Virus record (IMG/VR): IMGVR_UViG_3300046516_001361
Coordinates: 1-40,144 of that record
Source: a virus
DNA length: 40,144 bases
Direction: 5' to 3' (one strand)
Shown piece by piece: positions 1 through 40,144 of the stretch. The first letter of the stretch is position 1. Every line of letters starts with the position of its first letter. The notes under the pieces were generated by a model. It ran no database searches. It was given only the letters and a program-made list of their open reading frames with translations, and was not told where the DNA came from. The translations under genes and the position numbers were made by a program.

Positions 1-127
1 GTGATAGTCACCAGTGTACAAGGCTTATCCCCTTTGACGAGGGGCTTTTGTGTTGCAATCAAAGTCATGTGTTTCGCATCATCGTCCATGATCAGACGAT
101 GGTCTTTCAGCCCGTCCAGCAGGCATT
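1..127. repeat. Terminal direct repeat, left copy (circular contig overlap)
   Basis: Bases 1-127 are identical to 40018-40144. The length, 127, equals a common maximum assembler k-mer, so this is most likely the overlap a circular or circularly permuted genome leaves after assembly rather than a biological terminal repeat. Joining the copies restores an uninterrupted RusA gene, which supports the circular reading. The unique genome length is then 40,017 bp. A circularly permuted map fits headful packaging, usual for P22-type phages. Confidence 0.95.
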
Positions 128-362
128 TCAGGCCGCCCATGAAGTTATCGCGATCCAATGATCGCTTACCGAACCGAGTGACCTCGACGTTGGCGTGATG
201 AGGGAGCGCTTTGGAACTCGGCGCCCCGGCATGTAGTTGCGCAGAGCGGGCCAAAAGCACCAGCATGGACCAATGCCGGCGCAGCTTCTTGTGATGGCTC
301 CAGTGCTTCCATTTGTGCTCGTTGAGGCTGGGTGTGGGCTCGGGAATGCTGAGGGTAATCAC
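1..362 (-). CDS. rusA: RusA-family Holliday junction resolvase, 5' part (gene spans the contig ends)
   Basis: The GTG start at 362 overlaps the stop of the upstream gene (GTGA). The frame stays open to base 1 and, after joining the ends, stops at 39996, giving about 127 residues, the usual RusA size. The N-terminus ITLSIPEPTPSLNEHKW, the LDRDN motif (D70, D72) with K79, and the DDD run at 93-95 match the acidic metal-binding active site of RusA endonucleases. RusA resolves four-way DNA junctions, here probably clearing recombination or replication intermediates before packaging. It sits between the low-complexity 282-residue protein and a secreted protein. The gene is complete in the circular genome and broken only by the linear presentation. 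Confidence 0.9.
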   Translation of the reverse strand, partial: MITLSIPEPTPSLNEHKWKHWSHHKKLRRHWSMLVLLARSAQLHAGAPSSKALPHHANVEVTRFGKRSLDRDNFMGGLKCLLDGLKDHRLIMDDDAKHMTLIATQKPLVKGDKPCTLVTI

Positions 363-1207
363 TGGCGGTCCGCATGGATCTGGCACAACTGGCGCGCGGC
401 TTCAGGCGTACTCGGATAGCCCAGCAGCTTTGGGACTGGCGCCTGATTGCTCCAGGCGTAATACAGCAATGCCTCCTTGAGCCGGGCGCCGCGAATCTTG
501 TATCGGCAGTCCCGGGTCTTCTGCGTGGCTTTCACCGGAGGCATCCATTCCAGCGCAATACGCCGCTCGTCCGAGAGTGCGTCCGGGATGACTGCGCTGG
601 GGGTGGGTAGGGCGGCAGGAGTCGCAGGACTCATAGAAGTTACTACCTGAGCGCTCAGGTTATCGTGGCCTGCGCTCCTGCCTTCAACTGGAGTGAATAG
701 GGAGGCAGCAGGCGAGGCTTGATTCTCGCTCCCGGATAGCGTTGCCGTTTCGCTTCCGGCTTGAACCCCAACGGTTTCCACATTCGTGATGCTCGGGGAA
801 TGTGCGTGTCCTTCCACGCCGCTGCTGCCAAAAGGGGGAAGGGTCCGGGCGGGAGTTTCACCCACGTTGGTATGTCCATCGCCCACCCCGCCGTTAACGC
901 TAGCATCACGAACGGGTGCAGAACTACCGGTCCCATAACTGGGAGGCAAGCGATCAGGCCCGGAAGACTCCTGTAGTGAATGCGCTAAGGAATCCTCCGG
1001 TGAAAAAATGGCCTGACCGCCTGCCGTAACTGGTGTGTTTTCAGCGGATGCAGCCCCCGCGTCTACAGTGGGCTCTCTCGGGGATCGTAACTGTCGATCG
1101 GTCCCGGCATTGGGCATCACCCCCTTTTGGGTTCTCATCGCCAATCGCTCCCGCATCTGCTCATGGGTTTTGATGGTGGGAGTTCGATCAAAAAAGCCGG
1201 GTTTCAC
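359..1207 (-). CDS. Unknown protein with long low-complexity middle and conserved-looking C-terminus
   Basis: About 282 residues from a GTG at 1207; an ATG at 1138 (MRTQKG) preceded by GGGAG is an alternative start. Residues 25-205 are rich in Gly, Ser, Pro, Ala and Thr and look disordered. The last 70 residues (DERRIALEWMPPVKATQK onward) are basic and more ordered, with RDCRYKIRGARLKEALLYYAW suggesting a compact helical domain. The stop overlaps the RusA start, so the gene is translated as part of the replication/recombination operon. The C-terminal domain could bind DNA, but I recognise no family. Confidence 0.7.
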   Translation of the reverse strand: MKPGFFDRTPTIKTHEQMRERLAMRTQKGVMPNAGTDRQLRSPREPTVDAGAASAENTPVTAGGQAIFSPEDSLAHSLQESSGPDRLPPSYGTGSSAPVRDASVNGGVGDGHTNVGETPARTLPPFGSSGVEGHAHSPSITNVETVGVQAGSETATLSGSENQASPAASLFTPVEGRSAGHDNLSAQVVTSMSPATPAALPTPSAVIPDALSDERRIALEWMPPVKATQKTRDCRYKIRGARLKEALLYYAWSNQAPVPKLLGYPSTPEAARQLCQIHADRQ

Positions 1208-1284
1208 CGCACTTGCTCTGCAAGGCGATTTACCGGTGCGTTACCGAGCTGTCCCCACTGCCCCGATTGCGCGCCCATTACACT

Positions 1285-1500
1285 TTACTGTTCAGCCTTA
1301 GCTTGAGCATAAGCGGCCTGGGCGTTTATTTGACTCGTCTGCGAGCATTCGGCTTGCATCGAATCCCACTGCACCACGCAAGTCGCAATGGCCTGGGAGA
1401 TACGGTCGCAGTCCGACCAACTCAGACCGCCGCGGGCCATCAGGCCCACCAATGGCATGACTATCTGGGCAAGAGTTGGCGAAGGTTTAATCACATTCAT
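1285..1500 (-). CDS. Small hypothetical protein
   Basis: 71 residues, MNVIKPSPTLAQIVMPLV start. The ribosome site is weak. The 70-base gap upstream (1501-1570) holds a TTGATT/TATACC pair with 15-base spacing and a GTAAG/CTTAC inverted repeat, so it may carry a weak internal leftward promoter. Residues 7-50 look amphipathic-helical and the tail is rich in Ala and Gln. No family recognised. Confidence 0.55.
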   Translation of the reverse strand: MNVIKPSPTLAQIVMPLVGLMARGGLSWSDCDRISQAIATCVVQWDSMQAECSQTSQINAQAAYAQAKAEQ

Positions 1501-1570
1501 TGGTAAGTATCCGCTTACGGGTATAAGATTTGCTGCGTGGAATCAACCGTGTACCAGCTTTTCGTCATTC

Positions 1571-1951
1571 TCATGGCCGATCCAGCCCGCTTTCGGTGGG
1601 AGGATCTGCCCTGTCAGCTTCGGGAATATCTCGAGCTCGATCGCGCTTAGCCTCCTCGGCCAGCTCCTCAGGCGTCAGATCCGTCCAATTCGGGTCCAGT
1701 CGGGTCATCATCTCGCGCACCAGATCTGTTTCGGAGGCGTCCGATTGCAGACACTCCAACACCAGCTGCTCGTTGGTCAGCCCTATCAGCCGGGTGTGCT
1801 CGTCGACAGCCGCCATCATCCTGTCGAGGCCTTCCGGAGTGATTCCCGCCAGTAAGTCAGTGTTCATGCGGGCCTCAACGTGGGGATTCGGTTCCAGTGA
1901 ATGACACACCACCGCGGGCGCTCCTTGGGTAAGTCCGCCGGGAATCTGCAT
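1571..1951 (-). CDS. Hypothetical acidic protein
   Basis: 126 residues from ATG 1951, preceded by GAGGT; an internal ATG at 1867 (MNTDLLAG) with GAGG six bases upstream would give about 98 residues and begins where the sequence becomes regular. The C-terminal half is acidic and helical (LTPEELAEEAKRDRARD). It lies in the dense minus-strand operon just after a 70-residue protein. No family recognised; the start is uncertain. Confidence 0.6.
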   Translation of the reverse strand: MQIPGGLTQGAPAVVCHSLEPNPHVEARMNTDLLAGITPEGLDRMMAAVDEHTRLIGLTNEQLVLECLQSDASETDLVREMMTRLDPNWTDLTPEELAEEAKRDRARDIPEADRADPPTESGLDRP

Positions 1952-1964
1952 AGCGCGCAGTACC

Positions 1965-2180
1965 TCATGGCTTTAACCGCTTCACCAGGCGCCGCACTCC
2001 GTCTGGGTCCGAGGCGCTATACCCCATGACCCGGAAGCCCCGACCGTCCACCGAATACACGTACACCCCCAGCTCCTGCGTCAAAGCCAAAGCAGTCTCG
2101 TGATTGTTCACGCTCATGGATCGGCTCAGAAGGCGGTAGTGCGCTCCATCGGGAATATGCCGGCCAATCACGCGGGTCAC
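1965..2180 (-). CDS. Small hypothetical protein
   Basis: 71 residues with a GTG start overlapping the previous stop (GTGA at 2177-2180) and a GGTGAGG ribosome site. The segment LGVYVYSVDGRGFRVMGYSA looks like beta strands, possibly a compact alpha/beta fold. No family recognised. An internal ATG at 2117 (MSVNNHE) is possible. Confidence 0.6.
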   Translation of the reverse strand: MTRVIGRHIPDGAHYRLLSRSMSVNNHETALALTQELGVYVYSVDGRGFRVMGYSASDPDGVRRLVKRLKP

Positions 2181-2389
2181 GTCTGCGCCTCACCAGAAGC
2201 CTCTAGGGGCTCGCACATGCTCATGGGGGCATCCCAAGCCACCTTGCTCCTGATCGCCCAGCCTAGAGCTTCCTGGGACCATTCACGCTGTTGCTGGGCG
2301 CACCGCTCGTAGGTCACCGGAGGGAAGGGCGTGCATTCCTCACCGGATCTGTGATCAAGGATCACGCACAGAAACCACAGAGCGGTCAT
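2177..2389 (-). CDS. Small hypothetical protein, Cys/His-containing
   Basis: 70 residues from ATG 2389 (MTALWFLCVILDHRSGEEC). The start overlaps the stop of the 40-residue gene upstream (ATGA) and CAGGGA precedes it. After a strand-like hydrophobic start comes PVTYERCAQQQREWSQEALGW, a pattern common in small phage early proteins of unknown role. Operon coupling is the main evidence. Confidence 0.65.
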   Translation of the reverse strand: MTALWFLCVILDHRSGEECTPFPPVTYERCAQQQREWSQEALGWAIRSKVAWDAPMSMCEPLEASGEAQT

Positions 2390-2508
2390 CCGCGATTCCC
2401 TGCAGCCCATAGCTTGTGCGTCACACGAGCACATTGGAGGCAATCACAGGCAGACCCACCGCCCCGCAAGATCCGCCACCGGTAGTAAGCGAAGCCTTCA
2501 CCGGTCAT
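2386..2508 (-). CDS. 40-residue protein with CxC-x2-C motif
   Basis: Short gene starting at ATG 2508, overlapping the upstream stop (ATGA) with a strong GGGAGAGG ribosome site. It ends at a TGA at 2386 that overlaps the next ATG. The product MTGEGFAYYRWRILRG... contains CDCLQC, suggesting a small metal-binding module. Overlaps at both ends and the ribosome site make it very probably translated. Function unknown. Confidence 0.7.
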   Translation of the reverse strand: MTGEGFAYYRWRILRGGGSACDCLQCARVTHKLWAAGNRG

Positions 2509-2669
2509 TTGGCCTCTCCCGCAGGCAAAACCTCGTTCAGCCAGTCGCGCAGAGCTAACGCTTCCTTCGAGTCGTACACCACGGTGTCCTTGGTGTCCTG
2601 CAGGATCAGTATTCCGCTGGCCCGAAGCTCAGTGCGCAGGTCGCCAAACTCGAACATCTCGCCCGTCAT
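2505..2669 (-). CDS. 54-residue hypothetical protein
   Basis: Starts at ATG 2669 after GAGGAAG, overlapping the previous stop (ATGA at 2666-2669), and ends at TGA 2505 overlapping the next gene. It reads MTGEMFEFGDLRTELRAS... with VVYDSKEALALRDWLNEVL near the end, an alpha/beta-looking short protein whose C-terminal helix resembles the small phage proteins that end in LRDWLNE. Function unknown. Confidence 0.7.
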   Translation of the reverse strand: MTGEMFEFGDLRTELRASGILILQDTKDTVVYDSKEALALRDWLNEVLPAGEAK

Positions 2670-2869
2670 TTTTGCTTCCTCAGCTTCGCCCGCAGCGCCT
2701 TGACCCGCTCACCGGCATTGCGGATCGAGTGATACCGGGTATTCGCAGCCTTGCAGAGTTCGCAACGGCAGCGCCAGTTGATGTACGCACTGCGGGTGCC
2801 ATGATTCGGGGCTAGCTTCATGCTTTGAGAGTGACATGTCTGTCGTAGCATGTCAACGCCTGCCGTCAA
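2666..2869 (-). CDS. Small HGTRSAY / CRCELCKAAN-type zinc-binding protein
   Basis: 67 residues from a TTG at 2869 preceded by GAGGG; ATG 2821 (MKLAPNHGTRSAY) gives 51 residues and starts at the conserved core. The core HGTRSAYINWRCRCELCKAAN, with CxCxxC, belongs to a small family common in phages and actinobacteria with probable metal binding. A very basic tail (RVKALRAKLRKQK) suggests nucleic-acid contact. The stop overlaps the next gene. Confidence 0.7.
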   Translation of the reverse strand: MTAGVDMLRQTCHSQSMKLAPNHGTRSAYINWRCRCELCKAANTRYHSIRNAGERVKALRAKLRKQK

Positions 2870-2909
2870 CTGCCCTCATGCGCGCGGCGCAAGCCCCAAA
2901 GCTTGGAAA

Positions 2910-3107
2910 TTACGAGCGTCCAGTTCCTTCGCGAAATATAGTCGGCTTGCGATTCGGATCGTCTATCAGGTCGCGAAGAATCTGAGCATTGGTTTTCTTG
3001 GGCTTATTCCTCTTGAGGAAACGTTGCTGATGCCATTCGGCTAGATCTCGATCTTTTTCGGGAGTGGTCTGCTCTGGTTCGTCAGTCGTCAGATTCTTTG
3101 GACTCAT
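2910..3107 (-). CDS. Small charged hypothetical protein
   Basis: 65 residues, MSPKNLTTDEPEQTTPEKD..., starting in an ATGA overlap with the end of the replication initiator-like gene, which suggests translational coupling and a helper role in replication (inference only). The protein is highly charged, with a basic middle KRNKPKKTNAQILRDLIDD. It could be a loader-type partner of the initiator, but no family is recognised. Confidence 0.65.
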   Translation of the reverse strand: MSPKNLTTDEPEQTTPEKDRDLAEWHQQRFLKRNKPKKTNAQILRDLIDDPNRKPTIFREGTGRS

Positions 3108-3670
3108 CGCTTCACCCTCTTCTGCTGAGCCAAACCGTTTACCAAAGCACTCGTGGGCTTGGCACCGAACCTCTCGGTGATCTCCGCTTCGACCGTTTGC
3201 AAAACGCTCTTCTGGTTAATTGACGGATAAGATGTCGGATCGGGTGTCACTGTGTCACCCCGCTCGGTCGCATTTGTCACCCCGCTGCGACTGTGTGTCA
3301 CCCCGTTACCCTTACGAGGTGTCACTGTGTCACCCCGTAAAACGATGTTGTAGTTCTGGGGGCGCTTATCGGTTCTAGCGATATGAGCAGCGGGAATGAT
3401 CCGGCTTCCGGGCTCAATGACACCGAGGTCGAGCAAGCGTTTCAAGGCGCGCTGAACAGATCGCTCAGACAGGCGGGAGTTGCGTGCAATTCGGGCAACA
3501 GATGGGAAGGCGTTGCAACCGTCAACACCAGCGTAGTAAGCCAAACACATGAGCACGAGCTGACAGCTCGGATCGGTGACACGCTCTTGATGTTCGATAG
3601 CCCACGAATAGGCTTGTATGCTCAAGACACCCCCAGACTCACGGGTGCTTGATTGGCGAATGCCTCTCAT
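3104..3670 (-). CDS. Replication initiator-like protein with winged-helix HTH
   Basis: 188 residues from ATG 3670, which lacks a ribosome site. A TTG at 3625 preceded by GGGGG gives MSIQAYSWAIEHQ, the usual start of HTH_36/phage O-type replication proteins, and may be the true start. Residues 53-85 (NAFPSVARIARNSRLSERSVQRALKRLLDLGVI) form a winged helix-turn-helix. The rest is a linker encoding four copies of a CACCCCG-type DNA repeat, then a C-terminal helix. The layout resembles lambda O, where iterons lie inside the initiator gene. Probable role: origin binding and helicase recruitment. Confidence 0.8.
   Translation of the reverse strand: MRGIRQSSTRESGGVLSIQAYSWAIEHQERVTDPSCQLVLMCLAYYAGVDGCNAFPSVARIARNSRLSERSVQRALKRLLDLGVIEPGSRIIPAAHIARTDKRPQNYNIVLRGDTVTPRKGNGVTHSRSGVTNATERGDTVTPDPTSYPSINQKSVLQTVEAEITERFGAKPTSALVNGLAQQKRVKR
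3243..3337. other. Iteron array, probable replication origin inside the initiator gene
   Basis: Four copies of TGTCACCCCG lie at 3253-3262, 3275-3284, 3296-3305 and 3328-3337. Start-to-start spacings are 22, 21 and 32 bases, close to two, two and three helical turns, so all sites face the same side of the DNA. The first and last copies sit in a 20-base identical repeat, GGTGTCACTGTGTCACCCCG, at 3243-3262 and 3318-3337. Repeats of this kind inside an O-like gene mark the origin in lambdoid phages. Binding by the 3104-3670 product is inferred. Confidence 0.7.
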
Positions 3671-3709
3671 GTCAGAATCAACCCGCGTTCATAGCTGTGC
3701 GCAGTTTCT

Positions 3710-3724
3710 CACTTTTCATAAGTG
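3710..3724. promoter_or_regulatory. Operator-like palindrome upstream of the initiator gene
   Basis: CACTTTTCATAAGTG has 5-base inverted arms (CACTT/AAGTG) around TTCAT. It lies about 40 bases upstream of the initiator ATG in a 100-base gap without coding capacity. It could bind a dimeric regulator; no matching site was found in the 6278-6378 control region. Confidence 0.35.
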
Positions 3725-3731
3725 AACCTCA

Positions 3732-3763
3732 AGGCCCCGAGAGGCGAAAGCTTCTCAGGGCCT
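3732..3763. terminator. Strong hairpin, possible attenuator or terminator before the initiator gene
   Basis: Arms 3732-3742 and 3753-3763 pair over 11 bases, including one A-C mismatch in the plus-strand reading that becomes a G-U pair on the minus strand. The inner GGC-GAAA-GCT extends the stem with a GNRA tetraloop on the plus strand. The plus-strand tail is CGTCGTTTCT, moderately T-rich; the minus-strand tail is not. It may stop plus-strand antisense transcription or act as a processing or attenuation site in the leftward mRNA. Direction is uncertain. Confidence 0.45.
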
Positions 3764-3771
3764 CGTCGTTT

Positions 3772-4020
3772 CTACCGTCGAGTCTTTTTGGGAGCATCCG
3801 GCGCTGCAGGCTCGGTGCGCTCTGCGAATTCCACGACCTCGACCGGCACGCTGCGCTTGGTATGGGTGCAGATTTGCAATTGCACTTTCACCGTGCGCAG
3901 AATCTCCCGCGCTTGAGCGGCAATCGCATCGCCCTGGCTGGCCTGCATCTTGTCGCTCTTGATGTCGTTCAGGGTTTCCCACAAGGCGGCTTTCAAATTA
4001 ACCGCCGATAAGCCTTTCAT
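3772..4020 (-). CDS. Conserved small phage protein (MKGLSAVNLKAALWETL type)
   Basis: 82 residues. The pattern LWETLNDIKS..., then GDAIAAQAREILRTVKVQL, matches a small family frequent in proteobacterial phages near replication genes, where the AQAREI..R segment is conserved. It looks helical with a basic tail (PKKTRR). It overlaps the preceding zinc-motif gene by 23 bases, and is followed by the hairpin and the initiator gene. Exact role unknown; association with DNA is likely. Confidence 0.7.
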   Translation of the reverse strand: MKGLSAVNLKAALWETLNDIKSDKMQASQGDAIAAQAREILRTVKVQLQICTHTKRSVPVEVVEFAERTEPAAPDAPKKTRR

Positions 4021-4513
4021 GTTCTCGTCTCCTCAGTTGTGCTTTGTTCAACGTGCCATTAGCGAGCTGTATGTCGTAACGGGACATCCGGCTCGCGACT
4101 TCTTTCTCGATCTTCTGCAGAATCAGGAACGACTCCGCATAAGGTCCAAACATCTTCTTCGCTCTATGTTGAATGTCATACTTTCTTTTCCAACGCTTAT
4201 AGCGAGGCGTTCGGCAGTAGGCAACATGCAGATGCATTTTGGCCTTTCTGACTTTTGCAGCCTTGATTGGATCGTAAGTGCGCTGAAACCAATCTCGTTT
4301 TTCGGCCTTTATCCGTGTTAGGTTCTTGCGTCGATACGCGATATCATACTGTCGCTTCTCCGCTATCTTCTGCGCATGGGTCTTGTGACGGCGCCGCGAA
4401 AGACCAAAGCAATGTTTGTCGCAAAACAGTTTACTTCCCGCCTTGCGGGCGCGATTGACCGCTCCGGCACACTTCTCGGTCCAACGTTTGCAACTGGCGC
4501 ATCTGACTTTCAT
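3998..4513 (-). CDS. Basic phage protein with N-terminal Cys cluster (HNH-like/zinc-binding)
   Basis: 171 residues, very rich in Lys and Arg. The N-terminus carries C5-x2-C8, C15 and then FCDKHC (30-35), a plausible zinc site. The following segments YDIAYRRKNL, RTYDPIKAAKVRKAKM and CRTPRYKRWKRKYD belong to a conserved family of phage proteins of this size and layout. The C-terminus, SRYDIQLANGTLNKAQ, is also characteristic. The fold suggests nucleic-acid binding. Annotated members are usually hypothetical, so function stays open. Confidence 0.75.
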   Translation of the reverse strand: MKVRCASCKRWTEKCAGAVNRARKAGSKLFCDKHCFGLSRRRHKTHAQKIAEKRQYDIAYRRKNLTRIKAEKRDWFQRTYDPIKAAKVRKAKMHLHVAYCRTPRYKRWKRKYDIQHRAKKMFGPYAESFLILQKIEKEVASRMSRYDIQLANGTLNKAQLRRREHERLIGG

Positions 4514-4559
4514 GTTGGGCGCGTAACCTCGAACGGCTCAGGCCGGCTCACCATTGAGC

Positions 4560-4682
4560 TTATGCCAGCACGAAAACGACGAGCAGGACCAACGGCCATG
4601 CGCTTTGAGTGATCCAGCACACTACTGCGACCACTCCCAGAAATGCACAAATTACCGCCGCGGCGGCTGCGTTATCACTCAC
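4560..4682 (-). CDS. 40-residue membrane protein
   Basis: GTG start at 4682 overlaps the previous stop (GTGA), with AGAGGTGAG just upstream. The product begins MSDNAAAAAVICAFLG and has two hydrophobic stretches (residues 9-24 and 30-40) separated by TQSAW, so it is probably an inner-membrane hairpin or a single-spanner with a buried tail. Short phage early membrane proteins often act in host takeover or superinfection exclusion; that role is inference. Confidence 0.7.
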   Translation of the reverse strand: MSDNAAAAAVICAFLGVVAVVCWITQSAWPLVLLVVFVLA

Positions 4683-4969
4683 TTGCTCACCTCTATGGGA
4701 GCTGGCACTGATTGTGGAATACAATCGACAGCTCGATATCTGAGCACCTTGCGCTCGTCCACGCCGCAGCAGATCGCCGCAATCACGGGCACTACCTCAC
4801 CATGATTGTGCTCGGTAAATGATCCGCCTTCCTTCGCAAAGTCCACTGGAACCTCGACCCATGCGCTCGATAACAAGCGCCCGATCACTTTGTGAACGTA
4901 CATCTCGTTGGGTACGCCATAGCGTTTCTGTTCGATGAGACAATAATCTCCGAAGTCCAGGTCACTCAT
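4679..4969 (-). CDS. Hypothetical protein, beta-rich
   Basis: 96 residues from ATG 4969 (MSDLDFGDYCLIEQ), after AGAGGTGA. The first half alternates strands and turns (YCLIEQKRYGVPNEMYVHKVIGRLLSSAWVEV reads as a small beta barrel), and the second holds VIAAICCGVDERKVLRYRAVD. The start overlaps the preceding gene by 8 bases. No family recognised. Confidence 0.65.
   Translation of the reverse strand: MSDLDFGDYCLIEQKRYGVPNEMYVHKVIGRLLSSAWVEVPVDFAKEGGSFTEHNHGEVVPVIAAICCGVDERKVLRYRAVDCIPQSVPAPIEVSK
4687..4699. repeat. 13-base gene-junction repeat, second type, copy 2
   Basis: TCACCTCTATGGG is identical to 4973-4985. On the minus strand it reads CCCATAGAGGTGA: the codons for PIEV near the end of one gene plus the ribosome site of the next. 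Confidence 0.7.
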
Positions 4970-5276
4970 CGGTCACCTCTATGGGGTCATTCGAGCGCTC
5001 CGGGGACATCCCCGCGGTCAGATGAGTCGCGAATGCCTGGACTGCCTGCCTGAGTTCGTCGACTACCTTGCGTGAGTAAGCGCTCGGTAGCCGGCGGCCC
5101 TTCAGATCGGCGTATAGGTCATCCTGTGAATTCTTGAGCGCGGTGTAGAGCGAGGCATAGGCTTGCACAGCTATGCTGACCGGCATGCGCACGGTGACCA
5201 TTGGATCGGGCAACTCGGTCGCCTTCTCTTCTGCCAGTGTCTGCTCGAAAGCTTCGATGACGGCATGGTCACTCAT
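4962..5276 (-). CDS. Hypothetical helical protein
   Basis: 104 residues from ATG 5276 (MSDHAVIEAFEQTLAEEKATE), in an ATGA overlap with the upstream stop. The ribosome site is GGAGCAGATCCCC, part of a 17-base repeat shared with the gene before. Long helices span residues 1-20, 38-60 and 68-88. No family recognised. Confidence 0.65.
   Translation of the reverse strand: MSDHAVIEAFEQTLAEEKATELPDPMVTVRMPVSIAVQAYASLYTALKNSQDDLYADLKGRRLPSAYSRKVVDELRQAVQAFATHLTAGMSPERSNDPIEVTDE
4973..4985. repeat. 13-base gene-junction repeat, second type, copy 1
   Basis: Identical to 4687-4699 and in the same position relative to its genes: it covers the end of the 104-residue gene (…PIEV) and the AGAGGTGA ribosome site of the 96-residue gene. 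Confidence 0.7.
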
Positions 5277-5289
5277 GGGGATCTGCTCC
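5273..5289. repeat. 17-base gene-junction repeat, copy 2
   Basis: TCATGGGGATCTGCTCC is identical to 5518-5534. On the minus strand each copy encodes the end of one gene (…SRSP stop), the ribosome site GGAGCAGATCCCC and the ATGA start of the next gene. Confidence 0.85.
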
Positions 5290-5521
5290 GGGCCACGCAC
5301 CCAGGCTCCAGGCAGACCCGCTCACCATTCCCGTGACACTTCGGATCCCCGCAATCGTGCGGCTTGGACCAGCGGTGCTCGTGAGGGACGATCACCGGCG
5401 GCACAGGGACTGCCAGCATCGCTTTGATGAGCTCATAGACGGCATCAGCCCCGATAGGCCCAATATCCCGCTCCAGCGCGTTATAGGCATGCCCGACTGC
5501 GTCTAATTCAGGCTCATTCAT
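5273..5521 (-). CDS. Small protein with C-terminal Cys/His cluster
   Basis: 82 residues from ATG 5521 (MNEPELDAVGHAYNALERDIG). The first half is helical. The second contains HEHRWSKPHDCGDPKCHGNGERVCLEPGC, enough Cys and His for one or two zinc sites. Start and stop both lie in ATGA overlaps built from the 17-base junction repeat. Function unknown; small zinc proteins of phage early operons commonly bind nucleic acid or host enzymes. Confidence 0.65.
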   Translation of the reverse strand: MNEPELDAVGHAYNALERDIGPIGADAVYELIKAMLAVPVPPVIVPHEHRWSKPHDCGDPKCHGNGERVCLEPGCVARSRSP

Positions 5522-5534
5522 GGGGATCTGCTCC
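5518..5534. repeat. 17-base gene-junction repeat, copy 1
   Basis: Identical to 5273-5289. It spans the stop of the coiled-coil/zinc protein and the ribosome site and start of the following 82-residue gene. Confidence 0.85.
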
Positions 5535-6003
5535 CACTTGGATAGCGGCCGGATCCTTCGCATTCCCGGCAGGTATGACTGTTGCCATTACCATGGTCGA
5601 TGAATCCAAACCCCTCACAGAGGCGGCACTTGCCATCGATCGCCGGTTGTGGGGCTTGCGGGGCGATTCCAGGGGTAGATGGAACCGCGAGCAATCGATT
5701 GATGCGCACTGAGCATTCGACACATTCATTGCATCCATGAGCCAGGACATCCGTGAGCGCTATCCTCAGCCGGTCCACTTCCCCCTGCAGCCTCACGTTG
5801 GCTGCTTGCAGAGCCTCAACCTGAGCAATATTCTTCGCTCGAAGGTGTTCCACCTGTTGCTGCAGCCTCACGTCGATGGCGCGGGTGGCTTCGTAGTCCC
5901 GTTCCAGTTGGGCGACGTCATCGAATCTCACCCACCGACCGTCAGCGCACTCCTGTGGGGCATGCTGCCAACCGCGTGAATCCGTGATTTCGTATCGCTT
6001 CAT
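5518..6003 (-). CDS. Coiled-coil protein with DnaJ-like zinc motif
   Basis: 161 residues from ATG 6003, which has a clear AGGAGT ribosome site seven bases upstream; the longer frame to 6147 overlaps the HTH gene and is less likely. Residues 31-84 form a coiled coil. Cys 91, 94 and 97 give a first cluster (CNECVEC). Residues 126-152 carry CRLCEGFG and CRECEGSG, the CxxCxGxG repeats of DnaJ zinc centres. The protein probably dimerises and may bind a partner protein or nucleic acid. It is the second gene of the leftward unit. Confidence 0.7.
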   Translation of the reverse strand: MKRYEITDSRGWQHAPQECADGRWVRFDDVAQLERDYEATRAIDVRLQQQVEHLRAKNIAQVEALQAANVRLQGEVDRLRIALTDVLAHGCNECVECSVRINRLLAVPSTPGIAPQAPQPAIDGKCRLCEGFGFIDHGNGNSHTCRECEGSGRYPSGSRSP

Positions 6004-6085
6004 CGAACGCACTCCTATATAACATAACCAACAATCAGCAGGTCGAGCTCGGCCAGCAGCCCCAGACGGATGGCGGCCCAGCAGG

Positions 6086-6277
6086 TCATGATAGTGACCG
6101 ATATGTGACGCGCTTCTCAAAGCCGAGCTTCGCCAGAACCTCACCATTGGGATTCGTCTTCGTGCCTTTGTGCAGGCGATACAGGTAAGCGTAGTTGATT
6201 CCCGTGGCCTTCCCTGCGGCCCGCCAGGTTTTATGCTGCTTTTTCAGTGCAGCCACTGCTTTCTGTATCGGTGTCAT
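6086..6277 (-). CDS. Small HTH DNA-binding regulator (Cro-like)
   Basis: 63 residues. Residues 16-50 (TWRAAGKATGINYAYLYRLHKGTKTNPNGEVLAKLG) form a lambda-repressor-type helix-turn-helix and there is no other domain, as in Cro proteins. It is the first gene of the leftward unit and lies beside the divergent control region with palindromes, so autorepression and repression of the rightward promoter are likely. The predicted -10 box lies only seven bases upstream of the ATG and no ribosome site is visible, so the message may be leaderless. No partner repressor gene is seen. Confidence 0.75.
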   Translation of the reverse strand: MTPIQKAVAALKKQHKTWRAAGKATGINYAYLYRLHKGTKTNPNGEVLAKLGFEKRVTYRSLS

Positions 6278-6283
6278 GTGAGT

Positions 6284-6312
6284 ACTATCTCACAACGTTT
6301 CATCGTGAACAA
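6284..6312 (-). promoter_or_regulatory. Leftward promoter, possibly giving a leaderless transcript
   Basis: On the minus strand TTGTTC (6312-6307) and GATAGT (6289-6284) are separated by 17 bases. The predicted start falls within a base or two of the HTH ATG at 6277. Box matches are moderate (3/6 and 4/6). A leaderless repressor message is known for lambda cI. Confidence 0.5.
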
Positions 6313-6316
6313 CGAT
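6302..6316. promoter_or_regulatory. Operator-like palindrome in the divergent control region
   Basis: ATCGTGAACAACGAT has perfect 5-base arms around GAACA. It overlaps the leftward -35 box and lies just upstream of the rightward promoter. A further half-site, ATCGT at 6337-6341, falls between the rightward -35 and -10 boxes. The HTH protein at 6086-6277 is the obvious candidate binder. Confidence 0.5.
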
Positions 6317-6320
6317 TCTG

Positions 6321-6349
6321 TTGACAGCTGGACAACATCGTGCTGATAT
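6321..6349 (+). promoter_or_regulatory. Strong sigma70-type rightward early promoter
   Basis: TTGACA (6321-6326) and TGATAT (6344-6349) are separated by exactly 17 bases, followed by a transcript start near 6356 and the first gene at 6379. The -35 box is a perfect consensus match. This promoter should drive the whole rightward early unit. Confidence 0.8.
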
Positions 6350-6378
6350 AGGTCCATCGCAACGGATGGAGCAGCACA

Positions 6379-6525
6379 ATGAAGGGTCAACGCAGGTCAC
6401 GGCAGATTGCAGAACTGGTCTTCAACGCAGTCCGGCAGCTGGAGAAGCCGCAGCCCATCCTTCCCATGAGCTCGCCGTGCGAGCCGGGGTTCATGATGCG
6501 TAAGCAGGCAGGAGATCCGCGATGA
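6379..6525 (+). CDS. 48-residue first gene of the rightward unit
   Basis: ATG at 6379 has GGAG eight bases upstream, and the stop overlaps the next ATG. The product MKGQRRSRQIAELVFNAVRQ... starts basic and helical, then turns Pro/Ser/Met rich. Position directly after the strong early promoter suggests an early regulatory or host-takeover role. No family recognised. Confidence 0.6.
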   Translation: MKGQRRSRQIAELVFNAVRQLEKPQPILPMSSPCEPGFMMRKQAGDPR

Positions 6526-6848
6526 GCGGATATACACCCGGACCTTGGTTCTTCGTTCAAGGCGCCAAGTCATCATGGATAACTGCGCATAATGTTTCTG
6601 ATGGAGGTGACATCGTCTGTTGCCAGCCTGATGAAGCCGCAATGGCCTCCATGAGGAAATGGGCCGCCAATGCTCGACTGATCGCCGCAGCTCCCGATAT
6701 GTTGGAAACATTAAAATTAGCCGTTGAGACATTTCAAGAAATTGAATGGGCCTTGAAGTTATTCCAAAGACCCACGCTTGCATCAGCCTGCAAGACTGCT
6801 GCTGATGCCACTCTCAAGGTCATCGCCAAAGCTACTTCAGTCAGTTAA
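6522..6848 (+). CDS. YTPGPW / ANARLIAAAPDML family phage protein
   Basis: 108 residues. The start GYTPGPWFFVQG and the central ANARLIAAAPDMLETLK are the signature of a small, very widespread family in phages of proteobacteria, of unknown function. Here the C-terminus adds about 40 helical residues. It overlaps the preceding gene (ATGA) and is followed 11 bases later by the csrA start. Confidence 0.85.
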   Translation: MSGYTPGPWFFVQGAKSSWITAHNVSDGGDIVCCQPDEAAMASMRKWAANARLIAAAPDMLETLKLAVETFQEIEWALKLFQRPTLASACKTAADATLKVIAKATSVS

Positions 6849-6859
6849 GGAGAACTATC

Positions 6860-7036
6860 TTGTTAGTACTTTCGAGAAAGGAAGGAGAGTCAGTCCTGAT
6901 CGGGACCGATGTGAAAGTCATGGTCCTGAGCGTCCGCAAGGGCATCATCAGGCTCGGCATTAGCGCACCCCGGAACGTGGTGATTGATCGCGAGGAAGTC
7001 GCTACCCGCAAACTTGCTGAAAGGGAGCCTGTATGA
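6860..7036 (+). CDS. csrA: CsrA/RsmA-family translational regulator
   Basis: 58 residues from a TTG start with a perfect AAGGAG ribosome site seven bases upstream. The sequence MLVLSRKEGESVLIG, strands KVMVLSVRKGIIRLGI, then APRNVVIDREEV is a full-length CsrA fold. The two residues most needed for RNA binding, L4 and R44 (in DREE), are at the canonical positions. CsrA dimers bind GGA motifs around ribosome sites and repress or stabilise mRNAs. A phage copy could rewire host carbon and virulence regulation or time its own translation. It overlaps the next gene (ATGA). Its short length and TTG start make it easy to miss. Confidence 0.93.
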   Translation: MLVLSRKEGESVLIGTDVKVMVLSVRKGIIRLGISAPRNVVIDREEVATRKLAEREPV

Positions 7037-7227
7037 CGCCCGTCGAACTCATGGGCGATCTATTCCTGCCAAAGGACAAGCTCATCTGGTCATTGCGTCG
7101 CGAGCTGGCCAAGCACATGTGCAACTGCATCATGCGCAGCATGAATCCCCCGCTCGCCGCTATTCCCGGTCACAGCCTGAGTTGCCCTTATCGCCTGAAG
7201 ATGGAGGAGATGCACTTCGATGTGTGA
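7033..7227 (+). CDS. Small hypothetical protein
   Basis: 64 residues from ATG 7033, coupled to csrA by an ATGA overlap with GGGAG upstream. The sequence MTPVELMGDLFLPKDKLIWSLRRELAKHMC... is helical at first, then Pro-rich with a single Cys pair (CNC). No family recognised. Coupling suggests it is made with CsrA. Confidence 0.65.
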   Translation: MTPVELMGDLFLPKDKLIWSLRRELAKHMCNCIMRSMNPPLAAIPGHSLSCPYRLKMEEMHFDV

Positions 7228-7360
7228 CGAACTGCAGTTCGAGGAGCCGATGAGAGGCCCGTTCGATTATCCCCAGTGGCGCAAGGAAGAGTTGGCTCGC
7301 AAGTACGCTGCTCCTGATTGTTACGACCCGGACGATTCCGATTTCGACGAAGAGGATTGA
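7220..7360 (+). CDS. 46-residue very acidic protein
   Basis: ATG 7220 overlaps the end of the previous gene by 8 bases, and GGAGG lies about 11 bases upstream. The product MCDELQFEEPMRGPFDYPQW... ends in a run of Asp and Glu (DPDDSDFDEED). Highly acidic short phage proteins can mimic DNA or bind host enzymes; that is only a possibility here. It directly precedes the annealase. Confidence 0.6.
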   Translation: MCDELQFEEPMRGPFDYPQWRKEELARKYAAPDCYDPDDSDFDEED

Positions 7361-7362
7361 CG

Positions 7363-8358
7363 ATGAACAGCATCATTGATTTGAGCAAGGTGAATGATCG
7401 GCATGAAATCGCCGCCTCATCGGAGTCAACCGCATTGATCACGGTGATCGAGCGCGCCGCGCGTGACCCATCCATCGACATCGATAAAATGGAACGGCTT
7501 CTCGCCATGCAGGAGAAGATCTTCGCCAAGCAGGTCGAAGCCGCCTTCAACGAAGCTATGTCGCTGTGCCAAAGCGAGATGCCGCAGATAGCACCACGCA
7601 GCGCGAACGCGCAGACAAGCTCGATGTATGCGGCATTAGAGCAGATCGACCGAGTCGCGCGTCCCATTTATACCCGGCATGGATTCGCTTTGTCCTTCGG
7701 AACGGTCGATTGCCCTGTGGAAGGATGTTTCCGACAAACGTGTCTAGTCACCCATCGCGCCGGTCACGCACGTCCTTATCAGGCAGATTTGCCGTCCGAT
7801 ATGGCTGGACTCAAAGGCAATCCCAACAAGACCGGTATCCAGGCTTTTGGCTCAACCATGAGTTATGGGCAACGTTATATGACGAAACTCGTCTTTAACA
7901 TCGTGGTTGGCGGCGAGGACAATGACGGTAACGGAGATACTTTGGGGCCTGGGCAGATTGAGACCATCGAGAAGCTCATGGCGGAAGCGGGCACCATCAA
8001 ATCGCAATTCCTGGAATTCTGGCGCGTGGGCTCGCTGGATAAGATCCCAGTGTTCAACTTCCCTGTGATCATGGACATGCTGGAACGCAGAGCCAAGCGA
8101 GTTGACCCCCGTGGGGACTTATCCGATGTTGATATGGCCTTGCGCGACAAATGGGTCGACGACATCAAGTCGATACTAAACCAAGACAAGGAAGAGGAAG
8201 CCATCGCCGCAGAGATGCGTGAGGTCGCCGTCGAGCTGAACAAATACCAGGAGCTTTACATCGCCGTGGTGGATGAGCTTGCGAAGCAGGACGTCATCAC
8301 CAAAAAGAACTGGCGCAAGATTACCGCGCTGTTGCCGACTCGGGAAGAGCACGCGTGA
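7363..8358 (+). CDS. erf: ERF-family single-strand annealing recombinase
   Basis: 331 residues from ATG 7363 (MNSIIDLSKV) after GAAGAGGA. Residues 46-182 carry the ERF core: AFNEAMSLCQSEMP, then SSMYAALEQIDRVARPIYTRHGFALSF, and the signature GIQAFGSTMSYGQRYMTKLVFNI, comparable to the G-S-x-x-(S/T)-Y-x-x-R-Y segment of P22 Erf-type annealases. The C-terminal half is helical and charged, probably for oligomer or SSB contacts. It promotes annealing of complementary single strands and circularisation of incoming DNA. The next genes are a small conserved protein and an HNH-type nuclease. Confidence 0.88.
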   Translation: MNSIIDLSKVNDRHEIAASSESTALITVIERAARDPSIDIDKMERLLAMQEKIFAKQVEAAFNEAMSLCQSEMPQIAPRSANAQTSSMYAALEQIDRVARPIYTRHGFALSFGTVDCPVEGCFRQTCLVTHRAGHARPYQADLPSDMAGLKGNPNKTGIQAFGSTMSYGQRYMTKLVFNIVVGGEDNDGNGDTLGPGQIETIEKLMAEAGTIKSQFLEFWRVGSLDKIPVFNFPVIMDMLERRAKRVDPRGDLSDVDMALRDKWVDDIKSILNQDKEEEAIAAEMREVAVELNKYQELYIAVVDELAKQDVITKKNWRKITALLPTREEHA

Positions 8359-8669
8359 TCAGCGATAAGCGCGCCGAGGAGGCATTTGAGTTTCTGCGGG
8401 ACTCGACTGGCCGAATCGGTGCGGCTCGTGGGGCCTATGAGCGAGCAGAGATCCTCCGCAAACGTATACGCAAGCGCGTATTCGTGGGCGCCGAGGGGAG
8501 CGTGGCTCAACGCGAAGCTCTGGCGGAAATCAATGAGGATGTCGTGAAGATCGATGATGAATATATTGCGGCTGTGATCGCATTCGAGACGCTGCGCGCC
8601 AAACGTGACATTGAGACCATCGCATTGGATGTCTGGCGCACCGAATCGGCCAATCGCAGGAGAGCATAG
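8355..8669 (+). CDS. Conserved small phage protein following the annealase
   Basis: 104 residues with a GTG start overlapping the annealase stop (GTGA). The pattern AEEAFEFLRDSTGRIGAARGAYERAEILRKRIRKRVF, then GSVAQREALA, and the end LRAKRDIETIALDVWRTESANRRR match a helical family found next to phage annealase and SSB genes. The almost fully helical make-up and constant position suggest an accessory factor of recombination; the biochemical role is unknown to me. Confidence 0.75.
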   Translation: MISDKRAEEAFEFLRDSTGRIGAARGAYERAEILRKRIRKRVFVGAEGSVAQREALAEINEDVVKIDDEYIAAVIAFETLRAKRDIETIALDVWRTESANRRRA

Positions 8670-8978
8670 TTGGTCGCCTACAAAAACATGGTGCGCGCCA
8701 CTGCGGATGAGAAACGTCATCTCGTTCGTGTACGCGGACTGCCCTGTTGCATCTGCCTACCCGATGAGCAGAAGTCCCCCACGGAAGCCCATCATTTGCT
8801 CCAGGGCGGTCAACGGATGGGGCATTATTTCTGCGTCCCTTTATGTCATGAGCACCACGAAAACGTGCACAAATACGCCATCATGATGCGGGCGCTGTGG
8901 GTTCAGGTGATGGCAACTTTGGGCGTGACGGATGTTGAATGGCCGCTGAGCAAGGCAATTCCGAGGCGGTCGGCGTGA
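8670..8978 (+). CDS. HNH-type nuclease, Ref-like / DUF968-like
   Basis: 102 residues from a TTG at 8670 preceded by AGGAG. Cys 26, 27 and 29 (PCCICL), then EAHHLLQGGQRMGHYFCVPLCHEHHENVH contain the HH and C-x2-HH ligands of the beta-beta-alpha-metal nuclease fold. P1 Ref, a RecA-dependent nuclease, and several phage endonucleases share the order Cys cluster, HH, Gly-Arg, VPLC, HH. Its position after the annealase fits a recombination nuclease. The C-terminal helix is short. Confidence 0.8.
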   Translation: MVAYKNMVRATADEKRHLVRVRGLPCCICLPDEQKSPTEAHHLLQGGQRMGHYFCVPLCHEHHENVHKYAIMMRALWVQVMATLGVTDVEWPLSKAIPRRSA

Positions 8979-9021
8979 GCACGCTCAGGACGAATTCGTA
9001 CGACTACTTTGGAGAACAACG

Positions 9022-9414
9022 ATGTGCATGGTAGATGACTGCGAACCGAACCGGTGCTCGACCGAGGTATCCCGGCGAGCTCGCAAAGATCACATCTGCA
9101 ATGAGTGCCATCGCACCATCAAAGCAGGCGAGGTCTATCGCTACTTCAGCGGGATCGATTACGACCGCTGTGCCTTCTCGCACAAGATCTGCGGTCATTG
9201 CGGCGTGGTCTGCGACTGGCTGGCTATCAACTGCAATGGATACGTGTTGCACGGTGTCTATGAGGACATTACGGAGCACGTTGAGACGTACAACCGGTTC
9301 GACCTTGCGCGCCTGCAGGTGGGCATGAAACGCGACTGGGCCGCGATTCGTAAGCCCGGCCTGATGCCTCTGCCGAAGGTCCCGAGTCGAATCCAACTAG
9401 GAGACGCTCGATGA
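9022..9414 (+). CDS. Zinc-binding hypothetical protein
   Basis: 130 residues from ATG 9022 with GGAG upstream. Cys pairs at CNECHRTI, the segment AGEVYRYFSGIDYDRCAFSHKICGHC and VCDW suggest two zinc knuckles in the first 75 residues; the pattern resembles phage proteins with RARKDHICNECHRTIKAGE, a treble-clef-like motif. The C-terminal 45 residues are basic and helical. Its stop overlaps the next gene. Confidence 0.7.
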   Translation: MCMVDDCEPNRCSTEVSRRARKDHICNECHRTIKAGEVYRYFSGIDYDRCAFSHKICGHCGVVCDWLAINCNGYVLHGVYEDITEHVETYNRFDLARLQVGMKRDWAAIRKPGLMPLPKVPSRIQLGDAR

Positions 9415-9671
9415 GCACGCTCCTGGCCGAGAAGCGTGCCCTACCTCCAATGGGCGGTCTTGCAATCATGGCCGCCGAGTTGGCTGGGAAGCGTTGCCCC
9501 AGTGGTGTCTTTTGGAGCCCCTTTGGTGGGATGACGACGGTGGCGGGACAATTCAACCCCAGCACGCGCGAGGCATGCGCCAGGCACGAACAGACCAAAG
9601 GTTCGCTGCCTCTCACTTCCAGCGAGTACTACCGCATCATCGATCGAATCGCGCGAGGCCAAAGGCCATGA
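9411..9671 (+). CDS. Hypothetical protein
   Basis: 86 residues, MSTLLAEKRALPPMGG start in an ATGA overlap. The middle FWSPFGGMTTVAGQFNPSTREAC is unusual, and the end SSEYYRIIDRIARGQRP is a basic helix. No family recognised. The dense overlaps with both neighbours support translation. Confidence 0.6.
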   Translation: MSTLLAEKRALPPMGGLAIMAAELAGKRCPSGVFWSPFGGMTTVAGQFNPSTREACARHEQTKGSLPLTSSEYYRIIDRIARGQRP

Positions 9672-9979
9672 CCACAGGAACAGAGCCAACGCTCACCACT
9701 GATCCGAAGGCCGGTTTGCCGGATCGTGTCTGGGTCGGTCGAGACGCGATTGGTGGCCTGATGATCTACTGGAAGATGCCAGATCACAGGCAAGCGGTCG
9801 AGTTCATGCGCGTGCTCTCGCGGCAGGAAGTAGACAAGCTCGCCAATGATCGAGAAGGCGTAGATGCCGGGCAATGGATCAACTCGTTGCTGCGGACCAT
9901 CGAAGGGCAGCGCCGGCACATCGCGAGACTTGAGAATCCGTCCGCGCATGTCGCAGCGGGAGTAACTGGTCATGACTGA
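9668..9979 (+). CDS. Hypothetical protein
   Basis: 103 residues from ATG 9668 (MTTGTEPTLTTDPKAG), coupled to the previous gene (ATGA) with GAGG upstream. The segment PDRVWVGRDAIGGLMIYWKMPD looks like a beta hairpin, and the rest is helical (AVEFMRVLSRQEVDKLAND, then a coiled-coil-like INSLLRTIEGQRRHIARLEN). No family recognised. Confidence 0.6.
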   Translation: MTTGTEPTLTTDPKAGLPDRVWVGRDAIGGLMIYWKMPDHRQAVEFMRVLSRQEVDKLANDREGVDAGQWINSLLRTIEGQRRHIARLENPSAHVAAGVTGHD

Positions 9980-10574
9980 CGTCATTCGCACTGCAGATAC
10001 GGGAGTCGGAGAAGGCTCGGATGCAACGAAGTCCGATGCTGAGCCGGTACGCCGGCCCGACTCCCTCCCCGAAGATGAGCATACCCATCCGTCGCCGGCT
10101 CACAGGGATGCATGCCCAGTATGCAACCCGGACAAGACCGTCCCAGAGTTGAGCGCGGCGTACGCCCAACGAACCTCAAATTCGAAGGTCTACGAAGACG
10201 GCGAGCTATGGAGCTTCATTCGCCGTTGCATGTCGCAGGGGAAGGATATCCACTTGGATCATGCGCAACGGACTTATGAAAAGTACTCAGCGCGCCTCGA
10301 TCTGGCTGCGCTGGAGCGACTGCCAGAGCTGCAGGCGTACATCGTTCGCGCTGTCGTCAGCGCGCGTGGCTCAAGCGAGACGCCGACGACGCGGCATCTA
10401 CATTGCATTGGTTACAGCCCAACCCTGAGTGGGTTCGGCGTTCGCGAGGGTGGCCCCGAAGGCGAATTGATAGCCACGTTCAAACGGCAGGCTGATGCTG
10501 ATGAATACATCCGTCGCAACGCTCACGAGACGGAAGCGCCACTTCCTGCGCATAAAATGGAGTTGTGGAAGTAG
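9972..10574 (+). CDS. Hypothetical protein with CxxC motif
   Basis: 200 residues from ATG 9972 after GGGAG. Residues 1-45 are acidic and disordered, followed by a single CPVC and a helical domain (DGELWSFIRRCMSQGKDIHLDHAQRTYEKYSARLDLAALERLPELQAY). The C-terminal part GELIATFKRQADADEYIRRNA resembles the small modules that phages fuse to early proteins. No function assigned. Confidence 0.6.
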   Translation: MTDVIRTADTGVGEGSDATKSDAEPVRRPDSLPEDEHTHPSPAHRDACPVCNPDKTVPELSAAYAQRTSNSKVYEDGELWSFIRRCMSQGKDIHLDHAQRTYEKYSARLDLAALERLPELQAYIVRAVVSARGSSETPTTRHLHCIGYSPTLSGFGVREGGPEGELIATFKRQADADEYIRRNAHETEAPLPAHKMELWK

Positions 10575-10643
10575 GGTTTCCTCAACGCTTACGATCTATT
10601 GACTCACGACGGCCCCAGTGCTGTTTGGGCAGAAGGAGACCGA

Positions 10644-10940
10644 TTGCGCAGTGCCGGACCAGAAGCGAACCAGAAGCTTTCGTGCGTCTATGAGTCTGAG
10701 AGCGGCGATACACTCACTTACGAGACTGGTTGCGGCAATGTCTTCCGCCTGGACCCCGTGCTGGAGCTGTACGAGTTTTGCCCCTACTGCGGCAAGCGAG
10801 TCGCTCTGAAAGCCAGATGGGAACCGTCTGCACCCACAGACCCGCTGGAGGCATGGTGCGATCCGGATCTGCTCGTGAAGCATTGCGCCTGCCCTGGTGG
10901 CCTGGCCGAGCATCTCAAAGACTGCTTCTACGTACGCTAA
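10644..10940 (+). CDS. Zinc-ribbon hypothetical protein
   Basis: 98 residues from a TTG at 10644 preceded by AAGGAG five bases away; an upstream TTG at 10599 has no ribosome site. The motif TGCGNVFRLDPVLELYEFCPYCGKRV is a Com-like zinc ribbon seen in many phage early proteins, and a second Cys group (KHCACPGG, DCFY) follows. Probably a nucleic-acid or protein-binding adaptor. The 69 bases upstream of the start hold no gene. Confidence 0.65.
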   Translation: MRSAGPEANQKLSCVYESESGDTLTYETGCGNVFRLDPVLELYEFCPYCGKRVALKARWEPSAPTDPLEAWCDPDLLVKHCACPGGLAEHLKDCFYVR

Positions 10941-10957
10941 TACATCCAGAGAACCAC

Positions 10958-11155
10958 ATGGCTAAACGCAAACCACAGACGACAACCGCATCAGTCGTGC
11001 AGGAAAAGGACACCGAAGAATTCGTCCTAGTCTCGCGCAAGTACCTCGAGAAGCTACAGACGACCCTCAAGGAGATTGAGGGCTGTAGATACTGCAAAGG
11101 AACGCACGCCAGCCGCGCGGCAACTGACGCCCTGAGTGACTTTCACAATGGATGA
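10958..11155 (+). CDS. Small basic hypothetical protein
   Basis: 65 residues from ATG 10958 (MAKRKPQTTTASVVQ). After a basic start comes a helix (EEFVLVSRKYLEKLQTTLKEIE) and CRYCKGTH, one CxxC pair. The stop overlaps the next gene. No family recognised. Confidence 0.6.
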   Translation: MAKRKPQTTTASVVQEKDTEEFVLVSRKYLEKLQTTLKEIEGCRYCKGTHASRAATDALSDFHNG

Positions 11156-11372
11156 GAATCTCCACGCCCCCAAAATGAACGCCCTCTACGAAACCATCGC
11201 AGAGATCCCGCAGATTGCACGCGGTCTCGTGTGGTGCACAAAGTGCGGCCGCAAGCAGATGGTCAAGGGCTCGTCTTGCCTTAGATACGGTTGGCCCCGC
11301 TGTTGCGGCTACACGATGACAATCGACAGTCCCGAAGAGAGGCGCGCTCTCAGCGCAGGAGAACCACGTTAG
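11148..11372 (+). CDS. Small zinc-ribbon protein
   Basis: 74 residues from ATG 11148 (MDENLHAPKMNALYETIAEIP); a GTG at 11136 is also in frame. LVWCTKCGRKQMVKGSSCLRYGWPRCCGYTMTID contains a four-Cys ribbon of the kind seen in small phage transcription-associated or host-interacting proteins. It is one of at least five zinc-motif proteins in the rightward unit. Confidence 0.7.
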   Translation: MDENLHAPKMNALYETIAEIPQIARGLVWCTKCGRKQMVKGSSCLRYGWPRCCGYTMTIDSPEERRALSAGEPR

Positions 11373-11921
11373 ATGGCAACTCCTGCCGAGCAGCTCCAGA
11401 TTGAATTACCGCCGGTACTGGACGCCTGCTGTGGCCCTCGCATGTTCTGGTTCGATAGCCACGACCGCCGAGCTCTGTTTATCGACAAGCGTCAGGAGAC
11501 GCACCCGATGGACCTGGGCACCGAGTCCACGCGCGGCCGCTCGCCTGCCGTGATCGCGCCGGACATCGTTGCAGACTTCACGCGGATGCCCTTTGCCGAC
11601 GAATCGTTCTATCTGGTGGTCTTCGAACCGCCGCACATCATGCGGCACCGCGGAGGCCTCACCGGTTGTTTCTCGAAGAAGTACGGGATGCTGCCGAGCA
11701 AATGGCCCGAGGTGCTGCGAGGTGGATTCGCTGAATGCTTCAGGGTGCTCAAGCCGCACGGCACGCTGATTTTCAAATGGGCCGATACCAATATCCCGGT
11801 CTCGCAGGTACTGATGACGACCCCGCACAAACCCCTGTTTGGATCGAGGGTCGGGAAGCACAGCCATTGGTACACGTTTATGAAACCGACACATCCAACC
11901 GTGGGAGCGTGCGGTCAGTGA
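11373..11921 (+). CDS. Phage SAM-dependent methyltransferase (likely DNA-modifying)
   Basis: 182 residues. LDACCGPRMFWFD is the SAM-binding motif I, followed by LFIDKRQE, then PDIVADFTRMPFADESFYLVVFEPPH, the catalytic-loop position where most members have DPPH and this one has EPPH. GGFAECFRVLKPHGTLIFKW follows, typical of the small class I methyltransferases encoded by phages next to early genes. Substrate is probably phage or host DNA. The Glu in the EPPH motif is conservative but could affect activity. It is coupled by GTGA to the next, frameshifted gene. Confidence 0.8.
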   Translation: MATPAEQLQIELPPVLDACCGPRMFWFDSHDRRALFIDKRQETHPMDLGTESTRGRSPAVIAPDIVADFTRMPFADESFYLVVFEPPHIMRHRGGLTGCFSKKYGMLPSKWPEVLRGGFAECFRVLKPHGTLIFKWADTNIPVSQVLMTTPHKPLFGSRVGKHSHWYTFMKPTHPTVGACGQ

Positions 11922-12582
11922 AATGGTTGGTAGCCATGGAATGTTCGGGCGTGATCCGCGATGCGCTGCGAGCTCGCGGGCACGACGCTTGGAGCTGTGA
12001 TGTGAAGCCGTGCGAGGGCGACCCACGGTGGCACATGCAGACGAACGTGTTCTCTCACACCGTGGTGAACGGCGGCTGGGATGGCATGATTGCGCATCCC
12101 GAATGTACGTTCCTCACCCGGGCCGGCGCCCGGCATATGAGCATCCCCTGGCGCCGGGAAGCCCAGATGGCCGCGGTCTACAATGTCCGGGCGCTGTGGG
12201 CATTCCCTATTCGCCTGAAGGCCATCGAGAATCCCGTGGGGCGCCTCTCAACCCTGTGGCGCAAACCGGATCAGGTGATTCAACCCCACATGTTTGGGCA
12301 TCCTGAATTCAAGGCAACGGCCTGGTGGCTCGATGGGCTGCCCCCCTCATCGCGACCAACCAGCTTGAGGTGCCCGGGCGTGAGACCCGCGAGTGGGTAC
12401 TATGGAACAAAGTACATCGCGAGGGCCCTGGAGCAAATCGTGGCACCAACCGCAGCCGGACGCTTCAGGGGATCGCGGATGCGATTGCAGACCAGTGGGG
12501 ATCAGTTACGTTGGCGATCCCAGGCCGCACCCTGGCATTGGACATCGCAAACCCAGGCTGCGCCCTGGCGTCATTCGGCTAA
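11918..12582 (+). CDS. Conserved phage protein, apparently frameshifted at 12341-12346
   Basis: Starts at GTG 11918 after GGGAG. The first 140 residues (LVAMECSGVIRDALRARGHDAWSCD; DGMIAHPECTFLTRAGARH; AIENPVG; GHPEFKATAWWLDGLPP) follow a well-known phage family. At a run of six C the frame then changes to an unnatural sequence ending at 12601. The -1 frame restores the family's C-terminus (IATNQLEVPG, then SRTLQGIADAIADQWG) and ends at 12582. This could be a base error, a mutated gene or programmed slippage on CCC CCC. The role is unknown; it is often found beside DNA methyltransferases. Confidence 0.75.
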
Positions 12583-12597
12583 CTCAAAAGGTGTCGC

Positions 12598-12699
12598 ATG
12601 AGTCAATCTGACGAAGACACGTCCCTCGTAGATGTGGGCTACTTTATTGCCGTGCTGATCGTTGGAATTCCTGTGGCTATCTGGATGTGGTTCCGATGA
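12598..12699 (+). CDS. 33-residue membrane protein
   Basis: ATG 12598 is preceded by AAAGGTG. The product MSQSDEDTSLVDVGYFIAVL... is a short acidic N-terminus followed by one hydrophobic segment (residues 14-32) ending in WFR. The stop overlaps the next ATG. Its small size, one transmembrane helix and place in the early unit suggest a host-membrane effector or regulator; this is inference. Confidence 0.65.
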   Translation: MSQSDEDTSLVDVGYFIAVLIVGIPVAIWMWFR

Positions 12700-13250
12700 C
12701 AAATGAGTTGACGCCTGCCGAGCAGGCAGCCTACAACCGCGGCTTTGCGACCGGCTCCGGCAACGAGGGCGCCTATCAGCGAGAGATCGCACAACTCAAA
12801 GCCTGTTGGGCCGAGGCGCTGGAGAACGTCACGGCGCGCAATCAGGAGATCGAGCGGCTGCAGAAGCGCGAAAAGGACCTGATGGACGTGATCGATGGCC
12901 GCGATCGAGCGCTGGGCTTTGTGCCGCTGGATGAAGTGACCGCCCACGAACCGAGCGAGCAACGTATGTCATACGCGCAAGCTGACGACTATTTGCGGAC
13001 GCTGGGCTTTCCCGGTGCCGCGAGCCAGGAGGTCCTTGGGTCGCCTCCATGCCCTGGCTTCGTGACGCGCGATGACGGTACCAAGGTTTATTGCGGCAGC
13101 GGCAAAGGCCATCGGGGAGCATGCTGTTGCGTGGAGTTTCGTGATGCGGTGAAATCGGAAATGCGCCATTGCACAAACTATCTTACCTACCCGGGCGGCC
13201 AGAGTCGGTGCACACGCGAAACGGGCCATTCCGGTTCATGCTTGTTCTAA
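12696..13250 (+). CDS. Coiled-coil protein with C-terminal Cys motifs
   Basis: 184 residues from ATG 12696 (MTNELTPAEQAAYNRGFATGSG). Residues 25-65 form a coiled coil (LKACWAEALENVTARNQEIERLQKREKDLMDV). The C-terminus holds CPGF, YCGSGKGHRGACCC and RCTRETGHSGSCLF, a double repeat of C-x-n-GHxGxC form that looks like two copies of a small zinc or cystine motif. Repeats of this GHRGxC form occur in small phage and bacterial proteins of unknown role. Confidence 0.65.
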   Translation: MTNELTPAEQAAYNRGFATGSGNEGAYQREIAQLKACWAEALENVTARNQEIERLQKREKDLMDVIDGRDRALGFVPLDEVTAHEPSEQRMSYAQADDYLRTLGFPGAASQEVLGSPPCPGFVTRDDGTKVYCGSGKGHRGACCCVEFRDAVKSEMRHCTNYLTYPGGQSRCTRETGHSGSCLF

Positions 13251-13268
13251 GAGAACCGGAGAGTAACG

Positions 13269-13481
13269 ATGAAACCACACTATTTCGATGATCCAGCCGG
13301 CGCTGCGGGTGACTTCATGCTCACCATGGCAAAAGGCCAAGGATATGTGCCACGGGGATGTCTACTCGGCGGACAAGTCGTCATGGCAGAAACTAACGCG
13401 GGGCGCGATGCCTGCGCTGGCTGTGAGGGTCCGCGCAATCTCTGCGGCGGCAGGCCGAAGAGAGACGCGCAGCGTCGATGA
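13269..13481 (+). CDS. Conserved small phage protein (FDDP..A / DACAGCEGPR type)
   Basis: 70 residues from ATG 13269 after GGAGAG. The start MKPHYFDDPAGAAGDFMLTMAKGQGYVP and the core DACAGCEGPRNLCGGRPKR define a small family of phage proteins seen at the end of early operons, with a CxxC-containing turn. Function unknown. The stop overlaps the last rightward gene. Confidence 0.7.
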   Translation: MKPHYFDDPAGAAGDFMLTMAKGQGYVPRGCLLGGQVVMAETNAGRDACAGCEGPRNLCGGRPKRDAQRR

Positions 13482-13573
13482 GCGATCTCACCCTCGATCT
13501 TCTGATTCTGGCCGGTGCATTCGCCTCTTTATGGGGAGCGGTTGCACTGGCTCAGAAGTGGCTCGGAGATTAG
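13478..13573 (+). CDS. 31-residue membrane peptide, last gene of the rightward unit
   Basis: ATG 13478 lies in an ATGA overlap. MSDLTLDLLILAGAFASLWG... is a single transmembrane segment with a short tail KWLGD. The stop TAG at 13571-13573 overlaps the TAA of the convergent gene (13570-13572), so no terminator fits between the two units here. Confidence 0.6.
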   Translation: MSDLTLDLLILAGAFASLWGAVALAQKWLGD

Positions 13574-14226
13574 TTCTTGGCGAACCCGACCGAATCAAAA
13601 TAGCTCGTCGTCCCGCCCGGAAAGTTGCCGCATGCGATACCCACTTTGAACACCGCTTTAGCATCCGCAAGCTTGAAAGCTGACAGCGGGATCTTGTAGT
13701 TGGCCCACTGCCCTTTCACAGGTGCCGGACCATAAGCGGTCATGCCGGGCCCTGCCACCTGGATCTGGTTACCGTCCGCAGTATCCTTGTTGCCGGCGAA
13801 GCCCACCCAGTAGTTGGCACCGTCCGTGGTGGGTTTGATCGACATCAGCAGATACTGGTACGGCGTCAGGTCCAGGAAGCTCGTGGCGCCATTGGGCACA
13901 AACAGGGGCTGCCAACCGCCATTGGGTCCATCGATAGTCGCAGCCAGATCAGCCGTGCCGCCCATGGGACGCCCGATGGTATCTGCGTAATCCACCGATC
14001 GCATCGCCCAACTGTCGTCCTGTAGCAAGGCACCAGAGCCGTTCTGATAGATGATGTAGTCGAGGTGCGGGATCTGGCCGGTTGGCAAGGGAGGTGTGAT
14101 CACCGGTGGCGTCACAACCGGGGGAGTCACAGGAGGCTGCGCGGGCGTCAGCAGCGTGGCGACCTGCTGTGCGATGGCGTGGAGCTCGGAAGCGGTGAAG
14201 GTGACAGTCCCGTTGAATGTGGCCAT
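13570..14226 (-). CDS. Beta-sandwich protein with Pro-rich linker, possibly carbohydrate-binding
   Basis: 218 residues, last gene of the leftward late operon, with an AAGAGG ribosome site. Residues 1-27 are helical. Residues 30-50 are a PPV(T/I)PP repeat linker. Residues 55-218 are rich in aromatic and Gly/Asn turns (WAMRSVDYADTIGRPMGGTADLA, GGWQPLFVPNGATSFLDLTPYQYLLMSIKPT, WANYKIPLSAFKLADA), like a galactose-binding/CBM-type jelly roll. The layout resembles a virion or secreted sugar-binding protein. It follows the holin, so it may be a lysis or release accessory or a minor capsid protein. No signal peptide. Confidence 0.6.
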   Translation of the reverse strand: MATFNGTVTFTASELHAIAQQVATLLTPAQPPVTPPVVTPPVITPPLPTGQIPHLDYIIYQNGSGALLQDDSWAMRSVDYADTIGRPMGGTADLAATIDGPNGGWQPLFVPNGATSFLDLTPYQYLLMSIKPTTDGANYWVGFAGNKDTADGNQIQVAGPGMTAYGPAPVKGQWANYKIPLSAFKLADAKAVFKVGIACGNFPGGTTSYFDSVGFAKN

Positions 14227-14236
14227 GACGAACCTC

Positions 14237-14755
14237 TTATTTTGTTGCTGCGATGCGATTGATGACGTCCGTCTTGGCCGATGAGCCCGCGGAGCTACCG
14301 TAAAAGAAGCTGACGATAGTCGCCCAGGCCGTGCCCAGAGAACCGACCATCACGAGCATGACATCTCCACCCGTCGTAGGCTTGCCGTATACGATCAAGT
14401 AGCCCAGCGTGGCGAAGAACCCGAAGGTGATGAAGTACGCCAGATACCGCGGCGTCGAGTCGTGCGTGGCGATCTGCATCGCCCGGGCGTTGGCGGTGTC
14501 ATCGAAAGAGAGCTTGGCCTCGTCGATGTCCAGCTGCTTCATGTGCTCTTGCAGCTCGTTATTAGCCGTCTTCAGCTGCAGGAGTACCGCAGGGTCACTC
14601 GAAGCAATGAGCTGCTCCTGAGCCTTAGGATCGCTCGTACCGAGGGCTTTGGCGAGCAGGCTGCCGGCCAGGCCGCCAAAGGGTCCGCCGAGCGCAGTTC
14701 CGAGCAGCGGAGCGACAGTACCGATGACCTGCTTGGCAGTGCTTCCGAAGCTCAT
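14237..14755 (-). CDS. Holin, GTA_holin_3TM-like
   Basis: 172 residues from ATG 14755 (MSFGSTAKQVIGTV), in an ATGA overlap with the endolysin stop. Residues 10-36 are a Gly/Ala/Leu-rich membrane segment. A helical charged middle carries DPAVLLQLKTANNELQEHMKQLDIDEAKL. Two transmembrane helices follow (105-123, 132-151), then FYGSSAGSSAKTD, the typical end of the family. It forms the inner-membrane hole that releases endolysin, or a related pinholin. Confidence 0.78.
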   Translation of the reverse strand: MSFGSTAKQVIGTVAPLLGTALGGPFGGLAGSLLAKALGTSDPKAQEQLIASSDPAVLLQLKTANNELQEHMKQLDIDEAKLSFDDTANARAMQIATHDSTPRYLAYFITFGFFATLGYLIVYGKPTTGGDVMLVMVGSLGTAWATIVSFFYGSSAGSSAKTDVINRIAATK

Positions 14756-15159
14756 GTGGCACCTGTGAGCAACAGTTGAGCGAGTGCGGCATAGCGGGTG
14801 GCGAGCTCCGCATTGCTCACCTTGCACTCGGCCGCGGCGGTCGACCAGTCACCTTGATCGAGGGCCGCGATCATGTGGGGGAAGTTGAGCAGTCCGTGGA
14901 GTCCGGAATTGAAGGCGATGTCGAGGCATACCGATTGTCTGACAGGGTCAAGATTGCTGTACCAGGGATAGGCAACCAAGGAAGCATGTCGCTCGGCCAC
15001 TTGTGCACCAAGCAAGGCGCTGGCGGCAAACGCACTGATCCCGGCATCCACGTCAAAACCATAACCCAGGGTGAGATGTCCCCGAGTATCGGTGTACTTG
15101 GTGGCACTGAACCCCTCCTCTGTTTTGAGCCGCGGCAGTACGAGATCGATGGCTGTCAT
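14752..15159 (-). CDS. Endolysin, T4-type lysozyme (glycoside hydrolase 24)
   Basis: 135 residues from ATG 15159 (MTAIDLVLPRLKTEEGF), in an ATGA overlap. E15, D24 and T30 align with the T4 lysozyme Glu11-Asp20-Thr26 catalytic triad with the same spacings (9 and 6). LTLGYGFDVDAG and SVCLDIAFNSGLHGLLNF follow the family pattern. It cuts the peptidoglycan glycan strand. No signal peptide is seen, so it needs the holin for export. It is the first enzyme of the lysis block. Confidence 0.88.
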   Translation of the reverse strand: MTAIDLVLPRLKTEEGFSATKYTDTRGHLTLGYGFDVDAGISAFAASALLGAQVAERHASLVAYPWYSNLDPVRQSVCLDIAFNSGLHGLLNFPHMIAALDQGDWSTAAAECKVSNAELATRYAALAQLLLTGAT

Positions 15160-15374
15160 TTCCACAGCTTGCTCGCGAGCATCAACACCGCCGAGATGAC
15201 GCCGATGCCACCCAGCGCCCAGGCGATCGTACGCTCGAGATACCGAAGCCGCCGCTCGTAATCAGTCGTGATCGTCGCAATCAATGTTGCCAAGCGGCTG
15301 ACCTCACGATTCTGACTCTCCATGAGGCTGGCGATACGCTCGTTCACAACTGGCTGTGGCGCTCCGGTATCCAT
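15156..15374 (-). CDS. Small membrane protein of the lysis block
   Basis: 72 residues from ATG 15374; the ribosome site is weak. Residues 1-47 are helical and polar (ASLMESQNREVSRLATLIATITTDYERRLRYLERT). Residues 50-68 are one hydrophobic segment (AWALGGIGVISAVLMLASKL) with a short basic tail. This is a tail-anchored layout. It could be an accessory holin, antiholin or spanin-like protein, all common beside endolysins; I cannot choose. Confidence 0.6.
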   Translation of the reverse strand: MDTGAPQPVVNERIASLMESQNREVSRLATLIATITTDYERRLRYLERTIAWALGGIGVISAVLMLASKLWK

Positions 15375-15405
15375 CAGGCGATGAAGTTGCTCGACGATGT
15401 TTCAC

Positions 15406-15597
15406 CTAGCAATGCACGGCAATCAATGGCATCGATGCCATGAACTGAGTATCGTCATCCGACCAGTCGGCCAGCCCCTTGATGTTGATGTCGGTAACGC
15501 GATCCTGACAATGCTGCGGCAATGCGCCAAAGATCGAAGGATCATTCACCGCTGTCTTGATTGCGGCCCGTCGATTGATGATGATTCCACCGCCCAT
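15406..15597 (-). CDS. Small hypothetical protein
   Basis: 63 residues from ATG 15597 with a strong AGAGGTG ribosome site. MGGGIIINRRAAIKTAVNDPSIFG, then PQHCQDRVTDINIKGLADWSDDDTQF are conserved-looking, but I recognise no family. It lies between two small membrane proteins in the lysis block. The clear ribosome site is the best evidence that it is real. Confidence 0.55.
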   Translation of the reverse strand: MGGGIIINRRAAIKTAVNDPSIFGALPQHCQDRVTDINIKGLADWSDDDTQFMASMPLIAVHC

Positions 15598-15600
15598 GCT

Positions 15601-15921
15601 TCACCTCTTACATGCTTGTGATGTTTCAACAGCGCGAATCCGTGCATCGAGTTCGCCCACTTTGATCTTCGTCTCGACATACGGCCCATTCTGGAACTGA
15701 TTCAGATCCCAGTCGTGCAGCCACTTGGCTGTGCCGACATCGCGAATAATCCAACCGCACCATACATTGACCATGAGTGACAAGGCCAGCGCGGCGGCGA
15801 CGATGATCTCACGAGCATCTTTCGGTAGTGTGAAACGTACGCTCTGCACCGGAGCGGTGTTGCTCGTGATGGACTCGTCCTGTGAGTTCGTGGGACAGTA
15901 AGTAGGTTCCTCAGTTGGCAT
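15601..15921 (-). CDS. Small membrane protein of the lysis block (spanin-like layout)
   Basis: 106 residues from ATG 15921. After a polar start, residues 38-60 (AREIIVAAALALSLMVNVWCGWII) form one transmembrane helix, followed by a helical outer part (LDWDLNQFQNGPYVETKIKVGELDARIRAVE). One helix with a coiled-coil-like periplasmic part would fit an inner-membrane spanin, but no outer-membrane partner is visible. It overlaps the next upstream gene by 11 bases. Confidence 0.6.
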   Translation of the reverse strand: MPTEEPTYCPTNSQDESITSNTAPVQSVRFTLPKDAREIIVAAALALSLMVNVWCGWIIRDVGTAKWLHDWDLNQFQNGPYVETKIKVGELDARIRAVETSQACKR

Positions 15922-16333
15922 GCGGGACCTGCAATTGCAGGCAACTGGCCGGGCTCAGCTGACAATGGATCTGCACCAGTTGCTCACCGTGACTGATCAA
16001 TGTGGTGACGATCCAGGCGCTGATGGCGATCAGTATCGACAGCAACGCGGTATTGATATGGCTGCCGCCACTTTTGTGAACACCACCGTAGTTCCTGCGG
16101 GCTTCCTGCCGGGCGACATTCATCAGAAAGTCGACCTCGTGCCGAGGGTACATCTCCTCGGCATAGTCCTTCCGGGGCGGCTCACGCGCTTCCATCGGCG
16201 CGCCGATGTCGTGGACTTTCCCGTGCAGTGAGTCCACTTTGAGACTCAATTCCCGATACCACTGCTGTAGTGCTCGGACGCGCTTCCAGAGCATTGATTC
16301 TTCAATGGGTTCTTCCAAAACCGCGCTCATCAT
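15911..16333 (-). CDS. Membrane protein with coiled-coil N-terminus, lysis or tail-end region
   Basis: 140 residues from ATG 16333 (or the next ATG, 16330). The N-terminal part is a coiled coil (LWKRVRALQQWYRELSLKVDSLHGKVHDIG). The middle is acidic and Arg-rich (YPRHEVDFLMNVARQEARRNYGG). Residues 94-112 form a transmembrane helix (ALLSILIAISAWIVTTLIS). The frame extends to 16387 without a better ribosome site. It follows the tailspike gene, and may belong to lysis or to a virion-membrane function. Confidence 0.6.
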   Translation of the reverse strand: MMSAVLEEPIEESMLWKRVRALQQWYRELSLKVDSLHGKVHDIGAPMEAREPPRKDYAEEMYPRHEVDFLMNVARQEARRNYGGVHKSGGSHINTALLSILIAISAWIVTTLISHGEQLVQIHCQLSPASCLQLQVPHAN

Positions 16334-16390
16334 GCTTCTGCCAAGCTGCTGTTTTGACGATGGTACGCTGGCTGATATCAAGGTCAAGGT

Positions 16391-18454
16391 TCAGTTTGGA
16401 ATATCCACGCCGGTCTGATCCACCTGATACCAGTTGGTGCCGTTGTACTTGAATTCGATGCTGCGATTGTTCGCATTCGCAGGATTGGTCCAGGCGGACA
16501 TCTTGTAGCTTGCGGCCCAGGTAATGGCCCCCATGGCCCCTCCAGAGGCATTGATGATCCAGAATCGAATTCGTTGATTGGGCTGCGCCGTGGCAATCGT
16601 GGGTGCAGTGATCGTAAAGGCCGTAGCGTTGGGCACTGTGATGGTGAAATCCGTGCCCAGTGAGGGATCGACCGCGATGCTGGCCGAGAAAGCCAGATTG
16701 ATCAGCGTCAGTTGCGTATTGGAAAAGGCCGTCACACACCGTGTGGCATAAGTAGGGCCGATGTCCCAATTCTTGTTCCCGCCTAAATCTTGGATGGCAT
16801 AGTTGCCGAAGTCATCGATGTAGTTGCCATGCACGTGGATGCCATTGCAGTTCTGCAGGATGATGCCGGCCAAGGCACTCGCATGGGGACCATCGGCAAA
16901 CCCACCTCCAATCGTGCATCCGGTGATGCTGATACCCAGGATTGAATTGGCCGCCGAGGCCCCGTTGAAGTAGATAGCATTGCAGTTGTTGTTTTCGAAA
17001 TGACAGCCGATGAGCGAGGTCCCGGTGATAAACCCACCGCCTCCGGTCACGACATAGAAAGCACCCAGGCCCACGTTGCTGATAGCCTCAAAATCGCAGC
17101 CAAGCCATACGTTCGACTCGCAATCACCTCCAGCAGTACAGCTCATCGTGCAGCCCAGGCCGCCGAAATAGCAGTTGATGTGAACGTTATTGTTGTATGA
17201 ATCGGAAGCGATATTAAAAGTGAGTCCGGTCGTACCGCCGGCTGTTCCCACCTCCACGAAGGTATTGGAAAAGACATGGCTGGAACAAACCATCCCAACC
17301 TTCAACCCGAGGAAAGCGATTTCCGAGAACAGGCTTTTGTTCACGTACTGCATGAAAATGCCGGTCGCATTGCCATTGTCGCAGGTGAACAACAGACCTT
17401 TGAAAGAGACATTGTTGTGCGGCGTGACCGTTCCATCGACGATCATGATCGCGGTATTGAGTGCGAATCCAACCGCGTGCAACTCAGTGTAAAAGCCTTC
17501 ACCTTGAATGCTGGTGCCGGGGAACGTCACGGTTAGAGTCGATGTCAGTTTATACAAACCGGCTGGAATATAGAGTGTTCCCTGATCTACCGCCGTAATC
17601 GCGGCTTGCAAGGGCGCGGTGTCGTTGTTAACACCGTCCGCCTTGGCGCCCCACCACTTGGCGTTGTAGCGTCCTGGGCCCAGCGTGTTGTTGCCGGTGT
17701 TCTGGATTAAACCAGCGCCACTGAAGATCTGGTAACTCGCAGCATTGATCTGTCCCGCAATGGACACAACTTTACCGGTATCCACTGACAATGCAGCACC
17801 GGCTGCGAAAGAAAATGTAACTCCTCTATTCAATGTTAAGTTGGTGGAGATGCGATAGGTTCCAACTTGATTGAAATAGACATTCGAATTAGAAGCTTGC
17901 GCGCTGGCGATAGCTGCCGAAGCGTCTATACCGCCTGTGGCATCCGCGCCGTAACGACGCACATCCCCTGGTTGATAGCTGAAATCGACCGGAGTCACCG
18001 TGGCGGCAATCTCGGCAGCGGTGCGCGCGTAATATCCGATGTTGCCGCTGGCCGTATCGAGTACCGGCGCGTGATTGGGTCCCAAGTACAGGTTGGCAAA
18101 AGAGAAGGTCGGGCTGCCGAGTGTGAACAGATTGTCGACAGTCGGGATGATGCTGAAGGAGGGATTCGCATTGCTGATCGTGATGTTGTCAACAGGCCAG
18201 CCGGGGATGTTGTTGCCGAACTGATCCGTGAGCGCGAACTTATAGGCCTTGGTCGGATCCAGCCAGATCTGCGCTTCACCACGCGCATTCAGAATGATCG
18301 GATTCGCATTCGGGGTTGTCTGGCTCGAATCGATATAGGTCGTTTGCGGAATGAGCGTGCCGGCTTGGTACGTCGTCAACTGGCCTCTGAACAGCGGCAG
18401 GCCCAGCCCGTCAGTCGCGCGGAAGATCGGCGTGGGGGCGAGTTGTGCGGTCAC
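16391..18454 (-). CDS. Tailspike with beta-helix, second adhesin
   Basis: 687 residues. Residues 1-85 form a virion-anchor domain: FRATDGLGLPLFRGQLTTYQAGTLIPQTTYIDSS, then NPIILNARGEAQIWLDPTKAYKFALTDQFGN. Residues 150-560 show the repeats of a right-handed parallel beta-helix (NNVSFKGLLFTCDNGNATGIFMQY; SILGISITGCTIGGGFADG; GIHVHGNYIDDFGNYAIQDLGG). The C-terminus is a beta-rich trimerisation-like part. Phage spikes of this type bind and often cut host surface polysaccharide. It overlaps the preceding adhesin gene by four bases. Confidence 0.85.
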   Translation of the reverse strand: MTAQLAPTPIFRATDGLGLPLFRGQLTTYQAGTLIPQTTYIDSSQTTPNANPIILNARGEAQIWLDPTKAYKFALTDQFGNNIPGWPVDNITISNANPSFSIIPTVDNLFTLGSPTFSFANLYLGPNHAPVLDTASGNIGYYARTAAEIAATVTPVDFSYQPGDVRRYGADATGGIDASAAIASAQASNSNVYFNQVGTYRISTNLTLNRGVTFSFAAGAALSVDTGKVVSIAGQINAASYQIFSGAGLIQNTGNNTLGPGRYNAKWWGAKADGVNNDTAPLQAAITAVDQGTLYIPAGLYKLTSTLTVTFPGTSIQGEGFYTELHAVGFALNTAIMIVDGTVTPHNNVSFKGLLFTCDNGNATGIFMQYVNKSLFSEIAFLGLKVGMVCSSHVFSNTFVEVGTAGGTTGLTFNIASDSYNNNVHINCYFGGLGCTMSCTAGGDCESNVWLGCDFEAISNVGLGAFYVVTGGGGFITGTSLIGCHFENNNCNAIYFNGASAANSILGISITGCTIGGGFADGPHASALAGIILQNCNGIHVHGNYIDDFGNYAIQDLGGNKNWDIGPTYATRCVTAFSNTQLTLINLAFSASIAVDPSLGTDFTITVPNATAFTITAPTIATAQPNQRIRFWIINASGGAMGAITWAASYKMSAWTNPANANNRSIEFKYNGTNWYQVDQTGVDIPN

Positions 18455-19383
18455 AGAGGGAATACCAGAGAAATCGGCTGTGCAAAGCCTTTCGCGCCGC
18501 TGGCAGTCCAGCCGGTCAGGTTGGGATCCTTGAAGAACTGGACCGTTCCGCCGGCAATGACCTGAGCCACACTCGGCGTGGTGACGGTCGCACCATTATC
18601 GATCAGCGGCATGCAGGGAATCGTCTGGCGTATGATGTTGGGATTGATGATGGCCGGCAGTCCGGACAGGATGAACAAGGTCGAATTTGAGGTTCCCGTA
18701 AGCGGTATGCCGCCGATGGTAATGGCAGCCAGGTTGCCTGTGCGCCGATAGAACACATTCGGTTGAACGGGGATGACGGAAAATCCAGTCCATGTAGCGG
18801 CAAATGAATTGAGCGAACTGCTCGCGGGCGTGATGAGTATTGCAGCTCCGCCTTTGATCAGGATTTGTGCCGGAACATTGGCGAACACTTCGCCGGGAGA
18901 CAAGGCCGATGCATCTGGATTCACCAGATTGATGACACCAATTCCATTGATGTTGATCGTGCTCGGACCCGTGTTGGTACTCGCGGGAATCCAGGTGAGT
19001 TGAATCCCATCAGTATAGCTGGTGAAATTGGCAACGAAAGTGAGGATGTAAGCGTTGGCCGAACCGGTATCTACACCGCCATACAATGTGATCAATTGCG
19101 AGTTCACGACGTTGTCGATCGTGCCACCCGGAATCAGGTTTCCATTGATGTCCGCTACGATGAATTTGTAGGCAACGTTCGGAAGCAGATACAGGTCACA
19201 CTCGCCCCGGGCATTTAACACAATCGGGTTTGTGTTCTGCGGGCCTCCCGTTGAGTCTTTGTAAGTGACAATGGGCGTCAGCGAGCCTGCCTGGTAGGTA
19301 TTGATGGTTCCCTGGTAGAGCGCATTACCATTGCCGTCCACCCAGCGCTGCTTCAGGTAAGGGGCCAGAACTGTGACGGTCAT
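18451..19383 (-). CDS. Adhesin or tail structural protein sharing the spike's anchor domain
   Basis: 310 residues. Residues 7-95 repeat the anchor of the next gene: QRWVDGNGNALYQGTINTYQAGSLTPIVTYKDS, then NPIVLNARGECDLYLLPNVAYKFIVADINGN. The rest is beta-rich and looks like the virion-bound part of a tail protein rather than a depolymerase. It may form the base on which the spike assembles, or be a second fibre. It overlaps the spike gene in ATGA style, with the start at 19383. Confidence 0.75.
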   Translation of the reverse strand: MTVTVLAPYLKQRWVDGNGNALYQGTINTYQAGSLTPIVTYKDSTGGPQNTNPIVLNARGECDLYLLPNVAYKFIVADINGNLIPGGTIDNVVNSQLITLYGGVDTGSANAYILTFVANFTSYTDGIQLTWIPASTNTGPSTININGIGVINLVNPDASALSPGEVFANVPAQILIKGGAAILITPASSSLNSFAATWTGFSVIPVQPNVFYRRTGNLAAITIGGIPLTGTSNSTLFILSGLPAIINPNIIRQTIPCMPLIDNGATVTTPSVAQVIAGGTVQFFKDPNLTGWTASGAKGFAQPISLVFPL

Positions 19384-19443
19384 CGCTTTACATCCAGTGG
19401 TCGTACAGCTGTAGGCTGTTGTTCACACTGTAGGGAGTAATAC

Positions 19444-19563
19444 ATGGTCTGGTTGTTCTTGCTCGGGATCATCACGCTCGCGATATACAACAGAGGGTTT
19501 CGCAAGGTGTTGCTGTGGGGCATGCCCGCATGGCTGTTCATAGCAATCATGGTGGTGGCGTAG
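19444..19563 (+). CDS. 39-residue membrane protein encoded against the late operon
   Basis: Plus-strand gene with a clear ribosome site (GGGAG seven bases upstream of ATG 19444). It begins MVWLFLLGIITLAIY, then NRGFRKVL and a second hydrophobic stretch (MPAWLFIAIMVVA). The basic loop NRGFRK between two transmembrane segments suggests a membrane hairpin. It sits in the only sizeable gap of the late operon, with its end overlapping the gp16-like gene by 17 bases. A TTTACA at 19387-19392 is a weak promoter candidate. Function unknown; superinfection exclusion is one possibility. Confidence 0.6.
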   Translation: MVWLFLLGIITLAIYNRGFRKVLLWGMPAWLFIAIMVVA

Positions 19564-21493
19564 GCTGAAGTTTGCTGAGCCCCGCGCCGGGAGCCAATGA
19601 ACGCTTGGCGAAGGCGTTGTCAGCAATCCCCCGAATGATCGGCATGCCCATACCTAAAGTCTTGGCATTGACCGCAGCTCCCGCGATCTCACTTCCGACG
19701 CCCTTGGCTGCATTCACCACGACACCGGACTTCGAATAGTTCACCGAGTGTCCGGGCGGCGGAACCTTGGCGTTTGTGATCACGCGACCGAGCGATTCCA
19801 GCGATTCGCGGGTTTCAGGCGCCACCAAGGAATCGAGTTTGGGGCCGTACTTCTCCATAGCGCCGTTGTACCCATGAGGGGACACTTGCCCGTTGGGTGA
19901 GATGGCTTTATCCCGAATCGTACTGAGCGCATGACTGGTGACGGCTTGCTGGCCCTCTTCATCCAACTTGCCCATGAGGCGATCCAAATTGGCCTTCGGC
20001 GCCTGGAGTGCATACTTATCCAGGAACTTGTCTGCCAGCGCGGAGGGTTGCCCTTGCTTCACCCCACTGAGGGAAGCATCGCTCACCGCCGCCTGATAGG
20101 CCGGATCGGCGTCCAACTCGTCGAACCGAGCTTTGGCAGCTGATCGAGCAGTGTCGAATAGCCCCTTGGCCTGCGAGGTCTCAGCATCCACAGGCTTCAC
20201 CCGGTTGAGAGCCTCCTTCACCTTGCCGATGGCAAAAGCCGCATTCCCATCCTGGGCTGCCTTGGCTTTCGCGATCTCGTTGCCCAGCTGAGTGTCGTAC
20301 GCTTGATAATCATCCAGGGTCATCTTCCCATTCGCGCCAGCGACATCATCCAAGATCCCTCGTGCGGTGGGCGGCAGAAATCGAAACTTGCTCTGCGGTT
20401 TGAGGGCGGCATTGGCGTCACTGACGAACGAAGACCCGTCCATCTGTAGGTCACCGGTCGCGGAAGCCGCTCGGGCCGCGGCATACTTCTCATCGATGTC
20501 AGCGACGACCGGCTCGTCATAGGCTTTGAGCTTATCGACGGCGGTCTGACCGTTCTCGATCGGGTTATTCTGCACAGCGCCGGGAGCCGCTTCGCGCCGG
20601 ATATCATCGAGCGCATCCGTCATCTGAACGTTCTGCTTGCTGATCCGGGCCTTGATGTCCGGGTGTACGCTGTTCTGCTCGGCCGAGAACTGATTCTCAT
20701 CGCGGGTGGCTTGGCCTTCCATCAGATCCACACCGTGCTGTGCTGCATCCAGATGGTTCTCATAGGCCGTCTGATTGACGGCGCCCCCGGTATCCTGGGC
20801 TGCCTGACGCACGGCTTGCTGCAATTGGGGGGGCGCGGCTGCCAATCGAGGATCCACCGCCTTGGCAGCACCCATCGACTGAGGCGAGTTCTCGAAGGGT
20901 CCCGGTGTTTCACGTGGAACCATGGCGCCTTGGGCTATCGGAGCCAATCCCGCAGCCCCCTGAGCGACACCTGAGAGCACCGGGCCCACTCCCGTAGGGC
21001 CGCCCATCGTCGGTAAGGTGGATGGCTGGTACTGGGGTAAGCCTGTCTTGTCGGCAAGGAGTGGATTGCCTCCCCGTTGATTGCGTGGGTCCAGACCCGC
21101 ATCGATCAGATTGCCAGCCGCATCGAAGGCCCTTCCGGGCAAACTCAGCACCTGATTCATGGGATTGTAGGGCGACGCCTGAGCCTCCTTGAACTTCCCG
21201 GTCAGCGCCTGAGCTCTAGGATCGGTCGGCGTTGTCGCCCGCGTGTAGGCTTCATCCGCTTGGGCAAGCGTCTTACCGCCTAAAGTGATGTCATATATCT
21301 CTTTGAATCCGGCAGGGATCTTCGAGGCTTGCGCGCGGATCATCTGCCCCACGACATCCTTGCCAGAAAGCGGGGCGCTCGAAGAGGGTGCAAAGGCCGC
21401 ATCGATCGACTCATCCCCGGTCGCTGCATGTACAGCCTCGGGCGCGGACGAACCGAAAGCCGCATCAATGGCATCGTCACCGGTTGTCGGCAT
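19547..21493 (-). CDS. Ejection protein, P22 gp16-like
   Basis: 648 residues, the last of three large proteins between the tail genes and the adhesins. The N-terminus repeats GDDAIDAAF and GDESIDAAF, then becomes Pro/Gly/Ala rich. Much of residues 210-560 is helical and Ala-rich (YAAARAASATGDLQMDG, FAIGKVKEALNRVKPVDAETSQ). This size and composition suit the internal proteins that leave the virion with the DNA and help it cross the cell envelope. It overlaps the previous gene by 17 bases. Confidence 0.75.
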   Translation of the reverse strand: MPTTGDDAIDAAFGSSAPEAVHAATGDESIDAAFAPSSSAPLSGKDVVGQMIRAQASKIPAGFKEIYDITLGGKTLAQADEAYTRATTPTDPRAQALTGKFKEAQASPYNPMNQVLSLPGRAFDAAGNLIDAGLDPRNQRGGNPLLADKTGLPQYQPSTLPTMGGPTGVGPVLSGVAQGAAGLAPIAQGAMVPRETPGPFENSPQSMGAAKAVDPRLAAAPPQLQQAVRQAAQDTGGAVNQTAYENHLDAAQHGVDLMEGQATRDENQFSAEQNSVHPDIKARISKQNVQMTDALDDIRREAAPGAVQNNPIENGQTAVDKLKAYDEPVVADIDEKYAAARAASATGDLQMDGSSFVSDANAALKPQSKFRFLPPTARGILDDVAGANGKMTLDDYQAYDTQLGNEIAKAKAAQDGNAAFAIGKVKEALNRVKPVDAETSQAKGLFDTARSAAKARFDELDADPAYQAAVSDASLSGVKQGQPSALADKFLDKYALQAPKANLDRLMGKLDEEGQQAVTSHALSTIRDKAISPNGQVSPHGYNGAMEKYGPKLDSLVAPETRESLESLGRVITNAKVPPPGHSVNYSKSGVVVNAAKGVGSEIAGAAVNAKTLGMGMPIIRGIADNAFAKRSLAPGAGLSKLQPTPPP

Positions 21494-22880
21494 CGTCCAA
21501 CCCCAACGTGTGGGACGCAGCGAACGCCTGGTTGCGGAACTTCAGCGCCTCTTGCGGACTACTGAAGTTGCGGCGATAAAACGCTGATTGCTGATCTTTC
21601 CCCTTCAGCGATAGGAATTCATGCATGAGCGGGCCGCCCGTGCTGGTGAAATGATCGTCCGCCCCTTGGAAGCCACTCAGATCCGGATGCTTCTCCCGAT
21701 AGGCGGAGAGGTTCTTCCCCTGCTCCAGGTTCTGCCGGAAGCTGCCGCGCACATAGTCCATCGCTCCATGAATGGTCTGTGGATCCGACGTGGCTTCGGG
21801 GGTTCCGGATAGAATCGTGGCCGCTCGGCTATCCGAGGACGCCGAAGTCGTCATCTGCGTCTTGATAATGCCCAGATCCTTCTCGAGCAGCTGGCGAGCA
21901 TAGGTGGCTTCCGAGACGCCCACTTTCGCCGCCTGGGTGGACAGCCAACCCGCAAACTTGCCTGAATGGATCTGGTCGGCCAGATCATCGATCTGCTGGG
22001 TGGTCTGAATACCCGCTTGAGCCGGTTTGATGCCCGCGCTGATCTGATTGGCCCGATCGATGTCACTGCCAGCGACTCCGGTCGCTCGTGAAGAGGCGCT
22101 GGCCGTCGCGCCCGCGGACGCCTGCTTATAGGGGATTCGCTCCGTAGGAGCCAGCCCCTTGGTTACAGGCGGCCCAGCAGGCGTGATTGCTCCCGTGCCG
22201 GGAGCCACGGAAGCGCCTTGGACGGTCGGACCCGTGTCGATCGCCGTCGTGCCCGGTAGCTGCTCGCCAGCCGACTTTGCCTGCAACTGCAGGTTCTGCA
22301 GCGCCTGGCCCATCTTGTTGGGCGGAGTATTCTGCAATACCTGGCTGTAGATGGCCGCGACCCGCTTGGCATCCGGACTGCTCTGGCCGAACTGATCGAT
22401 GGCATCCAGCACCTTGCCGCGGCCGGTCTGATTGCCTGACTTCACATCCGGATCTTGTGCGAGTCCCGCTACCTGCGATGAGAACTGGCCTCGCAGGTCA
22501 TTGTTGAGTCCGGCAAGACTCGTCTTCGCCGCCAGTTGTGAATTCTTGATGGCCAACAGGCTCTTGGCGATCTCGGGAGCGGAATCACCGGTTGCCTTGA
22601 ATTCTGGACTGGTGAGCGCGGAGTCCAAGTCCAACGTGCCATCATCGCCGTGATGTTTGGCAATGTCGAACCCCTTGAAGAAGTTGCCAGCGGCCTGGCG
22701 TTGCGCAGCGTTCTGCTGATCCTGCTGCGCGTTGGCTTGCGCGGACTGCTGTTGGTATTGTCCGGTCTGCAATGCTTGGCGCTGTTGCTTCAGTCCCAGA
22801 ATACCGGACATGGTGTTGATCGCCTGACTCGGATCAGGCGGCTTGATCATGGCACCCACAGGTTGGATCATATCAGGCAC
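21477..22880 (-). CDS. Ejection protein, P22 gp20-like
   Basis: 467 residues, rich in Gln, Ala and Ser. A coiled-coil N-terminus (LKQQRQALQTGQYQQQSAQANAQQDQQNAAQRQ) is followed by helical segments to the end (SSPQEALKFRNQAFAASHTLG). The composition and place between a gp7-like and a gp16-like gene match the internal ejection proteins of P22-type phages. They are packaged in the capsid and released during DNA delivery. Confidence 0.75.
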   Translation of the reverse strand: MPDMIQPVGAMIKPPDPSQAINTMSGILGLKQQRQALQTGQYQQQSAQANAQQDQQNAAQRQAAGNFFKGFDIAKHHGDDGTLDLDSALTSPEFKATGDSAPEIAKSLLAIKNSQLAAKTSLAGLNNDLRGQFSSQVAGLAQDPDVKSGNQTGRGKVLDAIDQFGQSSPDAKRVAAIYSQVLQNTPPNKMGQALQNLQLQAKSAGEQLPGTTAIDTGPTVQGASVAPGTGAITPAGPPVTKGLAPTERIPYKQASAGATASASSRATGVAGSDIDRANQISAGIKPAQAGIQTTQQIDDLADQIHSGKFAGWLSTQAAKVGVSEATYARQLLEKDLGIIKTQMTTSASSDSRAATILSGTPEATSDPQTIHGAMDYVRGSFRQNLEQGKNLSAYREKHPDLSGFQGADDHFTSTGGPLMHEFLSLKGKDQQSAFYRRNFSSPQEALKFRNQAFAASHTLGLDDADNR

Positions 22881-22883
22881 TGA

Positions 22884-23906
22884 TCAACCTCCAAAATCCT
22901 GGAAATTACTGGGATTCTCGGTATCCCACGCTGCCGGATTGCTATTCCCTCCACCACCGCCCGCAGTCAGCCAGGGAATTGCGCTGTTGATGCCGCCGCT
23001 GATGGCATTCGCAGACCCCACGATTCCGCCCGCCTGCGCAGTTCCAATGTTGGTCGCGCTCTGAGCGGCCTGACCTGCCAATGCCGTGCCCTGCTGGCCC
23101 GTGTTATTGGCACTCGACTGACCGAGCTGCGCAATCCCGGATAGGCGGCTGAAGATGTTGCCCTGTTGGGTTTGGTATTGATTGAAAGCGTTGTTGAAAC
23201 TGGTGTTTGCAGCGGACTGATTATAGTCGACCAGATCTTTCTGCGCCGCACCCGACAGCGCACCTGCCCCGGCCGCATTGGCGTTACTGACGCCCTGCAT
23301 GCCCTGTTGCTTCTGGAAGTTGTAGGCCGGCGAGAGTTGCTGCCAGTCGTTCGTATCAAAGGCTTTCGTGAGCGAACCATAGCCCAAGCCTCCAGTTTGG
23401 CCGGGCTGGGCGGCCTGTCCTCCGGTCGTGCTTCCTGGCGCGATCGGCAAGCCCGAGCCGCCCAGTTGTCCTGCTCCCGGCTGCACCGTCTGTCCCAGGC
23501 TCATGCCATTATTGCCGATGGAGCCATACGGGCTGCTGCCGGCCGCGTGATTACCCGTATAGGCCGGAGGCGCGCCTGCAATCATCTGACTGATCGAGCC
23601 ACCCGCGCCGATCCCATAACCGCTCGATGGATCGATGCCGTTGGCGGACTGGCCTACCGGCTGGCCGCCTGCGGTCTGGGGACTGATCCCAAGTCCGTAA
23701 TCCAGGGCTGACAGTGCGCCATATCCGGAATTGGTGAAGGGCGCATTGCGGTTGACCGTATCCTGATATTGCTGCTGGCTGATCTGCTGGGCATTGGCCG
23801 CCGAATTGGCCTGTGCATTGGCAGCATCCTCTGCAGCGCCCGCCTGCATGGCACCCGTTGCAATAGATCCAATAGCGGCAGCGCCTGCAACCCAGCCGAT
23901 GGGCAT
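22884..23906 (-). CDS. Ejection protein, P22 gp7-like
   Basis: 340 residues. The N-terminus MPIGWVAGAAAIGSIATGAMQAGAAEDAANAQANSAANAQQ, a Gly/Ala membrane-like segment followed by a Gln/Ala helix, is the usual form of gp7-type pilot proteins. The middle is Gly/Ser/Pro-rich, and the C-terminal half has more Gln-rich helices (QYQTQQGNIFSRLSGIAQLG). It ends in a Gly-rich tail (GGGGGNSNPAA). Confidence 0.75.
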   Translation of the reverse strand: MPIGWVAGAAAIGSIATGAMQAGAAEDAANAQANSAANAQQISQQQYQDTVNRNAPFTNSGYGALSALDYGLGISPQTAGGQPVGQSANGIDPSSGYGIGAGGSISQMIAGAPPAYTGNHAAGSSPYGSIGNNGMSLGQTVQPGAGQLGGSGLPIAPGSTTGGQAAQPGQTGGLGYGSLTKAFDTNDWQQLSPAYNFQKQQGMQGVSNANAAGAGALSGAAQKDLVDYNQSAANTSFNNAFNQYQTQQGNIFSRLSGIAQLGQSSANNTGQQGTALAGQAAQSATNIGTAQAGGIVGSANAISGGINSAIPWLTAGGGGGNSNPAAWDTENPSNFQDFGG

Positions 23907-23907
23907 G

Positions 23908-24462
23908 TCAGTGTCTCCTGATGCAAACGATCAGCGTGATTCGGTCTTCGTCGCTGTCATTAGTTACCCAGTGAGGGTAAGCGTTGTCGAATTGCCACCA
24001 ATCCCCCGGATGTGTCACCAGACTCTCGTTCTCGAAGTGAAAGGCCTGTCTCGAATTACCCTTCACCTGCACAGCGAACTTCTGAAAGGTTCGCGCATGC
24101 CAACCTCCGTCGACATGGGGATATACCTGTTTCCCCGGTGGGATCTTGGTGATCAGCACAGCTCCCAACTGCTCTGTCCCTGGCAACTCCTCAAAGAGAC
24201 TCAGTGCGATGTCGACGGCAGCAGGCAATTGCTCCGCGACCGGATACCATTCGGAAGTATGCTCCGCATTGAATGCGCTCATGTCTCCTGCGTAGTTCCC
24301 GATCGGGTTATATCTCACCCAGATGTCGGACACCTCCCGATGAGGGGACTGGGGATGCTCGGTGCGCAGGCGAATGCCATTCCACAATTCAGGCTGGCAA
24401 GTAAGTTGATCCTGCAACCGGGAGACATCGAACGCGCGCTCTTTAAGCATCTGCAGGTGCAC
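23908..24462 (-). CDS. AspH-like 2-oxoglutarate/Fe(II)-dependent oxygenase
   Basis: 184 residues from a GTG at 24462 with a GAGGAGAG ribosome site. The iron ligands are H116-x-D118 (YPHVDGGWHARTFQKFAVQV) and H164 (NAYPHWVTNDS). R174 (DEDRITLIVCIR) fits the 2-oxoglutarate-binding basic residue. GDWWQFDN before the distal His is typical of the aspartyl/asparaginyl beta-hydroxylase fold. It could hydroxylate a virion or host protein side chain. It lies next to the sulfotransferase-like gene (20-base overlap), an unusual pair inside a tail module. Confidence 0.8.
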   Translation of the reverse strand: MHLQMLKERAFDVSRLQDQLTCQPELWNGIRLRTEHPQSPHREVSDIWVRYNPIGNYAGDMSAFNAEHTSEWYPVAEQLPAAVDIALSLFEELPGTEQLGAVLITKIPPGKQVYPHVDGGWHARTFQKFAVQVKGNSRQAFHFENESLVTHPGDWWQFDNAYPHWVTNDSDEDRITLIVCIRRH

Positions 24463-24922
24463 CGCACTCTCCTCGTTGCAAGACCTCGATGAGTTGCCGG
24501 TTCTGGATGTTCATTCCCTTGAGCAATTGATGGCGTTCGGGATCGAAGGGATATTCCAGCAAGTATTCGTAGATCGGCGCCGGATCTTCGAACAGTGCCG
24601 ACCAGTGGTAATGCTTCCCTTCCACATTATCGAGGGCTGAGAAATCGTAGTCGCCGGGAATCCCGAGGGCTTCCATCGATGTACGTACTTCCTCAGCATC
24701 ACGATGCAGGATCACCTTTCGGGCAGGATGGCGGTTCACGTTGAGCAGGGCTGAGGCCGTGCAGGCAATCCCCAGTTGCCTGGTTCCAGTGCGTGCATCC
24801 AGTTGAGCATGCGTCTGCTGATACAGCGGCTCATGCAGGCACAGGCTCGCATCCGTGGTGAGCCAGTTGGCAGCCCAGGCGGTACCGGAGCGGGGCGCGG
24901 CCAAGAGCATAAACTCAATCAT
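24443..24922 (-). CDS. Sulfotransferase-like P-loop protein
   Basis: 159 residues from ATG 24922 in an ATGA overlap. LLAAPRSGTAWAANWL (6-21) is the 5'-phosphosulfate-binding loop form of sulfotransferases. KVILHRDAEEVRTSMEAL (69-86) fits the 3'-phosphate-binding R-D-x-x-x-V-x-x-S motif. The protein is shorter than typical sulfotransferases (about 250 or more residues), so it may be a minimal phage version or use another phosphate donor. With the AspH-like neighbour it suggests modification of a tail or host protein, or of surface glycan. Activity cannot be read from sequence alone. Confidence 0.7.
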   Translation of the reverse strand: MIEFMLLAAPRSGTAWAANWLTTDASLCLHEPLYQQTHAQLDARTGTRQLGIACTASALLNVNRHPARKVILHRDAEEVRTSMEALGIPGDYDFSALDNVEGKHYHWSALFEDPAPIYEYLLEYPFDPERHQLLKGMNIQNRQLIEVLQRGECGAPADA

Positions 24923-25272
24923 CGGGGCACGAAGGTAACGGTCGGGGGCCCAACCGAATAGGTGATCACCAGCGAATCCCCCTTGGCCAGCGGGAACATG
25001 CCTGCCGTGAGTCCGGTCACGTAGAAATTGCCATCCCCACGCGTGAACTGAATCTGGGTCGTCGTCCCCCCTTGGACGATCAGAGAGCCGCCCTGAGTGG
25101 CCAGGTAGGTGTAGGGGGAGGGTCCGGCAATCAGCGCCGCTACCGGCCCCGTAGGCTGTCCGCCCCCGAGTCCTGCCCAGAAGGTGTACCAGCCGCGGGT
25201 CGTCACCTTGCCATCCCGGCTGGTGAGGGGCTGCTCGTAGGTTGGCGCAGTATTGTAAAAATTGGTGCCCAT
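24919..25272 (-). CDS. Small conserved structural protein near the tail accessory factors
   Basis: 117 residues. TSRDGKVTTRGWYTFWAGLGGG, then PSPYTYLATQGGSLIVQGGTTTQIQFTRGDG is a beta-rich pattern found in small proteins that follow gp10-like genes in P22-type phages. It shares a base with the gp10-like stop and precedes the sulfotransferase-like gene. Probably a minor virion component. Confidence 0.7.
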   Translation of the reverse strand: MGTNFYNTAPTYEQPLTSRDGKVTTRGWYTFWAGLGGGQPTGPVAALIAGPSPYTYLATQGGSLIVQGGTTTQIQFTRGDGNFYVTGLTAGMFPLAKGDSLVITYSVGPPTVTFVPR

Positions 25273-27044
25273 CAGGATCCTTGGGAATCTTCAGCTTCGC
25301 CGAACAGTGTCGCACCGATGATGTCCCGATTGGTCGGATCTGAGAAATTCACCTCCCACACCCGATCCCGGGCCTCACCACATTGGTAGACAATCGCCCG
25401 GTTGCGGGTATCGCCCACGAGACCGATCGGCACATCAACCTCGGTTCCATAGCTGAATCCCCCATCGTCACTCCAGCGGATCATGGCCTTGGGGTTCACG
25501 CCCTGTCCGCTCTGCAGTCCCACTCCCGGGGTGAATTCCACCTGCATGGAGGCTTGGAAGATGCGCTTACGGTTTTCCCGACTCCACACATGCGGAGCCC
25601 GGCGCTGAGCTCGCAGCGGGGCGCCGTTGTCCGTATAAATGGTTCGACTCTGCTGATGGATCTGGCCCGTCTGGTAATCCCCCCACAGTCGCAGATTGGC
25701 GAAGTTCACAAAGCAATTGCCAATGTGTCGGTGATAGGTGCCGGTAGATGCATTCCAGGAGAGGCGTTGCCACCATGCATCCGGGCTTCTCAAGGTCTCG
25801 GACGTCGTCACATCAAACACCCAGGTCGTGTCCGCGGTCGGAAAGGTGAGCACGTACATGACGTGACCTAATTCCTCATAACAATCCCCGATAGCATCGG
25901 AGACTTGCGGATAGGAGCTGATAGCAAATTCGATGGCGTGATTGCTGATGCGCTCGACGCTGTATTGATTGGTCATCACAACGATGTTCTGGCCCTGCTC
26001 GTTCTGCGCAAGCCAGGCCAGATTCTGGCCCACGCGGCAGATCGAGTGTTTAGCACTGCAGCCCATCTGAGGGCCGATGCCGGGCAGACGCGAAAAGGGA
26101 AAATTGGCGCCTCCTGCGTTGTACCAGACTTCACTCGTGCGCTCGCCGATCAACCAGATTTCGCGGTTATTCTCGAACAGCGTGATGAGGTTATCGGTAC
26201 TGCTGTCCTTCAATGCGTAAAAGAGGCCGGCGAACGTGAGCGTGTAAGGGACCGGAGCATTGGTGTAGAACGTGCGCGTACCGGGTTGGTTGAAGATCAG
26301 CCAACCCTCTATAAAGGCGATCCGGTCGGCTCCCAGGAAGGCGGGATCGGTGATCCTTCCAAAGGCCGGAATGTTGAGTGTGAAAGTATCGGCTGTCTGA
26401 TTAGACGCTGCAGTCGAGCTGATCGTGACCGTGTTGGCTGTGAAGCTGATGGCCGTGATGAAGCCGGCGACAATCGCACCTGCGCTATCTGTAATGATCG
26501 CATCATCAGCGACAATCAGGTAGTTGGGAACCAACACACCTACGGGAAAGCTGATGACATTGCTGCCCAGCGTGAGATTGCCCGGAAAGGTGACGTTCTT
26601 CGCTGTACCCGATAGCTGGTAAAAATAGCCGTATTGGCCATCCACCAACACAGCATAGCCACCCAATCCGTTGAACAAAACGCCATTGTCGCGAATCACC
26701 ACGCGACCGTTGTTGGTCTGCAGCGTTCCGACCTGCAGTACTGAGAATTGCGCGATACTGGTCTGCGTAGCCGGAGTGGTGACGGTCGCTACATAGGCGG
26801 CATTCGACACCACGAAGAGGCACTGCGTATTGCCCGGCAGTACCCAGGCTCCCCGAACAGGCCCGGTCACGAACGTATTGATGACCGGCGCAAGCCCCGG
26901 CGCTCCTAAGAGCGCAAAGGGCATCTTGGCCTTTGGGTTTTTGTCAGCTTCTAGAAACCAATTGATGCAGGACTGCGCATCCTGCAACAACATACTCGCA
27001 GTGTATGTTGGGCCGCACAATCCCAGATCTGCCCCCTCAAACAT
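25272..27044 (-). CDS. Tail accessory factor / packaged DNA stabilisation protein, P22 gp10-like
   Basis: 590 residues. LCGPTYTASMLLQDAQSCINWFLEADKN, then KMPFALLGAPGL is the conserved N-terminus of gp10-type proteins. The rest is beta-rich with the propeller-like repeats of this family (QVGTLQTNNGRVVIRDNGVLFNG). gp10 closes the portal together with gp4 and holds the packaged DNA. The start has no ribosome site; the stop of the upstream homing endonuclease overlaps it by eight bases, so translation may depend on coupling. Confidence 0.78.
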   Translation of the reverse strand: MFEGADLGLCGPTYTASMLLQDAQSCINWFLEADKNPKAKMPFALLGAPGLAPVINTFVTGPVRGAWVLPGNTQCLFVVSNAAYVATVTTPATQTSIAQFSVLQVGTLQTNNGRVVIRDNGVLFNGLGGYAVLVDGQYGYFYQLSGTAKNVTFPGNLTLGSNVISFPVGVLVPNYLIVADDAIITDSAGAIVAGFITAISFTANTVTISSTAASNQTADTFTLNIPAFGRITDPAFLGADRIAFIEGWLIFNQPGTRTFYTNAPVPYTLTFAGLFYALKDSSTDNLITLFENNREIWLIGERTSEVWYNAGGANFPFSRLPGIGPQMGCSAKHSICRVGQNLAWLAQNEQGQNIVVMTNQYSVERISNHAIEFAISSYPQVSDAIGDCYEELGHVMYVLTFPTADTTWVFDVTTSETLRSPDAWWQRLSWNASTGTYHRHIGNCFVNFANLRLWGDYQTGQIHQQSRTIYTDNGAPLRAQRRAPHVWSRENRKRIFQASMQVEFTPGVGLQSGQGVNPKAMIRWSDDGGFSYGTEVDVPIGLVGDTRNRAIVYQCGEARDRVWEVNFSDPTNRDIIGATLFGEAEDSQGS

Positions 27045-27534
27045 CGCAGTACACTTTGTTATGTTTTATGCTGCTGATGGTGCATTGACTAACACCATAT
27101 TTTTCAGCCAGAAACTTCTGAGGCGTGCCTTCGTTGGCAAGCTTCCTGATTAAGGTCGCTTGCTTATTAGAAAGTTTGGCAGTCTGCCCGCGCTCACCGT
27201 CGAAATTATGGCGCCTGCCTTTCTTGACCATGTCCTCCATATTCTTTTTATGCGTTCCCAGAAACAGATGCCGAGGATTGCAGCACGATGGATTATCACA
27301 AGAATGAAGCACGAGCTGATCATCAATCTTAGGTTTCGACTGACTGATGGACCTCAGTTCCACGTTGTGAGTTAATTCGTACACGATTCGATGCGCTCTG
27401 TAGCTTTTGTGCTTTATCGAGAATTCGCCATAACCGTGATGGTTGCGCTTTCTCTGCCACTCCCAACACTCATTCGTGCCACCCTTGAGAATAAACTGCC
27501 AAACATCTTCTTTTCGATGTGCCTTTCTGCCCAT
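27037..27534 (-). CDS. HNH homing endonuclease with C-terminal HTH
   Basis: 165 residues from ATG 27534 after CGGAG. Residues 20-55 (ECWEWQRKRNHHGYGEFSIKHKSYRAHRIVYELTH), LHSCDNPSCCNPRHLFLGTHKKNMEDM (76-102) are the HNH core of phage homing nucleases. Residues 118-160 (AKLSNKQATLIRKLANEGTPQKFLAEKYGVSQ) form a NUMOD-like helix-turn-helix. The gene is more A/T-rich than its neighbours and separates the gp4-like and gp10-like genes, which normally touch. It is a selfish free-standing insertion. Confidence 0.88.
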   Translation of the reverse strand: MGRKAHRKEDVWQFILKGGTNECWEWQRKRNHHGYGEFSIKHKSYRAHRIVYELTHNVELRSISQSKPKIDDQLVLHSCDNPSCCNPRHLFLGTHKKNMEDMVKKGRRHNFDGERGQTAKLSNKQATLIRKLANEGTPQKFLAEKYGVSQCTISSIKHNKVYCDV

Positions 27535-27580
27535 GATCGACTCCGCTTCAGAGGAGTCGCCATCATATCAAATATGCTCG

Positions 27581-28540
27581 TCACGAGAAGCCAGCATGAA
27601 TGATCCAGCCCGCATCTGTCGTCTGGCTTCTGACGATCGCATCGTCATAGCGCAGTAATTCGACCGGCGTCTGGTTCAGCGCCCTGATGAATGCTCTTGC
27701 TTCGGTACATCTGCGCAGCAATTGGGCGCTGGGAGTCTTGCCATAGCCGGGACACATCTCCAGAGCCAACAGCGCTTTGAGCGAGCGGATATAGCCTTGC
27801 GGCAGGTTGATGTTCTGGGTGATGTTGGTGAATTCGTTGAAGATCAGGTCCGTGAACAGATGGACTTCACCGGCAATGCCGGGATTCGGATAGGCCCACA
27901 ATGTCGCCAGGGGAAAGGTCGGTTGATAGGCCACGATCAGAGGCCAGGGACCGGGATTGAATTTGAGGCCAAACTCGTTATAGCGATCCATGCTCATGGT
28001 CGTGTCGAACCAGTAATCGAGGTTCGCATTGCCACTGGCAGCCAGGCGGGTATAGCCGGTCGGCGAGAGTCTCAAGGGTCGGGGGATCTTGATGTTTCCC
28101 GGTGTCGTATACGTGAACTGCTCCGCTGGGTTCACCGTAGAGAGCGCATTCGCGCTCATGGTCACCGTCTGGGCAATCGCATTGAAGGCCAGTACTGTGG
28201 CTCCTGTGGGAACCTGTGACTGGGTATCAGAGAGGTCTCCACCCACAACCAGGGTCGAGGGCACTGTCACGCCCGAAATGACCGGATTGCCACTCACCAG
28301 TGTGCCGCTGAACGTGCCTCCGACTGGATTACCGACCGTGTATTTGAACTGTCCGGGCGTCCAGGCGAATATGTTCTCGACGGTTGTATAGACGTAACCC
28401 TTATCCAGACTGATCGAGTCGAGCAGATCGTTCAGCCGTCGCAAGGCCACAGCGGCATTGTTGGGCGGCAGCACCTGTCCGGGCGACAGTGCATTGATGT
28501 CGATCAGCGCATCGGTGATGAGTTCTGTCGCGGTGGTCAC
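27581..28540 (-). CDS. Head completion / tail accessory factor, P22 gp4-like
   Basis: 319 residues. The N-terminus MTTATELITDALIDINALSPGQ, then NNAAVALRRLNDLLDSISLDKG and the C-terminus NLPQGYIRSLKALLALEMCPGYGKTPSAQLLRRCTEARAFIRALN match gp4-type helical adaptor proteins that bind under the portal. Residues 75-150 are a beta-rich insertion with an extra domain (SGNPVISGVTVPSTLVVGGDL), making the protein longer than P22 gp4. It is followed by the homing endonuclease and the gp10-like gene. Confidence 0.75.
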   Translation of the reverse strand: MTTATELITDALIDINALSPGQVLPPNNAAVALRRLNDLLDSISLDKGYVYTTVENIFAWTPGQFKYTVGNPVGGTFSGTLVSGNPVISGVTVPSTLVVGGDLSDTQSQVPTGATVLAFNAIAQTVTMSANALSTVNPAEQFTYTTPGNIKIPRPLRLSPTGYTRLAASGNANLDYWFDTTMSMDRYNEFGLKFNPGPWPLIVAYQPTFPLATLWAYPNPGIAGEVHLFTDLIFNEFTNITQNINLPQGYIRSLKALLALEMCPGYGKTPSAQLLRRCTEARAFIRALNQTPVELLRYDDAIVRSQTTDAGWIIHAGFS

Positions 28541-28785
28541 GGGCCTGACAGCGTCAAGGTAGTATTGATCAGGTGCGCCAGGGGAAAGTCAGAAGTGAAT
28601 TGAGCTGAAGTAGGGCCACTGCCCACGGCGGCCACCACGACATTCTTGGAATCCGAACTGAAGGCATAGGCATACAACGCAGCGCCCGCAAAGAGATAAA
28701 AGACAGGTCCCACAATCGCGCCCAGCAAGGTCGCATTCGAGGCCAGCGTCTTGAAGTCTGCGTAATTGGTGGCGGTGATGACCAT
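28537..28785 (-). CDS. Small structural-region protein
   Basis: 82 residues from ATG 28785 after AGGAG; the longer frame to 28815 has no ribosome site. MVITATNYADFKTLASNATLLGAIVGPVFYLFAGAALYAYAFSSD contains a hydrophobic Ala/Leu-rich stretch at 24-47. The rest resembles the small decoration-type proteins upstream. Probably a minor head or tail component. Confidence 0.6.
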   Translation of the reverse strand: MVITATNYADFKTLASNATLLGAIVGPVFYLFAGAALYAYAFSSDSKNVVVAAVGSGPTSAQFTSDFPLAHLINTTLTLSGP

Positions 28786-28795
28786 GTGATGTCTC

Positions 28796-29215
28796 CTATG
28801 ACAAATCGATTCCATAAATCAGGATGTCTGCGGTGATCGCCGCCGTGCTGCCTGTGGTCAATGAGAAGACAGGCGTATTGGCAAACAACGTGGTGGCATC
28901 AATGGCTGCCAAAGCGGCAATGACGATAACCCCGCTGGCGAGCGTCACCCAGGACTGGGAAGCGGCCACTAGGGTATTGCCGCCCTTGGCCGCGGCATCA
29001 TAAATTCCCCCCGCGCAGGCCACCGAAGCCGCACCCGTTCTCTGGCGAGCCACGATCAGCTGTGGGGAGTAACTGCTCCCGCTATACAGCTTCGTGAACA
29101 CCTGGTCGGTCGTCAGTTGCAGGTTCGCGCCCGATAACTTGAACAGCAGCTGCTGGATCGATCCTTGACCGGCAATGCCATTGAGGGCACCCCCGCCTGC
29201 GGACTTGAGGCTCAC
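28796..29215 (-). CDS. Small structural protein
   Basis: 139 residues from a GTG overlapping the previous stop, with GGGGAGAGGG upstream. Beta-rich and Ala/Thr/Gly-rich (LIVARQRTGAASVACAGGIYDAAAKGGNTLVAASQSWVTLASGVIVIAALAA). Two similar small proteins lie upstream, so this is a small family of head or decoration proteins. Exact role unknown. Confidence 0.6.
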   Translation of the reverse strand: MSLKSAGGGALNGIAGQGSIQQLLFKLSGANLQLTTDQVFTKLYSGSSYSPQLIVARQRTGAASVACAGGIYDAAAKGGNTLVAASQSWVTLASGVIVIAALAAIDATTLFANTPVFSLTTGSTAAITADILIYGIDLS

Positions 29216-29574
29216 AGACCCTCTCCCCGTGTGAAGGTGACATTGCCGGTTGTTCCACCCGCAGCCAGGATCACGGAGGCGCCACTCACCTCCTTATCCA
29301 CGGTGAATACCTCGACCGCGCCGGGGGCGACCGGCAAGGAAGCGGCCACGGTCGCAGCCGTGATGTTTCCAAATACCCCGAAATTCATGAAGGCCCATGC
29401 CGAGGTCTGGTTGGCCACGCGGATCTGCTGCTGATAATTGGTCATGGTCCCGGCGAAAATCGTGGTCGGCGCTGCAGCCACCGTGGCAGCGATGGTCGTG
29501 CTGGCCGCGAGCGTGCCCACCGCATTGCCCGCGCCGGGCGTGTACATCGGAGCGAATGCGCGTATCTCGGACAT
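29212..29574 (-). CDS. Small structural protein
   Basis: 120 residues from ATG 29574 with AAGAGG upstream. MSEIRAFAPMYTPGAGNAVGTLAAS, then TIFAGTMTNYQQQIRVANQTSAWAFMNFG, VAPGAVEVFTVDKEVSGASVILAAGG reads as a small beta barrel, typical of capsid decoration or immunoglobulin-like proteins. It follows the coat gene group. Confidence 0.6.
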   Translation of the reverse strand: MSEIRAFAPMYTPGAGNAVGTLAASTTIAATVAAAPTTIFAGTMTNYQQQIRVANQTSAWAFMNFGVFGNITAATVAASLPVAPGAVEVFTVDKEVSGASVILAAGGTTGNVTFTRGEGL

Positions 29575-29583
29575 GATTGCCTC

Positions 29584-29934
29584 TTACGTGATCGAGTTAG
29601 GTAAGGAGGCCAGGCCGTTCAGGGAATAGTTTTCAGCTCGGCAAACCTCCAAGAGGAAATTGCAGGCCGCGGCTCCGTTGACCGTAGCGCCTTCTGTCGT
29701 CCAGACACTCGTCAGTGTATTGGCCGCCGAGACAAACATATTGCATACAGTCAGCAACACGTTGGAATTGGTCGTCTGATTCCAACTGACGAGATCCCCC
29801 ACAGCCAATCCGGCAATCGTTGTCGTCGTGTTATTGGTTGTAGCCGTCGTCACGGCTGCCGGAGGCGTGATGGTCGCCTGAATCATCTGATCGAAAATCA
29901 AGTTGCCGCGTTGAATCGTTGAACCGCCTGGCAT
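29584..29934 (-). CDS. Small structural protein
   Basis: 116 residues from ATG 29934, preceded by AGGAG. The sequence is Thr/Asn/Ala-rich (ATTNNTTTTIAGLAVGDLVSWNQTTNSN), likely beta-structured and a minor virion protein. The longer frame to 29955 starts before the ribosome site and is rejected. Confidence 0.6.
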   Translation of the reverse strand: MPGGSTIQRGNLIFDQMIQATITPPAAVTTATTNNTTTTIAGLAVGDLVSWNQTTNSNVLLTVCNMFVSAANTLTSVWTTEGATVNGAAACNFLLEVCRAENYSLNGLASLPNSIT

Positions 29935-29944
29935 GATGAAGCTC

Positions 29945-30223
29945 CTATACCTCAACGTCGGAAAAGTAGGCTTTCACGGCGCTGGGAAAATCTGTGAGAA
30001 AAGTTGTTTCGAGTGGCTTGGTATGAGTGGTCGTGTTCAGATCCAATAATATGATGTTGTTAGCCGCGTTAAATAACGCCACTGCACCATATACCAGGGT
30101 GGGATTTATCAATTGTGGATCAGTGTAGTAATACACCTTGTCGGGCGTACCCATGTCGTTGACCATGGTTTTAAAGGCCGGATAGCTTGCCCAGCCGCTG
30201 TCATTGGTGATCCGAATGGGCAT
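29945..30223 (-). CDS. Small structural-region protein
   Basis: 92 residues from ATG 30223 (MPIRITNDSGWASYPAF) with GGGAG eight bases upstream. A terminator hairpin lies just before the ribosome site. The sequence VNDMGTPDKVYYYTDPQLINPTLVYGAVALFNAANNIILLD looks alpha/beta. No family recognised. Confidence 0.6.
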   Translation of the reverse strand: MPIRITNDSGWASYPAFKTMVNDMGTPDKVYYYTDPQLINPTLVYGAVALFNAANNIILLDLNTTTHTKPLETTFLTDFPSAVKAYFSDVEV

Positions 30224-30236
30224 CTGCTCGTCTCCC

Positions 30237-30260
30237 AAAAAGGGGGCCTTTACGGCCCCC
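30237..30260 (-). terminator. Rho-independent terminator after the coat group
   Basis: On the minus strand GGGGGCC (30260-30254), loop GTAAA and GGCCCCC (30248-30242) form a perfect seven-base stem followed by TTTTT (30241-30237) and GGG. It lies just after the 158-residue gene and before the ribosome site of the next gene, so it should limit read-through to the tail genes and keep coat-group mRNA high. Confidence 0.8.
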
Positions 30261-30271
30261 AAGACATGGCA

Positions 30272-30748
30272 TCAGGTTTGATCGTAGCCGTAGACAAAGA
30301 CATCCACAGTCGCATTGGCGAGGGCCGTGCCCACGTTCACAAACAACGATTGAGCAGTCGACTGCACCGCGGCTGAAGCTGCCGCCGCCGCAATCGAAGC
30401 AAGCGCGATCTGGCCCGTGAGAACACCCTGGGTTCGCACAGTCGTGCCCGTCGAGCCTGCGCCCGTAAAGATCCCGACGCCTGCGGCAGCAACCGTGGTT
30501 GCCACTCCCGATACGAGACCGTTCGCGAAAACGACGGTCGCAGCAGACCATGCCGCCGCATTGATCACCGGCATCACAGCTGCATCCCCCGTAAAAGCCA
30601 GACTCACCCCACGCGCTACGGCAAGTAGCCGCAATGCGTTGGTGAGAACTTCAACCGGCTTGACGGACGTGTTGACAGGCGTATATCCCGCCACTGTGTT
30701 GGGGGTCTGGGTTTGAGCCACACCAGTAGGGCCGTAAGTAGTCGTCAT
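30272..30748 (-). CDS. Structural protein following the coat, probable head decoration
   Basis: 158 residues from ATG 30748 with AGGAG upstream. Ala/Val/Gly-rich (LTNALRLLAVARGVSLAFTGDAAVMPVINAAAWSAATVVFANGLVSGVATTVAAAGVGIFTGAG), ending VDVFVYGYDQT. It follows the coat gene directly and precedes the terminator, so it is probably made in large amounts with the coat. Likely a decoration or minor capsid protein; no family fixed. Confidence 0.65.
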   Translation of the reverse strand: MTTTYGPTGVAQTQTPNTVAGYTPVNTSVKPVEVLTNALRLLAVARGVSLAFTGDAAVMPVINAAAWSAATVVFANGLVSGVATTVAAAGVGIFTGAGSTGTTVRTQGVLTGQIALASIAAAAASAAVQSTAQSLFVNVGTALANATVDVFVYGYDQT

Positions 30749-30763
30749 GTTGATTTGCTCCTG

Positions 30764-32122
30764 TTAGCCTGCGGCCCGGATGCCCAACTCACGATACAAG
30801 CTCGCCGGTCCAAACAGCACGTCACACCGTGTCGGCTCACTGTCGTTGTTGATGGTGTATTGCGACACGCAGCGGATGCTCATTCCCACATCCTCGTCGT
30901 CGTATGCCCGAGCGGCAAACTCCACGCCTCGAGGCAACGGCAGATCTGCGAACGCGAGCGCGTAGGCGTACTTGTGGAAAATCAGCCCTTGGGGTGAGAA
31001 CTGGTTGGCATTGCCCGTGCCACCGTTGACCGTGATGACCGCGGACGCGGCGGGAGCTGCGGTGACGTTCTGGAACTGCCCACCTGAGATGATCGCCCCA
31101 CCGATGACCAGCGTGAGCAGTCCGCCCGCATCCGATGTGTACACACCTGTGGCTGGATTGAACGTGCCATTAGCCAGTGTCGCAGCCGCGAACGGAATGA
31201 GCGACGGCGCGGTTCCCGGGGTTGGGACCTGGAAGCCGCCCGGCGGCAGCACCACGAACTGACGCAGCGTGCGACCGTACTGCAGCCGACTCTGCGGATT
31301 GACGGGCAATACGCCTGCGATCTGGATCACATCTCCGACCGTGATGACACCCGTGCTCGCCGTCCAGCCCTTGGTCTGGAAGGTGCCGGACTGCACCCAG
31401 CCATCCGTCAGCAGGGCGGTACCGGCAGGAACCGTCGCAACCAAGGGCGCGCCACCCTGAGCTCCCGTGGTAAAGGCCGCGACATTCTGATCCTCCCACC
31501 AGTCCAGGCCCGCTGTCTTCTTGGCGACCAGGCCCTCTTCGTAGATGTCGCTAATGGTCGCCTGCGGATTGAACAGACCCTTCAGGGAATCGGCAATTGC
31601 CGACATGGTGGTGGGATCGAGCACGCAGTTCTTGACGCCTTCTTTCGGACACGCCTCTTGCACCAGAGTCGCGCGACCGTCACTGAACTGCTTGTAGCTC
31701 GTGGGCTGAACACCGGGAGTACCCAGCATGGCAGCCGTCGAATAGAAGAAATACTGCGCAGAATAGCTGTCGATCAGGTTGGCAACCGTCGCCACCTGGG
31801 GACGCAGGATGCGCTGCTTGAACAGGTCCATGGACAGCGCCAGGTCCTGGGTCGTGAACTGCACGTCCACGTGGTACTGATAGTTCAGGGAGACCGGAAC
31901 ACTCGACTCGAACGTGTTCTCCACGTTCAGCGGGCTTCCGAAGCTGCCCTTGTACCGGGGCGGGCGACGGATATTGCAGGTAGCGCCGATCTTGGCACCC
32001 GTCTGGGCGAATTCGTCCGAGTACTGCCGCTCTACGCGGTTGGCGATGACCAGTTCATTTTCGAGTACGACGAGCGCTTCATTGGTGATGTAGCTCATCG
32101 TCAACAGAGTTTGTGCGACCAC
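30764..32122 (-). CDS. Major coat protein, P22 gp5-like
   Basis: 452 residues from a GTG at 32122 with a strong AGGAG site (GTCAGGAGACATTCC). The N-terminus ITNEALVVLENELVIANRVERQYSDEFAQTGAKIGATCNIRRPPRYKG, then DVQFTTQDLALSMDLFKQRILRPQVATVANLIDSYSAQYFF is the P22-type coat (HK97 fold) signature. A beta-rich inserted region lies at about 200-360 and the C-terminus NNDSEPTRCDVLFGPASLYRELGIRAAG closes the fold. It forms the icosahedral head. A hairpin in its leader covers the ribosome site. Confidence 0.88.
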   Translation of the reverse strand: MVAQTLLTMSYITNEALVVLENELVIANRVERQYSDEFAQTGAKIGATCNIRRPPRYKGSFGSPLNVENTFESSVPVSLNYQYHVDVQFTTQDLALSMDLFKQRILRPQVATVANLIDSYSAQYFFYSTAAMLGTPGVQPTSYKQFSDGRATLVQEACPKEGVKNCVLDPTTMSAIADSLKGLFNPQATISDIYEEGLVAKKTAGLDWWEDQNVAAFTTGAQGGAPLVATVPAGTALLTDGWVQSGTFQTKGWTASTGVITVGDVIQIAGVLPVNPQSRLQYGRTLRQFVVLPPGGFQVPTPGTAPSLIPFAAATLANGTFNPATGVYTSDAGGLLTLVIGGAIISGGQFQNVTAAPAASAVITVNGGTGNANQFSPQGLIFHKYAYALAFADLPLPRGVEFAARAYDDEDVGMSIRCVSQYTINNDSEPTRCDVLFGPASLYRELGIRAAG

Positions 32123-32129
32123 GGAATGT

Positions 32130-32156
32130 CTCCTGACACGAGGGTGTGATCAGGAG
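32130..32156 (-). promoter_or_regulatory. Hairpin covering the coat gene ribosome site
   Basis: Bases 32130-32139 and 32144-32156 are inverted repeats (CTCCTGA + CAC against TCAGGAG + GTG, with a three-base bulge and GAGG between). On the minus strand the stem contains the AGGAG of the coat gene, so folding would hide the ribosome site. The 42-base leader between the scaffold stop and the coat start is mostly this element, suggesting translational control of the coat. Confidence 0.5.
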
Positions 32157-32164
32157 CAGCGCCA

Positions 32165-33196
32165 TCATTGCTTTGTCCGGCGTGCGCGTTCGTAAGCACG
32201 CAACTGCTTGAAGTCCATCTTCGAAGGATCTTGGTTGATCGCTCCGTTTCCGGATCCGGATATCGGCGTGATGGGAGGCGGTGCTCCCGGCTTTGGTGTC
32301 GCACCCGGGGCCGCAGGAGCATTCGCGGCTTGATTCGGCTTGACGCTCAACGAGTCTTCGATCTTGCCCAGCTCCCGGATACCGGTGATGGGCTTCAACT
32401 TGGAGATTCTTTGAGATTCGGCTGGGTTCATGGCCAGAAAGTAGGCAACCCCAGCCGGATTGTCACTCTCATAGAGATAATTCAACACATATTGAGGAAC
32501 AATGTCGGTCTTACTGGCCTCGGCCCGCCGCATCACCTCATCATAATCCGGGTGCTCTTTGCGCACCGCGTCCGCATTCGCCTTAATCGCCTCGATTCGA
32601 GTCGAAGTCGCCTTCTCGGCCGCTTCCCTGTCCGCCTGAGCCTGCCGTTCTTTGAACTTCTGGTCAGCGGCAAACTCAGCCTTGTCGTCCGTATACGTGT
32701 CCCAGTCTACATTCCCCTGGGCGTCACGATATTTGAAGGAGCCATCCGGCTTCTTGTCGTCAATCGTGGGCTTGACCTTCTCGACAACCGCAGTCTGCGC
32801 CTTTGCCTCAAACTCGCGCAAGCGCGCTTCGGCGGATTCGAGTTTCGATTCGGCCAGCCGGCGAGCATCGTACTGGCCTTCAGCCAAGCGTTGATCAGCC
32901 TCCGCGTCTGCCAGCGCTTGCATCAACTCGGCATGCTTCTTGTTCACCGCCCGCTTGGCGCGCTGGATTTCGGCCTGTGCCTTTTCGGGCAGCGCCTTCT
33001 CGTCGTCAGTGAGCTCGACGTGCTCGTCTGCTTTGGGCTTCTCGGCCGATTCGGCCTCTGGTTTCGTCTCACTCGCAGGCTTCACATCGATGAGAGGGGC
33101 TGCCTGCGTGGTTTGCAGCTTCGGCGCCTCATCGGACTTGGGCGCCTTGTGATTAGGGATGATCTCAGTGCCGGCATTCGTGACGACCTTACCCAT
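32165..33196 (-). CDS. Scaffolding protein
   Basis: 343 residues between the portal and coat genes, the place of scaffold genes in P22-type phages. Nearly all helical and charged: acidic N-terminus (HVELTDDEKALPEKAQAEIQRAKRAVNKKHAELMQALADAEADQ), a long coiled coil, then a Pro/Gly-rich linker (ANAPAAPGATPKPGAPPPITP) and a basic C-terminal helix (PSKMDFKQLRAYERARRTKQ) that should bind coat, as in P22 gp8. It leaves the head before DNA packaging. The portal stop and its ATG overlap (TAATG). Confidence 0.8.
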   Translation of the reverse strand: MGKVVTNAGTEIIPNHKAPKSDEAPKLQTTQAAPLIDVKPASETKPEAESAEKPKADEHVELTDDEKALPEKAQAEIQRAKRAVNKKHAELMQALADAEADQRLAEGQYDARRLAESKLESAEARLREFEAKAQTAVVEKVKPTIDDKKPDGSFKYRDAQGNVDWDTYTDDKAEFAADQKFKERQAQADREAAEKATSTRIEAIKANADAVRKEHPDYDEVMRRAEASKTDIVPQYVLNYLYESDNPAGVAYFLAMNPAESQRISKLKPITGIRELGKIEDSLSVKPNQAANAPAAPGATPKPGAPPPITPISGSGNGAINQDPSKMDFKQLRAYERARRTKQ

Positions 33197-35355
33197 TAAC
33201 CTGCCCCATTTGTTTTTTCTGCTTTTTCAGCGGCTTTTGCCGTCATTTCAGCCAATTCTTTCTCGTGCGTCCGGTCCTGGTTGCTGTCGATCAGCTTCGC
33301 TCCCGCCTGGATCTCGGCCACATCGCGCTTGGTTGTATCCCCCAGATGTTGTGTTTTGATGTCCGTATCCGCGCGAGTCTGCGTGTCGTGTGCCTTCACA
33401 GTCGCTTGCATGTGAGCTTTCTGGATCTCGACCTTCTGCCAGCCCTGCTCGATGTCGCTCTTGTACTTGATCTCCATCTGCAGGTGTTGGATTGTCTGTT
33501 GCGCCTGTTGCAGTTGGTTCTGCATGGACTTCACGATCTGCTGCGCTTCGGGAGGCAGTTGCTCCATCGCCTTATCCATGCCTTCCGGAGTGGCGGGCAT
33601 CAACCGATCCGCGATCTCATCCATCTCCAATGAGCGGAAAGCCAAGTCAGGTGCGTTCTTGGCCACCAATTCTGCCAAGGGGCCGATCCGCAAGGTATCC
33701 ACCATCAGCTCGGCGTTCTCCTGGCGTTTGGTCTCATAGCCAGGGCCCGTATCCATCACAACATCGTATTCACCCACGGACAGGTCGTTCTTGATGGTGT
33801 GAATAGCAATCCCTTCCGGATTGCCGTGCGGGATCGCCTGGCCGTTCGCATCCTGCGGCTGATTGATGCCGATCATCTGCGGCACGCCATCCTCACCGAT
33901 GATCCGCTGCATCCGTGCCTCGGAATAGTAGTGCGGGAAGTAATCGACCAGGATCTCACCGATATGCGCAATGAACTGCGTCTGGTTGTCGTAGTACTGA
34001 AAGTGGCCGATATCGCTGATCGCTTGCCGGCGCCTGAGCGCAACTCCACTGACGACTTGCCCGGGTGAATCCTGTCCCGGCTCATGCGGCATGCCGGCGA
34101 GGGCCATCATGTCGTGCTCCGCTCCCTGCCTTGCATTGATCACTGCGGCGGGCACCTCCATGGCGTTCAGCTGGGACGGAGGCGGCAATACAGGGGACTT
34201 CGGATCTTCCGGGTCCGTATGAACCACGTTGTAAACCAGCGCCTTATAGGACTTCTGGTTCATGTCATTCCACTCGGAATGACCGTCCAGTTGTCCGGCA
34301 GCGGCCATGAATCGTGATCGCGGGGCCAAGGCGACGAGCTCCGTCTCGCATGTCGCCCAGTAGTTGTACATCCGGTTGACGTCCATCAGATCTTTGATCA
34401 TGCCGTGATAACGCACCTGACCATTGAGATCGAGCACGTTCCCCAGGCAGCGAACGACCGGAATCCACTTGCCGGGCAGATCCATCTTCTCGACGACTTC
34501 ACGACCGTTGAGGCGGAACCACTGAATGGTTCGTTTGGCACTGGTGCGCTGAACGAGCTTTCCATCCCCATCGCGCATCAGGTTTTCCATGCCTGTCACA
34601 TCACTCGCCCAGATGCCCTCACCGGACTGCAACCGGTAAAGCGTTTCCTGGGTGTACTTCACACGGAAGTACTCGGCGAGCCGGATCTTCTCTTTGCTCT
34701 CCCAGAGCTTGCCGTCATCCCCGGGACCGCCTTTCCTCCACTCGGCATTCTTGGCCTTCGGGTACTTGCGCTTGTATTCAGCCCGGGTCATCTCCTCGGA
34801 CAGAAGCAGCCATTCCCGATCCGCACCCGTGGGGAGTAGACACCCCGGATCGTCGTAGACCGTGAAGACGTTGCGGATCCCGACAATCTTGAGTTCCTGT
34901 TCCCAGGCATCCGGGGCAGACCACTCCGAGAGCACTCGGGCATAGCCCCAGCCGATCTTGACCGCGCTCTCGCCCGCGCCGTCGTAGGCCACCGACGCAT
35001 GGCTGCGCGTCTCCACGTGCCGCACCATGCCCGCGATGACCTTGGCGTCTTCGACTCGCGCGCCGCCTCCCGTGGGATGAGTTTTGATCCGCGGACGCTG
35101 CCGACGCATGTTGTTCACCACCCGTCGTATGAAAGTACGGGTGTGATTGATCGTCAGGGAGGGGCGTTTGCTGATCTTTCGCTGGTTGGCCAAGTCATCC
35201 GGCCACTGATTACCATCCTCGAATTCCAGCTCCGTGATGGCACGGGTGACGTTCTCGCCCATCGCCTCCATCGAAATGCGCAGACGGTCATTCGCCTCGA
35301 GGAAGATCTCGGCGTCGGTCGTGGCGGGTCCGTCGTCTTTGGGAGATTGGGGCAA
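33196..35355 (-). CDS. Portal protein, P22-like
   Basis: 719 residues from a TTG at 35355, preceded by AAGAGGT. FEDGNQWPDDLANQRKISKRPSLTINHTRTFIRRVVNNMRRQRPRIKTHP, VKIGWGYARVLSEWSAPDAWEQELKIVGIRNVFTVYDDPG and VNRMYNYWATCETELVALAPRSRFMAA follow the P22-type portal family. The long C-terminus (580-719) is a helical, Gln/Glu/Lys-rich barrel-like tail. It forms the dodecameric vertex ring for packaging and ejection. Confidence 0.88.
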   Translation of the reverse strand: MPQSPKDDGPATTDAEIFLEANDRLRISMEAMGENVTRAITELEFEDGNQWPDDLANQRKISKRPSLTINHTRTFIRRVVNNMRRQRPRIKTHPTGGGARVEDAKVIAGMVRHVETRSHASVAYDGAGESAVKIGWGYARVLSEWSAPDAWEQELKIVGIRNVFTVYDDPGCLLPTGADREWLLLSEEMTRAEYKRKYPKAKNAEWRKGGPGDDGKLWESKEKIRLAEYFRVKYTQETLYRLQSGEGIWASDVTGMENLMRDGDGKLVQRTSAKRTIQWFRLNGREVVEKMDLPGKWIPVVRCLGNVLDLNGQVRYHGMIKDLMDVNRMYNYWATCETELVALAPRSRFMAAAGQLDGHSEWNDMNQKSYKALVYNVVHTDPEDPKSPVLPPPSQLNAMEVPAAVINARQGAEHDMMALAGMPHEPGQDSPGQVVSGVALRRRQAISDIGHFQYYDNQTQFIAHIGEILVDYFPHYYSEARMQRIIGEDGVPQMIGINQPQDANGQAIPHGNPEGIAIHTIKNDLSVGEYDVVMDTGPGYETKRQENAELMVDTLRIGPLAELVAKNAPDLAFRSLEMDEIADRLMPATPEGMDKAMEQLPPEAQQIVKSMQNQLQQAQQTIQHLQMEIKYKSDIEQGWQKVEIQKAHMQATVKAHDTQTRADTDIKTQHLGDTTKRDVAEIQAGAKLIDSNQDRTHEKELAEMTAKAAEKAEKTNGAG

Positions 35356-35661
35356 TCAGACCTCTTGAGCGTGGCCGTGGGACTGTACACCGCTCCACGA
35401 TCCACTGCACATATCGTGGCCATCGTATGGCTTCTGTCCACACTTCGGACAGATCTCTTGTCGGGCCATTCGTTGCAACGCCTGAACGAGCCCGACGTCC
35501 TGCGGGTCCGGCGCCTGCTGCTCAACCCAGGTCTTCGTGCGCTTCTGGGCTTCCAAGATCTCGATATCCACGGCAGCGTCCCGCACGCCGTGCCAATCCT
35601 TGATGCTCACCTTCGCCATCAGGTAGGCGACCAGAGCGGCGTGATGTTCTTCGTAGGTCAT
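35356..35661 (-). CDS. Conserved small protein between terminase and portal
   Basis: 101 residues from ATG 35661. YEEHHAALVAYLMAKVSIKDWHGVRDAAVDIEILE is a helical motif common to small phage proteins at this place, where the segment LMxKVxxxDWHGVxDAAxDIRxxE recurs. The C-terminus carries CPKCGQKPYDGHDMC, a zinc-ribbon-like site. No ribosome site precedes the start. Function unknown; its constant position suggests assembly. Confidence 0.7.
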   Translation of the reverse strand: MTYEEHHAALVAYLMAKVSIKDWHGVRDAAVDIEILEAQKRTKTWVEQQAPDPQDVGLVQALQRMARQEICPKCGQKPYDGHDMCSGSWSGVQSHGHAQEV

Positions 35662-35737
35662 ATGCGCATGGAGGAAATGCCAGCTCGGTGATTTTGGTCA
35701 CTTTTGCATAGATATGCGCATATAGCATGCATAAACG
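35662..35737 (-). promoter_or_regulatory. 76-base spacer with repeated palindrome TATGCGCATA
   Basis: TATGCGCATA at 35713-35722 is a perfect ten-base palindrome, and nine of its ten bases recur at 35661-35670 (TATGCGCATG), overlapping the start of the next gene. The space between is A/T-rich with no reading frame of note. It could be an operator pair or a late promoter, placed between terminase and the portal group. Confidence 0.4.
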
Positions 35738-37189
35738 TCATTCACCCATCCAAGACAGACCATCGTTGCGCGGGCCTCGCCCGTATTCGATCTCAGTCAG
35801 CGGCTTCACCTGCTTTCTCAGCACAGCATAGCGCCTCATCATCAGCGCATAGCGGCTCGCACTGATCAGATCGTCGTTCAGCTTCACGATCATTCCATCC
35901 TTGCGATGGTAGAGCTCAAACTCCTCGAACCAGTCCGCCAGGTGCGCGAAGACCTTCCATCGTCCGGTCTCCATGCGTTCGTACATGTCGGTGATTCCAG
36001 CCTCAACGCCATTGGTTCCGTCCTCGAAGGTGGCGTGCGTGTGCAGCATCTTCAGGCCATGCTTCTTGTAGATCTGCGCCAGTTGCTGCTGGTCCTGGGC
36101 GTCAAACTTGCCTCCCGATTGCTTGCCATCATGCGGCCAGGCCCAGGGCAGCCAATCGCCCCAGGGTTTCGTGGCCGCGGTAAACATCATGGGCGTCTGG
36201 GCTTTCGCTCGGTGAGCGGCGATGACGTAGATGCAGTCGCTATCGCGGTCCCAGGCCAGTCGCGCGCCTGCGGACGGATGGTCCCAGCCGAAGTCGATGC
36301 CGCAGATCTGTGTCCAGTGCTCGGGGATGGGGAAGGATTCGCACGCGATCTGGCTTCTTTCGAACGGGAAAACGCGGCCTGAGCCCAACTGCGGAATACC
36401 TTCGGTGCGGGCTTTCCTTTCGTGTTCGGGGTAGGTCGCGATGATCGCGGCGCGCTGCTCATCGGTGTAATGCTCCGCATCGTGAATGGTCATTGCGGTG
36501 ACGTGGGTTCCTGCGGGCTTCTCGAGCAGGAAGCGTCTGACGATCTCGGTCATGCCCAAGAGGGGCGTGAACGTGATCAGCGTCATGCCATTGGTGGCAT
36601 TCGTGCGCGTCAGCCCTTCGGTGTAGATGTCCGCTGGGGGTTCTTCATCGAACCAGACGAAGTCGAGGGTTTCGCCTTGCCACTTCTCACGGCCCTTTTC
36701 GTACGATTTGAGCTGAATGGTCGATATATCCCCGTCGATGTGTCGTACCCGAATCGTATCCACTGCATCGGCAAGGCCGCGAGAGGAGGAGGTATCAACG
36801 AGCGCATTTTTGGGTATAGCTCCAGTTCCCCACGCTCCAGGCCGTCCCAATAGAATGCGTTGGGGATTATCCCGCGTGCTCTCACCTGTTACGCCCGCAG
36901 CCCAGCCGACAATCGGTCGATCCCAGCGGCGACCTGCCCACCAATCGGGGTACACCCCGGTTGCATGCATTGCCAACTCAAAGCCGGCCGCCCACGTCTT
37001 CCCCACCTGGTTAGCAGCCATAAGCAGCCGCTGTCGGGAAAGTAAACCGGCGTCGTGAAAGACTCTCTGTTTGGCGTAAGGTCGATAATCCCCGAGCCGA
37101 TCCTCACTGGCGCGTTTCTCCAGTTCCTTGTTCAGCTGGGCGAGCAGCCAGGAAGCTTTCGAGGGCTCGAACGGCATCGCGGAGCTCAC
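35738..37189 (-). CDS. terL: Terminase large subunit
   Basis: 483 residues from a GTG at 37189 (or ATG 37177). Walker A AANQVGKT (58-65), Walker B with catalytic Glu LDFVWFDEE (175-183), motif III TFTP (206-209) and the nuclease acid GIDFGWD (297-303) are all present. LLAQLNKELEKRASEDRLGDYRPYAKQRVFHDAG is the usual start of this terminase group. It packages DNA into the procapsid. It overlaps the small subunit gene by 86 bases, an unusually long overlap. Confidence 0.92.
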   Translation of the reverse strand: MSSAMPFEPSKASWLLAQLNKELEKRASEDRLGDYRPYAKQRVFHDAGLLSRQRLLMAANQVGKTWAAGFELAMHATGVYPDWWAGRRWDRPIVGWAAGVTGESTRDNPQRILLGRPGAWGTGAIPKNALVDTSSSRGLADAVDTIRVRHIDGDISTIQLKSYEKGREKWQGETLDFVWFDEEPPADIYTEGLTRTNATNGMTLITFTPLLGMTEIVRRFLLEKPAGTHVTAMTIHDAEHYTDEQRAAIIATYPEHERKARTEGIPQLGSGRVFPFERSQIACESFPIPEHWTQICGIDFGWDHPSAGARLAWDRDSDCIYVIAAHRAKAQTPMMFTAATKPWGDWLPWAWPHDGKQSGGKFDAQDQQQLAQIYKKHGLKMLHTHATFEDGTNGVEAGITDMYERMETGRWKVFAHLADWFEEFELYHRKDGMIVKLNDDLISASRYALMMRRYAVLRKQVKPLTEIEYGRGPRNDGLSWMGE

Positions 37190-37454
37190 TGTTCTTCAGC
37201 TCCTGCAAAGGTGAGTTGACTTCGATCTCTTTCGGGCACAGCGCGGCAATTGCCTTGATATACGCTTCGGGCTTGGTTTCACGGCATTCCTGAATCGCTT
37301 TCTTGCCGTGTTCGTCAAAGTCTGCCGCCAGCGCGTTCAGGAAGGCCGCAGTGAGGCGATTCCGTGCGCCGACGGGCTTGCCTCCGGGGTTAGCTGACTC
37401 GCCGGGCTTCCAGCGTGTCTCAGCGGGAGGGGGTAATGGATTCGGGTTGGACAT
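37104..37454 (-). CDS. Terminase small subunit-like (DUF5681-type)
   Basis: 116 residues. RWKPGESANPGGKPVGARNRLTAAFLNALAADFDEHGKKAIQECRETKPEAYIKAIAALCPKEI follows the DUF5681-like family found directly before terminase genes: a basic, Gly/Pro-rich N-terminus and a helical core. Its position directly before and overlapping the large subunit supports the role of DNA recognition for packaging. Confidence 0.78.
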   Translation of the reverse strand: MSNPNPLPPPAETRWKPGESANPGGKPVGARNRLTAAFLNALAADFDEHGKKAIQECRETKPEAYIKAIAALCPKEIEVNSPLQELKNSELRDAVRALESFLAARPAEQGTGETRQ

Positions 37455-37668
37455 TGCGTGATCCTGACGCTTTAGACTCGGTCTCGATCACATACCCTGT
37501 ACAGCACAACAGCATGTCATCGGCATTGACGTCATAGCGCTCGGTGAAGTTGAACACCGTGCAGCTTTTGGCCTTCAACAATCGGCCCAGAATCATTTGG
37601 TTGTGCGGAACATTTGCCCCGACCAATTGGCAATACCACAACTCTTTGACCTTAACCGCTTCAGTCAT
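37420..37668 (-). CDS. Small hypothetical protein
   Basis: 82 residues from ATG 37668 (MTEAVKVKELWYCQLVGANVPHN), in an ATGA overlap with the GroES-like stop. KVKELWYCQLVGANVPHNQMILGRLLKAKSCTVFNFTERYDVNADDMLLCC reads as alpha/beta. Its C-terminal end overlaps the small terminase gene by 35 bases. Function unknown. Confidence 0.6.
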   Translation of the reverse strand: MTEAVKVKELWYCQLVGANVPHNQMILGRLLKAKSCTVFNFTERYDVNADDMLLCCTGYVIETESKASGSRNVQPESITPSR

Positions 37669-38111
37669 GCCGTCTTCTTGGCTGCATCTTCGTCGATCAG
37701 GCACACATCGCGTTCGGTGCAGATGAAGACGTCCGAAGTGCCCCAGCGGATCAGCGGGAACAGATACCCCCCGATATCCAGTCCGCCGACATCCACGATA
37801 TCGCCTACTTTCACATCACAGGGCAGGAAGTGCTTGGAGAGCTTTTGGGTCTTGCGATCGCCCCGCTTGGTGGTGCGATTGCCTTGGCTGTCGAAATATT
37901 TCCACGGATGTCTTCCGGGGCCGACGGCTCTGACAATGCCTCTGACGGGCTTGCCGCGGTAGATCACGTCCAGGCAGGTATTCAGGTCCAGGGGAAGAGG
38001 TTCGATGACGATCTGGTCGCGCAAGGGACGGATGTGCTCGTCGGCTCTCACCCAGGCGAGGAGTTCGTTGCCTTGACGGGAGCCTAAGCCGGTATCCATA
38101 CCATCGCTCAT
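37665..38111 (-). CDS. GroES-like cochaperonin (Cpn10)
   Basis: 148 residues. IRPLRDQIVIEPLPL (27-41), RGIVRAVGPGRHP (57-69), CDVKVGDIVDVGG (98-110) and RDVCLIDED (134-142) are the strands of the GroES barrel in the right order. A short mobile-loop segment (LDLNTCLDVIYRGK, 41-54) ends in a hydrophobic patch that could dock on GroEL. A 25-residue insertion (70-98) is extra compared with GroES. T4 gp31 and similar phage proteins replace GroES for coat folding, so this probably helps the large coat protein fold. Its start overlaps the Tat-coat gene. Confidence 0.85.
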   Translation of the reverse strand: MSDGMDTGLGSRQGNELLAWVRADEHIRPLRDQIVIEPLPLDLNTCLDVIYRGKPVRGIVRAVGPGRHPWKYFDSQGNRTTKRGDRKTQKLSKHFLPCDVKVGDIVDVGGLDIGGYLFPLIRWGTSDVFICTERDVCLIDEDAAKKTA

Positions 38112-38434
38112 GAGGTGATTCCTGCATAGCGCGGCGGACGGCGAATATTGATCATGGTTCCACGCTGGTCAGGTGACCACTGAGATCCCTCAATGAAAGC
38201 ATCGCTATAGAATCGGTTGATAGCGGACGCGAACGCCAGTTCTTTGTGCAGGATTGCAAGAGCTTCCTGCGTGATCATGTTCATGGTCCACAATCGATTG
38301 CCGCCCCATCCTACGGCGGGCGGCAGAAAATATGTGCGGCTCGGCGTCCATAGTTCCAGTTCTGGCAGCGCAATCGCCGCAGCAACACCTGCTGCAGCCC
38401 CGCCCAGCGCTCTGAAGAAGCCTCGGCGATCCAT
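38108..38434 (-). CDS. Truncated coat-like protein with twin-arginine signal
   Basis: 108 residues. Residues 1-24 (MDRRGFFRALGG, then a hydrophobic Ala/Val run) look like a twin-arginine translocation signal. Residues 53-105 align with residues 11-59 of the coat: ITQEALAILHKELAFASAINRFYSDAF, then INIRRPPRYAG against ITNEALVVLENELVIANRV...YSDEF...NIRRPPRYKG. The rest of the coat fold is absent. It could be a decoy, an assembly partner or an exported moron, or a leftover of recombination. Overlaps with both neighbours show it is translated as a normal operon gene. Confidence 0.8.
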   Translation of the reverse strand: MDRRGFFRALGGAAAGVAAAIALPELELWTPSRTYFLPPAVGWGGNRLWTMNMITQEALAILHKELAFASAINRFYSDAFIEGSQWSPDQRGTMINIRRPPRYAGITS

Positions 38435-38664
38435 CAGCGCAATTCCAAGACTGCATCTGCGTCGATCCGCACAGCGACCTGTTTTGCCATCTTCTGAATC
38501 ATGCGCTCACGCTCAACGTCGGGAGGCGCACCACGACGATGGTTCGTGTGACAGCGCTCGCAATACACTGGATCATCTTCGCCGGCAAACTTCTGGTTTA
38601 TATCCGGACCCGAATACGCCAATGTTTCAGGGGTAAAGTGAATCTCGACGTTCTGTCTCATCAT
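38434..38664 (-). CDS. Small HNH-like or zinc-binding protein
   Basis: 76 residues from ATG 38664 in an ATGA overlap. The middle YCERCHTNHRRGAPPDVERERMIQ has C-x2-C-x2-H spacing near a His, and EIHFTPETLAYSGPDI may form strands. It resembles small zinc proteins rather than a full nuclease. No family fixed. The gene sits between two other short genes before the terminase. Confidence 0.6.
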   Translation of the reverse strand: MMRQNVEIHFTPETLAYSGPDINQKFAGEDDPVYCERCHTNHRRGAPPDVERERMIQKMAKQVAVRIDADAVLELR

Positions 38665-38939
38665 TCCACCAGTGCCAGCTTGACGGCGGTTTCGAGGTCC
38701 GCCTGGTCATGATTGGGCTGAAATCGCATCGCCAACTTGAAGTGGTCCGGACCTGTTCTGCCTCCACAGGCGCGATGCTGCATGAGCCAGGTATCGAATT
38801 GCTTGGTGGGGATCATGTGCTCGTAGTAACCGCGCTGAGTGCGGCAAGCGAGCTTGATACCGAAGTCATGCTCGCTTGCTTGCTCGCAGGGGCTGCAGAT
38901 CAGGAACAGGATATTGCCTTGAGGCTTAGGCTCGGTCAT
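38661..38939 (-). CDS. Hypothetical protein with Cys pair
   Basis: 92 residues from ATG 38939 (MTEPKPQGNILFLICSPCEQ); the longer frame to 38978 overlaps its neighbour more and has no ribosome site. ILFLICSPCEQ has a Cys pair in a strand, and KLACRTQRGYYEHMIPTKQFDTWLMQHRACGGRTGPDHFKLAMRF follows. No family recognised. Confidence 0.6.
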   Translation of the reverse strand: MTEPKPQGNILFLICSPCEQASEHDFGIKLACRTQRGYYEHMIPTKQFDTWLMQHRACGGRTGPDHFKLAMRFQPNHDQADLETAVKLALVE

Positions 38940-39051
38940 GGACGGGCTCAGCTTTGGGCTTGGGCTTGAAGCGTCCATCCCGCTTGCGCAGGATCGGCGG
39001 CGGGGCTAGTCGCTTCATGAAGTCACTGAGGCTCGCGAGCTTCTCGGCCAA
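38926..39051 (-). CDS. 41-residue basic protein
   Basis: TTG start at 39051 with AAGGA eight bases upstream. The product MAEKLASLSDFMKRLAPPPI, then RKRDGRFKPKPKAEPVHDRA is a helix followed by a basic, Pro-rich tail. It overlaps the next gene by 14 bases. It could be a small DNA-binding or structural peptide; evidence rests on the ribosome site and spacing. Confidence 0.5.
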   Translation of the reverse strand: MAEKLASLSDFMKRLAPPPILRKRDGRFKPKPKAEPVHDRA

Positions 39052-39054
39052 GAG

Positions 39055-39237
39055 TTATTCCTTCAGCTTGCCCTTGGAGACCACGCTCTTATCCGGATGG
39101 TCTGGGAGTCCAAAACTCACCCCATGGCCGCCGTGACTGCCCACGCGCTCGACGCTGGAAACGCGACTGGGCTGATTGCCCCTCTTCACGTCCCGGCCGG
39201 ACTCGCTGGACTTGTTCTCGGTGTTCTCGTCTTTCAT
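39055..39237 (-). CDS. 60-residue charged hypothetical protein
   Basis: ATG 39237 has a strong AGGAG site six bases upstream. MKDENTENKSSESGRDVKRGNQPSRVSSVERVGSHGGHGVSFG is polar and probably disordered, with a basic end SVVSKGKLKE. It is the first gene after an 88-base gap that may hold a promoter. Confidence 0.6.
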   Translation of the reverse strand: MKDENTENKSSESGRDVKRGNQPSRVSSVERVGSHGGHGVSFGLPDHPDKSVVSKGKLKE

Positions 39238-39258
39238 GATTTTCTCCTGCGAAGCTTC

Positions 39259-39288
39259 AGTGTCTCAGGGGCTGAGTGTTGCGGTCAA
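39259..39288 (-). promoter_or_regulatory. Possible promoter before the late genes
   Basis: On the minus strand TTGACC (39288-39283) and GACACT (39264-39259) are separated by 18 bases, in an 88-base gap between the Fis-type gene and the next gene. The -35 box is good (5/6), the -10 box weak (3/6), as in activator-dependent promoters. The Fis-like protein just upstream could be the activator. Confidence 0.35.
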
Positions 39289-39325
39289 TGTACCCGCTGT
39301 AGCCGGTCCTGGGTTAATTCCCTCA

Positions 39326-39580
39326 TCACGGGCTCCAGGTGAGGCCCCGGGGGAGATTCCAGTTCTGCACGATATGGGTCGTGGCATGGCGCTTTTTGGG
39401 GCTTTGACGAGCCTCGTTCACGTGCTTCAGATTCACTCCGCACCGTGCGCCGAGTCGGTAGAAGTTCTGGCGGGGAACCCCGGCGATGCGCGCAGCTTCG
39501 GCGACATTACCGCCTGATTGAGCCAAGGCGGCGATCAGGTAGTCGCGAGCGTGACGTCGCAGGGATTCGCTCAGGGTCAT
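39326..39580 (-). CDS. Fis-type helix-turn-helix protein, possible late regulator
   Basis: 84 residues from ATG 39580 in an ATGA overlap. SLRRHARDYLIAALAQSGGNVAEAARIAGVPRQNFYRLGARCGVN (6-50) is the C-terminal DNA-binding domain of Fis/NtrC-type proteins. There is no ATPase or receiver domain. It lies between the replication end of the leftward unit (RusA) and the assembly genes, the position of late activators such as lambda Q, and a promoter-like pair lies just downstream. Late activation is inferred. Confidence 0.75.
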   Translation of the reverse strand: MTLSESLRRHARDYLIAALAQSGGNVAEAARIAGVPRQNFYRLGARCGVNLKHVNEARQSPKKRHATTHIVQNWNLPRGLTWSP

Positions 39581-39999
39581 GGGGTCAGCGGAGCCGTACA
39601 GGTAGCCAGATTGTTCGCAATGCTGCAGGTCCAGTTCATCGATACCCAGACAGTCGCCGGTGGAGTCTGGACCCCAGGCGGGATAGGGGGTGCGGGCGTA
39701 ATCGGCTGCAAGGCCGGCTGGATGCTGCTCAGGGTGTGCCAGTTACCATCTGCGGTATACACCTCGTCATTGGCGGCGAGCGTGTTGAAGGGACGCCAGC
39801 CCTGGATGCTGTTCACCTGGCTTCGAACCAGGCTCGTGGAGCTCACCGGGGTGAATGTCATGCTCACTGTCGGACAGCCCATGACTCCCCCCGACGTGGG
39901 GGTCACTGAGCAGGTCTGCAGGTTGACGGCGGCATGGGCACTGACGGCCAGGAACAGCAGTCCGAGAACCAGGAAGATGACGGGGATCGGGTGTTTCAT
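39577..39999 (-). CDS. Secreted or periplasmic protein
   Basis: 140 residues from ATG 39999, in an ATGA overlap with the RusA stop; the longer frame to 40038 is not needed. MKHPIPVIFLVLGLLFLAVSAHA is a clear signal peptide with cleavage after AHA. The mature part is beta-rich with four Cys (QTCSVT, GCPT, WTCSI, ATCTA) that could form two disulphides, and a Pro-rich stretch (PITPAPPIPPGVQTPP). It could act in the periplasm, for instance in superinfection exclusion. No family recognised. Confidence 0.7.
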   Translation of the reverse strand: MKHPIPVIFLVLGLLFLAVSAHAAVNLQTCSVTPTSGGVMGCPTVSMTFTPVSSTSLVRSQVNSIQGWRPFNTLAANDEVYTADGNWHTLSSIQPALQPITPAPPIPPGVQTPPATVWVSMNWTCSIANNLATCTAPLTP

Positions 40000-40144
40000 G
40001 CGTGTTTTTCGCCGGCCGTGATAGTCACCAGTGTACAAGGCTTATCCCCTTTGACGAGGGGCTTTTGTGTTGCAATCAAAGTCATGTGTTTCGCATCATC
40101 GTCCATGATCAGACGATGGTCTTTCAGCCCGTCCAGCAGGCATT
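39996..40144 (-). CDS. rusA: RusA-family Holliday junction resolvase, 3' part (continues at bases 127 to 1)
   Basis: This is the same reading frame as 1-362. Bases 40144-40018 duplicate 127-1, and the only new codons are those from 40017 to the TGA at 39996, encoding the tail ITAGEKHA. That stop overlaps the ATG of the next gene (ATGA at 39996-39999), the coupling seen throughout this operon. Confidence 0.88.
   Translation of the reverse strand, partial: CLLDGLKDHRLIMDDDAKHMTLIATQKPLVKGDKPCTLVTITAGEKHA
40018..40144. repeat. Terminal direct repeat, right copy (circular contig overlap)
   Basis: Exact second copy of bases 1-127. It contains the 3' part of the RusA reading frame on the minus strand and no separate gene. 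Confidence 0.95.

Follow-up and report, generated by a model that had tools for sequence, protein, structure and literature searches.

Why would a phage that encodes a complete coat protein also carry a small gene in which the start of a coat follows a putative export signal? This question is raised by a 40,144-nt IMG/VR virus record, analysed here over its whole length (the window). An earlier note on this DNA had described, at 38108-38434 and beside a GroES-like gene, a Tat-signal protein bearing only the N-terminus of the phage's own coat. The open reading frame is indeed present on the minus strand and encodes 108 residues. The features concerned are the following.

38108..38434, minus strand: whole gene for the Tat-signal and coat-N-arm protein, 108 aa; ATG at 38434, stop at 38108
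38363..38434, minus strand: predicted Tat signal, residues 1-24, MDRRGFFRALGGAAAGVAAAIALP; TIGR01409, RRxFL being the family consensus
38297..38362, minus strand: family linker, residues 25-46, ELELWTPSRTYFLPPAVGWGGN, pattern PE..LW.P....FLPP..GWG, common to L042, L065, L046, L118, L177a and L200
38120..38293, minus strand: coat N-arm-like segment, residues 48-105, resembling coat residues 6-59
37665..38111, minus strand: weakly GroES-like protein, 148 aa, downstream, with a 4-nt overlap with the Tat gene; same layout in L179
38434..38664, minus strand: upstream gene, 76 aa, with a start/stop overlap TGATG with the Tat gene
30764..32122, minus strand: full-length coat, 452 aa, P22/Sf6-type HK97 fold (PF11651 3e-32; phrog_283 3e-60)
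31946..32107, minus strand: part of the coat gene resembled by the small protein (coat residues 6-59, by alignment)

A predicted Tat signal in front of a coat-like segment

The gene lies within a tight run of small genes on the minus strand, upstream of the genes for the GroES-like protein, a DUF5681 protein, the large terminase subunit (terL), portal, scaffold and coat. Its start shares 1 nt with the upstream 76-aa gene (TGATG) and its end 4 nt with the GroES-like gene (ATGA), as expected of a translated gene. The third-position GC content (GC3) of this gene and of its 76-aa neighbour is 0.57, compared with 0.71-0.76 in the core genes. Adjacency to the downstream gene is thus confirmed and even amounts to an overlap, but the GroES identity of that neighbour is weak, as NF001530 matches with an E-value of 0.0013 and 18.6 bits against an NCBIfam cut-off of 136. 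The weakly GroES-like protein is conserved upstream of the terminase in about 20 related records. It does not constitute the general setting of the Tat gene: L179 has a Tat gene in exactly the same place, with a C-terminal coat piece as its tail, but no Tat gene adjoins the closest GroES-like relative (L086, 67%), and the genes of other members are located between terL and portal. The association with the GroES-like gene was thus rejected as a general key to the Tat gene.

The reading of residues 1-24 as a twin-arginine-type signal stood up to examination. The window protein carries the motif DRRGFFR, which fits the twin-arginine pattern (S/T)RRxFLK, and residues 9-24 contain no charge, as in the hydrophobic region of such signals. 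NCBIfam model TIGR01409 is narrowly passed, at 17.0 bits for a cut-off of 16.7. Tat export of the protein is therefore predicted from its motif.

The coat similarity claimed for residues 53-105 (coat 11-59) extends slightly further. BLASTP aligns residues 48-105 with residues 6-59 of the phage's own coat, with 27/58 identical positions (47%) and an E-value of 7e-14. Smith-Waterman comparison places the pair far above shuffled sequences (z = 22, p 3e-13), while none of the 47 other window genes compared with the Tat protein does better than p 1e-2. A coat profile built here from the coats of relatives matches the tail at 1e-15, the best of about 1700 shuffled or reversed tails giving 0.007; phrog_283 run against the whole window protein gives only 0.034. 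The tail thus aligns end to end with residues 6-59 of a P22/Sf6-type coat (PF11651, phrog_283), a part in which the coat model has its first helix (residues 9-23) and a strand (48-52). In contrast, the other ~390 residues, and with them the whole HK97 shell fold, are absent, and a Tat signal is added in front; the rest of the coat is missing, as had been proposed. The AlphaFold model of the full-length coat has a pTM of 0.78 and is matched by Foldseek to the Sf6/P22 coat (E 2e-20). The model of the small protein has a pLDDT of 52 and no confident fold, with helices at 3-11 and 51-65, and thus speaks neither for nor against a folded mimic.

A truncated or frameshifted coat was considered and rejected, since the relatives are separate small genes in phages that have full coats elsewhere. 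No full-length coat was seen behind the signal in any of these relatives, and the tail of L177a, which matches the coat with p 1e-14, stops at about the same coat position as that of the window protein. Separately, the coat gene itself seems interrupted in L072, L073, L074 and L081 (after residue ~34) and in L079 (~49), where a separate short N-terminal frame is followed by the remainder, the span being 1616 nt in L072/L073 instead of ~1356 nt. This is possibly an intron or another insertion.

A family built on a common signal and linker

The first relatives were reached through coat homologues: L042, L046 and L065 carry Tat genes between terL and portal. They share with the window protein the linker TxFLPPxxGWG but have a different tail, whose start resembles the coat C-terminus (E 3e-8 for L042 against its own coat). 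Pattern scans of viral contigs then yielded about 80 distinct relatives, laid out as (S/T/N)RRxFL, a hydrophobic stretch and either PE..LW.P....FLPP or DPERxLWxPG. L398 (MDRRAFLKAIG...DPELALWVPGRKTFFLP...) bridges the linker type of the window (PELELWTPSRTYFLPP) and the common DPERLLWVPG type. Because retrieval relied on fixed linker motifs, the family is at least this large and the composition of the sample is biased; several patterns were used, of which FFLPPxxGW misses the window's own YFLPPxxGWG. The relatives are metagenomic records. Some phages encode several Tat proteins, three in L252 and two in L199. What had appeared as a small mimic peculiar to one phage and to the coat N-terminus is thus a large family, in which the coat pieces vary between members. 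A 13-residue identical match in L001-L003 was discarded as an unrelated protein with a similar Tat start, and a search of bacterial genomes with the pattern FFLPPxGGW found no member of the Tat module.

The signal is a consistent property of the family. Among DPE(R/L)-type relatives, 42/58 have no charged residue between RR and the linker, and the positions after RR fit the Tat consensus, with F at +2 in 46/58 and L at +3 in 48/58. An AxA-like cleavage motif occurs inconsistently (41/58). The DPER linker pattern itself contains no RR, and 54/62 distinct frames retrieved by this pattern alone have RRx(F/L/M/V) upstream. The family shares with known Tat substrates (TIGR01409, PF10518) the (S/T/N)RRxFL motif and the hydrophobic stretch, but it is phage-encoded, lacks a cofactor or enzyme domain, and has a body made of virion protein pieces. 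The Rieske protein is a membrane-anchored Tat substrate, and its PetC anchor (PF25471) is weakly matched by relatives. We are highly confident of this anatomy, as read from the sequences: a Tat signal, then a tryptophan/proline linker and a tail, both short. In one subfamily of the Tat module (L115, L188, L247 and L261), the members have in common a tail that is not from coat, EELAAGRVTYDxxTxxMxxWER.

Pfam, PHROGs and NCBIfam returned no family that covers the entire protein, and among the named phages of INPHARED only coats were matched, or nothing relevant. A literature search found no description of phage Tat proteins with coat pieces, which is weak evidence as most subscription journals lay outside its coverage. 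The family is widespread and apparently undescribed.

The Tat gene is present in 3/32 close relatives having terL, portal and coat. The C-type tails of L065 and L046 differ with dN 0.36 and dS 1.54 and so appear to be under purifying selection. The pair L247/L261 gives a dN/dS of about 0.55 from few changes, and no close N-type pair for such a comparison occurred among the members found. The gene is accessory, though probably not junk.

Coat pieces in the tails

P22-type coat profiles match 25/80 tails at E<0.01 and 32/80 at E<0.1, while shuffled tails run against the same profiles gave 0/8000 and 5/8000, respectively. When compared with the coat of their own phage, 26 of the 49 tails for which it was retrieved score z>4, as against 12/665 (~2%) of the other small frames of the same phages. 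Five of these controls exceed z>6; two are Tat proteins missed by the filter (L334, L343), and the others include L297:3-311, cut by a contig end, and L236:9062-9385, which overlaps a Tat gene. Detection works best where the coat is conserved, and about half of the tails show no coat similarity. These comparisons show that, by similarity, the tail consists of one or more coat pieces in about a third to half of the members, nearer on average to the coat of their own phage than to coats drawn at random from the group. Convergence towards a short helix and hairpin, or plain chance, would suit some single matches that are short and weak (L046, L199a, L206). It is refuted for the stronger members by the p-values of the window protein and of L177a and by the clean shuffles, and we regard it as extremely improbable for the family.

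The pieces match the coat in its true reading frame (23/49 matches) and hardly ever in the five wrong frames (1/245); z-values come from 60 shuffles, whose slight run-to-run variation accounts for 23 instead of 26 of 49. Capture of DNA in any frame was thus not seen. The pieces come from all over the coat: the N-arm (window, L177a, L306, L201, L363, L312, L333, L341, L331), the spine-helix region (L332, L357), the middle (L346), the GDVxTIxGV..NPxTG..QQFVV region (L309, L335, L345, L305) and the C-terminus (L252c, L179, L319, L354, L042). No single interface is therefore mimicked. C-terminal pieces stand ahead of N-terminal ones in L343 (by reading) and L364 (by profile).

The phage's own coat outscores permuted ones (mean z 6.1 vs 2.6; 0/20000 permutations), yet it ranks first for only 5/49 tails, so the tails follow the coat lineage loosely. 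The window's own coat ranks 9 of 43, several other coats matching the window tail at least as well. The tails of the window protein and L177a score 84 with each other, but 118 and 130, respectively, with the coat; this suggests several independent derivations, and a single ancient fusion is not favoured, as tails are nearer to coats than to each other and different coat regions are used.

Two further, unrelated coat families are also sampled. L198 carries a piece of a phrog_9953 coat (65% over 34 aa, 9e-12), preceded by a short segment resembling coat 328-339 (at an E-value of only 0.4). The tail of L192 combines the end of a gpT-like coat (profile 9e-5) with a stretch of terminase (2.5e-5) and a short segment resembling portal (shuffle p 1e-4, but only 0.05 by profile). 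In L252b, a likeness to portal judged by eye is not significant (0.03).

Several related observations were made on the way. In L236, a Tat protein (9382-9855) has portal-, coat- and terminase-like pieces, and the small gene that overlaps it (9062-9385) also matches a coat stretch (z 12). The tail of L200 matches the family of a 590-aa window protein (25272-27044) at 1e-5 in a profile control, so tails may have non-coat sources. In L012, a 74-aa frame devoid of Tat signal (3504-3728), two genes past the GroES-like gene, ends in TVNVRRPPRY; it is coat-like by eye but weak (profile 1e-3), as is a 103-aa frame of L179 (no match). Lastly, L399 and L400 are miniature coat-like proteins with no evident Tat signal; in the former, a single 240-aa frame combines N-arm-like with C-terminal segments, and the latter resembles coat 14-130.

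Proposed mimicry or possible fragment capture

The proposal of a small exported or membrane-linked coat mimic with no known role is partly supported by the sequences, export being predicted. In the best explanation that we can offer for the whole, which we hold tentatively, the host Tat system would deliver the protein to or through the inner membrane and the tail would bind a partner that normally meets the corresponding part of the coat. The binding step, derived from the coat similarity and the preference for the own coat lineage, is a guess that we rate as tentative at best. The partner would probably be either a host sensor of head proteins or a head protein of the phage, and the Tat-linked tail would retain it at the membrane or transport it out of the cytoplasm. 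That a bound partner is exported is speculation: according to PMC4273604, Tat can export bound partners, as in the hitchhiking of PaoABC, where the subunit with the Tat signal takes signal-less partners out, but the natural cases are host enzymes. The head proteins sampled by the tails, i.e. coat, portal and terminase, are known triggers of the sensors CapRel/Lit and Avs (PMC11087589). Taken together with Tat hitchhiking, this makes a sensor trap conceivable, in which short, sometimes shuffled pieces of the phage's own head proteins, coat for the most part and occasionally portal and terminase, would bind host immune sensors and either retain these at the membrane or clear them from the cytoplasm. 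We consider this specific form decidedly unlikely. A periplasmic tail would moreover miss cytoplasmic sensors or coat unless they were bound before export, which speaks against mimicry in general, as do the scattered coat origin of the pieces, the tails that show no coat similarity and the rank of the window's own coat. We know of no anti-defence protein that is an exported coat piece.

The head-protein preference could also stem from gene neighbourhood, which makes fragment capture a serious rival, albeit a somewhat unlikely one. Illegitimate recombination in the head-gene region would place coat fragments behind a mobile Tat-signal start, and these would persist owing to harmless export, with no mimicry of the coat. 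This would account for pieces from any part of the coat, some of them misordered (L198, L343, L364), for portal and terminase bits, for the accessory status of the gene, for its lower GC3 and for the dN/dS of L247/L261. It leaves unexplained why coat pieces are so closely tied to a Tat signal (about half vs 2%), and the exclusive use of the true coat frame, the failure to find near-identical recent copies, the apparent purifying selection on C-type tails and the similar end point of the window and L177a tails all argue against it. Two further functions were weighed. A head-assembly factor, in the form of a membrane-bound coat piece drawing coat or procapsids to the inner membrane or adjusting assembly, would agree with the position of the genes among terL, portal and coat, with start/stop overlaps, and with the repeated use of the N-arm unit. 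It is nevertheless unlikely, because Tat export or an N-in/C-out anchor would place the tail across the inner membrane from the cytoplasmic coat; most relatives lack the gene, and the pieces do not come from one interface. The pieces might instead poison capsid assembly of superinfecting relatives, competing phages or satellites, consistent with their resemblance to coats of the same wide group and not strictly to the own coat; this we judge very unlikely, as the phage's own coat would also be affected and export would take the pieces away from the assembly site.

The family brings host Tat export together with pieces of phage head proteins, two things that are not known to meet. Tails that work as mimics would tell us which regions of coat, portal and terminase are recognised by something in the cell, and they would add a new kind of anti-defence or assembly factor. 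Captured fragments, in turn, would reveal a frequent route of phage gene birth. In both cases the family is a common one among environmental phages.
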